From Halorhabdus utahensis DSM 12940 (GTDB lineage: Archaea > Halobacteriota > Halobacteria > Halobacteriales > Haloarculaceae): a DNA stretch of 64,000 nucleotides. The notes below the pieces were generated by a model that saw only the letters and a list, made by a program, of their open reading frames with translations, ran no database searches and had not been told where the DNA came from. This document shows, piece by piece, positions 1-64,000 of the stretch. A program made the position numbers and the translations under genes. Location of the stretch: positions 1,116,001 to 1,180,000 of the forward strand of contig NC_013158.1 in the NCBI RefSeq assembly GCF_000023945.1, written 5' to 3'. The first letter of the stretch is position 1, and each line of letters opens with the position of its first letter.

Positions 1-179
1 ACGCCGACAGTGCGGCCGAAGCTTTAGAGGGTGCCAGCGCGGCGCTGTTCGTCACCGACTGGGACGAGTTTGGGGCCCTCGATGCGGAGTTCGAGGCGAT
101 GGCCGAGCCCGTCGTGATCGACGGTCGCCGGATCGTCGAGCCCCGGGACGGAATCGAGTACGACGGCCTGACCTGGTGA
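1..179 (+). CDS. aglM: UDP-glucose 6-dehydrogenase (AglM-like), C-terminal end only
   Basis: Only the last 58 codons are inside the window; the reading frame enters at base 3 and stops with TGA at 177-179. The visible part contains [10 protein letters not shown], then a VVIDGRRIV segment, and ends GIEYDGLTW. This is the usual end of the UDP-binding C-terminal domain of UDP-glucose/GDP-mannose dehydrogenases, where a VTDW-type strand and a D-GR loop line the nucleotide-sugar site. Haloarchaeal AglM oxidises UDP-glucose to UDP-glucuronate for N-glycosylation. The NAD-binding and catalytic Cys regions lie outside the window, so the exact sugar nucleotide cannot be decided here. Confidence 0.75.
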
Positions 180-246
180 GGGTGAAAGAGTCAATTCAGG
201 TAATTGGCTGGGAAATAGATACCAGACGGGTGAGACCCTGACGAAC

Positions 247-258
247 GTTTAAATATCG
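247..258 (+). promoter_or_regulatory. TATA box of the DUF433/DUF5615 pair
   Basis: TTTAAATAT lies centred about 29 nt before the ATG at 281. That is the normal distance for a leaderless haloarchaeal transcript. The preceding gene stops at 179, so the pair very likely has its own promoter. Confidence 0.6.
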
Positions 259-280
259 ACACGATCAATGTCTGTATACA

Positions 281-559
281 ATGTCAAGCATCGTCCGAAC
301 CGAGGACATCCTCGGGGGAGAACCGCGGATCGAGGGGACCCGAATCGGCGTCCGACACGTCGCCGGGAAAGTCGTCGATGCAGGGTATGCACCCGCTTAC
401 GTAGCTGATCAGCTCGATATCTCGTTGGGGGCCGTCTACGAGGCCCTCTCGTATTATTATGACAACATCGAGGAAATCCGGGCGGTCGAACGGGAGAACG
501 CGGAGACGCGCGACCGGTTGCGTGAGTCGTCGCTGCAGCCGAAAGAACCGGTTTCATGA
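281..559 (+). CDS. DUF433 protein, probable antitoxin
   Basis: A 92-residue protein with the DUF433 pattern: a start of the type IVRTEDILGGEPRIEGTRI, then a helical region with VADQLDISLGAVYEALSYYYD that reads as a helix-turn-helix-like segment. DUF433 proteins are small DNA-binding-like proteins commonly paired with PIN-like DUF5615 partners and are regarded as the antitoxin. The stop overlaps the start of the next gene by four bases (ATGA), showing translational coupling. A TATA box sits 29 nt upstream. Autoregulation is likely from the family but no operator was recognised. Confidence 0.8.
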   Translation: MSSIVRTEDILGGEPRIEGTRIGVRHVAGKVVDAGYAPAYVADQLDISLGAVYEALSYYYDNIEEIRAVERENAETRDRLRESSLQPKEPVS

Positions 560-918
560 GTAAGCTGCTTCTAGACGAACACGTCAGCCGGATTTGCGAA
601 CACGTGCTTCGGGACCGCGGATTCGACGTCAGCCAAGCAAAAGATCGGTTCGGCGAATACACGACAGACGAGGAGTTGCTCCAATGGTGTGACCGAAACG
701 ACGTCGTGTTGGTGTCGAACAACGCGAGGGATTTCGAATTGCTGCATCGCAAAACGGACCACGCTGGACTGCTGATCTACTATGACCAGTCACTACCCGA
801 CGACGATCCGGAGGGATTCGCTCGGACTGTCGAAGAAGTGTTCGAACAGTACGGAGCCGAGGAACTCCGTGACGAATACGTCGAGATCGACACGTGGTAC
901 GAGTGGTTACAGGATTGA
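556..918 (+). CDS. DUF5615 PIN-like protein, probable toxin
   Basis: A 120-residue protein starting KLLLDEHVS, with a first acidic residue pair (D7, E8) typical of Mut7-C/DUF5615 PIN-like folds. It continues with an internal region around VLVSNNARDFELL, where N and D residues follow a beta strand, and GLLIYYDQSLPDD near the end. PIN-like proteins of this type are predicted metal-dependent RNases. The start codon overlaps the stop of the DUF433 gene, so the two form a toxin-antitoxin-like operon. RNase activity is inferred from the family. A CTAG site (rare in this window) lies at 571-574, within its first codons. Confidence 0.75.
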   Translation: MSKLLLDEHVSRICEHVLRDRGFDVSQAKDRFGEYTTDEELLQWCDRNDVVLVSNNARDFELLHRKTDHAGLLIYYDQSLPDDDPEGFARTVEEVFEQYGAEELRDEYVEIDTWYEWLQD

Positions 919-986
919 CCCCTCTTCTTCCGTCGTTTCGAGACAGACCACGAACCGTTTTGTACGCCGCGAACCCACACGCACCT

Positions 987-1304
987 ATGACAGCGTTTGG
1001 CTTCCTGAGCGTCGCACCGGTCATCGAAGGCAGCATGTCGGGCGAGGTCGCCAAGGCGGTCGCCGCGATCGAGGAACACGACGTCGGCTACGAGACCACG
1101 CCGATGGGGACGATCATCGAAGCCGAGGACGCAGCGGCGCTCTTCGAAGCGGCCGCCGACGCCCACGCGGCGGTCGACGCCGATCGCGTCGAGACGTTCC
1201 TCAAGATCGACGACAAGCGCGCCGTCGAACACGCTGCCGGCGAGAAAGTCGAGTCCGTCGCCGAGGAACTCGGGCACGATCCCAAACGCGACGCCGAGGA
1301 GTAA
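987..1304 (+). CDS. MTH1187/YkoF-type thiamine-binding-like protein
   Basis: A 105-residue protein of the DUF77/MTH1187 family, which adopts a ferredoxin-like fold; family members bind thiamine-type ligands or are of unknown role. The pattern is GFLSVAPVIEGSMSGEVAKAV early, YETTPMGTIIEA in the middle and a closing DKRAVEHAAGEKVESV segment. The ATG at 987 is preferred over a longer in-frame start at 894. The family begins just before this strand, and a TATA-like GTTTTGTAC at 956-964 sits about 27 nt before 987. It is a single-gene unit; neighbours give no functional hint. Confidence 0.75.
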   Translation: MTAFGFLSVAPVIEGSMSGEVAKAVAAIEEHDVGYETTPMGTIIEAEDAAALFEAAADAHAAVDADRVETFLKIDDKRAVEHAAGEKVESVAEELGHDPKRDAEE

Positions 1305-1390
1305 GACCCCTCGCGTTGGGATGTGACACCGGACCGGTACCAACTAGCCGGGAGGGATGGGTTTTCAGGGTCGGGGATCGATCGGGGCGT

Positions 1391-2323
1391 ATGGACCAAC
1401 TCAATCGCCTCGGCACCGAACTCGTCGACGAGGCCATCGACTTCGCCGACGAGCTCGGCATCGCGGAGTATCGACTCGACAACGAGACGACGGTCCTCGA
1501 CTTCGGCGTCGAGCACGCTGGTGGCGTCGAAGCGGGGCTAATGCTCACCGAGATCCAGACCGCGGGACTCGCCTCCGTCACCACGCGACTGGAGTCGGTC
1601 GGCGACGCCGCCCTCCCCCACGTCGAGGTGACGACCGACCACCCGGCACTGGCGCTGCTCGCCGGGCAGAAGGCCGGCTGGGAACTCGCGACCGAGGATT
1701 TCGAAGGGCTGGGTAGCGGCCCCGCACGGGCCTTGGTCGCCAGAGAGGACATCTTCGAGCGGCTGGAGTACGTCGAGGCCTTCGACTTCGCCGTGCTCGC
1801 CGTCGAGAGCGACGCGCTGCCGACCGAGGCGGCCGCAGCCCAGGTCGCCGACCTCGCGGGCGTCCCCGAAAGTAGCGTCTTCCTGCCGGCGTTTTCGACG
1901 GCGTCGATTACCGGCAGCGTCGCAGCGGGCGCGCGAGCGAGTGAATCTGCCGTCTTCCAGCTGTTTGAGTTGGGCTACGATCCCGAAGATGTCCACTCGG
2001 TATCGGGCGTCGCACCCGTCGCGCCCGTCGCCGAAAGCGAGGAGGCGGCTATCGCGCGGACGAACGACGCACTCGCCTACGGCGGTCGCGTCCATCTCAC
2101 CGTCGAGTCCGGCTTCGACAGGTTCGAAGAGATACCCTCGACGGCAGGCGAAGAGTACAGCCAACCCTTCGCCGAGATCTTCGAGGACGCCGACTGGGAC
2201 TTCGAAGAGCTGCCCGCGGACGTCTTCGGCCCCGCGCAGGTCACCGTCGACGTCATCGGTGGGGAGACGGCCGTCTACGGCGAGACCGACGAGGCACTAC
2301 TCGTCGAGAGTTTCGGGCTGTGA
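1391..2323 (+). CDS. mch: Methenyltetrahydromethanopterin cyclohydrolase
   Basis: A 310-residue protein aligned by pattern to archaeal Mch: GVEHAGGVEAGLMLTEI near the start, TTDHPALALLAGQKAGWE, GSGPARALV, and SGVAPVAPVAESEEAAIARTNDA towards the C terminus. It interconverts methenyl- and formyl-tetrahydro(methano)pterin; in non-methanogenic haloarchaea it serves C1 metabolism on folate-type pterins. The ATG at 1391 follows a TATA-like GGGTTTTCAG at 1357-1366, consistent with a leaderless message. The methyltransferase gene starts one base after the TGA, so the two are probably cotranscribed. Confidence 0.88.
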   Translation: MDQLNRLGTELVDEAIDFADELGIAEYRLDNETTVLDFGVEHAGGVEAGLMLTEIQTAGLASVTTRLESVGDAALPHVEVTTDHPALALLAGQKAGWELATEDFEGLGSGPARALVAREDIFERLEYVEAFDFAVLAVESDALPTEAAAAQVADLAGVPESSVFLPAFSTASITGSVAAGARASESAVFQLFELGYDPEDVHSVSGVAPVAPVAESEEAAIARTNDALAYGGRVHLTVESGFDRFEEIPSTAGEEYSQPFAEIFEDADWDFEELPADVFGPAQVTVDVIGGETAVYGETDEALLVESFGL

Positions 2324-2324
2324 G

Positions 2325-3080
2325 ATGAGCGACGGAAACGACTGGGATCCGGCGGCCTATGAGGATCACGCGTTCGTCTACGAGTACGGCGAGTCGCTGC
2401 TGTCGCTGCTCGATCCACAGCCGGGCGAGCGGATTCTCGACATCGGTTGTGGGACGGGAGAACTGACAGCCGAGATCGCAGCGAGCGAGGCTGAAGTCGT
2501 CGGGATAGACAGTTCCGCCAAGATGATCGACGCGGCCCGCGATCGACATTCCGAGCCGACGTTTCGGGTGGCCGACGCGACGGCATTCGACCCCGACGAG
2601 TCGTTCGATGCCGTCTTCTCGAACGCTGCCTTCCACTGGATCGACGATCAGGATGCACTGCTCTCGACCATCGCCGACGCGCTGGTCCAGAATGGCCGGC
2701 TGGTGGCGGAGTTCGGTGGCCGCGGGAACGTGGCCGCGATCAACGGGGCACTCCAGTCGGCACTCCGGGAGCGGGGATACGACGCCGAACTGCCGTGGTA
2801 CTTCGCGAGCATCGACGAATACGCGCCACGGCTTGCGGATCACGGATTCGAAGTCCGCTTGGCGCGGCTGTTCGACCGGCCGACCGAACTCGACGGCGGT
2901 AAGAACGGCCTTCGACAGCTCTACGACATGTTCTGTGACGACCTGCTCGACCATCTCGACAACGAGACCCGAGCGGCCGTCATCAGCGACGCCGAAGACG
3001 CCCTGCGGGAGGAATACTTCGACGGCGAGACCTGGACGGCGGACTACCGCCGGCTGCGAATGGTTGCCGTCAAGGAGTGA
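2325..3080 (+). CDS. Class I SAM-dependent methyltransferase
   Basis: A 251-residue protein with a complete SAM-binding Rossmann core: motif I ILDIGCGTGELTAEIA (residues about 37-52), an acidic end of strand 2 in VVGIDSSAKMI, then VADATAFDPDESFDAVFSNAAFHW matching motifs II/III. The AFHWI signature resembles trans-aconitate methyltransferase-like enzymes that act on small molecules. The C-terminal helical part, including a YDMFCDDLLDHL stretch, would shape the substrate pocket. It lies one base after mch; the substrate is unknown and the neighbour does not define it. Confidence 0.8.
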   Translation: MSDGNDWDPAAYEDHAFVYEYGESLLSLLDPQPGERILDIGCGTGELTAEIAASEAEVVGIDSSAKMIDAARDRHSEPTFRVADATAFDPDESFDAVFSNAAFHWIDDQDALLSTIADALVQNGRLVAEFGGRGNVAAINGALQSALRERGYDAELPWYFASIDEYAPRLADHGFEVRLARLFDRPTELDGGKNGLRQLYDMFCDDLLDHLDNETRAAVISDAEDALREEYFDGETWTADYRRLRMVAVKE

Positions 3081-3090
3081 GCGAAGTCGT

Positions 3091-3150
3091 CACTCCGCCA
3101 GCCAAGAGCGGTTCGTGAATCACTCCGCCAGCCAAGAGCGCTCTGTGAAG
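3091..3150. repeat. 30-bp tandem duplication (two copies)
   Basis: Bases 3091-3120 and 3121-3150 are two adjacent copies of a 30-bp unit. The first 20 bases are identical and the last ten differ at a few positions. On the minus strand each copy encodes the same ending, RSWLAE followed by TGA, so the duplication repeats the 3' end of a short minus-strand reading frame. It looks like a slippage or unequal-exchange product. Confidence 0.8.
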
Positions 3151-3209
3151 TCGAGATCGGCGGACGTGGTCAGGCCCTCGTAATCGATCCCGCATTCGGC
3201 GACGATCAT
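3120..3209 (-). pseudogene. Short reading frame or gene remnant (29 codons)
   Basis: From ATG at 3209 the minus strand reads MIVAECGIDYEGLTTSADL and on to RSWLAE, stop. The frame is also open upstream of the ATG for about 14 codons. The GIDYEGLT part resembles the GIEYDGLTW end of the UDP-glucose dehydrogenase at the left edge of this window. The IVAECGI start also resembles the opening of NeuB-type sialate synthases. Both matches are short, so this may be a decayed fragment or coincidence. The end is duplicated at 3090-3119. A working protein is not supported. Confidence 0.3.
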
Positions 3210-3295
3210 GGCTGAGAGGGTGCTGGCCAGGATGAAAGCCCTTCGGTCAGCGCTGTCCGTTGTCGTTTTGAATCACGGGCCCCTCTGGACGCACA

Positions 3296-3967
3296 ATGAC
3301 CGTCGACGCCGTGCTGTTCGATCTTGACGACACCCTCTGTGAGTATCGCCGCCCCGCCGGGGACGTGCTGTCGGCGGCCTTCGAGCGCGTCGGCGTCGAG
3401 CCCTGGTTCCCGATCGAGACGTTCTACGATCGCTTCGAGGAGTTCGCACGCCCGGGTGACGACATTCGGGACCTCCGCCGGCGGAGTTTCGCGGCGTTCG
3501 CCGAGGAGGCGGGACTCGACGAAGGCGTGGGTCGGGCCGTCGCCGAGGCCTTCGAGGCCGAGCGCGACCAGTCGAACGTCCGGTTTCTGCCCGGGGCGCG
3601 GGAGGCCGTCCAAACGGCTGCCGAGCGGTATCGCGTCGGCCTCGTCACCAACGGCGACCCGTGGATGCAATCCCAGAAACTCGCCGGCCTCGGGATCGGA
3701 GACCGCTTCGAGACGATCGTACACGGCGGCCACGACGCGGCCTACAAGCCCGATCCCGAACCGTTCTACACGGCGCTCGACGAACTTGGAGTCGACGCCG
3801 GGCGTGCCGTTCACGTCGGCAACTCTCTCTCAGCCGATGTCACCGGCGCACACAACGCCGGCCTGCGGTCGGTCTGGCTCGACGGGGACGCCAGCATCGA
3901 CCCGGACCCCGTCCCCGATCATCGGGTCGAGTCGATGCACGACGTGGCCGAGGAGCCCTGGCACTAG
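3296..3967 (+). CDS. HAD-superfamily hydrolase
   Basis: A 223-residue phosphatase-like protein with the four HAD motifs: motif I FDLDDTL (residues 9-15) with the nucleophile D9 and acid/base D11, motif II LVTNG, motif III Lys in AAYKPDP, and motif IV around HVGNSLSADVTGAHNAG. The cap lies between motifs I and II (helical, subclass I), as in phosphoglycolate phosphatase or haloacid dehalogenase types. A TATA-like GTTTTGAATC at 3264-3273 precedes the ATG by about 28 nt. The stop codon TAG forms one of the rare CTAG sites of this window. The substrate cannot be deduced. Confidence 0.85.
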   Translation: MTVDAVLFDLDDTLCEYRRPAGDVLSAAFERVGVEPWFPIETFYDRFEEFARPGDDIRDLRRRSFAAFAEEAGLDEGVGRAVAEAFEAERDQSNVRFLPGAREAVQTAAERYRVGLVTNGDPWMQSQKLAGLGIGDRFETIVHGGHDAAYKPDPEPFYTALDELGVDAGRAVHVGNSLSADVTGAHNAGLRSVWLDGDASIDPDPVPDHRVESMHDVAEEPWH

Positions 3968-3994
3968 CGGAAACCAAAGGAGGCCAGTGCCGGT

Positions 3995-4228
3995 TCAAAG
4001 CCCGAGACCGGCCAGGACGAACAGCAGGCCGAGAAAGACGATGAACGCACCGGAATATCTGTACATCGAGACTTTCCACGGCGCCGCCTCCGTCTCGGCG
4101 GCCGAGTGCGTGCTCCCGATCGCGTCCAGTTGCTCGGAGAGGTCCGCGATCGAGCGAGCGCCGACGATCGACGCGACCCCGGCGAGTGTGAGTCCCAGAC
4201 CCAGAGCGACCTCTGCGATGTCGACCAT
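3995..4228 (-). CDS. Small membrane protein, two predicted TM segments
   Basis: A 77-residue protein: an N-terminal hydrophobic helix (VALGLGLTLAGVASIVGA), a soluble acidic stretch with SIADLSEQLDAIGS, and a C-terminal helix rich in Phe, Leu and Val ending AGLGL. I do not recognise a family. The ATG at 4228 was chosen because a TATA-like AATACTTTTG on the minus strand (about 4246-4256) lies some 25 nt upstream and the longer alternative adds a basic, non-conserved-looking tail. It diverges from araD; nothing ties it to sugar metabolism. Confidence 0.6.
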   Translation of the reverse strand: MVDIAEVALGLGLTLAGVASIVGARSIADLSEQLDAIGSTHSAAETEAAPWKVSMYRYSGAFIVFLGLLFVLAGLGL

Positions 4229-4317
4229 ACGTGACACTACGACGATCAGTTCAAAAGTATTTTGTTGATATCGTCGACAGATTCGACCGATAGAACCCGG
4301 GTCGAGCAGTACCAAGA

Positions 4318-4327
4318 GATTTTACCC
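4318..4327 (+). promoter_or_regulatory. TATA box of araD-araB
   Basis: AGATTTTACC is centred about 30 nt before the araD ATG at 4352, giving a leaderless or very short-leader transcript. The space upstream (4229-4317) is shared with the divergent small membrane protein; no clear operator palindrome is visible in it. Confidence 0.5.
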
Positions 4328-4351
4328 ACCCAAGCGAACGGTCGGGTGAAC

Positions 4352-4999
4352 ATGGCACTCGAGAGTCTACGCGAGACGGTCTACGAGACGCTGATGGCAC
4401 TGCCGGAAAACGACCTCGTCAGGGGCACCAGCGGGAACGTCAGCGGTCGTGAGGGCGATCGCGTCGTGATCAAGCCCAGCGGCGTCGACTACGACGAACT
4501 CTCGCCGGAGAACCTCGTCGTCGTGGACATGGACGGCGAGGTCGTCGAGGGCGATCTCAAACCCTCGGTCGATACAGGCGCACACCTCCACATCTATCGG
4601 GCAAACGAGGAACTCGGCGGGATCATCCACACTCACTCGACGTACGCGACCGCCTTCGCCGCCGCCGGGCGGGAACTCCCCGTCTACGTCACCGAACTCG
4701 CCGACACGTTCGGCGAGTCGATCCCCGTCTCTTCGTACGTCCCGCCGGGCACCGAAGCCATCGGCGAGGAGTTCGCCAAGCACACGGGCGATGGCAAGTT
4801 CCAGGGCCTGCTGATGAAAAACCACGGCCTCTTCGCCGCCGGTGACACCCCCGGCGACGCGCTGAAGGCAGCGCTCCACATCGAACACAGCGCGAAGATC
4901 TCCTCGATTGCCGAGGACCTGGGCACGCCCGAGGAGATCCCCGACGAGGAGGCCGAACGCCTCAACCAGGAGTATCTCGAGGGCTACGGCCAGGAGTGA
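4352..4999 (+). CDS. araD: L-ribulose-5-phosphate 4-epimerase (class II aldolase family)
   Basis: A 215-residue class II aldolase/AraD protein. The phosphate-binding loop is GTSGNVSGR (residues 25-33), the metal-binding pair is H93 and H95 in IIHTHSTYA, and the third ligand is H158 in LLMKNHGLF. These are the residues expected to hold the divalent ion used for the epimerisation or aldol step. It would convert L-ribulose-5-P to D-xylulose-5-P, the last step of the bacterial arabinose route. Fuculose-1-P aldolase is a close relative with the same motifs. The epimerase call rests on the kinase gene directly after it and araA at the far end of the island. Confidence 0.78.
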   Translation: MALESLRETVYETLMALPENDLVRGTSGNVSGREGDRVVIKPSGVDYDELSPENLVVVDMDGEVVEGDLKPSVDTGAHLHIYRANEELGGIIHTHSTYATAFAAAGRELPVYVTELADTFGESIPVSSYVPPGTEAIGEEFAKHTGDGKFQGLLMKNHGLFAAGDTPGDALKAALHIEHSAKISSIAEDLGTPEEIPDEEAERLNQEYLEGYGQE

Positions 5000-5004
5000 T
5001 TCCG

Positions 5005-6543
5005 ATGGACGGACAATACCTCGTGGGGACGGACATCGGGACGAACAGCACGAAGACGATCCTGGTCTCGCCGGAAGGCGAGGTGCTGGGCACGGGCAAT
5101 GCCGGCTACGAAGTCGAACAACCCGAACCGTCGTGGGCCCAGCAGTGGCCCGACGTCTGGGTCGAAGCCACCTACGACTCGATCCAGCAAGCCATCGACG
5201 AGGCCGAGGTCGATCCCAGCGAGATCCGCGGGATCAGCATCTCCAGCCTCTACGGCGGCGCGGGCGTCCCCCTCGATAGCGAGGGCGAACCGGTCTACCC
5301 CTGTCTCATCTGGATGGATCGCCGCGCGACCGACCAGGTCGAGTGGGTCAAGGAGAATGTCGACCTCGATCGGCTCTTCGAGATCACCGGCAACTACGTC
5401 GATTCGTATTACGGGTACACGAAGATCCGCTGGATCAAGGAACACGAGCCCGAGGTCTGGGACGACATCGAGAACTTCGTCCCGCCGAACAACTACGTCG
5501 AGTACGTCATGACCGACGAGCTGGCCGTCGATTACTCCTCGGCCGGCAACGTCGGCGGCGTCTTCGACATCCACGACCTGGCGTGGTCCGAGGAGGCCTG
5601 CGAGATGCTGGAGATCCCGATCGAGAAGTTCCCCGAACGGCTGGTTCCCACTGAGGAGATCGTCGGCGAGGTGACCGCCGATGCGGCCGAAGCGAGCGGG
5701 CTGCCGGAGGGAACGCCCGTCCTCGCTGGCGGCGTCGACGCGCCGATGGCGACGCTCGCCGCCGGTGCGTTCGAGGAGGGCGACAACGTGAGCATGATGG
5801 GCACCTCGACGTGCTGGGGGACCATCCACGAGGGTGCGGGCCTGGACCAGCAGCTCGTCTCGATGCCACACGTCGCCGAGGGCGAGGAAAAGATCTACAC
5901 CTGGGGCGGGTCAGCCACGACTGGCGGGCTCATCGAGTGGTTCAAGGACGAGTTCGGCGGCCCCGAAGAGCAGGCCGGCGAACTCGTCGACGTCGATCCC
6001 TTCGAGTTGCTGAACATGAAAGCCGAAGAGATCCCGGCCGGCTCGGAGGGACTGGTCGCGCTGCCGTACTTCAAGGGTGAGCGCTCGCCCATCTGGGATC
6101 CGGACGCGCGCGGGATGTTCACCGGACTGTCGCTCTATCACGGCAAGTCCCACATGTACCGGGCGCTGATGGAGGCCGGCGGGTACAGCCTCCGGCACAA
6201 CGTCGAGGTCGCCGAGGAGATCGGAATTCCGCTGAACGACGAGACCAGCGTCGTCGGCGGCGTTTCGAACTCCGAGCTCTGGATGCAGATCCTCGCGGAC
6301 GTCACGGGCCGGCGGATGGAGGTGCCGGCCGGCGGCGTCGGCGCGCCGCTTGGCGACGCGCTGGTCGTCGGCGTCGGGACGGGACTGTTCGAGGACTACG
6401 ACGTCGCCACCGAGTGGACCGAGACTGGTGAGGTGTACACGCCGGAGCCAGAGAACGTCGACACCTACGACGAGTACTACGACATCTACAAGCGACTCTA
6501 TCAGAACACCAAAGACGAAATGCACGACCTCGCGCAGCTGTAG
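5005..6543 (+). CDS. araB: FGGY-family carbohydrate kinase, probable L-ribulokinase
   Basis: A 512-residue two-domain kinase. The N-terminal phosphate loop is VGTDIGTNSTKTIL (residues 6-19), followed by LIWMDRRA with the conserved acidic residue of FGGY enzymes. The C-terminal ATP domain has GGVDAPMATLAAG, GTSTCWGT and VVGGVSNSELWMQILADV. By length and motifs it sits nearer xylulokinases than classical 560-residue AraB, so xylulose as substrate is an alternative. Ribulokinase is inferred from its position five bases after araD and from araA in the same island. ATG 5005 is preferred to GTG 4996. Its stop is six bases from the convergent GH127 stop. Confidence 0.75.
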   Translation: MDGQYLVGTDIGTNSTKTILVSPEGEVLGTGNAGYEVEQPEPSWAQQWPDVWVEATYDSIQQAIDEAEVDPSEIRGISISSLYGGAGVPLDSEGEPVYPCLIWMDRRATDQVEWVKENVDLDRLFEITGNYVDSYYGYTKIRWIKEHEPEVWDDIENFVPPNNYVEYVMTDELAVDYSSAGNVGGVFDIHDLAWSEEACEMLEIPIEKFPERLVPTEEIVGEVTADAAEASGLPEGTPVLAGGVDAPMATLAAGAFEEGDNVSMMGTSTCWGTIHEGAGLDQQLVSMPHVAEGEEKIYTWGGSATTGGLIEWFKDEFGGPEEQAGELVDVDPFELLNMKAEEIPAGSEGLVALPYFKGERSPIWDPDARGMFTGLSLYHGKSHMYRALMEAGGYSLRHNVEVAEEIGIPLNDETSVVGGVSNSELWMQILADVTGRRMEVPAGGVGAPLGDALVVGVGTGLFEDYDVATEWTETGEVYTPEPENVDTYDEYYDIYKRLYQNTKDEMHDLAQL

Positions 6544-6549
6544 AGGCCC

Positions 6550-8589
6550 CTACGCTTCTCGCACCCAGACAGCCATCTCGCCGGGCTCGCGGTTGTCCCA
6601 GGCGTAGTAGGGGACGGCGGTGATCGACACGTTCTCCGTCGCAGTTTCGACAGCGGGCCGGTAGAGTTCATCGTCCCAGCCGTCGAGTGACGGCACCGTG
6701 GCCTCGCCGTCGAGGACGGTAACTCCGTCAAGCACGTCTTCGCGATGAGTCGCCGCGAAATCGGTCGTGGGATCGATCGCGTACTGGTGGAGCGGGCGGT
6801 CGTGATCGACGCCCTCCAGACAGTACACCAGCGGGCCGCGCGTCAGTGCCACGCGGCCGGCGTCGGCCGCGACGTCGGGGTGGGCTTCGAACACCTCGAC
6901 GGACATCCCGAACTCGACGCTGATCTCGGCGTCGGCCCACTCCCGGTCGAGCGTGACGTACGTCGGCGCGTCCGCGGCGTCGACGGCCGTGTCGACCGCC
7001 TCGCCGTCGACCGCGATCGAGACATCCTCGGCCCAGCCGGGCACCCGGAGCCGGAGGGCGAACGTGGCTGGTTCCGCGGCGTCGATGTCGAGCGTGACGC
7101 TGCCCTCCCAGGGTAGATCGGAAACCTGGCTGATCGAGACGGCCGTCCCAGCGACCGATAGTTCGGCCCTCCCGCCGACGTACTGGTTGACGTAGAGCGC
7201 CTCGTCGTCGGTGGCGTAGAGATACCGTTCGAGCGAGGCGAGCAATCGCGCGACGTTCGGCGGACAGCACGCACAGTCGAACCACCCCTCCCGGTGGCTG
7301 TCACCGTCACTCGCGAGCGGGTTGTCGTAGAAGAACTCCCGCCCGTCGAGCGAGACGCCCGGCAGTACGGCATTATACAGCGTCCACTCGATCAGATCAG
7401 TGTACTTTGCGTCGCCAGTCGCTTCGAACAGGCGCTGGTTCCAGAAGATGCTCCCGATCGCCGCGCACGTCTCGGCGTAGGCCGTCTCGTTCGGCAGGTG
7501 ATAATCGATCGTGAAGCGCTCGCCGGGGTGCTGGGAACCGATCCCACCGGTGACGTACATCCGTCGCGTCGTCATGTTCTCCCAGAGGTCATCGAGGTGG
7601 GCGAGCAGACCATCGTCGCCCGTCTCGGCGGCGACGTCGGTCGCGCCGGCGAAGTAGTACATCGCCCGGACGGCGTGGCCCTCGACGGCGTCCTGCTCCC
7701 GCAATGGGGCGTGGGCCTGGTTGTAACTCGCGTCGTACGGTTCGACCTCGGCGTCCTCCCACTCGTCGTTCTCCTCCGCAGCGTCGTCATTACCTCCCTC
7801 AGCGTCGTCATTGCCCTCCTCGGCGTCGCCATCGCTGTCGGCGTCTTCGTCGTCCGCCCCGATCTCACCGTCACCCTCCGCACCGCCCTCGTCGCCCTCC
7901 CACTCCTCGAGCGTCGCGATCTCCTCGCGGTGGTCGTTCTCCCACGCGAAGCGATCGGTCGTCCCGCGCACGTCGACGAAGTATGCCGCGAGGTCGCGAT
8001 ACCGGTCCTCGTCGGTCACGGCAGCGAGTTTGATCAGCGCGAGTTCGATCTCCTGGTGGCCCGGCGCGCCGTCGATCTGCTCGGGGAACATCTCGTCGAC
8101 GTGATCGGCGAAGTCCCGCGCCACGTCGAGCAGGGTCTCCTTGCCGGTCGCGCGGTAGTGCGCGACCGCGGCCTCGATCAGGTGGCCCCCGCAGTACAGT
8201 TCGTGCATCGTGTTGAGGTTGCTCCAGCGTTTGTCGGGTACCTCCAGGTCGAAGTAGGTGTTGAGGTAGCCGTCGGCCCCCTGGGCATCGGCGATCAGAT
8301 CGATCACCTCGTCGACGCGGGCTTCCAGGTCGTCGTCGTCCCGCGAGGCAAGGACGTAACTCGCCGCCTCGATCCACTTGTAGGCATCCGAATCCTGGAA
8401 CCACATGCCGCTGTGCCCGCCGCGTTCGCCGTCGCGCACCCGCCGGAAATTGTCGAGGGTGCCCGCCGCCTCCAGTTGCTCGTACTGGTATTCGATCGTG
8501 ACCTCGCGGTTGACCTCGCGTCGCGGCCGGAAGAACTCGTCGTCGATCGTGACGTCACCGATCGAGGGCGACTCCCGTGGGTCGTTCAT
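6550..8589 (-). CDS. GH127 beta-L-arabinofuranosidase (DUF1680)
   Basis: A 679-residue (alpha/alpha)6-barrel enzyme of family GH127. By position relative to the Bifidobacterium enzyme HypBA1, E357 in QHPGERF fits the catalytic acid/base. E373 and C375 (AETCA) and the C441-C442 pair in DCACCPP fit the zinc site, with one Cys of the pair as nucleophile. It should release terminal beta-L-arabinofuranose. There is no signal peptide, so it would act in the cytoplasm on imported oligosaccharides. Residues about 229-285 are a very acidic Gly/Asp/Glu/Asn insertion not typical of the family. The ATG at 8589 follows a weak TATA-like GTTTTTGCC (8612-8620). Confidence 0.85.
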   Translation of the reverse strand: MNDPRESPSIGDVTIDDEFFRPRREVNREVTIEYQYEQLEAAGTLDNFRRVRDGERGGHSGMWFQDSDAYKWIEAASYVLASRDDDDLEARVDEVIDLIADAQGADGYLNTYFDLEVPDKRWSNLNTMHELYCGGHLIEAAVAHYRATGKETLLDVARDFADHVDEMFPEQIDGAPGHQEIELALIKLAAVTDEDRYRDLAAYFVDVRGTTDRFAWENDHREEIATLEEWEGDEGGAEGDGEIGADDEDADSDGDAEEGNDDAEGGNDDAAEENDEWEDAEVEPYDASYNQAHAPLREQDAVEGHAVRAMYYFAGATDVAAETGDDGLLAHLDDLWENMTTRRMYVTGGIGSQHPGERFTIDYHLPNETAYAETCAAIGSIFWNQRLFEATGDAKYTDLIEWTLYNAVLPGVSLDGREFFYDNPLASDGDSHREGWFDCACCPPNVARLLASLERYLYATDDEALYVNQYVGGRAELSVAGTAVSISQVSDLPWEGSVTLDIDAAEPATFALRLRVPGWAEDVSIAVDGEAVDTAVDAADAPTYVTLDREWADAEISVEFGMSVEVFEAHPDVAADAGRVALTRGPLVYCLEGVDHDRPLHQYAIDPTTDFAATHREDVLDGVTVLDGEATVPSLDGWDDELYRPAVETATENVSITAVPYYAWDNREPGEMAVWVREA

Positions 8590-8662
8590 GCTCTCGGCCA
8601 ACACAGCGGACGGCAAAAACGCTTCCCACCGAGTCTGCCGAAACCACACGGAGGCGTCAGTA

Positions 8663-10174
8663 TCAGGCGTCGAGGGTCAGCGCCACGACCGAACTCGCCG
8701 GGACCGTGACCTCGAACGTCCCGTCGCCGGTCGCCTCGACGTCGATCTCCTCGGGCGCGAACGCCGCCGCGTTGTCCTTCCGCGAGTACGCCTCGACGTC
8801 GGTGTCGGCGAACAGCACCGCGCTGTCGCGGACAGTTGCGCCATCGTCGTCGAGCGTAAGGGTGACGTCCTCGCTCTCCAGGGCCCGGTTCGACAGCGTC
8901 ACATAGATCTCCTCGTCGTGCTCGGAGGCCGAGGCACTCACCAGCGGCACGTCGTATGGCTCGTCCTCGACCTCGTGGGCGTCGGTGTCGACCACCGTAT
9001 CGAGGGCCGTCCCGCCGGCGTGGCCCTCGTAGAGGTCGAACACGTGATAGGTCGGGGTCGGCCAGGCGTCGTCCTCGTCGGTCTGGACCAGGCATTGCAG
9101 GACGTTGACCGTCTGGGCGATGTTCGCCATCGCGACGACGTCGGCCCGCTCGTGGAGGTCGTCGAAGACGCCGGCCGCCGAAATCGCGTCCCGGACCGTG
9201 TTCTCCTGTTCGAGGCCGTTGGTGTTGGTCGCCTCGGGGTGCCAGACGCCCCACTCGTCGACGACGATACTGATGTCGGATTCGGGGGCGTAGACCGACA
9301 GCGCGTCGACCGCATTGTCGACGTCACCCCCGACTTTGCGAGAGCGCGCGAGCAGTCGGAAGTACTCCTCGTCGTCGAAGTCCGTGTCGCTGCCCGCCTC
9401 GTAGTACCGGTGGACGGACATGTGCTCCATCAGGTCGTAGGGGCCTTCGGTGAAGCTCGCACACTCGTCGAGCGCGTCGAGGAATTTGCGGTTCCAGTCG
9501 TCGTGGATGTGCCCGACGGAGACGAGTTCGACGTCTTCCTCGCTCAGCAGGCCGTCGACGCTGCGGAGGTACGTGGCGAAGCGACGGAACTCCTCGGCGT
9601 ATTGCTCCGGACTCATCCGGCCGCCACACCCCCAGTTCTCGTTGCCGACGCCCCAGAACTTCACGTCGTGAGGGTCGTCGCTGCCGTTTTCCGCACGGCG
9701 ATTCGCGAGTTCGGTGTCGCCGTCGTAGTTACAGTACTCCAGCCAGTCGGCCGCCTCGCCGGGCGACCCGCTGCCGAGGTTGGCCGCGAGGTAGGGTTCG
9801 GCATCGAGCAGATCACAGACCCGCATGAACTCCTCCGTGCCGAACTCGTTGGGCTCTTCGGGGATGTCCGCACGTCCCTGCGTCCAGAAGGCGTTGCGGC
9901 GGGTCGGCCGCTCCTCGCGCGGGCCGATCCCGTCCTCCCAGTGGTAGTCGTCGGCGAAACAGCCGCCGGGCCACCGCAGGACAGGCATATCCAAATCCGC
10001 GAGAAGGTCGATCGTGTCCATGCGGACGCCGTCCTCGGTCGGGACCCGGTCGTCCTCACCGACCCACAGTCCGCCGTAAATGCACCGCCCGAGGTGCTCG
10101 GCGAAGTGGCCATAGAGGTTCGGGTCGATCTCGGCGATCGGTTCGCGCTGCTGGACGTGAATTGCAGAGCCCAT
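8663..10174 (-). CDS. GH51 alpha-L-arabinofuranosidase
   Basis: A 503-residue retaining glycosidase. Residues 17-36 (DPNLYGHFAEHLGRCIYGGL) and VLRWPGGCFADDYHWEDGIG are the GH51 opening. The acid/base is E179 in VGNENWG and the nucleophile is E307 in VVDEWGVW. A C-terminal beta-sandwich follows from about residue 400. It removes alpha-L-arabinofuranose from arabinan or arabinoxylan oligosaccharides, giving free arabinose for AraA. No signal peptide is present, so the action is intracellular. It has its own strong TATA box, 113 bp separate it from the GH97 gene, and 73 bp separate it from GH127 downstream. Confidence 0.92.
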   Translation of the reverse strand: MGSAIHVQQREPIAEIDPNLYGHFAEHLGRCIYGGLWVGEDDRVPTEDGVRMDTIDLLADLDMPVLRWPGGCFADDYHWEDGIGPREERPTRRNAFWTQGRADIPEEPNEFGTEEFMRVCDLLDAEPYLAANLGSGSPGEAADWLEYCNYDGDTELANRRAENGSDDPHDVKFWGVGNENWGCGGRMSPEQYAEEFRRFATYLRSVDGLLSEEDVELVSVGHIHDDWNRKFLDALDECASFTEGPYDLMEHMSVHRYYEAGSDTDFDDEEYFRLLARSRKVGGDVDNAVDALSVYAPESDISIVVDEWGVWHPEATNTNGLEQENTVRDAISAAGVFDDLHERADVVAMANIAQTVNVLQCLVQTDEDDAWPTPTYHVFDLYEGHAGGTALDTVVDTDAHEVEDEPYDVPLVSASASEHDEEIYVTLSNRALESEDVTLTLDDDGATVRDSAVLFADTDVEAYSRKDNAAAFAPEEIDVEATGDGTFEVTVPASSVVALTLDA

Positions 10175-10196
10175 AGCCTAGTCGAGCGGCCAATTC

Positions 10197-10208
10197 GTAT
10201 TTATAAAT
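10197..10208 (-). promoter_or_regulatory. TATA box of the GH51 gene
   Basis: On the minus strand ATTTATAAAT is centred about 28 nt before the ATG at 10174, a textbook haloarchaeal leaderless promoter. Directly upstream, at 10211-10222, lies GTTC-GAAG-GAAC, a short inverted repeat touching the BRE position. It could be a regulator site, though it is short enough to be chance. A rare CTAG lies at 10178-10181, near the expected transcription start. Confidence 0.7.
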
Positions 10209-10287
10209 TGTGTTCGAAGGAACGCAGCCGTCCGGCGGATTCGACGGGCGGTCCGTGGGGGGTTTCGACGGCGCGACACGGCGCGCC

Positions 10288-12012
10288 TCAGAGTCTCGCG
10301 ACGAAGCCGCCGTGCTCGGCGACGGGGACCGACAGTGTCCCGCCCGGGGAGACATCCCGCTCGAACGCTTCGAGCCGGTCCCGGTCCCCTGCGTCGGTCG
10401 TGACGGTCGCCGTCGTCGAGGCGTCGAGGAACTCGAGATCGGGAAGGGATACCTCGACCGTCCGGGCGGGCCCGGCGGTGATCGACCCGATGAACCACTG
10501 CTCACCCCGCCGGCGGGCGAGCGTCGCCTCGCTTCCGGGATGACCGCCGAGGAAGACCGTCTCGTCCCACGCGGCGGGGACGGCCGCGAGCACGTCCTCG
10601 GCGAGCGGCTGGTCGGCGTAGGACTCGATGCTGTCGGCGAAGTGCTGGAGGCCCGACTCGTAGACGACCGACAGCGCGAGTTCGTGGCCCGCCGAGGTGA
10701 GTCGCCGCTCGGCCGAGAACGTGACCGGCGTGTAGTCCATCGGCCCCACCACGTTGCGGGTGAAGGGCAGGATGGTGTTGTGCTCGGGCGTGTTCGTGTC
10801 CCACTTGTAGTACTCAGCGCCGCGGACGCCCTCGTAGGTCATGATGTTGGGGTAGCGCCGCCGCAGGCCCGTCGGAACGGCCGAGCCGTGGAAGTTGACC
10901 GTGAGTTCGTATTCGGCGGCATCGGCGGCCAGATCAGCGTAGAACTGCATCCGCCCCTGGTCGTCGCTATCCATGAAGTCGACCTTGATCCCGGCGACGC
11001 CCCACTCGCTCCACCGGGATAGTCGCTGTTCACGCTTGCTCTCGGTGTTCAGATCGATGAAATTGGCCCAGAGTTCGACACCGATACCGCGCTCGTTGGC
11101 ATACTCAACCAGGTCTGGGATCCACGCCTCATCCCACTCGAAGTCGACGAGGACGTACTCCCAGCCCCGCTCGGCAGCGTAGTCGACGTACTCCTGTTGG
11201 GTCTCGAGATCCCGCACTTGCGATCCGCTGGACCACCACGACCACGCGACGCGACCCGGTTCGACCCACTCGGGATCGAACGCCGGCCCCTCGATGAGGT
11301 CGGTCGGCAGCGTCGACTCGACGACGGTCGCGAGGTCGCCGACAATCGCGACACGCCACGGCGAGGTGACGGGGTCGTGGCCCCAGACGTGGGAGGTCGG
11401 ACTCGCCTCGGGGAACGCGATGTCGACGCCGACCGGGTGGTCGTCGGCAGGGGTGAGTCGCCCGGCCATCCAGGTGCCGTCGACGCCGGCCTCAGCGATG
11501 AGTGCCCAGGACTCGCCGACGCGAAACAGTCCCGGGAGGTTGTACTCGCCCTCGAGGGCGGTCACGGGCGACTGGCAGCTGTGGCCCTCGTGGTTGGCCT
11601 GGTACTCCGATACCCAGGCGACTGCCCCGTCGGGGAACCGGAAGCCGGACTCGTCGCCGGGCAGGAGATACTGGTCGTGGTCGCCCTCGATGTGATACCG
11701 GTAGGCGACGCCGTCGGTCGCGACCCGGACCTGGAGGTCGACGGTCCCGCCGTCGCCCGCGAAGGTCAGCGTCGTCTCGGTCGCCAGATAGTGCGGGCTC
11801 GATTCCTTCCCGTGGGAGAGTTCGTAGGTCTCGTCGATCTCGGCTTGGGACTGCTCGCGCAGAGCGAAGTCGTCCGGGAACTGACCGTACGGCGTTCTGA
11901 TGCCATACGGCGATGGATCGAGCACGCGAGTGCCGTCGTGGTTGAGCGAGATCGTCCCGTCAGGATCGACCTCGGCGGTGAGTTCGCCGGTCGGATCGGT
12001 GATCGTGACCAT
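10288..12012 (-). CDS. GH97 glycosidase, retaining type (alpha-galactosidase / beta-L-arabinopyranosidase-like)
   Basis: A 574-residue protein with the GH97 layout: N-terminal beta-sandwich (to about 250), a TIM barrel starting VAWSWWSSGSQ, and a short C-terminal beta domain. D345 in GIKVDFMDSD occupies the nucleophile place of retaining GH97 members, and E394 or E400 in MTYEGVRGAEYYKW is the likely acid/base. Inverting alpha-glucosidase members lack the Asp. Retaining members act on alpha-galactosides, and some also on beta-L-arabinopyranosides, which have the same ring geometry. In this arabinose island the latter is an attractive guess. No signal peptide is present. The ATG at 12012 has a TATA box at about 12035-12045. 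Confidence 0.82.
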   Translation of the reverse strand: MVTITDPTGELTAEVDPDGTISLNHDGTRVLDPSPYGIRTPYGQFPDDFALREQSQAEIDETYELSHGKESSPHYLATETTLTFAGDGGTVDLQVRVATDGVAYRYHIEGDHDQYLLPGDESGFRFPDGAVAWVSEYQANHEGHSCQSPVTALEGEYNLPGLFRVGESWALIAEAGVDGTWMAGRLTPADDHPVGVDIAFPEASPTSHVWGHDPVTSPWRVAIVGDLATVVESTLPTDLIEGPAFDPEWVEPGRVAWSWWSSGSQVRDLETQQEYVDYAAERGWEYVLVDFEWDEAWIPDLVEYANERGIGVELWANFIDLNTESKREQRLSRWSEWGVAGIKVDFMDSDDQGRMQFYADLAADAAEYELTVNFHGSAVPTGLRRRYPNIMTYEGVRGAEYYKWDTNTPEHNTILPFTRNVVGPMDYTPVTFSAERRLTSAGHELALSVVYESGLQHFADSIESYADQPLAEDVLAAVPAAWDETVFLGGHPGSEATLARRRGEQWFIGSITAGPARTVEVSLPDLEFLDASTTATVTTDAGDRDRLEAFERDVSPGGTLSVPVAEHGGFVARL

Positions 12013-12034
12013 GCCCGCGGGGTTCACTCGACGG

Positions 12035-12045
12035 GATAATGAATC
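12035..12045 (-). promoter_or_regulatory. TATA box of the GH97 gene
   Basis: GATTCATTATC on the minus strand is centred 28 nt before the ATG at 12012. It faces away from the araA promoter in the same 136-bp intergenic region. Confidence 0.5.
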
Positions 12046-12076
12046 AGGGGGTGACGCGGTCGGGCGAAGGGTGGGC

Positions 12077-12094
12077 AACGCGGCCGGCCGCGTT
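12077..12094. promoter_or_regulatory. 18-bp perfect palindrome, candidate operator of the arabinose island
   Basis: Bases 12077-12094 are their own reverse complement, made of AACGCGGCC and its mirror GGCCGCGTT. The site lies between the divergent TATA boxes of GH97 (12035-12045) and araA (12112-12122), upstream of both. That is where an archaeal activator or a shared repressor would bind. No comparable palindrome was seen at the araD or GH51 promoters. A regulatory role is inference. Confidence 0.45.
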
Positions 12095-12111
12095 CGTCCG
12101 CTCCCATCGAT

Positions 12112-12122
12112 CATTTTTTACT
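12112..12122 (+). promoter_or_regulatory. TATA-like element of araA
   Basis: CATTTTTTACT is centred about 32 nt before the araA ATG at 12149, leaving a leader of at most a few bases. Confidence 0.45.
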
Positions 12123-12148
12123 CGCGGTCGTCCGATCTGTGACTATCT

Positions 12149-13636
12149 ATGTCACCCATCCCGCACGGAACGGACTTCGATGACCTGGAAGTATGGTTCC
12201 TCACCGGGAGCCAGCACCTCTACGGCGAGGAGACGCTCGACCTCGTCGCGGAAGACGCTCGCGAGGTCGCCGCCGGACTCGACGATGACGACCGGATCCC
12301 GGTCAGCGTCGAATTCAAGTCAGTCCTGACGACGGCCGACGCCATCGAGTCGGTCGTCAGAGAAGCCAACGCCAGCGAGGACTGCATCGGCCTCATCACC
12401 TGGATGCACACCTTCTCGCCGGCGAAGATGTGGATCCGTGGCCTGCAGGCGCTGGACGTCCCCTTCGTCCACCTCCACACCCAGTTCAACCGCGAGTTGC
12501 CCTACGACGAGATCGACATGGACTTCATGAACGCCAATCAGTCCGCCCACGGCGGCCGCGAGTTCGGCCACATCGTCTCGCGACTCGACATCGACCGGAA
12601 GGTCGTCGTCGGCCACTGGGAAGACGACGACGTCCGCGAGCAACTCGACACCTGGGCTCGCGCGGCTGCCGCACGTCACGAACTCCGGGGCGCGAAGATC
12701 GCCCGCTTCGGCGACAACATGCGCGACGTCGCCGTCACCGAGGGCGACAAAGTGTCCGCCCAGATGGCCTTCGGCGCGAGCGTCGACGGCTACGGCCTCG
12801 GCGACCTCGTCGAATTCGTCGAGGACGTCACCGAGAGCGAGATCGACGATCTCCTCGAGGAGTACGACCAGCAGTACGAACTCGCAGCCGAACTCCAGGC
12901 CGACGGCGACCGACGCGATTCGCTCAGAGAGGCCGCACGCATCGAACTCGGAATCAGAGCCTTCCTCGAGGACGGCGAGTTCGTCGGCTTCACCACCACC
13001 TTCGAGAACCTGACCGGCCTGTCCCAGCTCCCCGGCCTCGCAGTCCAGCGGCTGATGGCCGACGGCTACGGCTTCGGCCCGGAGGGCGACTGGAAGTCGG
13101 CGCTGTTGACCCGGGCGATGAAAGTCATGGGCCAGGGACTGAATGGCGGCACATCGCTGATGGAACACTATACCTACGATCTTACCGAGGGCGACGAGAA
13201 GGTCCTCGGGGCCCACATGCTCGAGATCTGTGAGTCCATCGCCGGTGAGCAGCCACGCCTCGAGATCCACCCGCTCGACATCGGCGGCAAGGCCGACCCC
13301 GTGCGGGCGGTCTTCGACGCCGACACCGGTCCGGCGATCAACGCCTCGCTCGTCGACATGGGCGATCGCTTCCGGCTCATCACCAACGACGTCGAGTCGG
13401 TCGGGCCGGACGAACCGCTGCCCGAACTCCCCGTCGCGCGGGCGGTCTGGAAACCCGAGCCGGACTTCGAGACCGCCATCGAGGCGTGGATCAAGGCCGG
13501 TGGCGCCCACCACACAGGCTACAGCCAGGCCGTGACGAACGAGCACCTCGAAGACTTCGCGTCGATGACCGGGATCGAGCACCTCCACGTCGGCGCGGAC
13601 ACCGACATCGCGGACGTCGAGCGGAAACTCTCGTAG
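12149..13636 (+). CDS. araA: L-arabinose isomerase
   Basis: A 495-residue protein, the usual length of AraA, opening [15 protein letters not shown]. The expected metal and catalytic residues are present: Glu in [13 protein letters not shown], Glu in SLMEHYTYD, His in LGAHMLEIC and His in GGAHHTGYS. These match E306, E333, H350 and H450 of the E. coli enzyme by motif. It converts L-arabinose to L-ribulose, feeding the kinase and epimerase encoded at the other end of the island. It is transcribed alone, divergent from GH97. Most haloarchaea use an oxidative pentose pathway, so the isomerase route is notable. Confidence 0.93.
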
Positions 13637-13661
13637 AACGACCGGAGTATCGAGAAACGCG

Positions 13662-15299
13662 TCACTCCACGCCGGTCACATCGGTCACTGTCCCGACGCC
13701 CTTCGAACGCCCCTCCCGGAAGACGAAGCGCTGACCTTCCTCGACCAGATACGGGCGGAACTTGAATCGAATGCGCGCCCGCCCGCTGTCGCCCGGAAGT
13801 AGCTGGCCGCCCTCGGGATAGAACGCGGCGGCCTCGCTGATTGTCTCTAAGTGCACCACGGGTTCGTAGCCCTCGCCGATCCGCGTCGGGTGGTTGAGCA
13901 CCATCACCTCGGCCTCGAACTCCCGGACCGGTTGGGGATCGGTCTCGCGGGGCAGGAGGACCATCCCGCGTTCGACGTCCTGTTCCTCGACGCCCTTCAG
14001 CGCGATACCGACGATGCGGCCGGCCCGGCCCTCGTCGACGCGATGGTAGTGCATCTCGATCGAGCGGGCCACGACCTCCCGGAAGCTGCCGTCGGCCATC
14101 GGCCCCAACAGGAGTTCGTCGCCGGCCTCGACGCGGCCGGCGTTGATCGTCCCCGAGGCGACCGCGCCGACGCCGGTGACGTTGTAGCTCCGGTCGACGT
14201 ACATCCGGAACTGGGCCGTCTCGTCGCCGCCGGTCTTGGGCAGTCGCTCGAAGAGTTCGTCTAAGGTGTCGAGTCCATCGCCCGTGACGGCGCTGGTCGT
14301 CACCACCGGGACGACAGTCTCGCTTATCTCCTCGATCGCGGCGTCGACGCCGTGGCGCTCGACCGGCAGCGGTGTCTTCTCGACGTCCCGCAGCAGGCGC
14401 TCGACCTCACGCTCGACTGTGGCGATCCGGTCCTCGTCGACCAGATCGGCCTTCGTGATGGCGACGATCGTCGGGAGTTCGGTCGCCAGCAGGATGCCCA
14501 GGTGCTCGCGAGTCGTCTTGGTGGGTCCGTCGTCGGCCGCCACGGTCAGCAGGCCGTAGTCGAGCTTCTGGCCGACGAGCCCGCGGATCGTGGTCCGGAG
14601 CCAGGGCTCGTGGCCGACGGTATCGACGAAGCTCACGAGGCGGTCGGCCTCCTCGACGATGCGGGCCCGATCGGTCTTCCGGTCGGGGTTGTCCATCCGG
14701 ACGGGGCCGTCGTCGTCGAAGCCGTAGACGCCATACGAAAGATCGGCGGAAAGGCCGCGCTCGACCTCGTGGGGGCGAACATCCATGTACGAGCGCGTCC
14801 CGCCCTGGCCGTCGTCGGCCTGGCCCGTTACGAGCGAACCGACGAGCGTGCTCTTGCCGTGATCGACGTGGCCCGCGGTGCCGACGACGATGTGCTCGTC
14901 GTCGTCCATGACCGCCCCCTCCCGGATCGTCGCCACGCCGACGATCCCGCGCTCGCCGGACTGGCCGCGGACGGCATTGCCCTCCCCGTCGACCCCCCAG
15001 GTCTCGACATCCTCGATGTGCGCCCCGGCTTCGTCGGCGAGCAGCGAGAGGACATCCATCGATTCGGAGAACGCCTCGGGGTCGATACCAGCCAGGTTTC
15101 CATCGTCGGTGATCCCCACAACGTAGGTCGCCTCGCCGTCGCCGCTGAGGACGCGGTGGCGAAGCTGGGCGGCCAGACTTTCGAGGCGACCGTCGACGAG
15201 GTGGGTCTCGCGGGTGAGCCGCTCCTTGAACTCGACGCTGCCGCCCTCGCGCTCGCCGCGCTCGATCGCACGTTCGAGGACGGCCCGGTCAGGAGTCAT
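13662..15299 (-). CDS. GTPBP1-like translational GTPase
   Basis: A 545-residue EF-Tu-like GTPase. An N-terminal region of about 140 residues (SVEFKERLTRE, YVVGITDDGNLAGID) precedes the G domain. G1 is GTAGHVDHGKST, G3 DTVGHEPW, G4 TKAD and G5 VTTSAVTGDG. Domains II and III follow, with SYNVTGVGAVASGTINAG. This is the layout of archaeal homologues of eukaryotic GTPBP1/GTPBP2, which act in ribosome rescue and RNA surveillance. Function in archaea is little studied. ATG 15299 is preferred over 15326. Confidence 0.85.
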   Translation of the reverse strand: MTPDRAVLERAIERGEREGGSVEFKERLTRETHLVDGRLESLAAQLRHRVLSGDGEATYVVGITDDGNLAGIDPEAFSESMDVLSLLADEAGAHIEDVETWGVDGEGNAVRGQSGERGIVGVATIREGAVMDDDEHIVVGTAGHVDHGKSTLVGSLVTGQADDGQGGTRSYMDVRPHEVERGLSADLSYGVYGFDDDGPVRMDNPDRKTDRARIVEEADRLVSFVDTVGHEPWLRTTIRGLVGQKLDYGLLTVAADDGPTKTTREHLGILLATELPTIVAITKADLVDEDRIATVEREVERLLRDVEKTPLPVERHGVDAAIEEISETVVPVVTTSAVTGDGLDTLDELFERLPKTGGDETAQFRMYVDRSYNVTGVGAVASGTINAGRVEAGDELLLGPMADGSFREVVARSIEMHYHRVDEGRAGRIVGIALKGVEEQDVERGMVLLPRETDPQPVREFEAEVMVLNHPTRIGEGYEPVVHLETISEAAAFYPEGGQLLPGDSGRARIRFKFRPYLVEEGQRFVFREGRSKGVGTVTDVTGVE

Positions 15300-15410
15300 G
15301 CGGATAGGTAACGCGGGTGTCCCCAAAAACCTTCCCCGGAAATCACCGCGCAGCGTCCCCGATAGGGGCGTTTGTGAATATATGACAATGGAGCGTATGA
15401 TCGCGCGGAG

Positions 15411-16109
15411 TCACCACTCACCGGCGTCGACTCGATCGAGGGCTTCCAGAAAGCCATCGGCGAATTCCGCGTCCGTGACGTGGTCGGCCGCCGCGAGGGC
15501 CGCGTCGTCGGCGTTGGCGACCGCGATGGCCGTCCCGGCGGCCTCGAAGGTCGAGACGTCGTTGGTCGAGTCGCCCACGGCGACGAATTCCGTCGGCTCG
15601 TACCCAAGCGCGTCGGCGACCGTTTCCAGACCCTTTCCCTTGGTCATCGACGGGGACTTGACGTGGTAGGCGTACTGGGTGTCGACGACCTCCAGGCCGT
15701 GCTCGGCCGCAAGGTCTCGAAGCGGTTCGAGCGGCTGGTCACGGGCGGCGATCACCTCGGTCTCGCGCCACCGGTTGGGCAGGTCCGCCGGCCCCCACCC
15801 GAGGTCGTACCCGGCATCGACGTAGGCGTCGGCGACAGCCTGGGCCGCCTCGCGGTCACCGTGGACGCCGAGTTCGTCGGTCGCGTCGACGAACGTGACG
15901 CCGCCGTTCTCGGCGATGACAGTCCGCTCGATGCCGAGGTAGTTCGCGAGTGCGATCGGGAAGGGGAGGACCTTGCCCGTCGCGAGTACGACCGGGCCGT
16001 CCCATTCCCGGAGGGCGGTCCCCATCCGGGGATCGAGACGTAATTCGTCGTCGGTCAGCGTCCCGTCGACGTCCGTCACCAGCGGGGGCGCGCTACCGGA
16101 TTCAGCCAT
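15411..16109 (-). CDS. Phosphoglycolate phosphatase, archaeal HAD type
   Basis: A 232-residue class IIB HAD phosphatase of the Ta0175/SPP-like archaeal group. Motif I is VTDVDGTLTDD (nucleophile D13), motif II VLATGK, motif III the Lys in SPSMTKGKGLE, and motif IV FVAVGDSTNDVSTFEAAG. The cap between motifs II and III is the alpha/beta type. It is annotated in archaea as phosphoglycolate phosphatase, although sucrose-phosphatase-like activity is a possibility for this fold. It diverges from the DUF389 gene. Confidence 0.82.
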   Translation of the reverse strand: MAESGSAPPLVTDVDGTLTDDELRLDPRMGTALREWDGPVVLATGKVLPFPIALANYLGIERTVIAENGGVTFVDATDELGVHGDREAAQAVADAYVDAGYDLGWGPADLPNRWRETEVIAARDQPLEPLRDLAAEHGLEVVDTQYAYHVKSPSMTKGKGLETVADALGYEPTEFVAVGDSTNDVSTFEAAGTAIAVANADDAALAAADHVTDAEFADGFLEALDRVDAGEW

Positions 16110-16233
16110 GTATTCCCGTCGCGTCTCCGGGGATTTCCAGGTTGCGTTTCGACCCCCGGCCGGCGAGCAAATGGTGTCCCGACAGCCGCCAGCGACCCAA
16201 CCTTTCATTTCCATCGCCGACGAGGCTCCGAGT

Positions 16234-17523
16234 GTGCGACTCGTTCAGGTCACGATTCCCGCCGGCAAACGCGAGGCGGTCGAAGCGGCACTCGAGGAGG
16301 TCGACGTCGATTACGTCCTCACCGACGAGACCAGCGGCCGGGAGTACACCGCCGTGGCGTACATTCCGCTGCCGACCAACGCCGTCGAGCCGGTCTTAGA
16401 GCGACTTCGCGAGGCGGGCATCGACGAACAGGCCTACACGGTCGTCGTCGAAGCCAACACCGTCATCTCAAGGCGGTTCGAGGAACTCACGGATCGCTAC
16501 GCCGAGGAGAAAAGCGAGGAACGCATCGCCCGGGAGGAACTCACCTCCAAGGCCGCGGACCTCGCGCCGGCGACCTGGAGTTACGCCATCCTTACCGTTG
16601 TCTCCGCCGTGATCGCGACCGCCGGCCTCCTGCTGGACTCGCCGGCGGTCATCGTAGGCTCGATGGTGATCGCCCCGCTGATCGGGCCCGCGATGGCCGC
16701 AAGCGTCGGGACCGTCGTCGACGACCAGGGGCTGTTCCGGCGGGGCATCGGCCTGCAGATCGCGGGGCTGGGGCTGGCCGTGCTGAGCGCGGCCGCGTTC
16801 GCGTTCGTAGTCAAAAACCTGTTTCTCGTCCCGCCCGGACTCGACGTGACCGAGATTCCGGCCGTCCGCGAGCGACTCCTGCCGGATTTCCTCTCGCTGG
16901 TCGTCGCGCTGGGTGCCGGGGTCGCGGGCGTCGTCAGCCTCTCGACGGGCGTCTCGACGGCACTGGTCGGCGTCATGATCGCCGTCGCGTTGATCCCGCC
17001 CGCCGCGACAGTCGGCATCGGCATCGCGTGGGGGCTGCCAGCCGTCAGCCTCGGATCGGGCATTCTGACGCTCGTGAACGTCCTCTCGATCAACCTGGCC
17101 GCGCTGGCGGTGCTTTGGTACCTGGGCTACCGGCCGACCCACTGGTTTCGTGAGGACGACGCCCGGTCGAGCACGCTCAAGCGCGTCCTCGCACTCGTGG
17201 CTGCGATCGCTGTCCTGTCGGTCTTTCTGGGCGGGGTGACCTACGACACGTACACGCGAGCCACTGTCGACGGCCAGATCGACGAGGCAGTCCGGGAAGT
17301 GGTCGAAGAGACGCCGGGGTCGACGGTCCACTCGATCTCGACCGAACGGACCGGTGGACTGTTCTTCCAGCAACCCGAGCGGATCGTCATCACGGTCGGC
17401 GTGCCGCCCGGCGAGTCACCGCCGGCGCTCCACGACAGCCTCGACGACCGCCTCGACACGCGTCTCGACCGGGACGTGACTACCGAATTGCGATACGTGG
17501 CGACCGAAGTCGCCGCCGGCTGA
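16234..17523 (+). CDS. DUF389 / TIGR00341 membrane protein
   Basis: A 429-residue integral membrane protein. A soluble N-terminal part (about 120 residues, ferredoxin-like with RLVQVTIPAGKREAVEAAL) is followed by six or seven hydrophobic segments. One carries the hallmark AVIVGSMVIAPLIGPAMAASVG and another VALIPPAATVGIGIA. A periplasmic-side C-terminal domain of about 110 residues follows. No biochemical role is established for the family. I chose the GTG at 16234 because the family begins at this strand and a TATA-like CCTTTCATTTCC (16201-16212) sits about 28 nt before it. Longer in-frame starts would run through that promoter. Confidence 0.8.
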   Translation: MRLVQVTIPAGKREAVEAALEEVDVDYVLTDETSGREYTAVAYIPLPTNAVEPVLERLREAGIDEQAYTVVVEANTVISRRFEELTDRYAEEKSEERIAREELTSKAADLAPATWSYAILTVVSAVIATAGLLLDSPAVIVGSMVIAPLIGPAMAASVGTVVDDQGLFRRGIGLQIAGLGLAVLSAAAFAFVVKNLFLVPPGLDVTEIPAVRERLLPDFLSLVVALGAGVAGVVSLSTGVSTALVGVMIAVALIPPAATVGIGIAWGLPAVSLGSGILTLVNVLSINLAALAVLWYLGYRPTHWFREDDARSSTLKRVLALVAAIAVLSVFLGGVTYDTYTRATVDGQIDEAVREVVEETPGSTVHSISTERTGGLFFQQPERIVITVGVPPGESPPALHDSLDDRLDTRLDRDVTTELRYVATEVAAG

Positions 17524-17549
17524 GGCCGGTCGGAGGGGGCCGGGCCGCT

Positions 17550-17584
17550 CAAACGAGCGTTTGAACGTTCGATTGGACTATATG
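17550..17584 (+). promoter_or_regulatory. Promoter region of the SIMPL gene with inverted repeat
   Basis: CAAACG-AG-CGTTTG at 17550-17563 is a perfect inverted repeat. It is followed at once by the palindrome GAACGTTC and a TATA box ACTATATG (17577-17584) about 29 nt before the ATG at 17610. The repeat lies just upstream of the TATA box, a position suited to regulation. Confidence 0.45.
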
Positions 17585-17609
17585 TTCTCCGGGTGTGGGA
17601 TCACCTGTA

Positions 17610-18353
17610 ATGCAACTCAATAGATCGACCCTCCTGGTGGCCGCCGTGGCGGTGTTGTTGCTCGCTGCGGTGGGCGCTGCGACGGCCGTCACGCCCGAAG
17701 CACAGCCTGACCAGCCAGCCAAACAGATCGACGTCGCCGGATCAGCGGAAGTTTCAGCCCAGCCGGATCAAGCCGTGCTCCGACTCGGCGTCGTTGCAAC
17801 TGCCGAGGATGTCCAGACCGCCCGCGATCAGGTCGCCGAGAACCTCACCGCCGTCCGTACCGCACTGACTGAACTGAACGTCTCCGAGGATCAGATCGAG
17901 ACGGGATACTACGACGTCGGCGAGGTTCACCAGCGTCCCGAAACCGAGAAGACAACCGAGTACCGCGCGATCCACACGCTCGAAGTCACGCTCGATGATA
18001 CCGAGCGTGTCGGCGACGTGATCGACACTGCCATCGACAGCGGTGCCAACCGCGTCGACGGCGTCTCCTTTACGCTCTCAGAGGAGCGGCGCCACGAGCT
18101 TCGCCAGGACGCCCTCGAAAAGGCGATGGATCGAGCGCGAACGGACGCGGACACGCTGGCGAACAGTTCCGGGCTGCACGTCATCGGTGCGTCCTCGATA
18201 AGCGCCAGTGACGTCAGCGTCAGTCCCTACCGCGTCGAGGAAACTATGATGACCGCCGATGCCGCAGGCGGGTCAGCCTCGACCACGATCGAGAGCGGTC
18301 CTGTCGACGTCACTGCGTCGGTTCAGGTCGTCTATAACGCGACCAGCGCCTGA
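17610..18353 (+). CDS. SIMPL-domain (DUF541) secreted or anchored protein
   Basis: A 247-residue protein with an N-terminal hydrophobic segment (LLVAAVAVLLLAAVGAATA) acting as signal or anchor, then a SIMPL/DUF541 domain. It starts IDVAGSAEVSAQPDQAVLRLGVV, with YRAIHTLEVTLDD in the middle and VDVTASVQVVYNATSA at the end. The family is periplasmic or surface-exposed in bacteria, with roles reported in oxidative-stress and membrane contexts; in haloarchaea it is uncharacterised. It is a stand-alone gene. Confidence 0.8.
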   Translation: MQLNRSTLLVAAVAVLLLAAVGAATAVTPEAQPDQPAKQIDVAGSAEVSAQPDQAVLRLGVVATAEDVQTARDQVAENLTAVRTALTELNVSEDQIETGYYDVGEVHQRPETEKTTEYRAIHTLEVTLDDTERVGDVIDTAIDSGANRVDGVSFTLSEERRHELRQDALEKAMDRARTDADTLANSSGLHVIGASSISASDVSVSPYRVEETMMTADAAGGSASTTIESGPVDVTASVQVVYNATSA

Positions 18354-18384
18354 GAACGCTGACGACCGGCCCGCCACAAACCGC

Positions 18385-19353
18385 TTATTCTTCGAAGGGA
18401 AGTTCGGGTTCGTACCCGACAGCGTCGATCGCCGCGTCGAGGACACCCTCAACGTTGTCGTCCTCGGTAACGCTCATGTAGTGGTCGGCCGCGACGTCCC
18501 GCGAGCGATCGGCCTTGTTACAGACCGTCAATACGGGCGCGTCGCCGAACCGGGAAGCGATGTCGTCTCTGAGTTCGAGTTGGACGTCGATCGGGAAGCC
18601 ACACTCGCCGCTGGCGTCGACCATCACGAGGACGGCATCGGCGAGGTGTTCGAGCGCACTCACGGCCTGGGCTTCGATCGCGTTGCGCTCCGCCGGCGGG
18701 CGATCGAGCAGGCCCGGCGTATCCACCAGTTGATAGCGGATATGATCGCGCTCAATGTGGCCGACGTGAATCTGGGTGGTCGTGAACGGATAGGCGGCGA
18801 TCTCGTTGTCGGCCCGCGTCACGCTGTTGACGAACGAGGACTTCCCGACGTTCGGGTAGCCCGCGATGACGATCACCGGTTCGTCGGGTTTGATATCCGG
18901 CAGTTTTCGAAGCTCCTGGCGGGCATCGGCCAGCGCCGCGAGGTTCTCGTCCACCTGACGGGTGATGTCGGCCAGGCGGGCGAACGCCTGCTTGCGGAGT
19001 TTGCGCGCGCCGTCGACGTCGACGCCCCGAAGCCGGGACTGGTACTCGTCACGGATGTCGCTGGTCTTGCGACTCGCCCACGTCACTTCCGAAAGGTGCT
19101 GGCGTAACTCGTCAACACCGTGTTCGGCGTCGGCGAGTTCGCGGTAGAACGGGTCGAGAGTGTCGAAGTCGGGCCATTGGGTGACGACGTTCTCGAGGTT
19201 GTCCGAGAGGACGTTCGCGGCGGTCTGGAGCATCGACTGCTGGGCGTCGTGACCGGACTTGGCCCGGCCGGCCCGGGCGGCCCGCGAGAACGCCTGGTCG
19301 ATGAGTTCCTCCGACGTGGGAGTCGTCGGGAGGGTCTCGAAGGGATGGCTCAT
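18385..19353 (-). CDS. NOG1-family GTPase
   Basis: A 322-residue protein with an N-terminal helical NOG1-type domain (about 150 residues, Gln/Arg-rich) followed by a G domain: G1 IAGYPNVGKSSFVN, switch region YPFTTTQIHVGHI, G3 VDTPGLLDRPPAERN, G4 CNKAD. NOG1 proteins act in large ribosomal subunit assembly in eukaryotes and are conserved in archaea. It lies 82 bp downstream of PAN on the same strand. A separate promoter is likely but not clearly visible. Confidence 0.85.
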   Translation of the reverse strand: MSHPFETLPTTPTSEELIDQAFSRAARAGRAKSGHDAQQSMLQTAANVLSDNLENVVTQWPDFDTLDPFYRELADAEHGVDELRQHLSEVTWASRKTSDIRDEYQSRLRGVDVDGARKLRKQAFARLADITRQVDENLAALADARQELRKLPDIKPDEPVIVIAGYPNVGKSSFVNSVTRADNEIAAYPFTTTQIHVGHIERDHIRYQLVDTPGLLDRPPAERNAIEAQAVSALEHLADAVLVMVDASGECGFPIDVQLELRDDIASRFGDAPVLTVCNKADRSRDVAADHYMSVTEDDNVEGVLDAAIDAVGYEPELPFEE

Positions 19354-19435
19354 TAGGGCGGGATAGACCGTCTGGGGGTAAAAGGGCGTTCTTCCGCGTG
19401 TTCGGGTTACCGGACGCAGTGAGAGATGCCGTCCA

Positions 19436-20659
19436 CTATTGGAACATGACTGGCGTACCGACGCTGTCCTCGTCAGCTTCCCGGACCTTCTCGATGGCGT
19501 CTTCGAAGTCGGCCTCGGTGACTTCGGTCCGGGTGTCCCGGATCGCGAACATCCCGGCCTCGGTCGTGAGGCTCTCGATTTCTGCGCCGGTCATGCCCTC
19601 GGTCTCGGCGGCGATGGTCCCGAGATCGACCGAATCGGCGAGGTTCATCTCGCGGGTGTGAATCTCCAGGATGCGTTCCCGGCCCTCGACGTCGGGTTCG
19701 GGCACTTCGATGAGGCGATCGAAGCGGCCGGGCCGGAGGATTGCCCGATCGAGCATGTCAAAGCGGTTGGTCGCGGCGATGATGCGGATTTCACCGCGGT
19801 CGTCGAAGCCGTCCATCTCCGAGAGCAGTTGCATCATCGTCCGCTGGACCTCGGCGTCGCCGGAGGTCTTTGAGTCCGTCCGTTTCGAGGCAAGGGCGTC
19901 GATCTCGTCGATGAAGATGATTGCCGGCTCGCGTTCCGCGGCGAGTTCGAAGAGATCGCGGACGAGTTTCGCGCCCTCGCCGATGAACTTCCGGACGAGT
20001 TCGGAGCCGGCCATCTTGATGAACGTCGCGTCGGTCTGGTTGGCGACGGCTTTGGCCAGCATCGTCTTGCCCGTCCCCGGCGGGCCGTGCAGGAGGACGC
20101 CACTCGGCGGGTCGATCCCGACCTCGCGGAACTGCTCGGCGTTGAGCAGCGGTTCCTCGACGGCTTCCCGGACTTCCCGGATCTGTGCCTCGAGGCCGCC
20201 GATGTCGTCGTAGGTGACCTCGGGACTGCCATCGACCTGCATGGCCTGCGCGCGGGAGTCCGTCTCGGCTGAGAGCGTCGCCTTGAGGTTGAACGAATCG
20301 TTGATGGCGACCCGGTCACCGGCCTCGACCTCGTCGACGAGACCCGAGGGCAACTCGGTCAGCACCTCCTGGTTGTTGCCGTGCTGTCTGACGATCACGC
20401 CGTCGTCGGTCACCTCCTCGGCGGTCGCGATATACAGCGAAGCGGTCTTCAGCGCCTGGTTCTCGCGCTCGAGGGTGTCGACATCCTCGACGAGCGAGCG
20501 CTGTGTTTCCTGGGCGGCGTCGAGTTTTTGCTGTAGCTGTTCGTTCACGCGAACGACCTTCGCGTAGTGTTCCTCGAGTGCTGCGAGTCGTTCGGACGGC
20601 GACATCTCGGGATCGAGATCGAGCGTCGGGCGATCCGGCAGCGAGGGACTGCGGGACAT
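19436..20659 (-). CDS. pan: Proteasome-activating nucleotidase (PAN)
   Basis: A 407-residue AAA ATPase. Residues about 20-75 form an N-terminal coiled coil, 76-130 an OB fold, then the AAA module with Walker A GPPGTGKT (192-199), Walker B FIDEID (D251, E252) and the second region of homology ending AILRPGRFDR. PAN unfolds substrates and opens the 20S proteasome gate through its C-terminal HbYX motif. Here the end is VMFQ, with Phe in place of Tyr. A TATA-like CACTTTTTC lies about 28 nt upstream on the minus strand. Confidence 0.93.
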   Translation of the reverse strand: MSRSPSLPDRPTLDLDPEMSPSERLAALEEHYAKVVRVNEQLQQKLDAAQETQRSLVEDVDTLERENQALKTASLYIATAEEVTDDGVIVRQHGNNQEVLTELPSGLVDEVEAGDRVAINDSFNLKATLSAETDSRAQAMQVDGSPEVTYDDIGGLEAQIREVREAVEEPLLNAEQFREVGIDPPSGVLLHGPPGTGKTMLAKAVANQTDATFIKMAGSELVRKFIGEGAKLVRDLFELAAEREPAIIFIDEIDALASKRTDSKTSGDAEVQRTMMQLLSEMDGFDDRGEIRIIAATNRFDMLDRAILRPGRFDRLIEVPEPDVEGRERILEIHTREMNLADSVDLGTIAAETEGMTGAEIESLTTEAGMFAIRDTRTEVTEADFEDAIEKVREADEDSVGTPVMFQ

Positions 20660-20739
20660 CTGACACCCATATCTACTCCGCGCGAGAAAAAGTGCCTTTG
20701 GGTCGCGGGGTTTGCATGGGATTTGCTACCAATTGTCGA

Positions 20740-22530
20740 TCACAGCAGATCGGCCATCCGATCGAGTGCGTCGTCGTACTCGGCGATGGCGTCCTCGATC
20801 GGGTCGGCAGTGGTCATGTCGACGCCGGCGGTCTGGAGCAATTCGAGTGGGTACTCGCTCGATCCGCTTTCGAGGAACGTCCGATAGCGCTCGGCCGCCG
20901 GGTCCCCCTCCTCGGCGATGGACTGGGCGATCGCGACGGCCGCGGAAATCCCCGTCGCATACTGATAGACGTAAAAGGCACGATAGAAATGGGGGATGCG
21001 CATCCACTCGCGGACGATCCGGTCGTCGATCTCACCCGGCGCGTAGTAGTCACCCTTGAGTTCGCCATAGAGGTCATCAAGGCGATCGGGCGTTAGTGGC
21101 TCGCCGGCCTCACTCATCTCGTGGGCGCGGTGTTCGAACTCCGCGAACATGGTCTGGCGATACAGCGTCGACCGGAAGCGTTCAAGATACGTATCCAGCA
21201 CGTGCCGACGGAGTCGATCATCCTCGACAGTGTCAAGCAGGTGTCGGGTCAGCAAGGCCTCGTTGACCGTCGAGGCGACCTCGGCGACGAAGATCTCGTA
21301 GCCCGAATAGACGTAGGGCTGTGCCTCGCTCGTGTACTCCGAATGGAGCGAGTGGCCGAGTTCGTGGGCCAGCGTGTACATCGACTCGACATCGTCCTGA
21401 TAGTTCATCAGGATGAACGGCTGGGAATCGTAGGTCCCCCCGGAGTAGGCCCCCGATTGCTTGCCGCGTGTCTCGTAGACGTCCACCCATCGCGAGTCGA
21501 GGCCCTCGGCGACGCGGGACTGGTACGCCTCACCGAGCGGCGCGAGGGCGTCGACGACGTACTCGCAAGCCTGCTCGTACTCGATCTCGGGGCTCTCGGT
21601 CTCGGTCAGCGGGACGTAGAGATCCCACATCGCCAACTCCTCGCCGTCGGTGTGCTCGCGCTTGAGTTCGGCGTGACGGTGGAGCGGATCGAGGTTCCCA
21701 CGGACGGTCTCGACCAGCGTGTCGTAGACGTCGGTCGGAACGTTCGGCCCGTCGAGGGCAGCCTCGCGTGCCGTCTCGTAATTGCGCGCCTGGGCGATCT
21801 TCGAGTCAGTCTTGACCGCGTTCTTGTAGGCCGACCCGACGGCGTTGCGCACGTCTTCCCACTCGTCGTAAAACCCCTCGTAGACCTCGCGGCGGAACTG
21901 CCGGTCCTGGCGCTTCTGGAGCGTCGTGAAGTTGTTGAGCGTGATCTCGACGGCTTCTCCCTGGGAATCCTCCACCGTCGGGAACGACATATCAGCGTTC
22001 GTCAGCATGTCGTAGACGTCCCCGGCCGCACCGGTGACCTCGCTCAGATCCGCCAGGAGAGACTCGACTTCCGTCGAGCGGGTGTGCGGTTTCATCCGCA
22101 GCACGTCGTCGAAGTAGTGCTCGTATTCCTCGAGTGCAGGCTCGGCCTCGATCATCGCCTCGACCTCGTCGCGGTCGAGATCCTGGATCTCGGGGTCGAG
22201 AAAGCTCGCGGCACTCGACGCGTCGGCCGACAGCGATCGCGCGCGGGCAAAGAGAGCCTTCGCGTCGTCGTCGCGGGTATCCTCGTCCTGCCGCATCCGG
22301 GCGTAGGAGACAACGTTCGAAACGGTACGCATCAGCGCTTCGTAATCTTCAAGCACCGATAGCAGCGTCTCGGCGTCCTCGGTCGCCTGCCCTTCGTAAC
22401 TCGCGACGACCTCGGTCAGCTCGTTGGCCTCCTCGAAAGCAGTCTCCCACTCGTCGGTATCGGCATACAGCGACGCCAGATCCCACTTGTACTCCTCGTC
22501 GATCTCGCTTCGCTCGGGTACAGTACTCAC
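20740..22530 (-). CDS. pepF: Oligoendopeptidase F, M3B metallopeptidase
   Basis: A 596-residue protein, the normal length for PepF. The zinc site is HELGHS (HEXXH type: two His ligands with the catalytic Glu between) preceded by YTLA. The third ligand is expected in the region GYEIFVAEVAST downstream. The N-terminal half is helical and acidic. It hydrolyses cytosolic oligopeptides of roughly 7-20 residues, which suits peptides leaving the PAN-proteasome encoded next to it; that link is inference. The start is GTG at 22530. It is a single gene 80 bp upstream of pan on the same strand. Confidence 0.9.
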   Translation of the reverse strand: MSTVPERSEIDEEYKWDLASLYADTDEWETAFEEANELTEVVASYEGQATEDAETLLSVLEDYEALMRTVSNVVSYARMRQDEDTRDDDAKALFARARSLSADASSAASFLDPEIQDLDRDEVEAMIEAEPALEEYEHYFDDVLRMKPHTRSTEVESLLADLSEVTGAAGDVYDMLTNADMSFPTVEDSQGEAVEITLNNFTTLQKRQDRQFRREVYEGFYDEWEDVRNAVGSAYKNAVKTDSKIAQARNYETAREAALDGPNVPTDVYDTLVETVRGNLDPLHRHAELKREHTDGEELAMWDLYVPLTETESPEIEYEQACEYVVDALAPLGEAYQSRVAEGLDSRWVDVYETRGKQSGAYSGGTYDSQPFILMNYQDDVESMYTLAHELGHSLHSEYTSEAQPYVYSGYEIFVAEVASTVNEALLTRHLLDTVEDDRLRRHVLDTYLERFRSTLYRQTMFAEFEHRAHEMSEAGEPLTPDRLDDLYGELKGDYYAPGEIDDRIVREWMRIPHFYRAFYVYQYATGISAAVAIAQSIAEEGDPAAERYRTFLESGSSEYPLELLQTAGVDMTTADPIEDAIAEYDDALDRMADLL

Positions 22531-22573
22531 GACCGCCGCATAAGACGGGCGGGCGCTAAAACGTTCGGGGCCG

Positions 22574-22720
22574 CTACGGCGTGGGATCGACTGTCAGATC
22601 GGTCGCGATCCAGCCGTCGGGATTGCCCTCTTCGGTGAAGACTGTCCGGTCGGGCGACGATTGGAAGGACTGAACCGCCGTCGACGCCTCGCGATCGGGG
22701 CCAGCGTCGGATCGTGGCAT
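22574..22720 (-). CDS. Small acidic haloarchaeal protein, 48 residues
   Basis: An ATG at 22720 opens a 48-codon frame containing TVFTEEGNPDGWIATDLTVD and ending TP, TAG. The RTVFTE...NPD.WI..D..V pattern looks like one of the short conserved haloarchaeal proteins of unknown function. It is acidic, unlike the shadow frames around it. TATA-like CTAAAACAC on the minus strand near 22745-22757 could drive it. No function is known to me. Confidence 0.6.
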   Translation of the reverse strand: MPRSDAGPDREASTAVQSFQSSPDRTVFTEEGNPDGWIATDLTVDPTP

Positions 22721-22881
22721 TACTTCCCCGTAGGAGACTGGGTAGTCTTATGTGTTTTGGCTAGCCTAAAACAGTGAGAACGGTCGGCTGGCGAGGGGCC
22801 ATCGGCTGGTATCCGATCGGGGCACGGGGATCGCCCCCGGAGGGTCGAAGCATTAACACGCCGGCGAGTGAAGGGCGGGCC

Positions 22882-25170
22882 ATGGACGAAGACCGGCCAA
22901 CAGACGAGGATCTGTCGATGAACGACGATCCACCGTACATGGATTCGAACCGGTCCACCGGGGATCGGATCGAAGACCTGCTCTCGCGCATGACGCCCGC
23001 GGAGAAAGTCGGCCAGCTCGTCGGCACGGCACCGACGCTCCGACCAGGTCGTGAAACTGTCTCGGGCATCGCCGAGGCTGTCACCGAGCACCACCTCGGC
23101 GCGGTCTCGCCGTTCGGTCACGGCGGCTCCCCCTGGGAGACCCCAGCGGAGTGCGTCGAGGTCGCGAATGCGCTCCAGCGCGAGGCCATCCAGAACACCA
23201 GACTCGGTATCCCGGTACTGTTCTACGTCGACGCCGACCACGGCCACGGGTTCGTGAAGGGTACCACCGTCTTCCCACATAACCTCGGCATGGCCGCAAC
23301 CCGCGATCCCGCTCTCGTCGAACGGGCGGCGAGCGTCACCGCGACTGAAGTCGCCGCGACCGGCGCACACCAGAACCTCAATCCGGTCGCCGACGTGGGG
23401 CGTGAGGCCCGCTGGGGCCGCATCTACGAGACCTTCGGCGAGAGTCCCTCCCTCTGCGCGTCGATGAGCGCGGCCGCCGTTCGGGGCTATCAAGGCGACG
23501 ATATCGGTGACGAAGGGAACGTGATCGCGACGCCGAAACACTTCCCGGCCTACAGCGATCCAGTCCGGGGCGAGGACGGCTCGCCGGTCGACGTCTCCGA
23601 GTACACCCTCCGGCGGGTGTTCCGACCGCCGTTCGAGGCTGCGATCGACGCCGGCGCGGGCTCGATCATGCCCGCGTACAACGAACTCAACGGGTATCCC
23701 GTCCACGGCTCGACGGAGTATCTGGAAGGCTGGCTCCGGGGAGAACTGGATTTCGATGGGTACGTCGTCTCGGACTGGAACGGCATCAACATGCTCCATC
23801 ACGACCACCGGACCGCCCGCTCGATGGACGAAGCCGTCTGGCAGGCGACGACCGCCGGCGTCGACGTCGCGAGCGTCGGCGGGGTCGAACACGCCGAGCG
23901 ATTGCTCGATCTGCTCGAATCGGGGGATCTCTCCGAGAACCGGATCGACGAGAGCGTCCGGCGCGTCCTCGAAGCGAAGTTCCGGCTGGGGCTGTTCGAG
24001 GACCCCTACGTCGAGGCGGACCGGGTCGAGCAGGTCGGAACCGACGACCACCGCGCGGTCGCTCGCGAGGCCGCCCGCGAGTCGATGACGTTGCTCCGGA
24101 ACGAAGACGAGGTGCTCCCGCTCGATGCAAGTCTCGACTCGATCGCTGTCCTCGGCCCGAACGCCGACAACCTCCGCAACCAGTTCGGTGGCTGGAGCAC
24201 CATCTCCGAGCCCGAACCACCGGGGACGACCATTCGCGAGGGGATCGAGCGGGCCGTTCCAGTCGAAACGACGGTCCGGTACGAACAGGGCGCGTCGATG
24301 ACCGAGACCGTCGATCTCGACGCTGCCCGCGAAGCTGCAGACGCGAGCGAGGCCGCCGTGGTCGTCGTCGGCGAGACCGGGTATCGCCACGAGTTCCACC
24401 GCAGCGAAACCGACCGCGGCGAGTTCCCGACCCGATCAGAACTCGAACTTCCCGAGGCACAGCGTGAGTTGCTCGGGGCGGTCCGAGAAACCGGAACGCC
24501 GACCGTCGCCGTCTTCGTCGCCGGCCGCCCGCTCGCCATGGAGTGGACGGCCGAGCACGTGCCGGCGATCCTGTTCGCCTACCTGCCCGGCTCAGAGGGC
24601 GGGAACGCAGTCGCCGACGTGCTCTTCGGCGACGCGGACCCCGGCGGGTCGCTGCCGGTCTCGATTCCGCGGTCGAGTGGTCACCTGCCGACCCATTTCG
24701 ACTACCGCCCACACCCCCATCCCATCGAAGGCAGCCCCCGCGAGGAGAACCCGCGCCCGCCGGAGCATCCCGAGACATACGATCCGCTGTTTCCATTCGG
24801 CCACGGCCTGAGCTACGCGGCCTTCGAGGCCGGCGAGCTGTCGGTGTCGACGGAGCGGGTCGGCCCGGAGGGAAGTCTCACGACGACCGTCGCGGTCGAA
24901 AACGTCAGCGACCGAGGGGGATCGACGACGCTGCACCTCTATGGGACCGACGAGTTCAGTTCCCGGGTAACGCCCGTCCGGGAACTGGTCGGCTTCCAGC
25001 GGGTCGAGCTAGCGGCCGGCGAAGGGACCGAAGTGACCTTCGAGATCAACTTGGCGGATCTGGGTGTCCTCACGGAGAACGGTGAGCGGCGCGCGGAAGC
25101 CGGATCTATTACGCTGTCGTGCGCTGGCGAGTCCGTCGAAGTCGTCGTCGAGGGCCGATTCGACCGCTGA
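22882..25170 (+). CDS. GH3 beta-glucosidase / beta-xylosidase-like enzyme
   Basis: A 762-residue GH3 protein: a TIM barrel with FYVDADHGHGFVKGTTVFPHNLGMAA split over the family pattern, GREARWGRIYETFGESP, KHFPAY, and the nucleophile D298 in VVSDWNG. An alpha/beta sandwich follows (ESMTLLRNEDEVLPL, VLGPNADNLRNQFGGWS), then a fibronectin-like C-terminal domain. It has no signal peptide. The acid/base is not obvious from motifs alone, and neither is the choice between glucoside, xyloside and arabinoside. ATG 22882 is taken because ATTAACA at 22850-22856 is a TATA-like element about 30 nt upstream. A GTG at 22774 would add a basic tail. Confidence 0.87.
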   Translation: MDEDRPTDEDLSMNDDPPYMDSNRSTGDRIEDLLSRMTPAEKVGQLVGTAPTLRPGRETVSGIAEAVTEHHLGAVSPFGHGGSPWETPAECVEVANALQREAIQNTRLGIPVLFYVDADHGHGFVKGTTVFPHNLGMAATRDPALVERAASVTATEVAATGAHQNLNPVADVGREARWGRIYETFGESPSLCASMSAAAVRGYQGDDIGDEGNVIATPKHFPAYSDPVRGEDGSPVDVSEYTLRRVFRPPFEAAIDAGAGSIMPAYNELNGYPVHGSTEYLEGWLRGELDFDGYVVSDWNGINMLHHDHRTARSMDEAVWQATTAGVDVASVGGVEHAERLLDLLESGDLSENRIDESVRRVLEAKFRLGLFEDPYVEADRVEQVGTDDHRAVAREAARESMTLLRNEDEVLPLDASLDSIAVLGPNADNLRNQFGGWSTISEPEPPGTTIREGIERAVPVETTVRYEQGASMTETVDLDAAREAADASEAAVVVVGETGYRHEFHRSETDRGEFPTRSELELPEAQRELLGAVRETGTPTVAVFVAGRPLAMEWTAEHVPAILFAYLPGSEGGNAVADVLFGDADPGGSLPVSIPRSSGHLPTHFDYRPHPHPIEGSPREENPRPPEHPETYDPLFPFGHGLSYAAFEAGELSVSTERVGPEGSLTTTVAVENVSDRGGSTTLHLYGTDEFSSRVTPVRELVGFQRVELAAGEGTEVTFEINLADLGVLTENGERRAEAGSITLSCAGESVEVVVEGRFDR

Positions 25171-25194
25171 GACGAAAATTTGGGACGCTGCTCT

Positions 25195-25938
25195 TCACGT
25201 CCGCAACGCACGGTAGTACGCCAGCGCCGCGACCCCCCCGGCCACGCCGAGCCAGGCCAGTATGGGACCAAACTGGTTCCATGCGACACTCGCTGAGAAG
25301 CCGGCGTCGACAGTGACCGCCGTCGGAAAGTGACCCGGGAGGAGCGTCGAAAGCCAGTGTCCGTCATCGATCATCGGATTCTGGAAGAAGAACACGTCGA
25401 GCATCGGCGCGATCAACATGAGGTAGACGCCGGCGAGGCGACTGACGATGAGGCCGGCAAGCGTCCCCAGCAGGCCGTAGGTGACTGCGAGAACCAGCGA
25501 CGCGAGTACGAACGGGACGATCGCTTCGGGGACGAACGCCGTCGCCAGGACTGCCAGCGAGACGCCGACGGCGGCCAGCCCGGCGACGACGATCAGCGTG
25601 AACCGGGCTGCAAGCAGCGAGACGGGTCCCACGCCGGCGATCGAGAGCCGCGCGTCGGCGTCGGTGGCGCTGAGCATGACGAACAGCCCGGCGATCCCGC
25701 CGATGAGTGCGCCCATCAGGGGAACCAACAGCGCGCCGTAGATCTCGACCGTCTGGACCGTCATCCGGCCCGAGCCGGGGACGTAGATCGGCAACGACGA
25801 CGTGGGCAGGACGTGAATGAAGATTCCGACGAAGTACGCCGGGAGGAACAGAACCAGCCCCAGCAGGACTGGCGTTCGGGCGTATTCTCGCAACCCCATC
25901 TCGAACGTAGTACGGAACCGCCGACCGCTCGCAGTCAT
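25195..25938 (-). CDS. ABC-2-type transporter permease (second)
   Basis: A 247-residue protein with about six hydrophobic segments, starting with a cytoplasmic FRTTFEMGLREYARTP that fits ABC-2 permeases. A large N-terminal loop after TM1 is followed by SATDADARLSIAGVGP, which resembles the coupling region of the partner permease. It overlaps the upstream permease by four bases, so the ATPase and two permeases form one operon and probably a heteromeric exporter or membrane-remodelling transporter. The substrate is unknown. It converges on GH3 with 24 bp between stops. Confidence 0.75.
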   Translation of the reverse strand: MTASGRRFRTTFEMGLREYARTPVLLGLVLFLPAYFVGIFIHVLPTSSLPIYVPGSGRMTVQTVEIYGALLVPLMGALIGGIAGLFVMLSATDADARLSIAGVGPVSLLAARFTLIVVAGLAAVGVSLAVLATAFVPEAIVPFVLASLVLAVTYGLLGTLAGLIVSRLAGVYLMLIAPMLDVFFFQNPMIDDGHWLSTLLPGHFPTAVTVDAGFSASVAWNQFGPILAWLGVAGGVAALAYYRALRT

Positions 25939-26705
25939 GCGAGTTCACCTCCGTTGCCGGTCAGGCGAACGTATACCAACAGGGCGACGACGCCGGTGAC
26001 CAAAACGTACGTCACACCTGCGGCGGCGTTCCCGAGCGCGACTGACCCATCGAAGACGGCACTCCGAAACAGCTTGTGGGGGAAGTGCAGCGGGAAGAGG
26101 GGCAAGATCGGCGAGTCTATATCGAGCAGTCCCGACGAGAGGAAGTCATCAAAGTCGACGAGAAAGACCATCACCAGCGATCCCTCCAGCGCACGGGGGA
26201 GGACAGCGCCGACCAGCATGCCGATGAGCCCGTAGACCAGCGCCGCGAGTGCAAGCGCGCCGAACGCGAACAGCGGGGCCTCGGGCGGGACGTTCCACCA
26301 TAGGACTGCCAGCGCGGCTCCCGTGATGATCAGACTCCCCAGGGCGACGGTGATGAGCCGCGAGGCGAACAGCTCGCTGCGGGAATAGCCACAGATCCGG
26401 AGGCGTTCGTCGGCCTGCCGGGCGCTGATAACCTGGAAAAGGCCGAGAACGCCTGCGAAAAACGCGACCGAGTAGATCGCGCCGTTGACCCGCCCCATCT
26501 CGGCGAGGGTCCCAGTGTCTACGAACGGCAGTTGCGGAAACGCCGCCATGGCGACCCCGTAGCCCTCGACGACGACCAGCGGGAGCACGACCAGCAGGAC
26601 GACGTTGATCGGCGTGCGGACGAACGCCCGGATCTGGGCCCCGATCCCGGCCGAGAGCCGCCGGGCAGGACTCGCGCCCGTCTTGAGATCGAGCGCCTCA
26701 GTCAT
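25935..26705 (-). CDS. ABC-2-type transporter permease (first)
   Basis: A 256-residue permease with six predicted membrane segments. The N-terminal amphipathic RLSAGIGAQIRAFVRTPINV precedes TM1. The loop SARQADERLRICGYSRSELF is the counterpart of the SATDADARL loop in the second permease, suggesting that the pair arose by duplication. The start ATG at 26705 overlaps the end of the ATPase gene; a GTG two codons upstream is possible. The two permeases plus the ATPase make a complete ABC-2 transporter. Confidence 0.75.
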   Translation of the reverse strand: MTEALDLKTGASPARRLSAGIGAQIRAFVRTPINVVLLVVLPLVVVEGYGVAMAAFPQLPFVDTGTLAEMGRVNGAIYSVAFFAGVLGLFQVISARQADERLRICGYSRSELFASRLITVALGSLIITGAALAVLWWNVPPEAPLFAFGALALAALVYGLIGMLVGAVLPRALEGSLVMVFLVDFDDFLSSGLLDIDSPILPLFPLHFPHKLFRSAVFDGSVALGNAAAGVTYVLVTGVVALLVYVRLTGNGGELA

Positions 26706-27450
26706 CGGCACTCACTCCCCGGGGATCCGCACTCGCCGCGTCTTTGGGTCCACCGTCGGTGACATCCGTGAGGCGGCCGTCGGCGAGTTCCAGGATACGG
26801 TCGAAGCGCTCGCGCTCGCTGACGAAATGTGAGATGATCGCGATGGCGGTTCCCCGCTCGGTCAACTCCTCGGTTAACTCCCAGAATTCGAGGTAGGTTT
26901 CCCAGTCGAAGCCCGTGTACGGTTCGTCCAGCAGGAGTACGTCGGGATCGTGCATCAGGGCGACCGAGAGATTGATCTTCTGTCGATTACCGCCGCTGAG
27001 GTGGTCGATCCGATAGTCGAGGAACTCCGCGAAACTCAGCCGGTCGGCATACTGATCCCGGGCCGTAACGATCGCCTCGTCGTCCATCCCGTAGGCCGTC
27101 CCGAACAGCCGGAAGGTCTCCCGGACGGTCAGTCGATCGTACAAAAGCGGTTCCTGTGGACACCACCCGACCTGGCCGGACCGCCGGACGTCCCCGGCGT
27201 CGGGAGCGAGCGCACCGACCAGGATCTGCATGAGCGTCGACTTTCCGGCCCCGTTCTCCCCGACGATACCCACGATCTCACCCGCATCGATCGTGATCTC
27301 GGCCCCCTCAAGCACCCCGACACGCCGTCCCATCGGCACCCAATCCGGCCAGGGCGGCTCGTAGGTCTTCGTCAGCTCGACCCCTTCCAGGACGTGGCTA
27401 TCCGCCAGATTCGCGTCACCTTCGCGCACTCTATTTTCTATATTCGGCAT
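26698..27450 (-). CDS. ABC transporter ATP-binding protein
   Basis: A 250-residue ATPase: Walker A GENGAGKST, Q-loop in GWCPQEP, signature LSGGNRQK, Walker B VLLLDEP and H-loop IISHF. The signature starts LSGGN rather than LSGGQ. It is the first gene of the three-gene ABC-2 operon. The ATG at 27450 lies within the 22-bp inverted repeat 27440-27461. A TATA element (TTTAAA, 27475-27480) sits 27 nt upstream, so the message is leaderless and the repeat covers its transcription start. Confidence 0.87.
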   Translation of the reverse strand: MPNIENRVREGDANLADSHVLEGVELTKTYEPPWPDWVPMGRRVGVLEGAEITIDAGEIVGIVGENGAGKSTLMQILVGALAPDAGDVRRSGQVGWCPQEPLLYDRLTVRETFRLFGTAYGMDDEAIVTARDQYADRLSFAEFLDYRIDHLSGGNRQKINLSVALMHDPDVLLLDEPYTGFDWETYLEFWELTEELTERGTAIAIISHFVSERERFDRILELADGRLTDVTDGGPKDAASADPRGVSADD

Positions 27451-27461
27451 TTACCGAATAT
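27440..27461. promoter_or_regulatory. 22-bp inverted repeat, candidate operator of the ABC/GbsR divergon
   Basis: ATATTCGG and CCGAATAT form perfect 8-bp arms around a 6-bp spacer. The repeat spans the start codon and predicted transcription start of the ABC ATPase gene and lies upstream of the divergent GbsR-like regulator's TATA box. Binding here by the neighbouring regulator would block the transporter operon. This is inference from position and symmetry. Confidence 0.55.
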
Positions 27462-27473
27462 TTTGTAGAAAAC

Positions 27474-27483
27474 GATTTAAAGG
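27474..27483. promoter_or_regulatory. Shared, symmetric TATA box of divergent promoters
   Basis: The self-complementary TTTAAA at 27475-27480 lies 25-30 nt from both the ABC ATPase ATG (27450, minus strand) and the regulator ATG (27503, plus strand). One element could serve both directions, so transcription complexes would compete. Confidence 0.55.
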
Positions 27484-27502
27484 TTGTGACTCAAAACAGT
27501 GG

Positions 27503-28060
27503 ATGATGGAAGACAGCGATACCGACCAACCGACAGCCGAGGGACCACCGCCAGACGCAGTCGTGGAAGCCAGAGAGACGATGATCGGGGCCTTCGAACG
27601 CTCGGCGGAGATCTACGGCGTCAAACGAAGCTACGGGCGACTCTACGGGGTCCTGTACTTCGCCGAGGAGCCCCTCTCGCTTGACACACTCGCCGCGCGA
27701 AGCGAGTACGCCAAGTCGACGGTCTCGACGGCGATGAGCGACCTCCAGCGCTACCACATGGTGACCCGTCGCTCGCTCCCGGGAGAGGGCAAAAAAGCGT
27801 TCTACGAGGCCGAAACCGACTTCTGGCAGATATTCCGGGCGTTCCTGAACAACGAAGTCCGCCGGGAGATCGAGACGATGACGGGCGCGCTCGAAGCCGC
27901 TATCGACTCGCTCGAAGATGTCGAGGACGAACGCGCCGAGCGCGACCGCCGGAAGCTTCGTGAGCTGAAACAGGTCTACGAGCGGAGCGATCGGATCGTC
28001 GGCCTGTTCAACAGCCAGTCCATGGACCGGATCGTCTCGGCGCTGGAACGGCTCCAGTGA
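27503..28060 (+). CDS. GbsR/MarR-family transcriptional regulator
   Basis: A 185-residue winged-helix protein of the GbsR type. A core of about 70 residues contains RLYGVLYFAEEPLSLDTLAARSEYAKSTVSTAMSDL (split here across the helix-turn-helix), followed by a wing with RRSLPGEGKKAFYEAET and a long helical C-terminal part with a charged coil. Haloarchaeal relatives control transport genes. It is divergent from the ABC-2 operon with a 22-bp inverted repeat in between, so regulation of that operon, and of itself, is likely. Two adjacent ATGs (27503, 27506) are possible starts. Confidence 0.82.
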   Translation: MMEDSDTDQPTAEGPPPDAVVEARETMIGAFERSAEIYGVKRSYGRLYGVLYFAEEPLSLDTLAARSEYAKSTVSTAMSDLQRYHMVTRRSLPGEGKKAFYEAETDFWQIFRAFLNNEVRREIETMTGALEAAIDSLEDVEDERAERDRRKLRELKQVYERSDRIVGLFNSQSMDRIVSALERLQ

Positions 28061-28146
28061 TCCGGAAGCGATGTGGCGACCGACTTCGAACGGTCAGGGA
28101 GATGACGAGGGATAGATTAATCCGGCCGCGATTCTGACCGTCTGCT

Positions 28147-28395
28147 ATGCCGAAGGTATCGATCTCGCTGCCCGATCGAATCGAGAACGACATCGAGCGC
28201 CTCGTCGACCAAGGGGAGTTCGTCAACCGCGATCAAGCCGTCGAGGAGCTGCTGACGATGGGCGTCTCCGCGTACGACACGGGCGAGGACGAACCGGAAG
28301 TCGCCGCCGAAGACGACTTCTTCTCACAGACGGTCGAGGACCAGCAAGATCCCGCCCTCCACGACGACGATCCCGACGACGGCTACACGTTCTGA
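28147..28395 (+). CDS. CopG-like ribbon-helix-helix protein, haloarchaeal
   Basis: An 82-residue protein. The first 45 residues, PKVSISLPDRIENDIERLVD then EFVNRDQAVEELL, follow the beta-helix-helix pattern of CopG/Arc regulators. The rest is an acidic tail. This short protein type is widespread in haloarchaea and presumed to bind DNA as a dimer. A TATA-like AGATTAATCC at 28113-28122 precedes the ATG by about 28 nt. It is encoded 93 bp before trpC. A role in trp control is conceivable but unsupported. Confidence 0.7.
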   Translation: MPKVSISLPDRIENDIERLVDQGEFVNRDQAVEELLTMGVSAYDTGEDEPEVAAEDDFFSQTVEDQQDPALHDDDPDDGYTF

Positions 28396-28455
28396 CTGGG
28401 AGCGCTCGCTCCCGCTCGCCAATCTACAAGCGATAGTGACCGGTATGTCGCAAGT

Positions 28456-28484
28456 CTTATGTCCATGTCTGTACGTTAGTGTAC
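28456..28484 (+). promoter_or_regulatory. trpC: trp promoter with repeated GTAC element
   Basis: A TATA-like CTTATG at 28456-28461 lies about 30 nt before the trpC ATG. Between them GTACGTTAGT is followed directly by GTACGGTAAT (28471-28490), two similar 10-bp units, with GTAC-N6-GTAC also readable as an inverted repeat. The element overlies the expected start of transcription, a position typical of a repressor site. Confidence 0.4.
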
Positions 28485-28488
28485 GGTA

Positions 28489-29274
28489 ATGGACGCCAGT
28501 GATGAAATAGCGCCTGACGTGCGATCGATCCTCTCGGCAGCGAGAGATCGTGGCGGCGCGTCCGGGACGGTCGACGTGACGGCTCGCTCGCTGTCGGCAG
28601 CGTTCGATCGCGCCGAGCGCGACGGTCGAGTGCCGACGATCACCGAAGTCAAGCCGACGAGTCCAACGACCGAGGGCCGACACGACGGCGATCCGGTCGA
28701 GCTCGCAACGGCCATGGTCGAGAACGGGGCGGCGGCACTGTCGGTGTTGACCGAACCCGAGCACTTCGGGGGATCGCCCGAGACGCTTGCCCGCGTCCGG
28801 GCAGCCGTCGACGTGCCCATCCTCCGGAAGGATTTCGTCCTCCACGAGGCTCAACTCGACGTGGTCGAGGCCGATCTCGTCCTCCTCATCGTCCGGTTTC
28901 TCGAGGAGGACGGCACGGACGACCTCGAAGATCTGATCGACGCCGCGCGCGACCGCGGGTTCCAGGTACTCGTCGAGGCACACGCCCGATCGGAAGTCGC
29001 GGCCGCGGTCGACGCCGGCGCGGAGATCATCGGCGTGAACAACCGCGACCTGGCGAAACTCGACGTCGACCTCGAAACCTTCGAGTCGGTCGCGCCCGCA
29101 GTCGACGATGATGTGACATTGATCGCCGAGAGTGGGATCGAGACGCCGGCGGATGTCCAGCGGATGCGCGCGGCCGGTGCCGATGGGCTGTTGATCGGCT
29201 CGGCGATCATGGACGGCGACGTGGCGGCGAACACGCAAGCACTTACCACACCGACGGAGACACCCAACCAATGA
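28489..29274 (+). CDS. trpC: Indole-3-glycerol-phosphate synthase
   Basis: A 261-residue TIM-barrel enzyme. [10 protein letters not shown] holds the catalytic Lys and Pro-Ser, FGGSPETL and [12 protein letters not shown] hold the second Lys, EAHARSE and GVNNRDL follow, and the phosphate site is IAESGI plus GLLIGSAIM. It closes the indole ring of CdRP to give indole-3-glycerol phosphate. It overlaps trpB by four bases, so trpCBA is one operon. The anthranilate branch genes (trpD, E, F, G) are not in the window, as is common in haloarchaea where they lie elsewhere. Confidence 0.92.
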
Positions 29275-30521
29275 CCACAGACGATACGAACGGCAGATTC
29301 GGCGGCTACGGGGGCCAGTACGTCCCCGAAGCGCTTATGCCCGCCATCGAGGAGCTTCGGGACGCCTACGAACGCTACGTGCTACACAACGAGGACGGGT
29401 TCATGGACGAACTCCGCGCCCACCTCGCGGACTTCGGCGGTCGGCCCACCCCGCTGCAGCGGGCCGACCAGTTGAGCGAGCGCTACGACACCGAGGTCTA
29501 TCTCAAGCGCGAGGACTTGCTCCATGGCGGCGCGCACAAACTCAACAACGCCCTCGGGCAGGTCCTGCTGGCGAAGTACATGGGCAAGGAACGGATCATC
29601 GCCGAGACGGGGGCCGGCCAGCACGGCACGGCGACCGCGATGGCCGCCGCCCACCTCGATATGCCTGCTGAGATCTTCATGGGCGAAACCGACATCGAAC
29701 GCCAGCGCCCCAACGTCTTCCGGATGGAACTCAACGGCGCGACGGTCACGCCAGTGACGACCGGCCGGGGGACCCTGAAGGAAGCCATCAGCGAGACGAT
29801 GCGCGACTGGGCGACCAACGTCGAGGACACCCACTACGTCATCGGGTCAATCGTCGGCCCGGACCCGTTCCCCGAAATGGTCCGGGACTTCCAGTCGGTC
29901 ATCGGTGACGAGACCCACGAGCAGATCCTCGCGAAGACCGGCGACACCCCCGATTCGATCGTCGCGTGTGCGGGCGGCGGGTCGAACACGATGGGTGCCT
30001 TCCACGAATTCAGAGACAAGGAGGACGTCGACCTGATCGCCGTCGAGGCCGGCGGGTCCTCGCTGGAAGTCGACGAAGAAGCTGGCGTCGCACCCAACTC
30101 CGCCACCCTGTCGACCGGTGAGGAGGGCGTCCTCCACGGTGCTCGCACGAAACTCCTCCAGGACGAGGACGGCCAGATCATGGAGTCCCACAGCGTCTCG
30201 GCGGGGCTGGACTACTCGGGCGTCGGCCCGGAGCTCGCCTATCTCGTTGATACGGGCCGCGTCGAGGCGGTCAACGTCGACGACAAGACGGCACTCGAAT
30301 CGTTCCATCGCGTCTCGCGGCTCGAAGGCATCATTCCCGCCCTGGAGACCGCCCACGCCTTCGGGTACCTTGAGGAGAATCCCGACGCCGTCGGCGACGT
30401 CACCGTCGTCAACGTCTCGGGCCGGGGCGACAAGGATCTGGAGAGTGTTGTCGAGGAGACCAAAGAGCGCGATCTCGACGTCGAAACGGCCTCAAGTGTC
30501 CTTCAGGAGGCGAAGGAATGA
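29271..30521 (+). CDS. trpB: Tryptophan synthase beta subunit
   Basis: A 416-residue PLP enzyme of the TrpB1 type. The PLP Lys is in [12 protein letters not shown], preceded by [37 protein letters not shown] (phosphate cup) and [15 protein letters not shown] match the family. It joins indole with serine. Translation is coupled to trpC and trpA by ATGA overlaps at both ends. Length and motifs fit an active subunit that pairs with the alpha subunit encoded next. Confidence 0.94.
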
Positions 30522-31357
30522 CCGCAAACAGCGAGATCGGGGCCGTCTTCGAATCGGGCGAACCCGCGTTCATCCCGTATCTGGTGGCCGGTGATCCGGA
30601 GTACGAGGCCTCCCTGGAATACGTCGAGGCCCTGGAACGCGGCGGAGCCGATATCGTCGAACTCGGGTTGCCCTTCTCCGAACCGATCGCCGAAGGGCCG
30701 ACGATCCAGAACGCGATCGTCAGGTCGATGGAGGGTGGGATGACACCCGATCGCTTCTTTGCGTTCGTCGAAGAGCTGGACGTCGGGATTCCGCTGGTCT
30801 GTATGACCTATTATAACCTCATTTTTCAATATGGATCCGAAGCGGGTCCCCGGCCGTTCGTCAAGCGCGCCGCCGAGGCCGGCATCGCGGGGCTTGTCGT
30901 GCCGGATCTTCCAGCCGAGGAAGCCGACCCGTTGCGGGATGCCTGCGACGAATACGGGCTGGATCTGGTCTTCATCGTCGCGCCGACGACCCGTGGCGAC
31001 CGTCTGAAGACCATCATGGACCAGGTCTCGGGGTACGTCTACGTCCAGGCGCGCCTCGGGACGACGGGCGCACGCGATGACGTCAGCGATCAGACCGACG
31101 AGAGTCTCGCGCGCCTCCGGGAGTGGGACGTCCCGAAGGCCGTCGGCTTCGGGATCAAGACCGGCGAGCACGCCGAGCGAATCGTCTCGGCCGGTGCTGA
31201 CGGGATCATCGTCGGGAGCGCCCTGGTCGACATCGTCGCGGACGGTGCAGACAGTGGCGAATCGACCGAAGCGGTTGCTGATCGGCTCGAAGCGAAGGCC
31301 CGGGAACTCAAAGACGGCGCGTTGCGGGGCACGCCATCGGCGGCAGTCGAAGACTGA
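30518..31357 (+). CDS. trpA: Tryptophan synthase alpha subunit
   Basis: A 279-residue TIM barrel. The catalytic Glu is in [22 protein letters not shown] (split pattern; the first E of [10 protein letters not shown] is the general acid). The usual Asp of PFSDP is Glu here, so the catalytic pair reads E and E rather than E and [18 protein letters not shown] and [13 protein letters not shown] follow. It cleaves indole-3-glycerol phosphate and hands indole to TrpB. Its stop abuts the stop of the convergent 31358-31939 gene with no base between them. Confidence 0.93.
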
Positions 31358-31939
31358 TCACCGGAGTGTGAGGACGACCGCGCCGACCAACAGGAGGGCG
31401 AGCGCGGCGACGGGCTGACCGCCGGCCATCACGCGATAGGCGGCGTAGCCGAGTCCGGTCCCTGCGGTTCCGACGAGTGTGTTCAGCGTCACGTGAGTGA
31501 GTTCGATCCGAAGCGTCTTCGCGTCCGGACCGAGTTGCTCGCCGATCGTGATCCCGTACCGGCCAGCGTCCCACGCGAGGACGGCGAGGAGTGTACTGAC
31601 GAGGAGTGGTTCCGGCGGCGCGCCCTGGAACCCGCCGATCAGCACGCCCACGAGCAGGATCAGCGCGCCATAGCCGACATACGTCCGGGATCCGTGTATC
31701 GCGCCGATGCCGACGAAGAGCGTTCCGAGCAGGCCGACGGCGACCAGCGCCGGCGTCACCATCGTGAGCGCCCCCAGGAACGCGAATCCGGTCGCGATAG
31801 CGACGCTGGCGCGCGCGGGGGTGCGGTCGATCCCGCCGCCGGCATGCTCCACGCCGTCGTTCGCCGCGTCACCTTGACTGTCGGCGGTCGATCCGTCACC
31901 GCGTGCACCATCGAGGCCGGGCGACGGGGGAGGACTCAT
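31358..31939 (-). CDS. Membrane protein, last gene of the MoxR/DUF58 operon
   Basis: A 193-residue protein: an acidic Gly/Asp/Ser-rich N terminus of about 40 residues, then four or five hydrophobic segments (ATGFAFLGALTMVTPALVA; YGALILLVGVLIGGF; LVSTLLAVLAWDAG; and a C-terminal pair). It is the haloarchaeal DUF7519-like type by position and pattern, though I name that only tentatively. Its ATG overlaps the stop of the DUF58 gene by four bases, so it belongs to the same operon and likely the same membrane-associated complex. Confidence 0.7.
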   Translation of the reverse strand: MSPPPSPGLDGARGDGSTADSQGDAANDGVEHAGGGIDRTPARASVAIATGFAFLGALTMVTPALVAVGLLGTLFVGIGAIHGSRTYVGYGALILLVGVLIGGFQGAPPEPLLVSTLLAVLAWDAGRYGITIGEQLGPDAKTLRIELTHVTLNTLVGTAGTGLGYAAYRVMAGGQPVAALALLLVGAVVLTLR

Positions 31940-33345
31940 GCCGACCACCGTGCCTGCGCGCGGGCGAGCGCCGCCGCGAAGGACTCCCCGTCGCGCCAGT
32001 CGAGCACACGGATCCCCTCGCCACGGAGGCCGTCCAGGCGATCCGCGCGTTCCATGCTGGCGAGTTCGCGAATGGGCGTATCGTCGGTCGTCGGATCGGG
32101 ACTCAACACCGTCACGAGTTGCCCGTGAGCGTCGAGCCGGCGAGCGACGGTCGGGACGTACCCGTCACAGCACGGCGAGAAGACGAACACCTGGGTGTCC
32201 GCGGAGAGCCGACGGCGGAGCCGGGTGACCTGCCGGTCCTTGAGTTGCTCACGGCGGTCGTCGCGGATCGTCTCGAACAGCCCCTCGTCGGGTGGGATCG
32301 GCGAGAGTGCGGGATGGGAGTTCAGCAACGCACGGCCGTGAGCGCGGTGTTCGTCGCCGGCCCCGGGCGACAGCCAGCACTCCTCACTGGCCGGGCCGAG
32401 CGTTGTCACACCGACGCGGTCGCCGGTGTCGAGCAAGGCGGCGAAGACCCGGTTGGCCGCGTCGACGCTCCGCTCGACGGCGTGATACGCCCCCGGTTCC
32501 GGCGCTCGATAGGCGGCCTGCCGGGTGTCGATCACCAGCATGACCGTCGCGGCGCGTTCCTCGCGATATTCGAGCGTGCCGAGCTCCCCGGTCTTGGCGT
32601 GGCGACGCCAGTCGATCCGCGAGAGCGGATCGCTCGACCGGTACTCCCGCGTCGAGAAGAACTCCACGCCCGATCCACCCTCGTCCGTGTCGACGCGCCC
32701 GACGTACGGCGTCGTCAACCCCCGAAGCGGGAGTTGTTCGCTGGTGAGCGCCGGGAGCGAACAGGACAGCGTCGTGGGGGCGTCGACGGTCGTCTCGCGT
32801 TCGACAGCCCCGCTCGGATCCGCGACCGTGATCTGCGCGGGTCGCCAGTCGTGCTCGCCGCGGGTCGCGGTCACCGTATAGGCGTAGGTCACACCCTCGT
32901 CGGGCCGAAGTACCGCGCCGTGGCGTGGCGTGCCGTCAGTGACATCGAGCGCCGGCGGGACGCCGTCGACGATCCGCACGTCGGTGAGGACGCCCGCCCC
33001 CTCGTTGCGGAGTTCGACCGTGACGGTGACGTCCTCGCCGGGTTCAGGCGCGTCGGGCTCGAGTCGTCGACGGATCGACAGCGCCGGCTCGCCGGTTTCC
33101 GGATCGCGGACGGGGATCGGCTCTGCGCTACGTGCGTACCCCGTAAAGACCGCACCGACGACGCCGGCGAGCAACAGGGCTGGCTCCCGGAGGGCGATCC
33201 CGAGGCCGCCGAAGACGAACGCGACCGCGCCCACGCCGGTCCAGTGACCGGTTCGGTGATCGACGACGCCGGCCTCGACGTGCCCCGCGCGACCGCGGTC
33301 CGCCCGCTGTCTTCGATCGGGCGCATCGTCACCGGATGCCGTCAT
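31936..33345 (-). CDS. DUF58 domain protein
   Basis: A 469-residue protein with two N-terminal hydrophobic segments (residues about 36-70), a beta-rich CARDB-like stretch (EPGEDVTVTVELRNEGAGVL) and a C-terminal DUF58 domain. The latter is recognised by DPLSRIDWRRHAKTGEL and a vWA-like VMLVIDTRQAAY with an Asp as in MIDAS sites. DUF58 proteins work with MoxR ATPases in many prokaryotes in the maturation or assembly of other proteins. It overlaps both neighbours by four bases. Six cysteines or fewer are present, with no metal-site pattern. Confidence 0.82.
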   Translation of the reverse strand: MTASGDDAPDRRQRADRGRAGHVEAGVVDHRTGHWTGVGAVAFVFGGLGIALREPALLLAGVVGAVFTGYARSAEPIPVRDPETGEPALSIRRRLEPDAPEPGEDVTVTVELRNEGAGVLTDVRIVDGVPPALDVTDGTPRHGAVLRPDEGVTYAYTVTATRGEHDWRPAQITVADPSGAVERETTVDAPTTLSCSLPALTSEQLPLRGLTTPYVGRVDTDEGGSGVEFFSTREYRSSDPLSRIDWRRHAKTGELGTLEYREERAATVMLVIDTRQAAYRAPEPGAYHAVERSVDAANRVFAALLDTGDRVGVTTLGPASEECWLSPGAGDEHRAHGRALLNSHPALSPIPPDEGLFETIRDDRREQLKDRQVTRLRRRLSADTQVFVFSPCCDGYVPTVARRLDAHGQLVTVLSPDPTTDDTPIRELASMERADRLDGLRGEGIRVLDWRDGESFAAALARAQARWSA

Positions 33346-33872
33346 CGGGATCCCTCCGCCCGGAGCGATCTGAGCGCACTGATCGTGTGGCGGCGTGCGC
33401 GCGCTTCGGTGGACGTGCCACGGACCAGCTCCCGGAGTTGCGTCGTGAGGGGGAGTCGAACTGCCTCGGAACCGAGGTACGCGGCCGCGAGCCGATCGTC
33501 GGTCCAGGTGCCGTCCTCGATCTGTGCCCGCGCGTCGGCTTCCGAGCAGTTCCGGACAGCCATCAGGGAGACGACGACGCGTCGCCGGAGGCGGTCTTGC
33601 AGTTCGGCGTCCGGAAGGTCGGCGAGTTCGTCACCCGGAACCGGCACCCGGTGGCCGGACTCGGTCGGTGTGGGGCGCCACCACTCGCCGGTCGTGGCGT
33701 GACGGTCGGCGAGTTCCAGGCCGCCGAGGACCGTCACACCGAGTCCGAACAGCAGGACAACGACGTAGCTGTACTGGCCCAGGATGGCCAGTGGCGAAAC
33801 GTCGACGACCACCAGCGCGAACCCGGTCAGGACGGCGGCCAGGCCGCCCAGGTGTGCCGGTCGCCAGTTCAT
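33342..33872 (-). CDS. Haloarchaeal membrane protein of MoxR operon (DUF7269-like)
   Basis: A 176-residue protein with two N-terminal membrane helices (LGGLAAVLTGFALVVVDVSP and SYVVVLLFGLGVTVLGG) and a soluble C-terminal helical domain. That domain contains LRRRVVVSLMAVRNCSEADARAQIEDGTWTDDRLAAAYLG in pattern, a motif of small proteins that accompany DUF58 genes in haloarchaea. No biochemical role is known. It overlaps both neighbouring genes by four bases, so translation is coupled along the operon. Confidence 0.7.
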   Translation of the reverse strand: MNWRPAHLGGLAAVLTGFALVVVDVSPLAILGQYSYVVVLLFGLGVTVLGGLELADRHATTGEWWRPTPTESGHRVPVPGDELADLPDAELQDRLRRRVVVSLMAVRNCSEADARAQIEDGTWTDDRLAAAYLGSEAVRLPLTTQLRELVRGTSTEARARRHTISALRSLRAEGSR

Positions 33873-34555
33873 CCGTTCGCACCCCCCGAAGCGTCGCCGG
33901 CCTCGCCGGCATGGGCGGCCTCGATCCGCCGGAGCGCGTCGAGTGCGCGTTCCTCCCGGCCGTCCGGATCGCGTTCACCGTATCGAACCTCCGCGAACAG
34001 TCGCGTGAGTTCCGCGACGTCGTCCGGACGCATCCCCGCTGCGACCGCCGTCGCCTCGAACTCCTCGGGGGTCGTGGTCTCAGGATCCGAAACCGGGAGG
34101 TGACGGACCATCTCGCGCCACGCCCGGTAGACTTCGTTGTCGACATCGGCCCGGGACTCGATGCGATCCGCGGCGTTGCCCGCCGCCTCGCCGACCGCCT
34201 GCAGATCGGGTTCATCCGCCGGGTCGGTCGGTTCGTCGACGTCGATCGGATCGCCCGTCCCGGTCCGGACGAACAGGAAGACGAGCGCGCCGACCAGGGC
34301 GAGCGTCAGCCCCCCCAGAACGGCGGGGAGCGGCGGAGTCCACCACGTGACGGAGAAGGAATCCGCAGGAGGAACTGGGGTCCGCTCGGGAGCATCGCGC
34401 GGCCCGCCGCTCGGGTCCGGTGTCAGCGCCGGACCCGACGCGTTAGAGGACGTGTCCGTCGGCAACTGTCCGGAGTCCAGCGTCGCGGCGGCGGCACCCA
34501 GCGCAACCACGACGAGGGCGAGCACGACGATCGTGGGGAGTCGGTCACGTGCCAT
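33869..34555 (-). CDS. DUF4129 domain membrane protein
   Basis: A 228-residue protein: a signal-like N-terminal helix (IVVLALVVVALGAAAATL), a Ser/Thr/Pro-rich outer segment, a second helix (LPAVLGGLTLALVGALVFLFV), then a cytoplasmic DUF4129 domain. The domain signature is VYRAWREMVRHLP, ETTTPEEFEATAVAAGM and LTRLFAEVRYGE. DUF4129 domains occur next to transglutaminase-like and MoxR/DUF58 genes. The layout suggests an exposed linker with the conserved helical domain inside. Confidence 0.78.
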   Translation of the reverse strand: MARDRLPTIVVLALVVVALGAAAATLDSGQLPTDTSSNASGPALTPDPSGGPRDAPERTPVPPADSFSVTWWTPPLPAVLGGLTLALVGALVFLFVRTGTGDPIDVDEPTDPADEPDLQAVGEAAGNAADRIESRADVDNEVYRAWREMVRHLPVSDPETTTPEEFEATAVAAGMRPDDVAELTRLFAEVRYGERDPDGREERALDALRRIEAAHAGEAGDASGGANG

Positions 34556-34560
34556 CGGCC

Positions 34561-35544
34561 CTACCCGGGAGCCGGCGCGTCGACATCTGAGACAGTCGGG
34601 ACGGGGATCGAGTCGAGAACGTCAACGAGGACGTCGCGCTTATCGACGTTCTCGACGGTCGCGTCGGGTGTGAGGACGAGCCGATGGGCGAGGACGTCCG
34701 GCGCGATCGTCTTCACGTCGCCCGGCGTGACGTACTCTCGCCCCTCGATGACGGCGCGGGCGCGGGCGGCTTCGAGGAGTCGCTGGGTGCCACGCGGCGA
34801 GACGCCAACCCGGATCTGGGGCTGATCGCGGGTCGCCCCGACGATGTCGGTCATGTAGGCGATGAGATCGTCGGTGACAGTGACGTCCTCGGGGAGGGTC
34901 TGGATGGCCGTCACCCGATCGGGTTCGAGCACGGCCTCGACCGACGGTGTCTTGCTCGCCCGGTCGGTCCGTCGCCGGAGCAGCGTCTGCTCGGCGTCAG
35001 GATCGGGATACCCGATACTCGTCTTGACGATGAAGCGGTCGATCTGGGCCTCAGGGAGCGGGAACGTCCCCTCGCTCTCGACGGGGTTCTGGGTCGCGAT
35101 CACGAAGAACGGTTCGGGCAGGTCCCGGGTCGTCCCGTCGGTCGTCACCTGTCCCTCGGACATGGCCTCAAGCAGCGCGGCCTGGGTCTTCGGCGGGGCG
35201 CGGTTGATCTCGTCGGCCAGGACGACGTTGGCGAAGATCGGTCCCTCGCGGAACTCGAAGTCCCGCTCGCGCTCGTTGTAGATGTGCGAGCCGGTCACGT
35301 CCGCCGGGAGGAGGTCGGGTGTGAACTGGATGCGGTTGAACGAGAGCCCGAGCGCCTCGGCCATGCTCCGGGCAGTCAGCGTCTTGCCCGTCCCGGGGAC
35401 GTCTTCGAGGAGGACGTGCCCGCGGGCGAGGACGCCGGTCAGGACGGTCTCGAGGAACGTGCGATCCGCGATCACGGTTCCTTCCATCGCATCAAGGACG
35501 TCGGTACAGCGGGCGCTTGCGTCGGAGATGTCGAGTGAGGGCAT
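34561..35544 (-). CDS. MoxR-type AAA ATPase
   Basis: A 327-residue AAA+ protein. Walker A is LLEDVPGTGKT (residues about 46-56), the MoxR-specific IQFTPDLLPADVTG follows, Walker B is VLADEINRAPPKTQAALLEAM, sensor 1 is FFVIATQNP, and PLPEAQIDRFIVK completes the lid. MoxR ATPases act with DUF58/vWA proteins as chaperone-like machines. It is the first gene of a five-gene operon whose members overlap or nearly touch. This operon separates trpCBA from the other aromatic genes. Confidence 0.9.
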   Translation of the reverse strand: MPSLDISDASARCTDVLDAMEGTVIADRTFLETVLTGVLARGHVLLEDVPGTGKTLTARSMAEALGLSFNRIQFTPDLLPADVTGSHIYNERERDFEFREGPIFANVVLADEINRAPPKTQAALLEAMSEGQVTTDGTTRDLPEPFFVIATQNPVESEGTFPLPEAQIDRFIVKTSIGYPDPDAEQTLLRRRTDRASKTPSVEAVLEPDRVTAIQTLPEDVTVTDDLIAYMTDIVGATRDQPQIRVGVSPRGTQRLLEAARARAVIEGREYVTPGDVKTIAPDVLAHRLVLTPDATVENVDKRDVLVDVLDSIPVPTVSDVDAPAPG

Positions 35545-35638
35545 TGGATATCGGTCTCCGTGCGGTGATTCGATCGAGTGAACTTTCGGGGCAGTGAAAC
35601 CTTTTTTGGTGTAGTGTGCCCTGATGGTCCACTACCCG

Positions 35639-36397
35639 TCACCCGCCGGGACAGCCCAGTGTGCGGACCTCGTCGTCAGATATCTCCGGGATCTTGACGG
35701 TGATCGATTCGTCGTAGTCCGTGTAGTCGATCATCACCTTCGCCGTCGCCTCGCCGCCGTTACCCGAAATCTGAAGTCGCAGGAGCGACCGGACGGGGCG
35801 GGACGTCTCCCGATCGACCCAGAGTTTGGCGGTGATGTTCTCGACGTTGGCGTCCGGGTTCGCGAGATCAGTCTGGCTTTCGCCGGGGAACGAGGAGAGT
35901 GTTTCTTGGGTGGGATGGGCGACAATCACCGCGGTATCGTGTCCGTCGACCGTCGCCGTCCCGTCCCAGTAGACGTTCGTGCGTTCGAATAGCTCGACCT
36001 GTCGACCGAGCGGCGTCAGCGTCAGCCACTCGATGTCGGTCGACTGATTCTGTTCGCCCCATCCGGACCACGGACTCGGACACTGGGTGTAGGCGGTCCT
36101 GTTTTGGAGGTAGCTGGTGACGGTCCGACTTTGGACAGTCATGTTCATCCGCATCAGCCGGGCCGTCCGGTTAGCGATGCCGTCGCCGGTGGCCGAAATC
36201 GACTCCGACCGCCCCTCGGCCGACGCCGAGACATCCATCGACATCCCGTAGGAATCGACGTTTTCGAGTGCGTCGATCGTCTCGTTTCTGATCTCGAGAG
36301 CGCGGTCGTCGCTCGGCGGCTGACTGTCGCCAAGCATGCCACACCCCGCGAGGACGAGCAGGGCAGCCAGGAGGGCAGCGGGGACTGCGCGATGCAT
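35639..36397 (-). CDS. Predicted lipoprotein
   Basis: A 252-residue secreted protein. The N terminus has a basic residue, the hydrophobic AALLAALLVL and a lipobox LAGCG, so Cys19 would be lipidated after cleavage. The mature part is beta-rich, with regular strands such as YGMSMDVSASAEG and VWDGTATVDGHD-like segments, as in LolA/LppX-like haloarchaeal lipoproteins. No catalytic motif is seen. A TATA box TTTATTAG (36423-36431) lies about 28 nt upstream of the ATG at 36397. Confidence 0.75.
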   Translation of the reverse strand: MHRAVPAALLAALLVLAGCGMLGDSQPPSDDRALEIRNETIDALENVDSYGMSMDVSASAEGRSESISATGDGIANRTARLMRMNMTVQSRTVTSYLQNRTAYTQCPSPWSGWGEQNQSTDIEWLTLTPLGRQVELFERTNVYWDGTATVDGHDTAVIVAHPTQETLSSFPGESQTDLANPDANVENITAKLWVDRETSRPVRSLLRLQISGNGGEATAKVMIDYTDYDESITVKIPEISDDEVRTLGCPGG

Positions 36398-36520
36398 ACG
36401 TTGCACTGTGGTCAGACGATAGCTAATAAATCTTGGTGTATTGAAAGATGAATCGCGATAGCCGTTCGTGGACGCCGGGACCGGAACGCCCATTACCGTC
36501 ACTTGCCACAGCATCACACA

Positions 36521-37315
36521 ATGACTGCCGGGAAAGACGCACGCCTGACACGCATTGGTACAGGGGGCCGATACCTCGTGGTTCCGATGGACCACGGCCT
36601 GACGATGGGGCCCGTCACGGGACTCGAAGATCTCGAATCGACCGTCGAGGGGATCACGCGCGGCGGGGCCGACGCCGTCCTGACCCAGAAGGGCGTCGCC
36701 GACCGCGTCCACGGCAACCTGAACGGCGCGGGCTACATCGTCCACCTCAACGGCTCGACGACGATCGGCCCCGACGAGGAGGACAAACGCAAGACGGGAA
36801 CCGTCGAAGACGCCGTCCGGGCCGGGGCCGACGCCGTCTCCTTTCATATCAACGTCGGCAGCGAGTACGAACCCGACCAGCTCACCCAACTCGCCGAAGT
36901 AACGGGAGAGGCCGAACGCCTCGGGATGCCCGTCCTCGCGATGGCCTACGCCCGCGGCCCGGGCATCGACGAGTCGGATCCCGATTCCCTGGCTCACGCC
37001 GTCCGACTCGCCGAGGAAGTCGGCGCGGACGTGATCAAAACGGCCTACAGCGGCGACGCCGACTCCTTCGAGCGCGTCGCGGCCGCGTCGGCCAAACCCG
37101 TCGTCATCGCCGGGGGATCGAAAGGGACGGACGAGGAGACCCTGGCGATGGTCCGGGGCGCGATGGACGCGGGCGCGGCCGGGATCTCGATGGGGCGGTC
37201 GATCTTTCAGCACGAGGATCCCGAGGCGATCACTCGTGCCGTCGCGGCCGTCATCCACGACGACGAAAGCGTCGAGGAGGCGATGGGGAACGCCGGACTC
37301 CGTGTCGAAAGCTGA
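36521..37315 (+). CDS. aroA': 2-amino-3,7-dideoxy-D-threo-hept-6-ulosonate synthase (DhnA-type aldolase)
   Basis: A 264-residue class I DhnA/FbaB-type TIM barrel. LVVPMDHGLTMGP opens the barrel, the Schiff-base Lys is in GADVIKTAYSGD, and the phosphate site is VIAGGSKGTDEE and AGISMGRSIFQ. The same fold serves archaeal fructose-bisphosphate aldolase. With DHQ synthase II encoded nearby (39341-40504) and no DAHP synthase in view, the aromatic-pathway enzyme is the better call. It would give the precursor that AroB' turns into dehydroquinate. A TATA-like CCATTACCG at about 36490-36498 precedes the ATG at 36521. Confidence 0.82.
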   Translation: MTAGKDARLTRIGTGGRYLVVPMDHGLTMGPVTGLEDLESTVEGITRGGADAVLTQKGVADRVHGNLNGAGYIVHLNGSTTIGPDEEDKRKTGTVEDAVRAGADAVSFHINVGSEYEPDQLTQLAEVTGEAERLGMPVLAMAYARGPGIDESDPDSLAHAVRLAEEVGADVIKTAYSGDADSFERVAAASAKPVVIAGGSKGTDEETLAMVRGAMDAGAAGISMGRSIFQHEDPEAITRAVAAVIHDDESVEEAMGNAGLRVES

Positions 37316-37463
37316 CGCACTCGGTCTAATCGTCGAAACGACTCTTGTCGGGCAGACACTGGACTGCTCCTCTGTGGACGCGTGTATCGATTCAGAGAAT
37401 AGCTGGTGAGAATGGCGTAGAACGCGTTCCGATCGCCGATAGAACGCGTCGCCGTCGATCCGT

Positions 37464-39137
37464 TCAGTTCTCGTCGAGCAACACGTCAAGCGTCCCTTCG
37501 TCGACGTGTTGGCCTTCCCGACCGGCGACGTAGGTTTTTGCGGCGGCGACGGCCCGCCCGGTCTGGGGGTCACCGATCTCGGCGATTCGGTCGGACTCGA
37601 GCAGGTCGGCCGTCCAGAACGACTCCTCGTAGTCGATCTCGCCGCGGATCAGGCCCCGGCACAGTGAGACGAAGACGCTGTTCATCGCGTCCGTGACGTG
37701 ACTCGCCTCGAAGCCGATGCTGTCAGCGAGTTCGTCGACGTCGATCGGTTCGCCGCCGGTCGTCGCCGCGAAGAAGACGGCCCCGGCGGCCAGTTCCGGC
37801 GCGGCGAACGCCGCGTCGTCCGCCGCCGGTTCGTAGTGTTCCAGCGTGCGGCGACTGTCCTCGAGAACCGTCTCGGAAAACTCGATATCCTCGGCCAGTG
37901 ACTCGACGACGTCCGACGGCCCGCGCCGCGGGATGTCGACGGCGGCGATCTCCCCGAGGCGGTCGAGCCACTGGTAGAGCGCCCGCGTCCCGAAGTCGCG
38001 TTCCGCTGCGACCGTCGCCGGATCGAGATCGCCATCGTTGAGTCGGCTGCTGGCGATCAGTGCCGCACCCGCGAATTCGGCGGCGTCCTCGACAGCGACG
38101 CTCTCGGCGGCGTCACTGACCAGGCCCCGGGCAAACAATCGCACGGACGCGTCGACGTCGAGTGCCTCGACCAGTGCGTCGACCTCGCTGTGGACGGCGT
38201 CGATCGTCAGGTCCGCACCGAGTTCGTCCCGATCACCCGGAATCCAGGCGACGGTCTCGCCGGCGCGCCTGGCCGCGAGTTCGCCGCGATCGGCGAGGTC
38301 CTGCAGTCGATCACCGACACGCTCCTCGGGTGCATCCAGCGCCTCGGCGACCGTCGCCGTGGTCGGGAGTTCGTCCGGGAACATCCCGCGGACGGCATCC
38401 ATACACGCGTCGGCCGGGACGTCCGAAACCCCGCCGTCCGAGGCGGAGGATTTCGCGTCCGGTCGCCCGGTGTCCGCGGACGCTCCGTCCTCGACGGCGT
38501 CCGCCTGATAGCGTCGGGCGTCCAGGCCCCCCTCGTCCAGCACTTCCCGGAAGGCTTTGTACCGGTTCTTGATCGTGACGCCGCCGGCCGCGCCGACATC
38601 CGCAACCTCGTTGGGTCCGACGCCGTCGACGCCGTTGGCCTCCGCCGCGAGGACGAGTGACGCGCCGGCCGTCTCCGCCGGGGAGGACGCCTCGGCGACG
38701 ACGCGGGGGGCCTCCCGGAAGACGTCTGTGAGGATTCGCTTGCCGGCCGTGCCGACTGCTTCGGACAGATCAAGCGTGTCGGCGTAGCGCTCGACCAGCG
38801 TGTCGGGGCGCTCCGGGGGGTGGTCGATGTCGAGCCGGTCGGCGACCGCCTCGATCTGTTCGGGGAGGCGTTCGGGATCGAGTTCGGTCGCCTCCGGATC
38901 CGCAAGCAGATCAGTCCACGGTTCGACGATGTCCCGACCGGTGATCGGGAGACCATCTTCCCGACAGGAGAGTGCGAGTACTGCCGGCGCAATCTGGTTG
39001 AACTGTGCCGCGTCGACGTCCGCCTCCCCGTGGAGATGGTCGAGACGGACGCGGGTGATCTGCAGGGTACTATCGGGTATCTGTAACTTCTCTGCCACAT
39101 CGTAGAGCCGGTTTTCGTAGGTTTCGTTGCTTGCCAT
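37464..39137 (-). CDS. TFB-like protein with doubled cyclin core and no zinc ribbon
   Basis: A 557-residue protein. Residues about 5-75 and 110-200 look like the two cyclin repeats of TFIIB/TFB, the second ending GGVTIKNRYKAF in place of the TFB recognition-helix pattern VTIRNRY. Residues 205-240 are a linker, and 255-300 a winged-helix-like segment (VAEALDAPEERVGDRLQDLADRGEL). Residues 318-395 and 405-495 form a second, more divergent pair. There is no N-terminal CxxC zinc ribbon or B-finger, so it cannot recruit polymerase as TFB does. DNA binding or TFB competition is a guess. TATA AGTTAAGAGC at 39162-39171. Confidence 0.6.
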   Translation of the reverse strand: MASNETYENRLYDVAEKLQIPDSTLQITRVRLDHLHGEADVDAAQFNQIAPAVLALSCREDGLPITGRDIVEPWTDLLADPEATELDPERLPEQIEAVADRLDIDHPPERPDTLVERYADTLDLSEAVGTAGKRILTDVFREAPRVVAEASSPAETAGASLVLAAEANGVDGVGPNEVADVGAAGGVTIKNRYKAFREVLDEGGLDARRYQADAVEDGASADTGRPDAKSSASDGGVSDVPADACMDAVRGMFPDELPTTATVAEALDAPEERVGDRLQDLADRGELAARRAGETVAWIPGDRDELGADLTIDAVHSEVDALVEALDVDASVRLFARGLVSDAAESVAVEDAAEFAGAALIASSRLNDGDLDPATVAAERDFGTRALYQWLDRLGEIAAVDIPRRGPSDVVESLAEDIEFSETVLEDSRRTLEHYEPAADDAAFAAPELAAGAVFFAATTGGEPIDVDELADSIGFEASHVTDAMNSVFVSLCRGLIRGEIDYEESFWTADLLESDRIAEIGDPQTGRAVAAAKTYVAGREGQHVDEGTLDVLLDEN

Positions 39138-39244
39138 GCCGGGGGCTTCTTCGGCCACGCTCTTAACTGTTGAACGACCGGACAAATGACTGACACCACA
39201 GCGAACTCGCACTGTCAACGCCGATACGACGGCGAAGTCGTGTG

Positions 39245-39328
39245 ATCCATCACGTTCAGGCCGGACCGCCCAATCCATCACGTTCAAGCCGGACCGCCCA
39301 ATCCGCCACGTTCAAGCCGGACCGCCGC
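39245..39328. repeat. Three 28-bp tandem repeats upstream of aroB'
   Basis: Units at 39245-39272, 39273-39300 and 39301-39328 are near-identical 28-bp copies, each with CACGTTCA(A/G)GCCGGACCGCC. They end 12 bases before the aroB' ATG. The number of copies could change by slippage, altering promoter spacing. They do not have the spacers of a CRISPR array. Confidence 0.85.
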
Positions 39329-39340
39329 GAGCGTGGACAC

Positions 39341-40504
39341 ATGACACGCTCGGTGTGGCTCAAAGCCGACGATGCCGTCGGCGACTGGGAAGCGCGCAAG
39401 CGACGCATCACCGCCGGCCTCGAAGCCGGCGTCGACTGGGTACTCGTCGACGAACACGACGTCGAACGCGTCCGCGAACTCGGTGACATCAACGTCGCCG
39501 CCTTCGCCGGCGACGACGTCCACGTCATGGACGCCGAGGGGACGGCCGAATCGACTGCTGACGCAGTGATCGTCGGCAAGGACGGCGAGGGCGACGGCAC
39601 GGTCGGGCTCCCCTCTGACTTCTCGGGATCGGCCGATCTCTCCGCGCTCCGCAGCGGCGGGGCAAACGGGGGATACGTCCGCATCTTCGACGAGGACTAC
39701 GAAGCCTTCGCCGAGGCAGTCGCCGAAGACGCCGCGTACACCTTCGTCGTCGCCGACGACTGGCAGATCATTCCGCTGGAAAATCTCATCGCCCGCGTCG
39801 GCGAGGAGACGGAACTGATCGCCGGTGTTCAGACCGCCGAGGACGCCCGGACGGCCTACGAGACCCTGGAGATCGGGGCCGACGCCGTGCTGCTGGACAC
39901 CGACAACCCCGACGAAATCCGCGAAACCGTCGAGGTGCGGGACGCCGTCGGTCGGGAGACGCTCGACCTGGAGTACGCCGAGATCACGGCGATCGAACAG
40001 ACCGGCTCGGCCGACCGGGTCTGTGTGGATACGGGGTCGATCATGGATCACGACGAGGGGATGCTGGTGGGCTCGATGGCCCGCGGCCTCTTCTTCGTCC
40101 ACGCCGAGACCGCCGAATCGCCGTACGTCGCCTCGCGCCCGTTCCGGGTCAACGCTGGCGCGGTCCACGCCTACGCCCGGACGCCGGGTGGCGAGACGAC
40201 GTACCTCTCGGAACTCGCGAGCGGTGACGAGGTCCAGGTCGTCGATCGGGACGGCAACACCCGCGAGGCGATCGTCGGCCGCGCGAAGATCGAGAAGCGC
40301 CCCATGTTCCGGATTCAGGCCGAAACCGAGGGTGGCGACCGGATCGAAACGCTGCTCCAGAACGCCGAGACGATCAAAGTCGCGACACCCGATGGCCGGA
40401 TCGCAGTCACGGACCTGGAGGTCGGCGACGAGGTGCTGGTCTACCACGAGGACACGGCCCGGCACTTCGGCGAGGCCGTCGAGGAGAGTATCATCGAGAA
40501 GTAG
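39341..40504 (+). CDS. aroB': 3-dehydroquinate synthase II
   Basis: A 387-residue archaeal enzyme, unrelated to bacterial AroB. The start [19 protein letters not shown] and the C-terminal half with [43 protein letters not shown] and [13 protein letters not shown] are diagnostic. It converts the ADTH product of AroA' to 3-dehydroquinate with NAD. ATG 39341 is clear because the preceding frame runs through the 28-bp repeats. No TATA box is visible at the normal distance; that space is occupied by the repeats. Confidence 0.92.
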
Positions 40505-40546
40505 CGCCATCGACGCCAGCAGTGGTTTCTTCGAGCGGGATCGTCC

Positions 40547-41014
40547 CTAGATGTCGATATCCGACTCCGAAGTCGTCGCGCCGTTCGACTCGGATTCCGC
40601 GTCGGTGCCCGTTTCGAGTTCCGTCGCACACCACGGACAGAACGTGATGTCATCGTCGTCCAGTTCGTGGCCACACTCGGGACACTGTCGTCCGGATTCG
40701 ACGGCGTCCGCAGTCCGGTTGCGCTGGCGTGCGAGGACGTACGCGTCGACCACGTTGAGGACGCGAAGTCCCAGAATGAGGAGCGACGCCTCGTCGGGGA
40801 TATTCCGGCTGGCTTGCATGATCGCCTCGGCGGACGTCTCCTGGGGGATGATATCCGGCGGGATCACCAGCCAGGCGGTCGCGAACAGCAACGCGAGCCA
40901 CAGTCCCGTCCGGATCCACTCCCGGAGGTAGACGTGACCCAGTCCCGGGAACACCACGGACAGGACGATCGCCACCCACGGGCGTTTCGTCGACGAAGTC
41001 TCAGTCACTGTCAC
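40547..41014 (-). CDS. Zinc-ribbon membrane protein
   Basis: A 155-residue protein with three hydrophobic segments in the first 95 residues (WVAIVLSVVFPGLGHVYL, then LWLALLFATAWLVIP). A C-terminal cytosolic zinc ribbon follows with CPECGHELDD and FCPWC, about 20 residues apart, then an acidic tail. The family is haloarchaeal and uncharacterised. The start appears to be GTG at 41014, with TATA-like GGTTTACG (41033-41040) about 22-26 nt upstream. The stop TAG (40547-40549) is part of a rare CTAG site. Confidence 0.7.
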   Translation of the reverse strand: MTVTETSSTKRPWVAIVLSVVFPGLGHVYLREWIRTGLWLALLFATAWLVIPPDIIPQETSAEAIMQASRNIPDEASLLILGLRVLNVVDAYVLARQRNRTADAVESGRQCPECGHELDDDDITFCPWCATELETGTDAESESNGATTSESDIDI

Positions 41015-41096
41015 GACACAATGAGCGGGCGGACGTAAACCTGACTAAGCGGCTCGAAGCCACTCACTGCCGGTCGGGCTGTGCGGCGAGGTCCAC

Positions 41097-41771
41097 TCAC
41101 TGGCCGCCGAGTTCCGCGACGAGATCGGCGAGCGTCGCGAGATCATACTGCCCCGGTGCGGTCGCGTTGGTGGGCTCGACCGGTGCATAACCGATCCGGG
41201 AGCCGTACAGCGGGGCGACCGCCCGGGAGTGGCGGCCGGCCTCGCCCATCGCCATCGTCGCCACGGTGTGGCCTTCGACGGTGGCCGCCCGCGTCGCCAC
41301 CAGCAAATCGAGCACGTCATCTGGCGTCTCGGCGGTGACGGCGAGTTTGCCCACGTCGCCGAATTGCGCAGCTTCACGCAACATCTCCTGAAGGTCGCCC
41401 ATCCCCGGCGTCCCCTCGAAATCGTGCGTGGAGACGACCACGGCAACGTCGTGCTCGTGGGCGGTCTCGATCAGCCCGTCGGCGTCACCGTCACGCGCGG
41501 TCGCGAGTTCGACATCGACCGCGGCGACGGCGTCGTCGGTGACGGCCGCTTCGAGCGCGGCGAGGCGACCAGCGTCCGCGGCCTCGCCACCCTCCCACTC
41601 GGGACGGTTGGTCACGAGCAGCGGCAGCTCGCCGTCGTAGTTCGAGAGCTGCGTGAGTGGTTCGTCGGCCAGATCCATCCGCAACTCGACCAGGTCGGCG
41701 TGCTCGCGAGCAGCCGGCTCCTCGGTGAGATCCGCCGTCGACGCCGCGAGTCGGAACGAACTGAAGTTCAT
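41097..41771 (-). CDS. aroD: 3-dehydroquinate dehydratase, type I
   Basis: A 224-residue TIM-barrel protein. ADLVELRMDLADEP and LLVTNRPEWEGG hold the substrate-binding Glu and Arg, the catalytic His is in VVVSTHDFEGTP, and the Schiff-base Lys is in GDVGKLAVTAETPDD. A C-terminal region MAMGEAGRHSRAVAPLYGSRIGYAPV binds the carboxylate. It converts dehydroquinate to dehydroshikimate. It is the third aromatic-pathway gene of the region after aroA' and aroB', on the opposite strand. Confidence 0.9.
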   Translation of the reverse strand: MNFSSFRLAASTADLTEEPAAREHADLVELRMDLADEPLTQLSNYDGELPLLVTNRPEWEGGEAADAGRLAALEAAVTDDAVAAVDVELATARDGDADGLIETAHEHDVAVVVSTHDFEGTPGMGDLQEMLREAAQFGDVGKLAVTAETPDDVLDLLVATRAATVEGHTVATMAMGEAGRHSRAVAPLYGSRIGYAPVEPTNATAPGQYDLATLADLVAELGGQ

Positions 41772-41946
41772 ACCGGGGATGGGTAGCCGCGGGGCAAAAG
41801 CGCCCCGGCTCGAACCCCCACACGACGCCCCCTATATCGAAAACTGAGGGGTGGAGCGTGCCCTTCTCCCCCACGTCAAAGCCGACTGAGCGTCCCCCTG
41901 GGCCATGTCCATTACATCTATTACAATCGATTACGTACTGTACGGT

Positions 41947-42300
41947 ATGCCCATCAACATCAGACGGTTCGAAGAAAGCCCACCCGAGGACCTCCGGGCC
42001 AGTGGACGCACGAATGCGGAGGCGATACTCTCTCTCCTGGCGTCGACCCCGGACCAGGCGTTCACGCCGAAGGAGATCCACAAGGCGACCGACGTCAAGC
42101 GGGGGAGCGTCGGGGTCGTCCTCTCCCGTCTCGAGGAGCGGGGGCTCGTCCGACATCGGGGCGATTATTGGGCGATCGCGACGGATGTAGACGCGGAGAA
42201 GACGCTGAGTGCGATGTCGACCGCACGAGCGGCCTCGGAGCGGCTCGGTACGGAGGATCCCGACGAGTGGGGCCCCGGCGTCGATTCGGACGACGAGTGA
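41947..42300 (+). CDS. MarR-like winged-helix protein, probable antitoxin
   Basis: A 117-residue protein opening PINIRRFEESPPEDL, with a winged helix in residues about 35-85. FTPKEIHKATDVKRGSVGVVLSRLEERGL is the helix-turn-helix and HRGDYWAIATD the wing. An acidic tail follows. It lies six bases before a PemK-like gene, giving a haloarchaeal antitoxin-toxin pair with the DNA-binding partner first. TATA-like CTATTAC (41918-41924) is about 27 nt before ATG 41947. A start at 41905 would include the promoter. Confidence 0.72.
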   Translation: MPINIRRFEESPPEDLRASGRTNAEAILSLLASTPDQAFTPKEIHKATDVKRGSVGVVLSRLEERGLVRHRGDYWAIATDVDAEKTLSAMSTARAASERLGTEDPDEWGPGVDSDDE

Positions 42301-42306
42301 GTGTCA

Positions 42307-42705
42307 ATGAGCTATGCTCAGGGGGAGGTCTGGTGGGGGCCAGCACCACACAAATCCGATCCGGCGTACCGTCCGTGGTTGATCGTCAGCGACTCGTCTC
42401 ATCCGTTCGAGGACGTCGAGTCGATCGTCGTCGGCATGACGACTCAGCAACATCCGGAAGGGATCCCCGTCCCTGACGACGCGTGGACCCAGGGCGGGTC
42501 GAAAAAGCGTGCGTACATCTCACCCTGGTACGTGACCACGATCAAGGAGCGTGACTTTGACGACCAACAGGGGACGCTGTCACAGTCGATCGTCGGGGAA
42601 GCGTCGAATCGCTACACCAGTACACGCCCACACCCGACGGTTGAGAAGCGGTCTGATCGTTTCTCTCACTCCAGGTTCTCGATCGGTTCGTGCATCACCG
42701 TGTAG
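42307..42705 (+). CDS. MazF/PemK-like toxin
   Basis: A 132-residue protein: QGEVWWGPAPHKSDPAYRPWLIVSD at the start, with the beta-strand and Arg-Pro of PemK-type RNases, then VESIVVGMTTQ and YISPWYVTTIKERDFD. MazF/PemK proteins are sequence-specific mRNA endonucleases. Here the RNase role is inferred from pattern and from the upstream winged-helix gene. The last 40 bases overlap the 3' end of the convergent zim gene, so the C-terminal RFSHSRFSIGSCITV is read from the antisense of a conserved gene and may be a recent extension. Confidence 0.65.
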   Translation: MSYAQGEVWWGPAPHKSDPAYRPWLIVSDSSHPFEDVESIVVGMTTQQHPEGIPVPDDAWTQGGSKKRAYISPWYVTTIKERDFDDQQGTLSQSIVGEASNRYTSTRPHPTVEKRSDRFSHSRFSIGSCITV

Positions 42706-43700
42706 CCGTCCTCCGTTTCCGCCACCGACTCGACGGCATAGAGTCGAAGGTTCCGCTCCTGTTTCGTCCGGACCGGCGTGTCGTAGTGGTCGTTCTCGTG
42801 GCCCAGTTCCTCGCCCGATTCCTGGCGATCGGCGACCCACTCGCGGTGTCGCTCAAGCCGCTGAGTCGCGCGCTCTCGAGACCGTTCGGGCAGCCCCTCG
42901 ATGCGGTCGTCGAAGGCCGCCCGGAGGTCGGCGTCGCGTTCGTAGCCCACGGACTCGCGGCCGGCGAGCATCGCCGCGAGCGTCGTCGTGCCGGTCCCCC
43001 AGAAGGGATCGAGCACAGTGTCGCCGTAGACTGAGAACATCCGGATCAAACGGAGGGGAATCTCGACAGGGAACGCCCCCGAACGTTCGCGGAGTCCGGC
43101 GTCGAGCCCCTGTGGCGTGCCGGTCATCTCCCAGAGGTCCGAGAACCACTGGTTGCGCTCCTCCCAGAAGTACGCACTCTCGTAGCGCGTCTCGTCACCC
43201 GGCGGAAACGACCGTCGTGGGCCGTTTCGAAAGAGCAGGATCGACTCGTGTTCGAGCGTGGGGTAGGCGTTAGGCGGCACCATCCCCGAACCCATGAACT
43301 TCGCGCCGCTATTGGCTGGCTTGCGCCAGACGATATCGGGGAGCGGATCGAACCCGTAATCGACCATCCGGCGAGTGATCTCGCCGGCGTTTGGGTACTG
43401 CCGGAATCGGTCGAGCGTTCGCGTGGCGTCGCCGACGTTGATCGCGGCGATGCCGCCCTCGACGAGAACGCGCTGTAGCTGTTCCCATACCACATCGAGC
43501 ACGTCGTGCATGGCCTCGAAGGCGCGCTGCCCGTCGTCTGCGTCGAGCGCGTCGCCGATTGCGGGGTCGAGCGCGGCAAAGATGTCGTCCCACATCTCGA
43601 TCATGGGGTAGGGCGGCGAGGTGACCACGAGGTCGACCGAATCCGCGGGCAACGAAAGCTCGCGGGCGTCGCCCGTCACCACGGCGTGGTCGGTCTCCAT
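42666..43700 (-). CDS. zim: DNA methyltransferase, probable N4-cytosine CTAG type (Zim-like)
   Basis: A 344-residue beta-class methyltransferase. TSPPY (residues 27-31) is the catalytic motif IV typical of N4-cytosine enzymes, and DPFWGTGTT (231-239) is the SAM-binding motif I. That order, IV before I, defines the beta class. Haloarchaeal orphan enzymes of this type (Zim; HVO_0794 in Haloferax) modify CTAG. Identity is supported by its position between aroB' and aglD, as in Haloferax to my knowledge. No restriction endonuclease gene lies nearby. CTAG is very rare across this window. Confidence 0.8.
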   Translation of the reverse strand: METDHAVVTGDARELSLPADSVDLVVTSPPYPMIEMWDDIFAALDPAIGDALDADDGQRAFEAMHDVLDVVWEQLQRVLVEGGIAAINVGDATRTLDRFRQYPNAGEITRRMVDYGFDPLPDIVWRKPANSGAKFMGSGMVPPNAYPTLEHESILLFRNGPRRSFPPGDETRYESAYFWEERNQWFSDLWEMTGTPQGLDAGLRERSGAFPVEIPLRLIRMFSVYGDTVLDPFWGTGTTTLAAMLAGRESVGYERDADLRAAFDDRIEGLPERSRERATQRLERHREWVADRQESGEELGHENDHYDTPVRTKQERNLRLYAVESVAETEDGYTVMHEPIENLE

Positions 43701-43787
43701 ACTCGTGGCTCGACCCGGAGGCTAACGTGGTTTGTGATCCACTCGAACGCGGACGTCACGAGCGTCGACGAAACGTGAGACGTGGCT

Positions 43788-44684
43788 TCAGTTGCGGTCC
43801 AGCAGCGACTCGAGTTCGTTGACCTTCGCCGCCTGCTGTTCGTTGGCGGCCGCGATATCCTCGATCTCGTCGGCGACTTCCTCGGCTGTCTCGGCGGTCC
43901 GATCGACCATCGAAGCGACCTCCTCGGTGCTGGCGGCCTGGTCGTCGGTCGCCTCGGCGACTTCCTGAGCCCCTTCGGCGGCCTCGGTGACGGCCTGATC
44001 GATCTTCTTGAGGATGTCGACTGTCTCGTCGACCTGTTCGATCCCGTCTTCGACCTGCTCGTTGGCATCGCCGATGCTGTCGACGGTCGACTCGGTCTCG
44101 GCCTTGATGTCGGCGACCATCTCCTCGATCTCGGTGGCGTTCTGCTGGGACTCCTCGGCTAAGCTCTTGACCTCGTCGGCGACCACCGCGAAGCCCTCGC
44201 CCGCCTCGCCCGCTCGAGCGGCCTCGATCGAGGCGTTCAGCGCCAGCATATTGGTCTGATCGGCGATGTCGTTGATGACCTCGACGATCTCGTCGATCTC
44301 GTCGATGCGATCGCGCAACTGCTGGACATCCTCCGAGACCTCCTCGTTGGCCTCGTCGACGCCCTCCATGGCGTCGATGGCGTCGTCGGCCACGTCTCGA
44401 CCCTGATCGGCGAGCTGGCTCGCCTGCTGGCTGACGGCCTTGACCTCGTTGGCACTCGAAGCGACCTCCTCGACCGTCGCCGAGAGGTTCGACACCTCGC
44501 CCGCGACCTCCTGCATGTTCTCGGATTGTTCGTTCGCGAGTTCGCTGATCTGCTGGGAACTCCGCGAGACGTTCTCGGACGTCCGAAGCAGTTCGTCGAT
44601 AGCGTTCCCGATCGCCGCCGTCGAGACCGACCCACCGCCATCCTCGACAGCCGTGTCCAGTTGACTGTCCGATTCTGAAGCCAT
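43788..44684 (-). CDS. Free-standing chemoreceptor signalling domain
   Basis: A 298-residue all-helical protein. The hairpin tip and flanks carry the chemoreceptor motif INDIADQTNMLALNASIEAARAGEAGEGFAVVADEVKSLAEE, matching methyl-accepting proteins, with Glu/Gln-rich methylation-type regions on both arms. There is no membrane segment, HAMP, PAS or other sensor domain, and no haem pocket. It would be a soluble Htr-like partner of CheA/CheW, perhaps relaying a signal from another protein. No che genes are nearby. TATA-like CGTTTAATCC at 44711-44720. Confidence 0.82.
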   Translation of the reverse strand: MASESDSQLDTAVEDGGGSVSTAAIGNAIDELLRTSENVSRSSQQISELANEQSENMQEVAGEVSNLSATVEEVASSANEVKAVSQQASQLADQGRDVADDAIDAMEGVDEANEEVSEDVQQLRDRIDEIDEIVEVINDIADQTNMLALNASIEAARAGEAGEGFAVVADEVKSLAEESQQNATEIEEMVADIKAETESTVDSIGDANEQVEDGIEQVDETVDILKKIDQAVTEAAEGAQEVAEATDDQAASTEEVASMVDRTAETAEEVADEIEDIAAANEQQAAKVNELESLLDRN

Positions 44685-44793
44685 ATACCCTAATTCCGTG
44701 TGGCCGATGGATTAAACGTGACTGTTCGGTTATCAGGTCTGATAGCTCTCACGCCGGGAAAACGGACGACAGAAGACGGCGAGCGGCGGGAGA

Positions 44794-45765
44794 TCAGGCG
44801 GTCGGGATCGACTGCTCGGCTTCCAGCAGTTCGTGGTAGCGGTTGCGGATCGTGACTTCGGAGATGTCCGCGACCTCGCTGACTGCAGCCTGGGTGGTCT
44901 TCTCGTTGGTCAACAGCGAGGCGGCGTAGATCGCGGCGGCCGCGAGCCCGACAGGGCTCTTTCCGGAGTGGACGCCCTCCTCTTTGGCGTTGGCGAGCAG
45001 TTCTCGCGCACGGCGCTCGGCCTCCTCGCTCAGCTCGAGATCCGAGGTGAACCGTGGGACGTAGCTCTCGGGATCGGCCGGGCGGACTTCGAGGCCGAGT
45101 TCACGGACGACGTAGCGATACGTGCGGGCGATCTCGTCTTTCTCGACCCGGGAGACGTCGGTGAGTTCGTCCAGGCTTCGCGGGACGCCAGCCTGACGGG
45201 CGGCAGCGTAGACGGATGCCGTCGAGACACCTTCGATGGATCGACCGGGGAGCAGATCCTCGTCGAGTGCCCGCCGATAGATGACCGACGCGGTCTCGCG
45301 AACGTTCTCCGGGAGTCCAAGCGCGCTTGCCATGCGGTCGATCTCGCCCAGCGCCTGCTTGAGGTTGCGCTCCTTGGAGTCACGCGTCCGGAAGCGCTCG
45401 TTCCACTTCCGGAGGCGCTGCATCTTTTCACGCTGGCGCGACCCCAGCGAGTTGCCGTAGGCGTCCTTGTCACGCCAGTCGATGTTGGTCGACAGCCCCT
45501 TGTCGTGCATCATGTTCGTCGTCGGGGCACCGACGCGGGACTTCTGGTCTTTCTCCTTGGCGTCGAACGCGCGCCACTCCGGACCGGGATCGATCTCGTC
45601 TTCCTCGACGACGAGTCCGCATCCCTGGCAGACGGTCTCGCCACGCTCGGTGTCCGAAATGAGTTTGCCGTCACACTCGGGACACTGGACGTCCGAGGTC
45701 TCTGCTTCGTCTTCTGTGACGTTCGTCGACTGATCGAGTCGGGTTCTGGTGTTGGTCTCGCTCAT
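44794..45765 (-). CDS. tfb: Transcription initiation factor IIB
   Basis: A 323-residue TFB. The zinc ribbon has CPECDGKLISDTERGETVCQGCG in pattern (two CxxC pairs near residues 24-45), then the B-finger region around EWRAFDAKEKDQKSRVG. Two cyclin repeats follow, each with the AAARQAG and AAIYAASLL type helices, and VTIRNRYHELLE at the end of the second. It recruits RNA polymerase to TBP-TATA. Its promoter region is 297 bp long and carries an inverted repeat around a TATA box, suggesting regulation. Haloarchaea usually have several TFB genes. Confidence 0.94.
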   Translation of the reverse strand: MSETNTRTRLDQSTNVTEDEAETSDVQCPECDGKLISDTERGETVCQGCGLVVEEDEIDPGPEWRAFDAKEKDQKSRVGAPTTNMMHDKGLSTNIDWRDKDAYGNSLGSRQREKMQRLRKWNERFRTRDSKERNLKQALGEIDRMASALGLPENVRETASVIYRRALDEDLLPGRSIEGVSTASVYAAARQAGVPRSLDELTDVSRVEKDEIARTYRYVVRELGLEVRPADPESYVPRFTSDLELSEEAERRARELLANAKEEGVHSGKSPVGLAAAAIYAASLLTNEKTTQAAVSEVADISEVTIRNRYHELLEAEQSIPTA

Positions 45766-45839
45766 GGGTCTGAAGGCGGGAGCTATCCGGGCACGTCGTC
45801 GGAAAATCCCGGGTAGTCGTTCGGTGAACAGGGGTTAGT

Positions 45840-45863
45840 CCGAAACTTATTAAAGTGTTTCGG
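45840..45863. promoter_or_regulatory. Inverted repeat flanking the tfb TATA box
   Basis: CCGAAAC (45840-45846) and GTTTCGG (45857-45863) flank TTATTAAAGT, which on the minus strand is ACTTTAATAA, a TATA box. Transcription would start near 45825, leaving a leader of about 60 nt before the tfb ATG, longer than usual here. A second, similar ACTTTAATGG lies at 45927-45936. A protein bound to the repeat would occlude the TATA box. Confidence 0.5.
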
Positions 45864-46062
45864 TGGTTGGCCGATTCCCGGCGCGCGAGCGGTCGAAGCC
45901 GGCATTTGGTGATCATTCACACGGCCATTAAAGTACATGATGGTCACGACTGGTGGAGTGCGACCACGGTCGACGGAAGAGTGGACCATCTCTCCCGGCG
46001 AGTGAGAGGGATCCGATCTGTCGTGCAACCCTGCCTTACTCATCCAGTGGCGCGCTACTCGT

Positions 46063-47883
46063 TCAATCCTGTGGGGCGACTGTCGATCTGTCCTGGGCGT
46101 CGGCACTCTCCTCGACGGCCGTCGTCAGCGAGACGTTCAGCCAGGCCATTGAGACAGATCCACCGGCAACCGTAACCATATTCTTGACGGCGTGATCCAC
46201 GACTGCGACCGCGAGTGCGAGTTCCCAGGTGACTGTCGGGATAAAGGCGAGGACGAAGACCGAGAAAACACCCTCATAGAGCCCGATACCGCCGGGCGAC
46301 AGCGGGAGAACCTTCGCAAGATTGCCGACACTGACTGCGAAGAAACTCACGACAACGAGCATCCCCAAAGAGGATGGGACGTCGAAGGCAGCGAAAACGA
46401 CAATCGCGGTCACGACATCGATCGTCCAGATGAGGACACTTGAGGCGGCAACACGGCCGAACGCGGTCGGGTTCGCGGCGACAGTCTGGACGTCACCGGT
46501 AAAGTCCTCGATGACACCGGCGACGTACCCGGCGTAGGCGTCATCGCTGAGTCTATCGAGCGTCCCCCGAACGAGATTCCGATCCGAACGGGCCGTCAGG
46601 ACGGTCAACGCAGTCACGCCGATCGCGAGAAGGCCAACAGCGGCCGCCACCACCACGCCCCGCCGTCCACTCTCGCGTCCGCTAGTCAGCGCCGCAATGA
46701 GATCCGCAAGTGCCGAGGGATCAAACGCTGCAAATCCGACGAGCACGACGCCGGCAAGGGCCGCAATCGTCAGAAGATCAAAGACACGCTCGACGGCGAG
46801 GGAGGCAAACCCCGATGAATAGGGGACCGACCGGCGGGCCTTCATGACGTACGCCCGGACGCCGTCACCGAGTCGCGCCGGAAACACGAGGTTGCCGGTC
46901 TGGCTGATGAAGACCGCACCCGTCAGAAACCCGACATCGGAATCATAGCCCAACTCGGCAAGAATGTCCCGATACCGATAGCCCCGAAGCGGCCAGGAAC
47001 TGAGATACACGAACGCGGCGGTCCCGATCAACATGGGGTCACCACGTTGCATCTCTTCGAGAACATCGGCGGAGGGATCGAGATACACCGTCATAAGCGC
47101 GAGCGCGAGCATGATCAGGCCGCTCGCGGCGATCATACTCCGAGTGCGGGTGATCCGCGGACTCACGGAAAGCTGCCAGAACGTCCGGAGGATCTGGCTG
47201 CCCATTCCCAGGACGTCCCGGACGAGATCGACCTTCGAGTCGCCTTTCGGCGTCCAGGCGACGGGAAACTCATGCACGCCGAGGCCGCGGCGCTGGGCGC
47301 GGACGAGCATCTCCGTGTCCCAGAACCAGTGGTCGTCCTCGACTGCGTTGGCCAGTTCCTCGAACGCCTCCCGACTGAAGGCTTTGAAGCCACACTGGTG
47401 ATCAGCCAGGTCCGATCGGAGGACCAACCGGACGAGGGCGTTGTATCCTCGGCTCGGGACGCCGCGTTTCGCCGGCCGGTCGGCGTCGCTGTCCGGGAGC
47501 ATCCGCGAGCCCGTCGCCACGTCGTAACCTCCCGTCCGGACGCTCTCGACGAGTTCTTCGAGGTGGGCCATGTCCGTCGCCAGATCGGTATCGAAGTAGA
47601 CGAGCGTGTCACCTGCAGCCTGGCGGAAGGCGTACTCCAATGCGGCGCCGCGGCCGAGGCGCTCGTCGCTGTGGACGTGCCGAACACGGTCGTCTTCACT
47701 CGCCAGCCGCGCAGCGATCTCCGGTGTCCGATCGGCACAACCGTCCTCGGCCACGATCACCTCGAAGGAACCTGCGGGGAGAAACGCGGCCAGTCGGTCG
47801 AGCGTCGCGCTGACGGTCTCCTCGATGGACGCGGCCTCGTTGTAGGCCGGGAGCACGACACTGACCTCGACTGCCCGATTCAT
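46063..47883 (-). CDS. aglD: AglD-like GT2 glycosyltransferase fused to flippase-like membrane domain
   Basis: A 606-residue protein. Residues about 1-240 are a GT2 domain of the dolichol-phosphate mannosyltransferase type: VVLPAYNEAASIEETV, VIVAEDGCADRT, YFDTDLATD (DXD metal site) and HQCGFKAFSR. Residues about 250-590 are a multi-spanning region of the YbhN/LPG-synthase type, with NLVFPARLGDGVRAYVM and PLSPGGIGLYEGV. This fusion is the AglD layout; in Haloferax AglD contributes to the final sugar of the S-layer N-glycan. The ATG at 47883 is preferred over a GTG four codons upstream. Confidence 0.85.
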   Translation of the reverse strand: MNRAVEVSVVLPAYNEAASIEETVSATLDRLAAFLPAGSFEVIVAEDGCADRTPEIAARLASEDDRVRHVHSDERLGRGAALEYAFRQAAGDTLVYFDTDLATDMAHLEELVESVRTGGYDVATGSRMLPDSDADRPAKRGVPSRGYNALVRLVLRSDLADHQCGFKAFSREAFEELANAVEDDHWFWDTEMLVRAQRRGLGVHEFPVAWTPKGDSKVDLVRDVLGMGSQILRTFWQLSVSPRITRTRSMIAASGLIMLALALMTVYLDPSADVLEEMQRGDPMLIGTAAFVYLSSWPLRGYRYRDILAELGYDSDVGFLTGAVFISQTGNLVFPARLGDGVRAYVMKARRSVPYSSGFASLAVERVFDLLTIAALAGVVLVGFAAFDPSALADLIAALTSGRESGRRGVVVAAAVGLLAIGVTALTVLTARSDRNLVRGTLDRLSDDAYAGYVAGVIEDFTGDVQTVAANPTAFGRVAASSVLIWTIDVVTAIVVFAAFDVPSSLGMLVVVSFFAVSVGNLAKVLPLSPGGIGLYEGVFSVFVLAFIPTVTWELALAVAVVDHAVKNMVTVAGGSVSMAWLNVSLTTAVEESADAQDRSTVAPQD

Positions 47884-48078
47884 TGATACATACACGGTCG
47901 CGGTTCACCAAGAACCTTCTGTTGCCTCCTTGGGCCCACGCCAGGACGAACGTGGCGACGTCCGCCGAATCGCGTGTGAGTTTGTGACAGACAAACGCGC
48001 TGGATGGGAAACAGAACACACAGGTGGGACAGCCCCAGACGGGCAAGCAGTGTACGAGCGACAGGTGATGGCGTCTCG

Positions 48079-49281
48079 ATGAATCCGCTCGCGTCGATCG
48101 GCCGGGAGGCAAAGGCACTCTGGAGTGAGGGGAGAGGCCCCTCGCTCGGAGCCATCGCAGGCACGTGGGGGTTGTTGCTGGGGACGCGGATGATCTATCC
48201 CGTCCTCCTGCCGGCCCTCCGGGACGACTTCGGCCTCTCGCTTTCGGTCGCCGGGTTGCTGGTGACGATCCTCTGGCTGGGCTCCGCACTCGGGCAACTC
48301 CCCAGTGGAATACTCGCTGACCGGTTCAGCGAGCGAAGCGTAATGGCGACCGGAACGCTGGTGGCCGCGCTGGGCGTCACGTTGGTCGTGGCCGCCCCGA
48401 CGGCCGCTGTCCTGTTCGCCGCCACGGCGCTCGTCGGCGTCGGGCAGTCGCTGTACCCGATCGCGCGGATCACGATCCTCACCGACATGTACCCAGATCG
48501 GATCGGCAGCGCCCTCGGCGTGACGATGGCGACGGGCGACCTCGGGCAGACAATCGTGCCCCCGATCGCCGGCACGCTGGCCGCCGCGATCGCCTGGCAG
48601 GCCGGCTTCGGCATGATGGTTCCCGGGCTCCTCGTCGGATCGCTCGCACTGATGTTGGTCCTCCCCAGCCAGACTGGCTCGACGGACACCGGCGGGACAT
48701 CCGACGACAACAGGCTGGGGGAACTGATCAGCGATCTGCGGGAGGGAGATGTCCTCTTTCTGGCGTTTATCCTGTTTCTGTACGTCCTCGTCTGGCAATC
48801 GTTCACGGGGTTCTATCCGACGTACCTCACCGAGGAAAAGCCCGTCTCCAAGCCGACTGCCAGCCTGCTGTTCAGCCTGTTTTTTGCCTTCGGCGTCGTG
48901 ATCAAGCCGGCCGCGGGTGCCGCCTACGACCGGATCGGGCCCCGACGCTCGCTGGTCGCAGTGCTGTCCGGTCCAGTGGTCGGACTCGGCCTGCTCCCGT
49001 TCGTCGACAGTCTCCCGGCACTCGTCGTGATCACGGCCCTCGTGAGCACGATGCTCGGGTCGGGTGCCATCACGCAGTCGTTCCTCTCGGAAGCATTTTC
49101 TGACGAAGCCCGTGGCACCGGGCTGGGCATCGTTCGGACCTCAGCGGCGACGCTCGGTGCCGCGGGGCCCGTCCTGTTCGGCGTGATCGCCGAACGGGGC
49201 TACTTCGACGAGGGCTACTTCCTGCTTGCCGGGCTGATGGCGGTCATCGTGGTGCTCACGCTCGTGTTCTTCGAGGAGTGA
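48079..49281 (+). CDS. MFS transporter
   Basis: A 400-residue major facilitator with 12 predicted helices. The loop between TM2 and TM3 carries SGILADRFSERSVMATG, close to the MFS G-x-L-aD-r-x-GrR pattern. The central loop is acidic (GSTDTGGTSDDN), and the second half repeats it as GAAYDRIGPRRSLVAVL. The substrate is unknown. ATG 48079 starts shortly before the first helix. The 195-bp gap before it is shared with the divergent aglD and holds an inverted repeat GTTTGT-GACAG-ACAAAC at 47980-47996. Confidence 0.85.
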   Translation: MNPLASIGREAKALWSEGRGPSLGAIAGTWGLLLGTRMIYPVLLPALRDDFGLSLSVAGLLVTILWLGSALGQLPSGILADRFSERSVMATGTLVAALGVTLVVAAPTAAVLFAATALVGVGQSLYPIARITILTDMYPDRIGSALGVTMATGDLGQTIVPPIAGTLAAAIAWQAGFGMMVPGLLVGSLALMLVLPSQTGSTDTGGTSDDNRLGELISDLREGDVLFLAFILFLYVLVWQSFTGFYPTYLTEEKPVSKPTASLLFSLFFAFGVVIKPAAGAAYDRIGPRRSLVAVLSGPVVGLGLLPFVDSLPALVVITALVSTMLGSGAITQSFLSEAFSDEARGTGLGIVRTSAATLGAAGPVLFGVIAERGYFDEGYFLLAGLMAVIVVLTLVFFEE

Positions 49282-49315
49282 TAGCGCTGCCGAAGACGCC
49301 TAACCCGGCGCGTCG

Positions 49316-51088
49316 TCAACTCGGCGACTCACGTCCGATCGTGGTGAACGCCTCGAAGTCGACCCCCTCGATATCCGGCGTCGAGTCGTAGGGCCGCCCG
49401 ACGATGATGTTCCCCGCAGTCTGTGAGCCGATTCCCGGTAGCGCCTGGAGTTCGTCCATCGACGCCGCGTTGAGATCGAGTGGGTGGGGCACCCCCGTGA
49501 CGGATCGATACCCGTGGTCGGTGATCGCCACGTCGATCGTCTTCCCGAGCGGGCGTTCGCCCGGAATGCCAACGAGCAGGGGGTACGTCCCCAGCTGTCG
49601 GCCGAAGGTCTTGCCGTCCTGGTGGTATTCGAGATGCACGTCTTCGAGGATCGTTCCCGGCGGGGCGACGCGCTGGAGCATCGGGTTGTCGATCGTCTCG
49701 CGGACCTCACGCTTGTACGCCTGGAACTGGCGCTTGTGATCCTGGGCGATCTCGGCACCCGTCTCGTCCATCTCCGTGCCGGGGAAGGCCATGACCTGGC
49801 GAATGTTCACCCGCCGGATCATGAGTCCCTCGTCGAGAATTCGCTGGAGGAACCGCTTGTTGTGTTCGAACGTCTCGGCCGTCTCGCCTTTCAACCCGTG
49901 AACGAAGTTGATCCCGGGGAGGAGCTTCGGCAAGCCGCGGGCGGCGTCGTCGCCGAAGGTTGGGGCGTTGTCCCTGTCTCCGCCGGGCTCGCGGCTATCG
50001 CCGCTCGCTCGTCCGGAGCCCGTCGCTTCACTTCGGGCTCCCGGGCGGAACCCCCCTTCCTCGTTGACGATCCGGACCGCTTCCAGCGCCTCGTCGGCGG
50101 TGACGTTGAGATTGTTGTCGCTCTGAACCGCGGGGTCGGCCGATTCCACTCCGAAGGCCGCGGTGTCGCCCGGTGTGTTGTGCTCGGCGATGATCCGGAT
50201 GCCCTCGCGAGCCTTCTCGGGCCACTTCACGACCGTGATCGGGTTCATGTTGTCAAGGTGGAGCGTCTCCAGACCAGGCGCGACTTTCCGGATGCCACGA
50301 TAGAGTTCTCGGAGCGCGTCGGGGTTCGGGGCCTCGCCGTCGCCGCCGTAGGCGAGAATGTCGGCCTGTCGACCCAGCCGGAAGTTGGTGACGCCATGGT
50401 CGGACAGTGCGTCGACCTCACTCACGACGGCGTCGGGTTCCCGGAAGGAAGCGTCGCCGTACAGCGGCTCCGTGCAGAACGAACACCGGTAGGCACACCC
50501 CCGCCCGGTCTCGATCTCGCAGATGAGATAGTCGGGATGGTTGGGGTGCTGTTCGACGATGAACGCCCCCTCCCGCGCCCAGCGCGACGACTCGTCCATC
50601 GTCCGGTAACGGGGGTCGAACCCCTCCAGGCCGTTTTCGACGAGGTCGAAGACGGCGGCCTCGATATCCGCACCGGCCAGAAAGTCAAAGTCCAGATCGT
50701 CGCGTTCGGGTTCGCTCGCCCCCTCGTTTTCGTCGCCGACGCCGAACCGGACCGGCCCACCCATGAGGCTCGTCCCGTCGGCCGTCCAGGCGATCCGCCG
50801 AACTTCGTCGGGTTCGGCCGGCGTCCCGCCGACGTAGTTGCCGGGGACGGTCATCCCGCCGACGTAGACCGTCAGATCGGCTTCCTCGACTGCCTGCCAA
50901 CGGCGGTTCTCCTCCCGGAGCCCGTCGATGGTGTGATAGGTGATCGATTCGTGGGGAACGCCCGCATCGACCAGCGCGCCGGCGACGTATCGGGGATAGG
51001 TGGAGATGTACGGCGGCACGCCGAAGTGTGCCGGTTCGTCGACGTAGCCGTCGACGATCGTGACGGTGAGATCCGCTGGGTCGGTCAT
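49316..51088 (-). CDS. Radical SAM protein with C-terminal helix-hairpin-helix
   Basis: A 590-residue protein: an N-terminal B12-binding-like Rossmann region (VTIVDGYVDEP, GGMTVPGNYVGG), a radical SAM core with CAYRCSFC (CX3CX2C cluster site), and a C-terminal HhH motif DLNAASMDELQALPGIGSQTA that usually binds DNA. This arrangement occurs in a conserved archaeal group of unknown substrate. Residues about 350-375 are a low-complexity Gly/Ser/Arg insertion (GSGRASGDSREPGGDRDN) in the barrel. ATG 51088 was chosen over 51130, as the latter adds a basic tail. Confidence 0.8.
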   Translation of the reverse strand: MTDPADLTVTIVDGYVDEPAHFGVPPYISTYPRYVAGALVDAGVPHESITYHTIDGLREENRRWQAVEEADLTVYVGGMTVPGNYVGGTPAEPDEVRRIAWTADGTSLMGGPVRFGVGDENEGASEPERDDLDFDFLAGADIEAAVFDLVENGLEGFDPRYRTMDESSRWAREGAFIVEQHPNHPDYLICEIETGRGCAYRCSFCTEPLYGDASFREPDAVVSEVDALSDHGVTNFRLGRQADILAYGGDGEAPNPDALRELYRGIRKVAPGLETLHLDNMNPITVVKWPEKAREGIRIIAEHNTPGDTAAFGVESADPAVQSDNNLNVTADEALEAVRIVNEEGGFRPGARSEATGSGRASGDSREPGGDRDNAPTFGDDAARGLPKLLPGINFVHGLKGETAETFEHNKRFLQRILDEGLMIRRVNIRQVMAFPGTEMDETGAEIAQDHKRQFQAYKREVRETIDNPMLQRVAPPGTILEDVHLEYHQDGKTFGRQLGTYPLLVGIPGERPLGKTIDVAITDHGYRSVTGVPHPLDLNAASMDELQALPGIGSQTAGNIIVGRPYDSTPDIEGVDFEAFTTIGRESPS

Positions 51089-51231
51089 CGCTTTCAGGTA
51101 ACCGCCCGAGGCGTAAAACCGTGTCTTCACGAGGCGTGTGGGCCAGCAGCGTCAAGCCAGGGTGAGAGACAAGCCCCGGGGCCGCACAGGTCTGTGGCAG
51201 GGCGACGCACTCTTCGAGCACGACCGAAATT

Positions 51232-51242
51232 ATTTTATAAAC
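51232..51242 (+). promoter_or_regulatory. TATA box of the 51274 gene
   Basis: ATTTTATAAAC is centred about 37 nt before the ATG, giving a leader of around ten bases. It is the strongest AT-rich element in the 185-bp gap between the radical SAM gene and this gene; I see nothing else in that gap. Confidence 0.55.
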
Positions 51243-51273
51243 GCTTTTCGTGGGTCGGCAGAACCATTCACAC

Positions 51274-51723
51274 ATGAGTGACGAACGGCGACAGCGGGAG
51301 CCAATACTGGCGCTGGTCGGGTACTGGCTGATACCCACTGTGCTGCTGGGCGTCGGTCTCTGGGGTGGCGGGATCAGACCGGCCATCCTCGACCTGTCGG
51401 GGTTGTCGATCGGTCCGGCGGCGAGCATCGGGATACTCGGAATCATGGCAGGCGGGGTGTTTTCGTTGGTCCCGTCGCCTGAACCCGCGTCCGAAGGCCG
51501 GACACCTATCGAAGACGAAGAAGCGACACCCGAAGAGATGGACGGAGCGACCGGTTCACGCTGGTTGGCGATGGGGATGATCGTCGTGACCGTCATCGCG
51601 TTGCTCGCTGGCGCGATCGCTTCGGCCACTGGTGCGTTCAACACCTACGCGGTACTATTCTGGATCTGTGTTCCGTACGGGGTCGGTATCGTATCGTTGT
51701 ACGAGCACTTGTGGGCCCGGTGA
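51274..51723 (+). CDS. Haloarchaeal membrane protein, four TM segments
   Basis: A 149-residue protein with four hydrophobic segments: LALVGYWLIPTVLLGVGLWG, ASIGILGIMAGGVFSLV, LAMGMIVVTVIALLAGAIAS and YAVLFWICVPYGVGIVSLY. An acidic cytosolic loop (EDEEATPEEMDG) separates helices two and three. No family with a known role is recognised. It is a single gene with its own promoter; the 178 bp after it show no feature I can name. Confidence 0.65.
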   Translation: MSDERRQREPILALVGYWLIPTVLLGVGLWGGGIRPAILDLSGLSIGPAASIGILGIMAGGVFSLVPSPEPASEGRTPIEDEEATPEEMDGATGSRWLAMGMIVVTVIALLAGAIASATGAFNTYAVLFWICVPYGVGIVSLYEHLWAR

Positions 51724-51901
51724 TCAAGGGGCGATCGGAGCCCGCAGTGATGTCGCGTCCCCGGCGGATTGTGACGGCGCGAATACGCCTTTCGATGAGG
51801 CGAGTGGTATCGGCCAGGGCGGTCTCTCTGACCGCCGGTGTTTTCTGTCGGCTCACCGCGGGCACAACGGCTAAGGAGACGCCGGCCTAACGGGGGCATA
51901 C

Positions 51902-52495
51902 ATGAACCAACTCCGCGAGTTCACCGAAGAGATCGGTGAGACCGTCATCGAAAGCGTGGGCCGGGCCGTCAGCAAAGCCCAGGAACGGACGCCGCTTCTG
52001 GTCGACCTGCTGGAAAGCGACGACGCCTATCTCGCGGTCTTCGACGCCCCGGACGCGACAACCAGCGACGTCCAGGTGCAGTTGTCGGGCCGGACGGTCG
52101 AAGTCAGACTCGACCGATTCCGCGAGCCACGGGAGGGCTTCGAGATGCGGTTCCCCGGCCGGGGATTGACGCTCGACGGCCACGTGACGCTGCCGCCCGA
52201 CGCGGCGATCGACGGCGAGGGTGCGACGGCGACACTACAGGAGAACGGCACACTCCAGGTCCGGATCCCGAAACGCGACGGCGGGACGACCGTTGCGGTC
52301 ACCGACGAAAACGAGCACGACGAGCCCGAAGCGCCAACCAGCGAAATCGAAACCGATTCCGAAAACGGTGGCGACAGTGAGAGCGAAGGCGATGGTGACG
52401 GCGAAGGCGATGGTGACAGCGAAGGCGATAGTGGCAGTGAGAGCGAAGACGGTGGCGACAGTGACGGAGATGGTGACGCCGAAACCGAAGCGTAG
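51902..52495 (+). CDS. Hsp20/GvpH-like protein with long acidic repeat tail
   Basis: A 197-residue protein. Residues about 1-35 are an amphipathic helix, and 40-130 a small heat-shock (alpha-crystallin-like) beta sandwich. The latter shows VQVQLSGRTVEVRLDRFREPREGFEMRFPGRGLTLDG-type strands and closes with LQVRIPKRD, where the usual sHSP I-x-I is relaxed to V-R-I. The last 65 residues are almost only Asp, Glu, Ser and Gly. The tail is encoded by repeated GATGGTGAC/GGCGAAGGC units, so its length may vary between strains. No gas-vesicle genes are nearby. Confidence 0.7.
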   Translation: MNQLREFTEEIGETVIESVGRAVSKAQERTPLLVDLLESDDAYLAVFDAPDATTSDVQVQLSGRTVEVRLDRFREPREGFEMRFPGRGLTLDGHVTLPPDAAIDGEGATATLQENGTLQVRIPKRDGGTTVAVTDENEHDEPEAPTSEIETDSENGGDSESEGDGDGEGDGDSEGDSGSESEDGGDSDGDGDAETEA

Positions 52496-52537
52496 TGAGC
52501 ACGCCTCGACACAGCGGCCGATAACCGTCACCCAGAA

Positions 52538-53128
52538 TCACGCCGGCGGGTTTGTCTCGGGCTGACAATCGAGCGTCCGTGGGACACGCCACTCGGTCGA
52601 GAGTTCGAGGAGTTGGGTCAGAATCCGTGCTGTCGCTCCCCAGACTGTGTAGTCCCCGACGTGGAAGTAATGGAGCTGGACGGAGCCGTGGTCCGGATGG
52701 TCGCGACACTCCGTCTCGTAGTTCGCTGGATCGGTCAAGGCATCGACCGATAGAACGGCAATCTCCGCGACTTCGCCGTCGTTCGGTTCATACGACCGAT
52801 CGGGAACGTGCCCCACGAACGGCCGGATCGAATACTCGCTGACAGTCCTGATGTCGTCGAGTCGGCCGACGATCGTCGCCTCCGACGGCTCGAGGCCGAC
52901 CTCCTCGCGGGCCTCCCGCAACGCCGTCTCCGAGAGGTCGGCGTCGACCGGCTCGGAGCCCCCACCCGGAAAGCTCATCTGTCCGGGATGGTCCTCCAGA
53001 TGATCGGCCCGCCGGGTGAACAACAGGTGCGTCCCGGCGGGCCTCTCGACGATCCCGACGAGCACCGCGGCTTCACGCGGAGCCGTCACGCTCGCGGGGT
53101 CGTGGGCGGCGACGGGACCGAGATCCAT
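52538..53128 (-). CDS. NUDIX hydrolase, CoA-pyrophosphatase type
   Basis: A 196-residue protein. LLFTRRADHLEDHPGQMSFPGG is the signature found upstream of the Nudix box in CoA diphosphatases, and the box itself runs GGGSEPVDADLSETALREAREEVGLE in pattern, with the REXXEE metal ligands. It would cleave CoA or acyl-CoA into phosphopantetheine and 3',5'-ADP. ATG 53128 is used because AATTAAGAG on the minus strand (about 53151-53159) is a TATA box 27 nt upstream, within the end of the preceding gene. Confidence 0.85.
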   Translation of the reverse strand: MDLGPVAAHDPASVTAPREAAVLVGIVERPAGTHLLFTRRADHLEDHPGQMSFPGGGSEPVDADLSETALREAREEVGLEPSEATIVGRLDDIRTVSEYSIRPFVGHVPDRSYEPNDGEVAEIAVLSVDALTDPANYETECRDHPDHGSVQLHYFHVGDYTVWGATARILTQLLELSTEWRVPRTLDCQPETNPPA

Positions 53129-53169
53129 ACTGAAACGAACGACGCCCTGACTCTTAATTCGATCGACGG

Positions 53170-53646
53170 TCAATCATGGTTGTTTCCTTCGAGGGCATCA
53201 TCGAGTCGATCGCGGGTCTCGGCGAGGTCGACAGGTGCCCAGGCTTCGAGTTCGTAACTCACGTCCAGCAGGGTTTCGATGCGGTCGTGATCGTTCGATG
53301 CGACGGCCTGGCTGGCGTCACTTCTGAACCGCTTTTCCGCAGCCGTGCCACGCCGTTCGGGATCGATCGATCGCTCGGGCACGTCCAGAATGTGCGGGAG
53401 GTCGCGAGCCCCCTCCGGCAGCGTGGGAAACGCGACGGGGCCGGCCACGAGCAGCGGCGGGTCGCCGGGGAGTCTAAGTAGGTGATACGACTCGATGGCG
53501 GACTCGACGGCAGGTTCGAACTCGGCGGGGGGCCGATCCGCACCGCGCTTGAACGCGAGTTCCGCGAGGGCCGCTCGAAGCGTCGCCGGGGGCAGTGCCC
53601 CGAAGAGGTCGACGACGCCGGCCAGGTCGTCCGCGGACAGATCCAT
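53170..53646 (-). CDS. Haloarchaeal protein of unknown function (DUF7109-like)
   Basis: A 158-residue soluble protein: MDLSADDLAGVVDLFGALPPATLRAAL at the start, FKRGADRPPAEFEPAVESAIESY, a Pro-rich hydrophobic strand LLVAGPVAFPTLPEGARDLPHIL, and a helical C-terminal part. It is recognised only as a conserved haloarchaeal family without known activity. The gene precedes the NUDIX gene on the same strand with 41 bp between them. The NUDIX promoter is inside that space. Confidence 0.65.
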   Translation of the reverse strand: MDLSADDLAGVVDLFGALPPATLRAALAELAFKRGADRPPAEFEPAVESAIESYHLLRLPGDPPLLVAGPVAFPTLPEGARDLPHILDVPERSIDPERRGTAAEKRFRSDASQAVASNDHDRIETLLDVSYELEAWAPVDLAETRDRLDDALEGNNHD

Positions 53647-53699
53647 ATCGGAGGATGTGGTCCCCACCACTTAGCTCGACGGGTGAGCCAGGAGCCGGA

Positions 53700-54797
53700 T
53701 CACGTTCGGTGTTCCGCAAGTGATTCAGTGGCGAGCGTCGCGATCTGTGCTGGATCGAGACTCGTCCGGGCCCAGGCCGGCAGCCGGTCGTCCTCGCCCG
53801 GCGGCTCGATCGACCTCGCATATTCGTCGACCTGTGTCCGCTCGTTCGCCCGATCGTAGGTGAGACCGTTGAACGCGGCGTCGGTGGCGTACTGCTCGAC
53901 GGCCGTCTGGGCCGCCGTCCGGTATCGGTCCGGCAGGGACGCGTAGTCGGGAGTGACGCCGTTTGCTTCCAGCGCGCGAAAGAGCGCCGCGGCGACCTCC
54001 CGGGCCATGTTGCCGAGCCCCTCCGGACCGCCGACGGCGCGGTGATCGTGTTCGTGCACGCCGAGATCGACCTGCGCCGAGTTGTCGAACCCGGCCGACT
54101 GGAAGGCGTCTCCGAGTGTGCCGACTTCGAGACCCCATCCGCGCGGCGGTCGCAGCTCCCGGACGAGCTCGCTCGTTGCGGCGAACTCCCCTGCGAGGGC
54201 ATACCGGAACGCCCCGAAATACTCGAGGATAGACGCGTCGTGGGATTCAGCGAGCGCTCGAACCAGTGGCACGTAAAAGAGCCGGAAGAGCCGACCGTAC
54301 AGCCGGTCGTTCTCGACGCGGGCGTAGTACGCCTTGGTGAAGTCATAGCCCTGTGCGAGCGGGAAGAGCAGGCGGGGGACGTGCGTGGGTGCGTAGTTCT
54401 CCGCGTCGGCGTCGTGGACGACGACGTACTCGGCGCGCTCGGCAGCGACCCCCAGCGCGAGCCAGACGTCCCGGCCCTTCCCGTCAGATCCGTCCAGGCC
54501 GGCTTCCGTCAGGGCAGAGGCGACAGCAGGCGCACTACACCAGAGGGTTTCCAGCGGGAGATCGAACGAGGACAGCCACTGCGCGACCGCAGCAACCCGG
54601 TCGGGGTCGGCACGGAGCGCAACGATCACCCGCTTGGGGTCGACAGCTTCCAGCGTCGAGAAGACACGTTCGGCGGCCAGGCTGGCGCGATCGCGAGCCA
54701 TCATCGGGACGACGACCGCGGAGCGATCAGCCGGGGCCGAAGGTGTGGCACCATCGAAGTCGTGGAGGGTGGCGATCCGTTCCTGGACGTACTCCAT
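53700..54797 (-). CDS. Glucosyl-3-phosphoglycerate synthase-like glycosyltransferase
   Basis: A 365-residue GT-A enzyme. SAVVVPMMARDRAS opens the nucleotide domain, VVHDADAENYAPTHVPRLLF contains the DXD-type metal site (DAD), and YYARVENDRLYGRLFRLFYVPLV, YALAGEFA and WGLEVGTLGDAF match the GT81 acceptor region. GpgS makes glucosyl-3-phosphoglycerate, precursor of the compatible solute glucosylglycerate. A mannosyl variant is possible. The phosphatase that normally follows is not next to it. Confidence 0.75.
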   Translation of the reverse strand: MEYVQERIATLHDFDGATPSAPADRSAVVVPMMARDRASLAAERVFSTLEAVDPKRVIVALRADPDRVAAVAQWLSSFDLPLETLWCSAPAVASALTEAGLDGSDGKGRDVWLALGVAAERAEYVVVHDADAENYAPTHVPRLLFPLAQGYDFTKAYYARVENDRLYGRLFRLFYVPLVRALAESHDASILEYFGAFRYALAGEFAATSELVRELRPPRGWGLEVGTLGDAFQSAGFDNSAQVDLGVHEHDHRAVGGPEGLGNMAREVAAALFRALEANGVTPDYASLPDRYRTAAQTAVEQYATDAAFNGLTYDRANERTQVDEYARSIEPPGEDDRLPAWARTSLDPAQIATLATESLAEHRT

Positions 54798-54914
54798 TCA
54801 TGACCCATGGGGGCGGGAGATCAAAAAAGGGACCGACAGCCGCCGGTTTCGCCGGGTCACCCGCCACCGGGCGCGAGCGCGGGCTTTTTGTCACATGGTC
54901 GCATACGACTTCGT

Positions 54915-55085
54915 ATGGAATCTGTCAGGAAGGGGCTGCGATCCGGGGATCTGGAGAAGGACACCTACGAGCGGTTACAGTGTGTCGAATGTGAGGAGGA
55001 GTTGACGACGGAAAACGACCCGGAGGAAGTCGGGTCGGTCCGGGTCTGTCCGGGGTGTGGTCGCGAGTGGAAACAAGTGGGCTGA
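54915..55085 (+). CDS. Small zinc-finger protein, 56 residues (HVO_0758-like)
   Basis: A 56-residue protein starting MESVRKGLRSGDLEKDTYERL, then two CxxC pairs, CVECEEEL and CPGCGREW, about 24 residues apart, which would hold one zinc ion. It is of the small zinc-finger type common in haloarchaea. ATG 54915 is preferred; a GTG-like longer frame gives no conserved residues. It has no obvious partner gene. Function is unknown. Confidence 0.75.
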   Translation: MESVRKGLRSGDLEKDTYERLQCVECEEELTTENDPEEVGSVRVCPGCGREWKQVG

Positions 55086-55154
55086 GCCGGCCACCACCCG
55101 TTCGAAGAGTGAGCCGCGGCCGCTGAGACGGCTGTTCATTGACGGACGATCGTA

Positions 55155-56345
55155 TCACTGCCGATCACCGGTCATCGCCTCGAACAGCCGTTCGTGGAGG
55201 TCCGCGCGCGTCACGCCCTCGCCCGGCCCGAGGCCGTTCATGTGTTCGACGCTAACCTGGCCCCCGCCCATGCGGGCGTGTCCACCGGCCTCGGCCATCG
55301 GGATGTCCTCGACGGCGGCCTGGAGGGCTTTGCCCATATGAACACGGTCGTCCCGGGACCGCCCGGAGAGATGGAGTGTGTCCTCGACGTCCCCCAGGAC
55401 GACGATGGCCGTCACGCCTTCGAGTCGGAGGAGTTCGTCGGCCGCCTGTGGGATGGCATCGACGTTCGAGAGCGTCCCGACGTCGCTGCAGGCGAAGGCA
55501 CCCCGGACATCCCGTTCGGTGATCGCCCGCGCTTTCACGTCGAGAACTTCGGTATCGACCTCCGGGTTGGCGATGCGATCGAGCAACTCCTCGTCGATCC
55601 CCGGATAGAGATACGATGCAGCGACGAACTCGGCCGGAGAACACCCTGTCGTGAGGTGATTGGTGTCAGCTTGAATGCCGTAGAGCAACCCCGTCGCGAC
55701 GGGCGGCGAGAGCGTGCATGCACCCTCGGTCCCGTCGGAATCGGTGGATCCCGGCTCGATCCCCTGCTCTTCGAAGTACTCGGCGACGATCGTCGCGCAC
55801 GCGCCGTACTCGGTTCGGACGTCAGTGAGCGCCGTTCCGTTTCCGTCACCGGGATGATGGTCGATAACGGCGACGGGTGAGATCCCGTCTGCGCCGGGGA
55901 ATCCGCGCGCTTCGTTGTGGTCGACGAGGACGACCGCGTCGGCGTCGATGTCCCCCGCCGTCTCGATCTGTTCGAGATCGAGATCGAGGACCGTTTCGAA
56001 CGCACGGTTCTCCTGATGGCGGATCTGGCCGGCGTGCTGGAGAGCCGGTTCGGTATCGACGGCCGCCGCGAGTTCGGCGACGCCCTGGGCGGCCGCCATC
56101 GCGTCCGGATCGGGGTTCGGATGCATCAGGACGCTCACCCGATCGTGGTCCGCCAGGATCCGGCGGAGGCGTTGGCCAGGCGTTCGCCGCTGTCGACGGA
56201 CGAAGAAGGCAAGACCGATGAGCACGACAAGGACGACCACGACCGCGGCGACGGCGAGCAACGGCTCCGCGGTGACGCGATCGAGTGCGTCTCTCAAACC
56301 CGCCTGTGCGACAGTACCGCCGACAGCGGGGCCCGGGACCGACAT
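55155..56345 (-). CDS. DHH-family phosphoesterase with N-terminal TM helix
   Basis: A 396-residue protein: residues about 27-50 form one TM helix (LLAVAAVVVVLVVLIGLAFFV), then a DHH domain with MHPNPDPDAMAAA, VLVDHNEARG and VIDHHPGD, which supply the metal ligands. A DHHA1-type domain ends with GGHARMGGGQV (the Gly-rich substrate loop). Relatives hydrolyse cyclic dinucleotides, nanoRNA or pAp. The membrane anchor without a RCK or GGDEF module is the haloarchaeal version. TATA-like CTTAACAG on the minus strand at about 56367-56374. Confidence 0.82.
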   Translation of the reverse strand: MSVPGPAVGGTVAQAGLRDALDRVTAEPLLAVAAVVVVLVVLIGLAFFVRRQRRTPGQRLRRILADHDRVSVLMHPNPDPDAMAAAQGVAELAAAVDTEPALQHAGQIRHQENRAFETVLDLDLEQIETAGDIDADAVVLVDHNEARGFPGADGISPVAVIDHHPGDGNGTALTDVRTEYGACATIVAEYFEEQGIEPGSTDSDGTEGACTLSPPVATGLLYGIQADTNHLTTGCSPAEFVAASYLYPGIDEELLDRIANPEVDTEVLDVKARAITERDVRGAFACSDVGTLSNVDAIPQAADELLRLEGVTAIVVLGDVEDTLHLSGRSRDDRVHMGKALQAAVEDIPMAEAGGHARMGGGQVSVEHMNGLGPGEGVTRADLHERLFEAMTGDRQ

Positions 56346-56425
56346 AGAGATGATTGTCTCGCCGATCTGTTAAGAAGGTTCGGCAACCACACCCACCAAT
56401 ATTTTGATTCGAGTTAAAACAAATG

Positions 56426-56470
56426 CACCCACGCGATCGTGCCAGAGAAAGCGAATACACCCACGCGATC
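56426..56470. repeat. 13-bp direct repeat, two copies
   Basis: CACCCACGCGATC occurs at 56426-56438 and 56458-56470, 32 bp apart, in the 197-bp gap between the DHH gene and the epimerase gene. An AT-rich AATATTTTGATTC lies just before it. It is too short to assign, but may be regulatory. Confidence 0.5.
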
Positions 56471-56542
56471 ATCCCAAACGTGGGGCCGAGCAGCGGAGGG
56501 GCCTCGTTGCAGTCCGAGAGAACCCCTCTCAGGGAGACAGCG

Positions 56543-57442
56543 TCACGGGTCCGTCTCGTCCGTCCGAAAGCGATCGATCGCAGCTCGATATCCCGCACGA
56601 TAGGTCGGGAACGCGAACTCATAGCCGTACTCGCGAAGGCGCTCGTTGCTGACGCGCTTGGTCGCCCGGATCCGCCGACGGGTGGACGTACTGTCGACGT
56701 CGGCGAGTCGCTGCTCGACCGTCTGTTTCGGCGGAAATTCGACGCCAGCCTGCTCGGCCAGCCAGTCGGCGAAGCCCCACTTCTCGACCGGTTCGTCGTC
56801 GACGAGGTTGACGATCGCGCCGCGGCCGCGATCACGTTCGAGCAGGAACCGGACCGCACCGGCGGCATCGTCACGATGAACCATGTTGAGCACGCCGGCC
56901 GTGACGGGACCGTCGAGATAGCGTTGCAGGCGGTAGCGATCGGGGCCGTACAAGCCGGCGAACCGGGCGACCGTCCCGTCGACGCCGGCCGGCGGGCGGT
57001 CACGGGCGAGTCGTTCGGCCTCGGCCAAGATCTCGGTCCGCTCGTCGCCGGGGTCGATGGCGGTCTCCTCGTCGACCCACTCCCCATCGTGGTCGCCGTA
57101 GACGCCCGTACTCGACGTGTAGACGAACCGATCGGGAGGGCTATCGCGGTCGGCGAAGTGATCGATCGCCGTCCGGAGCCCTTCGACGTAGGTCTCCCGA
57201 GCAGCGTCGGCGTCCCGCCCGCCGGCACTCGCGGCGAAGACGATCCACTCGACGTCCGGGACAGATGCCAGGGAGTCACCGTCCGTCACGTCGGCGCGGA
57301 CGGGGTCGGCCCCCGCTGCTTCGACCGCCGCCAGCCCCGACTTGGAACGACGAACCCCGACGACGTGATGGCCGGCGTCGCCGAGTTGGCGGGCGAGTTC
57401 ACACCCGACGTAGCCACACCCCAGAACGGCGACGCGAGTCAC
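56543..57442 (-). CDS. SDR-type NAD-dependent epimerase/dehydratase
   Basis: A 299-residue extended SDR. The NAD loop is VAVLGCGYVGCELAR (GxGxxG), and the catalytic pair lies in FVYTSSTGVYGDHDGEW, where the Y of STGVYG stands in for YxxxK chemistry in related atypical SDRs. RFAGLYGPDR and NMVHRDDAAGAV follow. It resembles the YeeZ/ActC-like group more than sugar epimerases. Its start overlaps the end of the DUF5791-like gene by four bases, so the two are cotranscribed with the epimerase second. Confidence 0.75.
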   Translation of the reverse strand: MTRVAVLGCGYVGCELARQLGDAGHHVVGVRRSKSGLAAVEAAGADPVRADVTDGDSLASVPDVEWIVFAASAGGRDADAARETYVEGLRTAIDHFADRDSPPDRFVYTSSTGVYGDHDGEWVDEETAIDPGDERTEILAEAERLARDRPPAGVDGTVARFAGLYGPDRYRLQRYLDGPVTAGVLNMVHRDDAAGAVRFLLERDRGRGAIVNLVDDEPVEKWGFADWLAEQAGVEFPPKQTVEQRLADVDSTSTRRRIRATKRVSNERLREYGYEFAFPTYRAGYRAAIDRFRTDETDP

Positions 57443-57855
57443 AGCTTCCCCGCGACGAACGCACGGATCTCGGCGTATTCGGCGAGCGTCATCGGGTGTC
57501 GCCCCTCCATCTTTGCCTGGAGTTCCTTCGGCGTCGCGTCGCTATCGAGCCCCTGGGCGAGCGCATCGACGTCCAGCACTGCACTCGACAGTTCGAGCAA
57601 CAGCCGATCGCGCGCCTCGGCGGCGATGGCGTCGGCGTCACGATCGGCCGAGAGGGCGAACACGTCCGCCGCCTCCGTGAGTGTGAGTGCTGGCGATTCC
57701 GCGTCGGCGAGTCCACGGACCGTCTCAGCGTCGAGTGACGTGCCCTCGACGACGGCGTCTTCACTCACCGTTTCGACGACGTCGGCAAGCTCGTCCTCGT
57801 AGACACGACGGAGCGTCGTGGCGTCGTGATCCTCAGCGTCCACAGCTGCAAGCAT
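57439..57855 (-). CDS. DUF5791-like haloarchaeal protein
   Basis: A 138-residue acidic helical protein: LRRVYEDELADVVETVSEDAV, then EAADVFALSADRDADAIAAEARDRLLLELSSAVLDVDAL in pattern, and a closing PKELQAKMEGRHPMTLAEYAEIRAFVAG. I recognise it only as a conserved haloarchaeal family; the end resembles a short helix-turn-helix but a DNA role is not established. It is first in a two-gene operon with the SDR enzyme. Confidence 0.65.
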   Translation of the reverse strand: MLAAVDAEDHDATTLRRVYEDELADVVETVSEDAVVEGTSLDAETVRGLADAESPALTLTEAADVFALSADRDADAIAAEARDRLLLELSSAVLDVDALAQGLDSDATPKELQAKMEGRHPMTLAEYAEIRAFVAGKL

Positions 57856-57952
57856 ACCCCTCCTATGTCCGGGCCCTACAAGGGGGCGTCGCCACCGGCG
57901 ATCCTGTTGCCGGACGATGACCGGGGCAGAACCACCGCCGAACTGTCACAAG

Positions 57953-57963
57953 GTTTGAATAGG
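57953..57963 (+). promoter_or_regulatory. TATA-like element of cetZ
   Basis: GTTTGAATAGG is centred about 26 nt before the ATG at 57984, fitting a leaderless transcript. Confidence 0.45.
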
Positions 57964-57983
57964 CAGTACGCTAACCCCTGGGT

Positions 57984-59063
57984 ATGAAGGTCGTCCTGAT
58001 TGGTCTCGGCCAAGCCGGGGGAAAACTCACCCAGGCACTGGCTTCGTACGATTACGAGATGGGATTCGACGCGATCCGGGACGCACTCGCGGTCAACACC
58101 GCCGAGGCGGACCTCCAGCCGCTCGATATCGACACGATGTTGATCGGCCAGGATCGGGTCAAGGGCCACGGGGTCGGCGGCGACAACGAACTCGGCGCGG
58201 AGATCATGCAGAGTGCAGCCACCGAGGTACTCGACGGGCTCGACGGCCGGATCACCTCCCAGGCCGAGGGTATCTTCGTCGTCGCCGGACTGGGCGGCGG
58301 GACCGGCAGCGGCGGCGCGCCCGTCCTGGCGAAGGAACTCAAGCGGATCTACGACGTCCCGGTGTACGTCCTCGGCATCCTCCCCGGTCGCAGCGAGGGG
58401 TCGATCTATCAGGCCAACGCCGGCCGATCGCTCAAGACGGTCGCCCGCGAGGCCGACGCGACGCTGCTGATCGACAACGACGCCTGGCAGAGCGCCGACG
58501 AAAGCGTCGAGGAGGGCTTCGAGACGATCAACCAGCAGATCGCCCAGCGGGTCGGGCTGTTGCTGGCGTCCGGGGAAGTGATCGACGGGGTTGGCGAGAG
58601 CGTCGTCGACTCCAGCGAAGTCATCAACACGCTCCGCCCGGGCGGGATTGCCGCCCTCGGCTACGCCAGCGCCAAAGCCAGCGAGGACAGCGCCGAGAAT
58701 ATCAATACGATCACGAGTCTGGCCCGCAACGCCCTCCTGACCGGGACCAGCCTCCCCAACGCCGTCAAAGCCGAAACGGCGCTGCTCGTTATTGCGGGCC
58801 AGCCGGAACGCATCTCCCGGAAGGGCGTCGAACGCGCCCGGAGCTGGCTCGAAGACGAGACCGGCAGCCTCGAAGTCCGTGGCGGTGACTTCCCGCTCGA
58901 GAGCGATCGACTCGCCGCGCTGGTGTTGCTCGGCGGCGTCGAGCGTTCGAACCGACTCCAGGCGTTTCTCGACCGGGCCGCCGAAGCCTACGAGCAAGCC
59001 ACCGAACAGCAGGCCGAGCCGGCGGCGACGTTCCAGAACGACGAACTCGAAGACCTCTTCTGA
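57984..59063 (+). CDS. cetZ: CetZ tubulin-like protein
   Basis: A 359-residue FtsZ/tubulin-superfamily GTPase. LIGLGQAGGKLTQAL starts the nucleotide fold, residues 104-110 are the tubulin signature GGGTGSG, and NTLRPGGIAALGYASA lies in the GTP/T7-side region. The N-terminal GQAGGK and the moderate length fit CetZ rather than FtsZ. CetZ proteins control cell shape and motility in Haloferax. The end, NDELEDLF, is a short acidic tail that could recruit partners. Which CetZ subtype this is cannot be told from one window. Confidence 0.88.
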   Translation: MKVVLIGLGQAGGKLTQALASYDYEMGFDAIRDALAVNTAEADLQPLDIDTMLIGQDRVKGHGVGGDNELGAEIMQSAATEVLDGLDGRITSQAEGIFVVAGLGGGTGSGGAPVLAKELKRIYDVPVYVLGILPGRSEGSIYQANAGRSLKTVAREADATLLIDNDAWQSADESVEEGFETINQQIAQRVGLLLASGEVIDGVGESVVDSSEVINTLRPGGIAALGYASAKASEDSAENINTITSLARNALLTGTSLPNAVKAETALLVIAGQPERISRKGVERARSWLEDETGSLEVRGGDFPLESDRLAALVLLGGVERSNRLQAFLDRAAEAYEQATEQQAEPAATFQNDELEDLF

Positions 59064-59089
59064 AACAGGGGGCGCGTCGCTCTGACTTA

Positions 59090-59755
59090 CTACGACTCCT
59101 CGGTGGGTTCAGGGTCGTCAGTGTCGTCACTCTCGGCGTCCGTCTCACTCTCGTCGATGTCGATGTCCGCGATGGCATCGGCGATCTCGTCGTCGTCGGC
59201 TCCGTCCTCGGGTTCGCTGGCCGGCGCGTCGGTCGCCTCGTCTCCCCCATCGGGCGGTTCGAGGTCGTCCGAATAGGCGAACTCCGAGACGGAATCATCG
59301 GTCGTTGCCTCGTCGTCCGCTTGGTCACCGAACGCGAATCCACCCTCGTCCCCAGCGGCATCCTCGGGGACGTCGGCATCGGCGTTGGCGTCTGGTTCCC
59401 GGGCCGTCGGCGCAGTCCCGGTCGCGTCCGTCTCCCGCTCGGTGCCCGCCACATCAGTCCCGGTGTCGTCCCACGTGTCAGCCTCCCGAGATGCGTCGAT
59501 CCAGTCCGAGGGCTCGGAACTCGGCGTCGACGGCGGTGATTGTTCGAGATTCCCCTCCTGTAGCGCCAGGGTGAGTGACTCGATGCGACCCTCCAGCTGT
59601 TCGAGACGCGCCTCGATACGCTCGCCGGGCGGCTGCAGGACTGACTGGCGGTGTTCGAGCAGCCAGCGGACGTACGCCTCGGTCGTCTCGAACCCGCGCC
59701 GCTCGGCCTCGGCCGACAGCGACTCGGCCACCGTCGGATCCAGATCCAGGTCCAT
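59090..59755 (-). CDS. Acidic protein with N-terminal helix-turn and coiled coil
   Basis: A 221-residue protein. The first 35 residues (DLDLDPTVAESLSAEAERRGFETTEAYVRWLLEHR split) resemble a ribbon-helix-helix DNA-binding unit. Residues about 44-66 form a coiled-coil stretch (RIEARLEQLEGRIESLTLAL). The last 150 residues are disordered, rich in Asp, Glu, Ser, Thr and Ala. It converges on cetZ with 26 bp between stops. Partnership with CetZ or DNA binding is speculation. Confidence 0.6.
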   Translation of the reverse strand: MDLDLDPTVAESLSAEAERRGFETTEAYVRWLLEHRQSVLQPPGERIEARLEQLEGRIESLTLALQEGNLEQSPPSTPSSEPSDWIDASREADTWDDTGTDVAGTERETDATGTAPTAREPDANADADVPEDAAGDEGGFAFGDQADDEATTDDSVSEFAYSDDLEPPDGGDEATDAPASEPEDGADDDEIADAIADIDIDESETDAESDDTDDPEPTEES

Positions 59756-59803
59756 CCAGCCGTGCGTACGCGGTGTCGGCGCAAAAAGGTGCGGGGCGAC
59801 CGC

Positions 59804-61147
59804 CTAGACCAGACTCGACCCGTCGAATTCGGTCCGGTCGTAGTCGACGTCCATCAGCGAGAGGATCGTCGGCGCGATATCGTACAGGTCCGCGCCGGAG
59901 ATCCTGGCGTCGTCGTCCTCGACGAACAGACAGGCGTTGTCGAAACTGTGCATGCCGTTTCGCGGCCCGGTCCCGAAGACCGCCTCGCTCCCCTTGAATC
60001 CGGCCTTCAGATCGAAGCCGTGGTTCGGGATCACGACCAGGTCGGGCGCGATGTCGTCGTGGTCGCCGCGAAAGGCGTCCTCCTTGGTGACGACGCGGTC
60101 GGCCACCGGCCGGCCATCGGGGCCTTCGAGGCCCTCTAGCTTCTCCCTGAGGTCGGCCCGAACCGCCTCGTAATCGTCCTCGGGGACCCCACCGTTGGCT
60201 TCCCGTTCCTCCAGGTTGATGTAGAACCGACCGGGGATCAGTGAGTAGGCTTTCGTCGACGCATCGAGGTCGCCGAGTTCCTCGGGGTCGTCCGTATCGA
60301 AGGCGAGCCAGCCTTCCTCCTGGAGCCACTCGTTCAGATGGACCTCATAATCGAGGCTGGTAAAGCCGTGATCGCTGGCAACCATCATCGTCACGTCGTC
60401 ATCCAGCAGCGCCCCAAGTTCACCCAGATACTCGTCGACCGTGCGGTAGAACTCGATGAATTCCTCCTTGTACTCGCCGTCTTCCTCGTAGTGTTTGAAC
60501 AGGAAGTGATTGACCCGATCGGTCGTCATGAAGACGCCGAAAAACAGATCCCAGTCGTCTTGCGTGATGTAGTGTTTGAACGCCTCGAAGCGTTTTTCGA
60601 GGGTTTCGTATGCATCGTCGAGGAAGTCAGTCTTGTCCTCGTCGTGCCCGAGTTTGGCATTGACGTCTATGCGGTACTCCAGTCCCTCCAACGTCTCCCG
60701 AAGTTCGTCCGGGTAGGCGGCCTCCTCGACGCCAGGTGAGAGAAAACCCGAGACCATCCGCTGGACGTCACGCTGTGGTGGGAACGTGACAGGGACGTTC
60801 ATCACGGTGGCGTCCCGGCCGGCCGACTGGACGCGGTCCCACAGCCGCGTGGCCTGGACGTCACGCCCCATCGGGACGTACGTCTCCGCGGAGCCGATCT
60901 CCCGATCCTGGAAGCCGTAGACGCCGGTCTCGCCGGGATTGACGCCGGTCGTCAGCGACGGCCAGCAGGCACTCGACTCCGGCGGGACGATGCTGTCGAT
61001 GGCTCCACCCGCGCCCTCGGCAGCCAGGGCGTTCAGGTGTTCGAACTCCTCGTCGTGTTCGGCGATCAGGCTGTACGGGACGCCGTCGATACCGAAGAAG
61101 GCGACGCGGGGATCGTCGTCGCCGCGTATCCGATCGAATAGACCCAT
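59804..61147 (-). CDS. Alkaline-phosphatase-superfamily phosphodiesterase/phosphatase
   Basis: A 447-residue protein of the AP superfamily. The first metal Asp is in FFGIDGVPYSLI. The nucleophile region PPESSACWPSLTTGVNPGETGVYGF has a Thr or Ser. Further metal ligands are in TTDRVNHFLFKHYEE, ASDHGF and HSFDNA. It resembles archaeal nucleotide pyrophosphatase/phosphoglycerate mutase-like enzymes. The substrate is uncertain and may be a sugar nucleotide, phosphodiester or phosphonate. There is no signal peptide. The TAG stop is part of a rare CTAG. A second CTAG lies within the gene at 60136. Confidence 0.78.
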   Translation of the reverse strand: MGLFDRIRGDDDPRVAFFGIDGVPYSLIAEHDEEFEHLNALAAEGAGGAIDSIVPPESSACWPSLTTGVNPGETGVYGFQDREIGSAETYVPMGRDVQATRLWDRVQSAGRDATVMNVPVTFPPQRDVQRMVSGFLSPGVEEAAYPDELRETLEGLEYRIDVNAKLGHDEDKTDFLDDAYETLEKRFEAFKHYITQDDWDLFFGVFMTTDRVNHFLFKHYEEDGEYKEEFIEFYRTVDEYLGELGALLDDDVTMMVASDHGFTSLDYEVHLNEWLQEEGWLAFDTDDPEELGDLDASTKAYSLIPGRFYINLEEREANGGVPEDDYEAVRADLREKLEGLEGPDGRPVADRVVTKEDAFRGDHDDIAPDLVVIPNHGFDLKAGFKGSEAVFGTGPRNGMHSFDNACLFVEDDDARISGADLYDIAPTILSLMDVDYDRTEFDGSSLV

Positions 61148-61234
61148 ATATCGCGATACTGTGGACTGACACAAGAAGGTTCTTCTCGCGGCCGAGGCCG
61201 ACGGGTAACCGCGACACCGGCAACGTTTGCGATC

Positions 61235-61351
61235 TCAGCCGTCCCGGTCAGCGGAGTTTTCCACTGACTCAGGTGCTGGATCGGCCGGTTTGAAGTTCTC
61301 GGGGACGACCGTGTAGTGGGCGATCCCGATCGCCGGGCGTTCGGTAGCCAT
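61235..61351 (-). CDS. Small acidic protein, 38 residues
   Basis: From ATG at 61351 the minus strand encodes ATERPAIGIAHYTVVPENFKP and an acidic end PAPESVENSADRDG, TGA. TATA-like GTAATTATTTGG (about 61381-61392) lies some 30-35 nt upstream. The segment GIAHYTVVPENF looks structured and the composition is haloarchaeal. No family is known to me. It occupies most of the otherwise empty stretch 61148-61462. Confidence 0.5.
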   Translation of the reverse strand: MATERPAIGIAHYTVVPENFKPADPAPESVENSADRDG

Positions 61352-61462
61352 CACAGTCAAATCAAGGGTCGGCGCACCCAAATAATTACCCATAATTATA
61401 CCGCATGGCCACAGCGGCGGGGTATAACCCGCAGGAATCGGGCGGGCCGTCCGAGCGGGGCG

Positions 61463-61999
61463 TTACTCGGCGATCTTCTCCTCGTAGAGCTCGCGGGAGT
61501 GCTCGATGGCGTCCCGGGCGGCGGCCGCGTCCTCCCAGCCCAGCGTCTCGACTTCCTTGCCCTCCTCGAGGTTCTTGTAGGTCTCGAAGAACTCGTCGAT
61601 CTCGTCCAGTTGCTGGGAGGGGATGTCCTCGAGGTCCTCGATGTGGTCGTAGCGGGGGTCCTCGGTCGGGACGGCGATGACCTTGTCGTCCTGTTCGCCG
61701 TCGTCGTCCATCTTCATGAGCGCGACCGGCCGCGCCTCGATGACACAGCCCGGGAACGTCTGGTCCTCGACGAGTACGAGGACGTCCAGGGGATCGTCGT
61801 CGTCGTAATGAGACTGCGGGATGAACCCGTAGTCACTGGGATAGTGGACGTTGCTGTGCAGGACGCGATCGAGGACGACACCGGGCAAGTCCTTGTCGTA
61901 CTCGTACTTGTTACGCTCGCCTTTCAGGCACTCTACGACCGCGTAGATCTCCTCGGGCGGGTTCGGGCCCGCTTCGAGGGCTTCGAAGAGGTTTACCAT
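61463..61999 (-). CDS. ppa: Inorganic pyrophosphatase, family I
   Basis: A 178-residue soluble PPase. The motifs are VVECLKGERNKYEYDKD (substrate Lys/Arg), SDYGFIPQSHYDDDDPLDVLVL with the metal-binding Asp cluster, and VIAVPTEDPRYDHIEDLEDIP. The active site fits a Mg-dependent hexameric enzyme, and the surplus surface acids fit high salt. ATG 61999 is preferred over 62026; a TATA-like CTTTTTGG at about 62024-62032 lies around 28 nt upstream, consistent with a leaderless transcript. Confidence 0.93.
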   Translation of the reverse strand: MVNLFEALEAGPNPPEEIYAVVECLKGERNKYEYDKDLPGVVLDRVLHSNVHYPSDYGFIPQSHYDDDDPLDVLVLVEDQTFPGCVIEARPVALMKMDDDGEQDDKVIAVPTEDPRYDHIEDLEDIPSQQLDEIDEFFETYKNLEEGKEVETLGWEDAAAARDAIEHSRELYEEKIAE

Positions 62000-62213
62000 C
62001 ACCTGAACTCTGGCGGGGGCCACCAAAAAGACCTTTCGAGTCGGGAGTGAAACCTCGAAGTTACCCCAGATATCAATTATGATAACTTGAGGGGTGTGCC
62101 GGGCGTCCGTCGGTACCGTCTGACACTGCTCGAAACAGTATTTTCAGGTGACCGGATACAGAAAGCAGGTCGGAAAGCGACGGTAAGGGCAGCAGCGCCG
62201 ATATTAGAAGATG

Positions 62214-62227
62214 ACGAAATATTTCGT
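62214..62227. promoter_or_regulatory. 14-bp perfect palindrome upstream of the PadR gene
   Basis: ACGAAAT followed at once by ATTTCGT lies about 56-70 nt before the PadR-like ATG and about 25 nt upstream of its TATA box (GTTAAATG, 62253-62260). The 283-bp gap 62000-62282 holds only this and the two promoters as far as I can see. Confidence 0.45.
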
Positions 62228-62282
62228 GAGTCTCCGACCACAGGTAACAAAGGTTAAATGTCCGGATGACATTCCTTTAGGT

Positions 62283-62642
62283 ATGTCAGAGGCACAAACC
62301 GAAGTAGTGACTCCAAGCATCGCGCGAGAACTCAGTGCGTTCCAGCAGAATATCCTCGTTATTCTGGCTGAGGAAGCGCGATACGGACTCGCCGTCAAGC
62401 GCGAACTCGAGACGTACTACGACTCCGACGTCAACCACGGTCGACTGTACCCCAACCTCGACGACCTCGTCGAGATGGAACTCGTCGAGAAGAGCGAACT
62501 CGACAAGCGGACCAACGAGTACAGCCTCACCGAGAACGGCTACGACGTCCTCCTCGAACAGCTGGCCTGGGAGTTCGGCAAGATCACGACCGAGGAAGGT
62601 CGCGTCGACGACATCCGCGAGCTGCTCGAAGACGCAGCCTGA
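62283..62642 (+). CDS. PadR-family transcriptional regulator
   Basis: A 119-residue winged-helix protein: LSAFQQNILVILAEEARYGLAVKRELETYYDSDVNHGRLYPNLDDLVEMELVEKSELDKRTNEYSLTENG is the PadR pattern (core helix-turn-helix followed by the wing), read here in parts. A C-terminal helix (VDDIRELLED) would dimerise. Targets are unknown; haloarchaea carry many single-gene PadR-like regulators. TATA GTTAAATG lies 26 nt upstream, making 62283 the start rather than 62211. A palindrome further upstream may be its own operator. Confidence 0.8.
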   Translation: MSEAQTEVVTPSIARELSAFQQNILVILAEEARYGLAVKRELETYYDSDVNHGRLYPNLDDLVEMELVEKSELDKRTNEYSLTENGYDVLLEQLAWEFGKITTEEGRVDDIRELLEDAA

Positions 62643-62705
62643 GACAGTCCCGGACGACGCAGACGTATCCCAGTTCGTCGGCGCACTTCGCGTCGGCGTT
62701 TTTTA

Positions 62706-63317
62706 TCACACGTCCGAGCCGTCGGCTTCGCGTTCGATCGGCGGGCCCTCGCCGTCGACCACTTCGAAAACGTGTTCGAGTGACTCCGAGAGGACGGCTC
62801 GCTGCTCGTCGTCGGGGAAGGCGTTGCGCGGGAAGTATTCCGCGCGAAACTCGGCGACGTGATCGGCGGTCGCGTCGGCGATCCGCAATGCGTGATGGTT
62901 GCTCATGAAATCGGCGAACGCCGCCGCGTTCGCGGCGTGTACCGGGCCGTAGCGTTCCTCGACCATGTCGACGATCCGGCGGTTGTCGGCGTCAATCGTC
63001 TCCCAGTCCGCGTCAGTCTCGGGGTCGAGCGGGCGTTCAACCGCGCGCGAACGGTCGTCGATCCGGTCGAAGACGACCTCGCCGTCGTCGAGCCATCCCG
63101 TCGGATAACACACCAGCACGTCGCCGTCGCGTTCCGAGCGGATGCGCGCCTCGAAGCCGTGCTCGGCAAGTAGTTCGTCACGGCGGTCCCGAAGCCCCGC
63201 GGTGCGTTCCTCGTCGGCGCGACGCGCGTGGCGGGTGAGTCGCTCGACTGTCTCGATCACGTCGGTCGGGAGCCCGTCAGCCGTCGTACCGCTGCCCGTC
63301 GAATCCTTCTCAGCCAT
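62706..63317 (-). CDS. rnhA-operon protein (DUF7108-like)
   Basis: A 203-residue haloarchaeal protein: VIETVERLTRHARRADEERTAGLRDRRDELL at the start, RIRSERDGDVLVCYPTGWLDD, then DNRRIVDMVEERYGPVHAANAAAFADFMSNHHALRI and a helical end. The conserved part looks globular with no catalytic motif I know. It starts 14 bases after the rnhA stop on the same strand, an arrangement seen in other haloarchaea, so the two genes are an operon. Confidence 0.7.
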   Translation of the reverse strand: MAEKDSTGSGTTADGLPTDVIETVERLTRHARRADEERTAGLRDRRDELLAEHGFEARIRSERDGDVLVCYPTGWLDDGEVVFDRIDDRSRAVERPLDPETDADWETIDADNRRIVDMVEERYGPVHAANAAAFADFMSNHHALRIADATADHVAEFRAEYFPRNAFPDDEQRAVLSESLEHVFEVVDGEGPPIEREADGSDV

Positions 63318-63331
63318 TCCCGAACGCCTCC

Positions 63332-63928
63332 TTACCCATCCTCGAACGCCTCGTTGGCGAGAGCATCGGCGCGCTCGTTGATCTCCCGGGGGACGTGTTC
63401 GATCGACCAGTCGTCGAATTCGCGAAACAGCTCCCGCACCCGGACGCGGCGCTCGCGGAGGTCGGGATCGTTCGTGTCCCACTCACCGCGAACCTGGCGG
63501 ACGGCCAGTTCGGAGTCGCTGCGGACTTCGACGGAATCGAAGCCGTAGTCGGCGGCGATCTCAAGGGCGTGGATCAGCGCCTCGTACTCCGCGCGGTTGT
63601 TGGTCGTCGAGCCGATGCGTTTGCCCCCCTCGGTGACGATGCCGCCGTCGCCGGTGAGGATCACCCAGCCGATGGCCGCCGGGCCGGGGTTGCCACGCGA
63701 GGCCCCGTCGACGTAGACGTGCGCGCGACCACCCTCGTCGGTCAGGACCCCGGTCAGTTTGCCCGGATCGCTGCCCTGCACGACGACTTTTCCCTCGTAG
63801 GCGACGGCCGTCGCTCCGCCCGATTCGGCCCGCCAGCGCTCGTGATCGGTGTTGCCCGACTCGACGGTGATGCCCGCGGCTTCCAGCCGTTCGCGGGCGG
63901 CCGCCGGGTCGCACTCGATAACCGGCAT
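63332..63928 (-). CDS. rnhA: Ribonuclease HI
   Basis: A 198-residue protein: a short N-terminal domain of about 65 residues (a VEYDP-like start and VVVQGSDPGKLTGVL), then the RNase H fold with VYVDGASRGNPGPAAIGWVI (first catalytic Asp), NRAEYEALIHAL (Glu), VRSDSELAVRQVRGEW (second Asp) and HVPREINERADALANEA (His and final Asp). All DEDD residues are present. It removes RNA from RNA-DNA hybrids. The remaining 72 bases to the window end show no feature. Confidence 0.92.
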   Translation of the reverse strand: MPVIECDPAAARERLEAAGITVESGNTDHERWRAESGGATAVAYEGKVVVQGSDPGKLTGVLTDEGGRAHVYVDGASRGNPGPAAIGWVILTGDGGIVTEGGKRIGSTTNNRAEYEALIHALEIAADYGFDSVEVRSDSELAVRQVRGEWDTNDPDLRERRVRVRELFREFDDWSIEHVPREINERADALANEAFEDG

Positions 63929-64000
63929 TGGCAGGGGCTATCCGGGGGAGGGGTTAGGGCTTTCCGGTCGGTGACAGTCGGTCGACCGGGTCGCGACGGA

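Follow-up and report, generated by a model that had tools for sequence, protein, structure and literature searches.

A gene of Halorhabdus utahensis DSM 12940 at positions 37464-39137 on the minus strand of the window (the 64,000-nucleotide stretch of DNA analysed here, which belongs to a single chromosome of 3,116,795 bp) encodes a protein in which, to judge from profiles and predicted structure, each half is a core of the type found in archaeal TFB, giving four cyclin-type repeats in all. We use the working name TFBx for this protein. The open reading frame (557 aa plus a stop codon) is exactly the one called in the first-pass annotation, and the gene is, as was noted there, divergent from aroB'. 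The reading that we favour, and to which we give about an even chance, is that TFBx is a repurposed TFB that cannot recruit RNA polymerase and would act through proteins, as a double cyclin-box adaptor.

The predicted order of parts in TFBx is an N-terminal core, a winged helix, a C-terminal core and a conserved 57-residue tail, all encoded on the minus strand. In the N-terminal half, the first cyclin-type repeat (residues 7-101; 38835-39119) was recognized from AlphaFold helices and by hhalign to the TFB core (E=2.4e-15), and the second (residues 111-200; 38538-38807) from Pfam TFIIB, which matches residues 107-197 (E=1.3e-7), and from a profile match to PDB 1ais_B. The family profile of this half matched the TFB core of Pyrococcus woesei (1ais/1d3u) with E=2.3e-13. 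Pfam gave no match in the C-terminal half of TFBx, for which the family profile matched the P. woesei TFB core in the PDB over parts of both repeats (E=6.8e-4), while hhalign scored it at 1.5e-8 against canonical TFBs and at 2.9e-9 against the N-terminal half. Its first repeat (residues 308-398; 37944-38216) is indicated by five AlphaFold helices and Foldseek matches to TFIIB, and its second (residues 407-497; 37647-37919) by AlphaFold, the profile match (to 1d3u_B) and the column table. Run over 391 haloarchaeal genomes, the C-half profile found a match in 299, the best matches outside the family (about 4e-11) lying in TFB-sized open frames; none of the 391 genomes contained a stand-alone C-half that rose above this TFB background.

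In the AlphaFold model of the whole of TFBx (mean pLDDT 84), each half forms two bundles of five helices, and the C-half modelled alone gave a pLDDT of 86 and a pTM of 0.82. TFIIB and TFB structures headed the Foldseek lists both for the whole model and for the C-half by itself, whose best PDB matches were TFIIB/TFB cores (1d3u_B, TMt 0.61). Because Foldseek reports no query range for the whole model, a separate model of the C-half was made and searched; the per-query TM-scores of the whole model are low because each match spans only one half of the chain. The two TFB core pairs (four cyclin-type segments) proposed in the first-pass annotation are thus borne out by profiles, hhalign, AlphaFold and Foldseek; the lack of a cyclin fold in either half, named there as the outcome that would tell against them, did not arise, since five helices are predicted twice in each half. 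TFIIB and cyclins share a fold. Cyclins B, T1, A3 and D appear in the Foldseek lists after TFIIB and Brf, and Pfam Cyclin_N weakly matches seven of the 19 members of the TFBx family; but the best structural matches are of the TFIIB type, with cyclins ranking below them, cyclins have two boxes whereas TFBx has four, and tandem cyclin boxes are present in TFBx by fold only.

None of the 19 members contains a CxxC, and the TFBx chain begins at the first core helix, with no sequence ahead of it for a B-reader or B-linker; zinc ribbon, reader and linker are therefore all absent. This upholds the earlier statement that the ribbon is lacking, and it supports the accompanying expectation that TFBx would not recruit RNA polymerase. 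Core basic residues of TFB are generally assigned to contact with TBP or DNA. Fourteen basic positions that are invariant in four TFBs of the same genome were mapped onto the N-core by profile alignment, and at 10 of them most or all members of the TFBx family have a non-basic residue in the N-core; in 18 of the 19 an acidic residue stands in place of R94. R67 and R115 are retained, as is the K/R-N-R of the recognition helix. The N-cores have a net charge of -16 to -26 and the C-cores one of -23 to -38, compared with -4 to -11 for four TFB cores encoded in this genome, which function in the same salt-in cytoplasm. Thus, each half of TFBx resembles archaeal TFB and eukaryotic TFIIB in having a core of two cyclin-type repeats (by profile and predicted fold), but those proteins have a single core accompanied by ribbon, reader and linker, and TFBx adds the winged helix and tail. 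With neither the ribbon nor most of the invariant basic residues of archaeal TFB, TFBx would fall outside the TFB class by membership, though it is, on sequence, clearly TFB-derived.

Might the N-core nevertheless still read DNA? A motif of the V-T-I-K/R-N-R type is how TFB reads BRE DNA. TFBx has V-T-I-K-N-R at residues 187-192, in repeat 2 of the N-core, and most members keep V-T-I/V-[KR]-N-R there; N191 and R192 are present in all, and position 190 is K or R in 15 of 19 (E in three, Q in one), so some DNA reading by the N-core may survive. In the C-core, the column table revealed no VTIRNR-type motif. The retained helix in most N-cores, and the closer resemblance of this half to TFB (E=2.3e-13), speak for a dominant-negative or modulating TFB, in which the N-core would enter TBP-BRE complexes at certain promoters and block or replace TFB, and the C-core would bridge to a second site or factor. 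This follows the suggestion of the first-pass annotation, in which the protein might attach to DNA or TBP and either compete with TFBs or bridge them. We consider it possible but rather doubtful, and weakened in view of the 10 lost basic positions of 14 and the acidic equivalent of R94, the E or Q at position 190 in four members, the C-core devoid of a recognition helix, and the strongly negative N-core. The same loss of TFB-invariant basic residues, together with the lack of any conserved partner gene beside TFBx, makes it very improbable that the protein is still an initiation factor whose ribbon is supplied in trans or unneeded, even though non-canonical TFB paralogues exist elsewhere (Sulfolobus TFB3, reviewed in PMC7289017).

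The tail (residues 501-557; 37467-37637) follows the pattern WT..LL.S...GD..TG..IA.AK.Y.AGRE, with W508, T509, L512, L513, S515, G522, D523, K534, A538, G539, R540 and E541 invariant across the 19 members; AlphaFold predicts helices within it, and it matches no Pfam family. Pairwise dN/dS values are mostly 0.1-0.25, and over the whole gene they are 0.14-0.23 (0.14 between TFBx and its nearest orthologue). Taken by part, they are at most 0.17 for the N-core, mostly below 0.13 for the tail, and mostly 0.25-0.6 for the linker and winged-helix region; there is purifying selection on N-core, C-core and tail, and the linker is relaxed. This regional pattern shows that selection maintains the gene through its two cores and its tail.

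The 19 full-length members come from 391 haloarchaeal genomes and are all in one taxonomic family, in six genera: they occur in six of seven Halorhabdus genomes and in all five genomes of genus g7, with scattered occurrences in four other genera. A full-length copy is located on a 247.6-kb plasmid of Haloarcula rara, which indicates that the gene can be plasmid-borne; a viral or plasmid origin was considered and rejected, as there was no relative in IMG/VR (pattern scan) or in phage records. Surveys of haloarchaeal TFBs count paralogues (PMC3404096, PMC4230888), and the literature searched, a body that leaves out most subscription journals, contained no description of a four-box, ribbon-less TFB family. 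The TFBx family is thus apparently undescribed, small and strongly conserved.

Upstream of the gene is a core promoter-like element, CGTTCAACAGTTAAGAGC (39159-39176, minus strand), and all 19 members, across the six genera, have an element of the YCAAMA-TTAAG type at equal spacing upstream of the ATG, the TTAA being about 26-30 nt ahead of the start codon (about 26-29 nt for TFBx itself). This spacing is as expected for a BRE/TATA-like core promoter of the leaderless haloarchaeal type, and its constancy in 19 of 19 members supports the start codon as called. On this sequence evidence, TFBx is very probably a single-gene unit transcribed from a leaderless promoter of its own.

In Halorhabdus, TFBx lies antisense between fba2 and aroB', near trpCBA and aroD (the trp genes being named from gene order and size). 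TFBx is absent, and fba2 directly adjoins aroB', both in the Halorhabdus genome G088 and in outgroups that include G109 and G384, so TFBx is an insertion between two genes that are neighbours in the relatives examined. In a tree built from three nearby proteins, G000 and G088 group together within the carriers (support 0.92), and from this nested position G088 has most likely lost TFBx; its locus (L090), with a clean absence between the adjacent genes, represents a natural deletion. In four of the five g7 genomes (L076, L080, L081, L083), TFBx and a MoxR ATPase gene are transcribed divergently; across the genera outside Halorhabdus, the neighbours of TFBx are MoxR, GAF-domain, P450, TetR, HtpX or nuclease-like genes (MoxR apart, these names were read by eye from sequence). 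The window, too, contains a MoxR gene (34561-35544), about 1 kb past fba2. Since none of the neighbours is shared from genus to genus, the location of the gene offers no clue to what it does. The first-pass annotation had set TFBx within the aromatic region; the tie to aromatic biosynthesis at which this hints found no support, because the gene is elsewhere in all other genera and because a close relative, G088, has most likely lost TFBx but still has its aromatic genes. A role as regulator of the aromatic pathway was rejected on these grounds, and the gene orders compared show the aromatic setting to be fortuitous and uninformative about function.

The winged helix that had been supposed to join the two cores is predicted at residues 242-301 (38235-38414), as three helices and two strands, and several members show weak Pfam matches of the GntR or TrmB-like kind over it. 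This good-confidence prediction, and the presence of the domain in 14 of 19 members, could point to a DNA-binding regulator acting via the winged helix, its cyclin boxes sensing or dimerizing, that controls nearby genes (in Halorhabdus, aroB' or itself). A candidate site might be seen in the promoter region common to TFBx and aroB', where a 28-bp unit, ATCCATCACGTTCAAGCCGGACCGCCCA, is repeated three times in tandem at 39245-39326, just ahead of aroB'. G078 has two copies and the other Halorhabdus genomes examined have one, and elsewhere in the genome there is one weak site only. The copy before aroB' is, however, present also in G088, which has no TFBx, so a role of the triple repeat as a TFBx operator is not supported; moreover, the aro neighbourhood is confined to Halorhabdus, and the winged helix is missing from five members (L012, L013, L018, L021, L028) that keep the rest of the protein, which argues that it is optional and not the core activity. 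A regulator of this kind is, in our estimation, quite unlikely.

The window also contains a canonical zinc-ribbon TFB gene (323 aa; 44794-45765, minus strand), 5-8 kb from TFBx, whose synteny near aroD is conserved in Halorhabdus and in one or more further genera of the family, and there are seven two-repeat TFB loci in the same genome. We also draw attention to a 291-residue ribbon-less TFB-like protein in a 303-codon frame of this genome (C1:1733882-1734754, equivalent to L117:383-1255, minus strand), which apparently consists of a TFB core with a third cyclin-like stretch, and of which there are copies 77% identical in G093 and 39% identical in G046; and to a 152-codon open frame (L116; C1:396593-396826) containing one TFIIB repeat, scored at 38 bits.

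Ribbon-less TFB cores were also found within other kinds of haloarchaeal protein. At L035 and L036 (in G033 and G093), a single 700-residue protein combines such a core with two further domains, a class III nucleotide cyclase and a methyltransferase (L036:1363-3477; Pfam TFIIB 5e-12, Guanylate_cyc 2e-10, Methyltransf_31 4e-17), a fusion gene that was full-length in two of the 242 haloarchaeal genomes searched. Another type (L030, L031 and L118:11980-13230), with an unrelated C-terminal half, is encoded divergently from large genes, which on a Haloferax lucentense plasmid are annotated as DEAD/DEAH helicase, PD-(D/E)XK nuclease, UvrD helicase and AAA ATPase; TFB-core proteins of this type may regulate a defence or DNA-processing system. 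The Haloferax protein (WP_275880866.1, annotated as a transcription initiation factor IIB family protein) resembles TFBx in its N-terminal ribbon-less core, which is about 26% identical to the N-core of TFBx, but differs in having a single core, followed by the unrelated C-terminal part, and in lying beside a helicase-nuclease gene set. In haloarchaea, then, the TFB core seems to have been reused as a module away from initiation, and these proteins lend indirect support to the adaptor reading of TFBx.

Elsewhere, Brf proteins keep the zinc ribbon. Like TFBx, Brf1 and Brf2 have TFIIB-type cores with added C-terminal parts, and they are among the structural matches of TFBx, but they have a single core instead of two. 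Sulfolobus TFB3 keeps the ribbon and is without most of the core, which is the opposite truncation to that of TFBx. The likeness here is in the use of a TFB paralogue outside canonical initiation (PMC7289017).

How, then, might a double cyclin-box adaptor have arisen and how might it work? The zinc ribbon, reader and linker would have been lost and two TFB-derived cores then joined in one chain, so that a factor that gripped promoters was turned into an acidic, soluble adaptor for which recruitment of RNA polymerase in the manner of TFB would no longer be possible. Each cyclin-box pair, with the conserved tail, could offer a docking face for protein-protein contact, and the resulting complex might modulate transcription or another regulatory process. 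We infer that TFBx does not sit on TBP-DNA as TFB does, and that it has a regulatory role exercised through protein partners. In favour of the adaptor reading are the four cyclin-type repeats, the missing CxxC, the eroded basic positions, the acidity of both cores, the winged helix that some members do without, and the purifying selection on cores and tail. Set against the adaptor reading are the neighbouring genes, which point to no partner, the recognition-helix motif kept in the N-core, and the winged helix that most members possess. An extension of the idea, which we think unlikely, is that haloarchaea have repeatedly made ribbon-less TFB cores into cyclin-like docking modules, and that TFBx is a four-box functional counterpart of a cyclin, controlling an enzyme or the basal machinery.

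One consequence is that counts of TFB homologues based on TFIIB repeats only overcount the initiation factors of haloarchaea. For the question of how the TFIIB module relates to the cyclin module, the TFBx family provides a prokaryotic example in which two TFB cores are fused, the ribbon is gone and the basic residues are eroded. If true, the cyclin-like reading would illustrate in present-day proteins a way in which cyclins could have come from TFB; and the family offers a tangible case, open to gene deletion, in which to test whether TFB cores act outside initiation.
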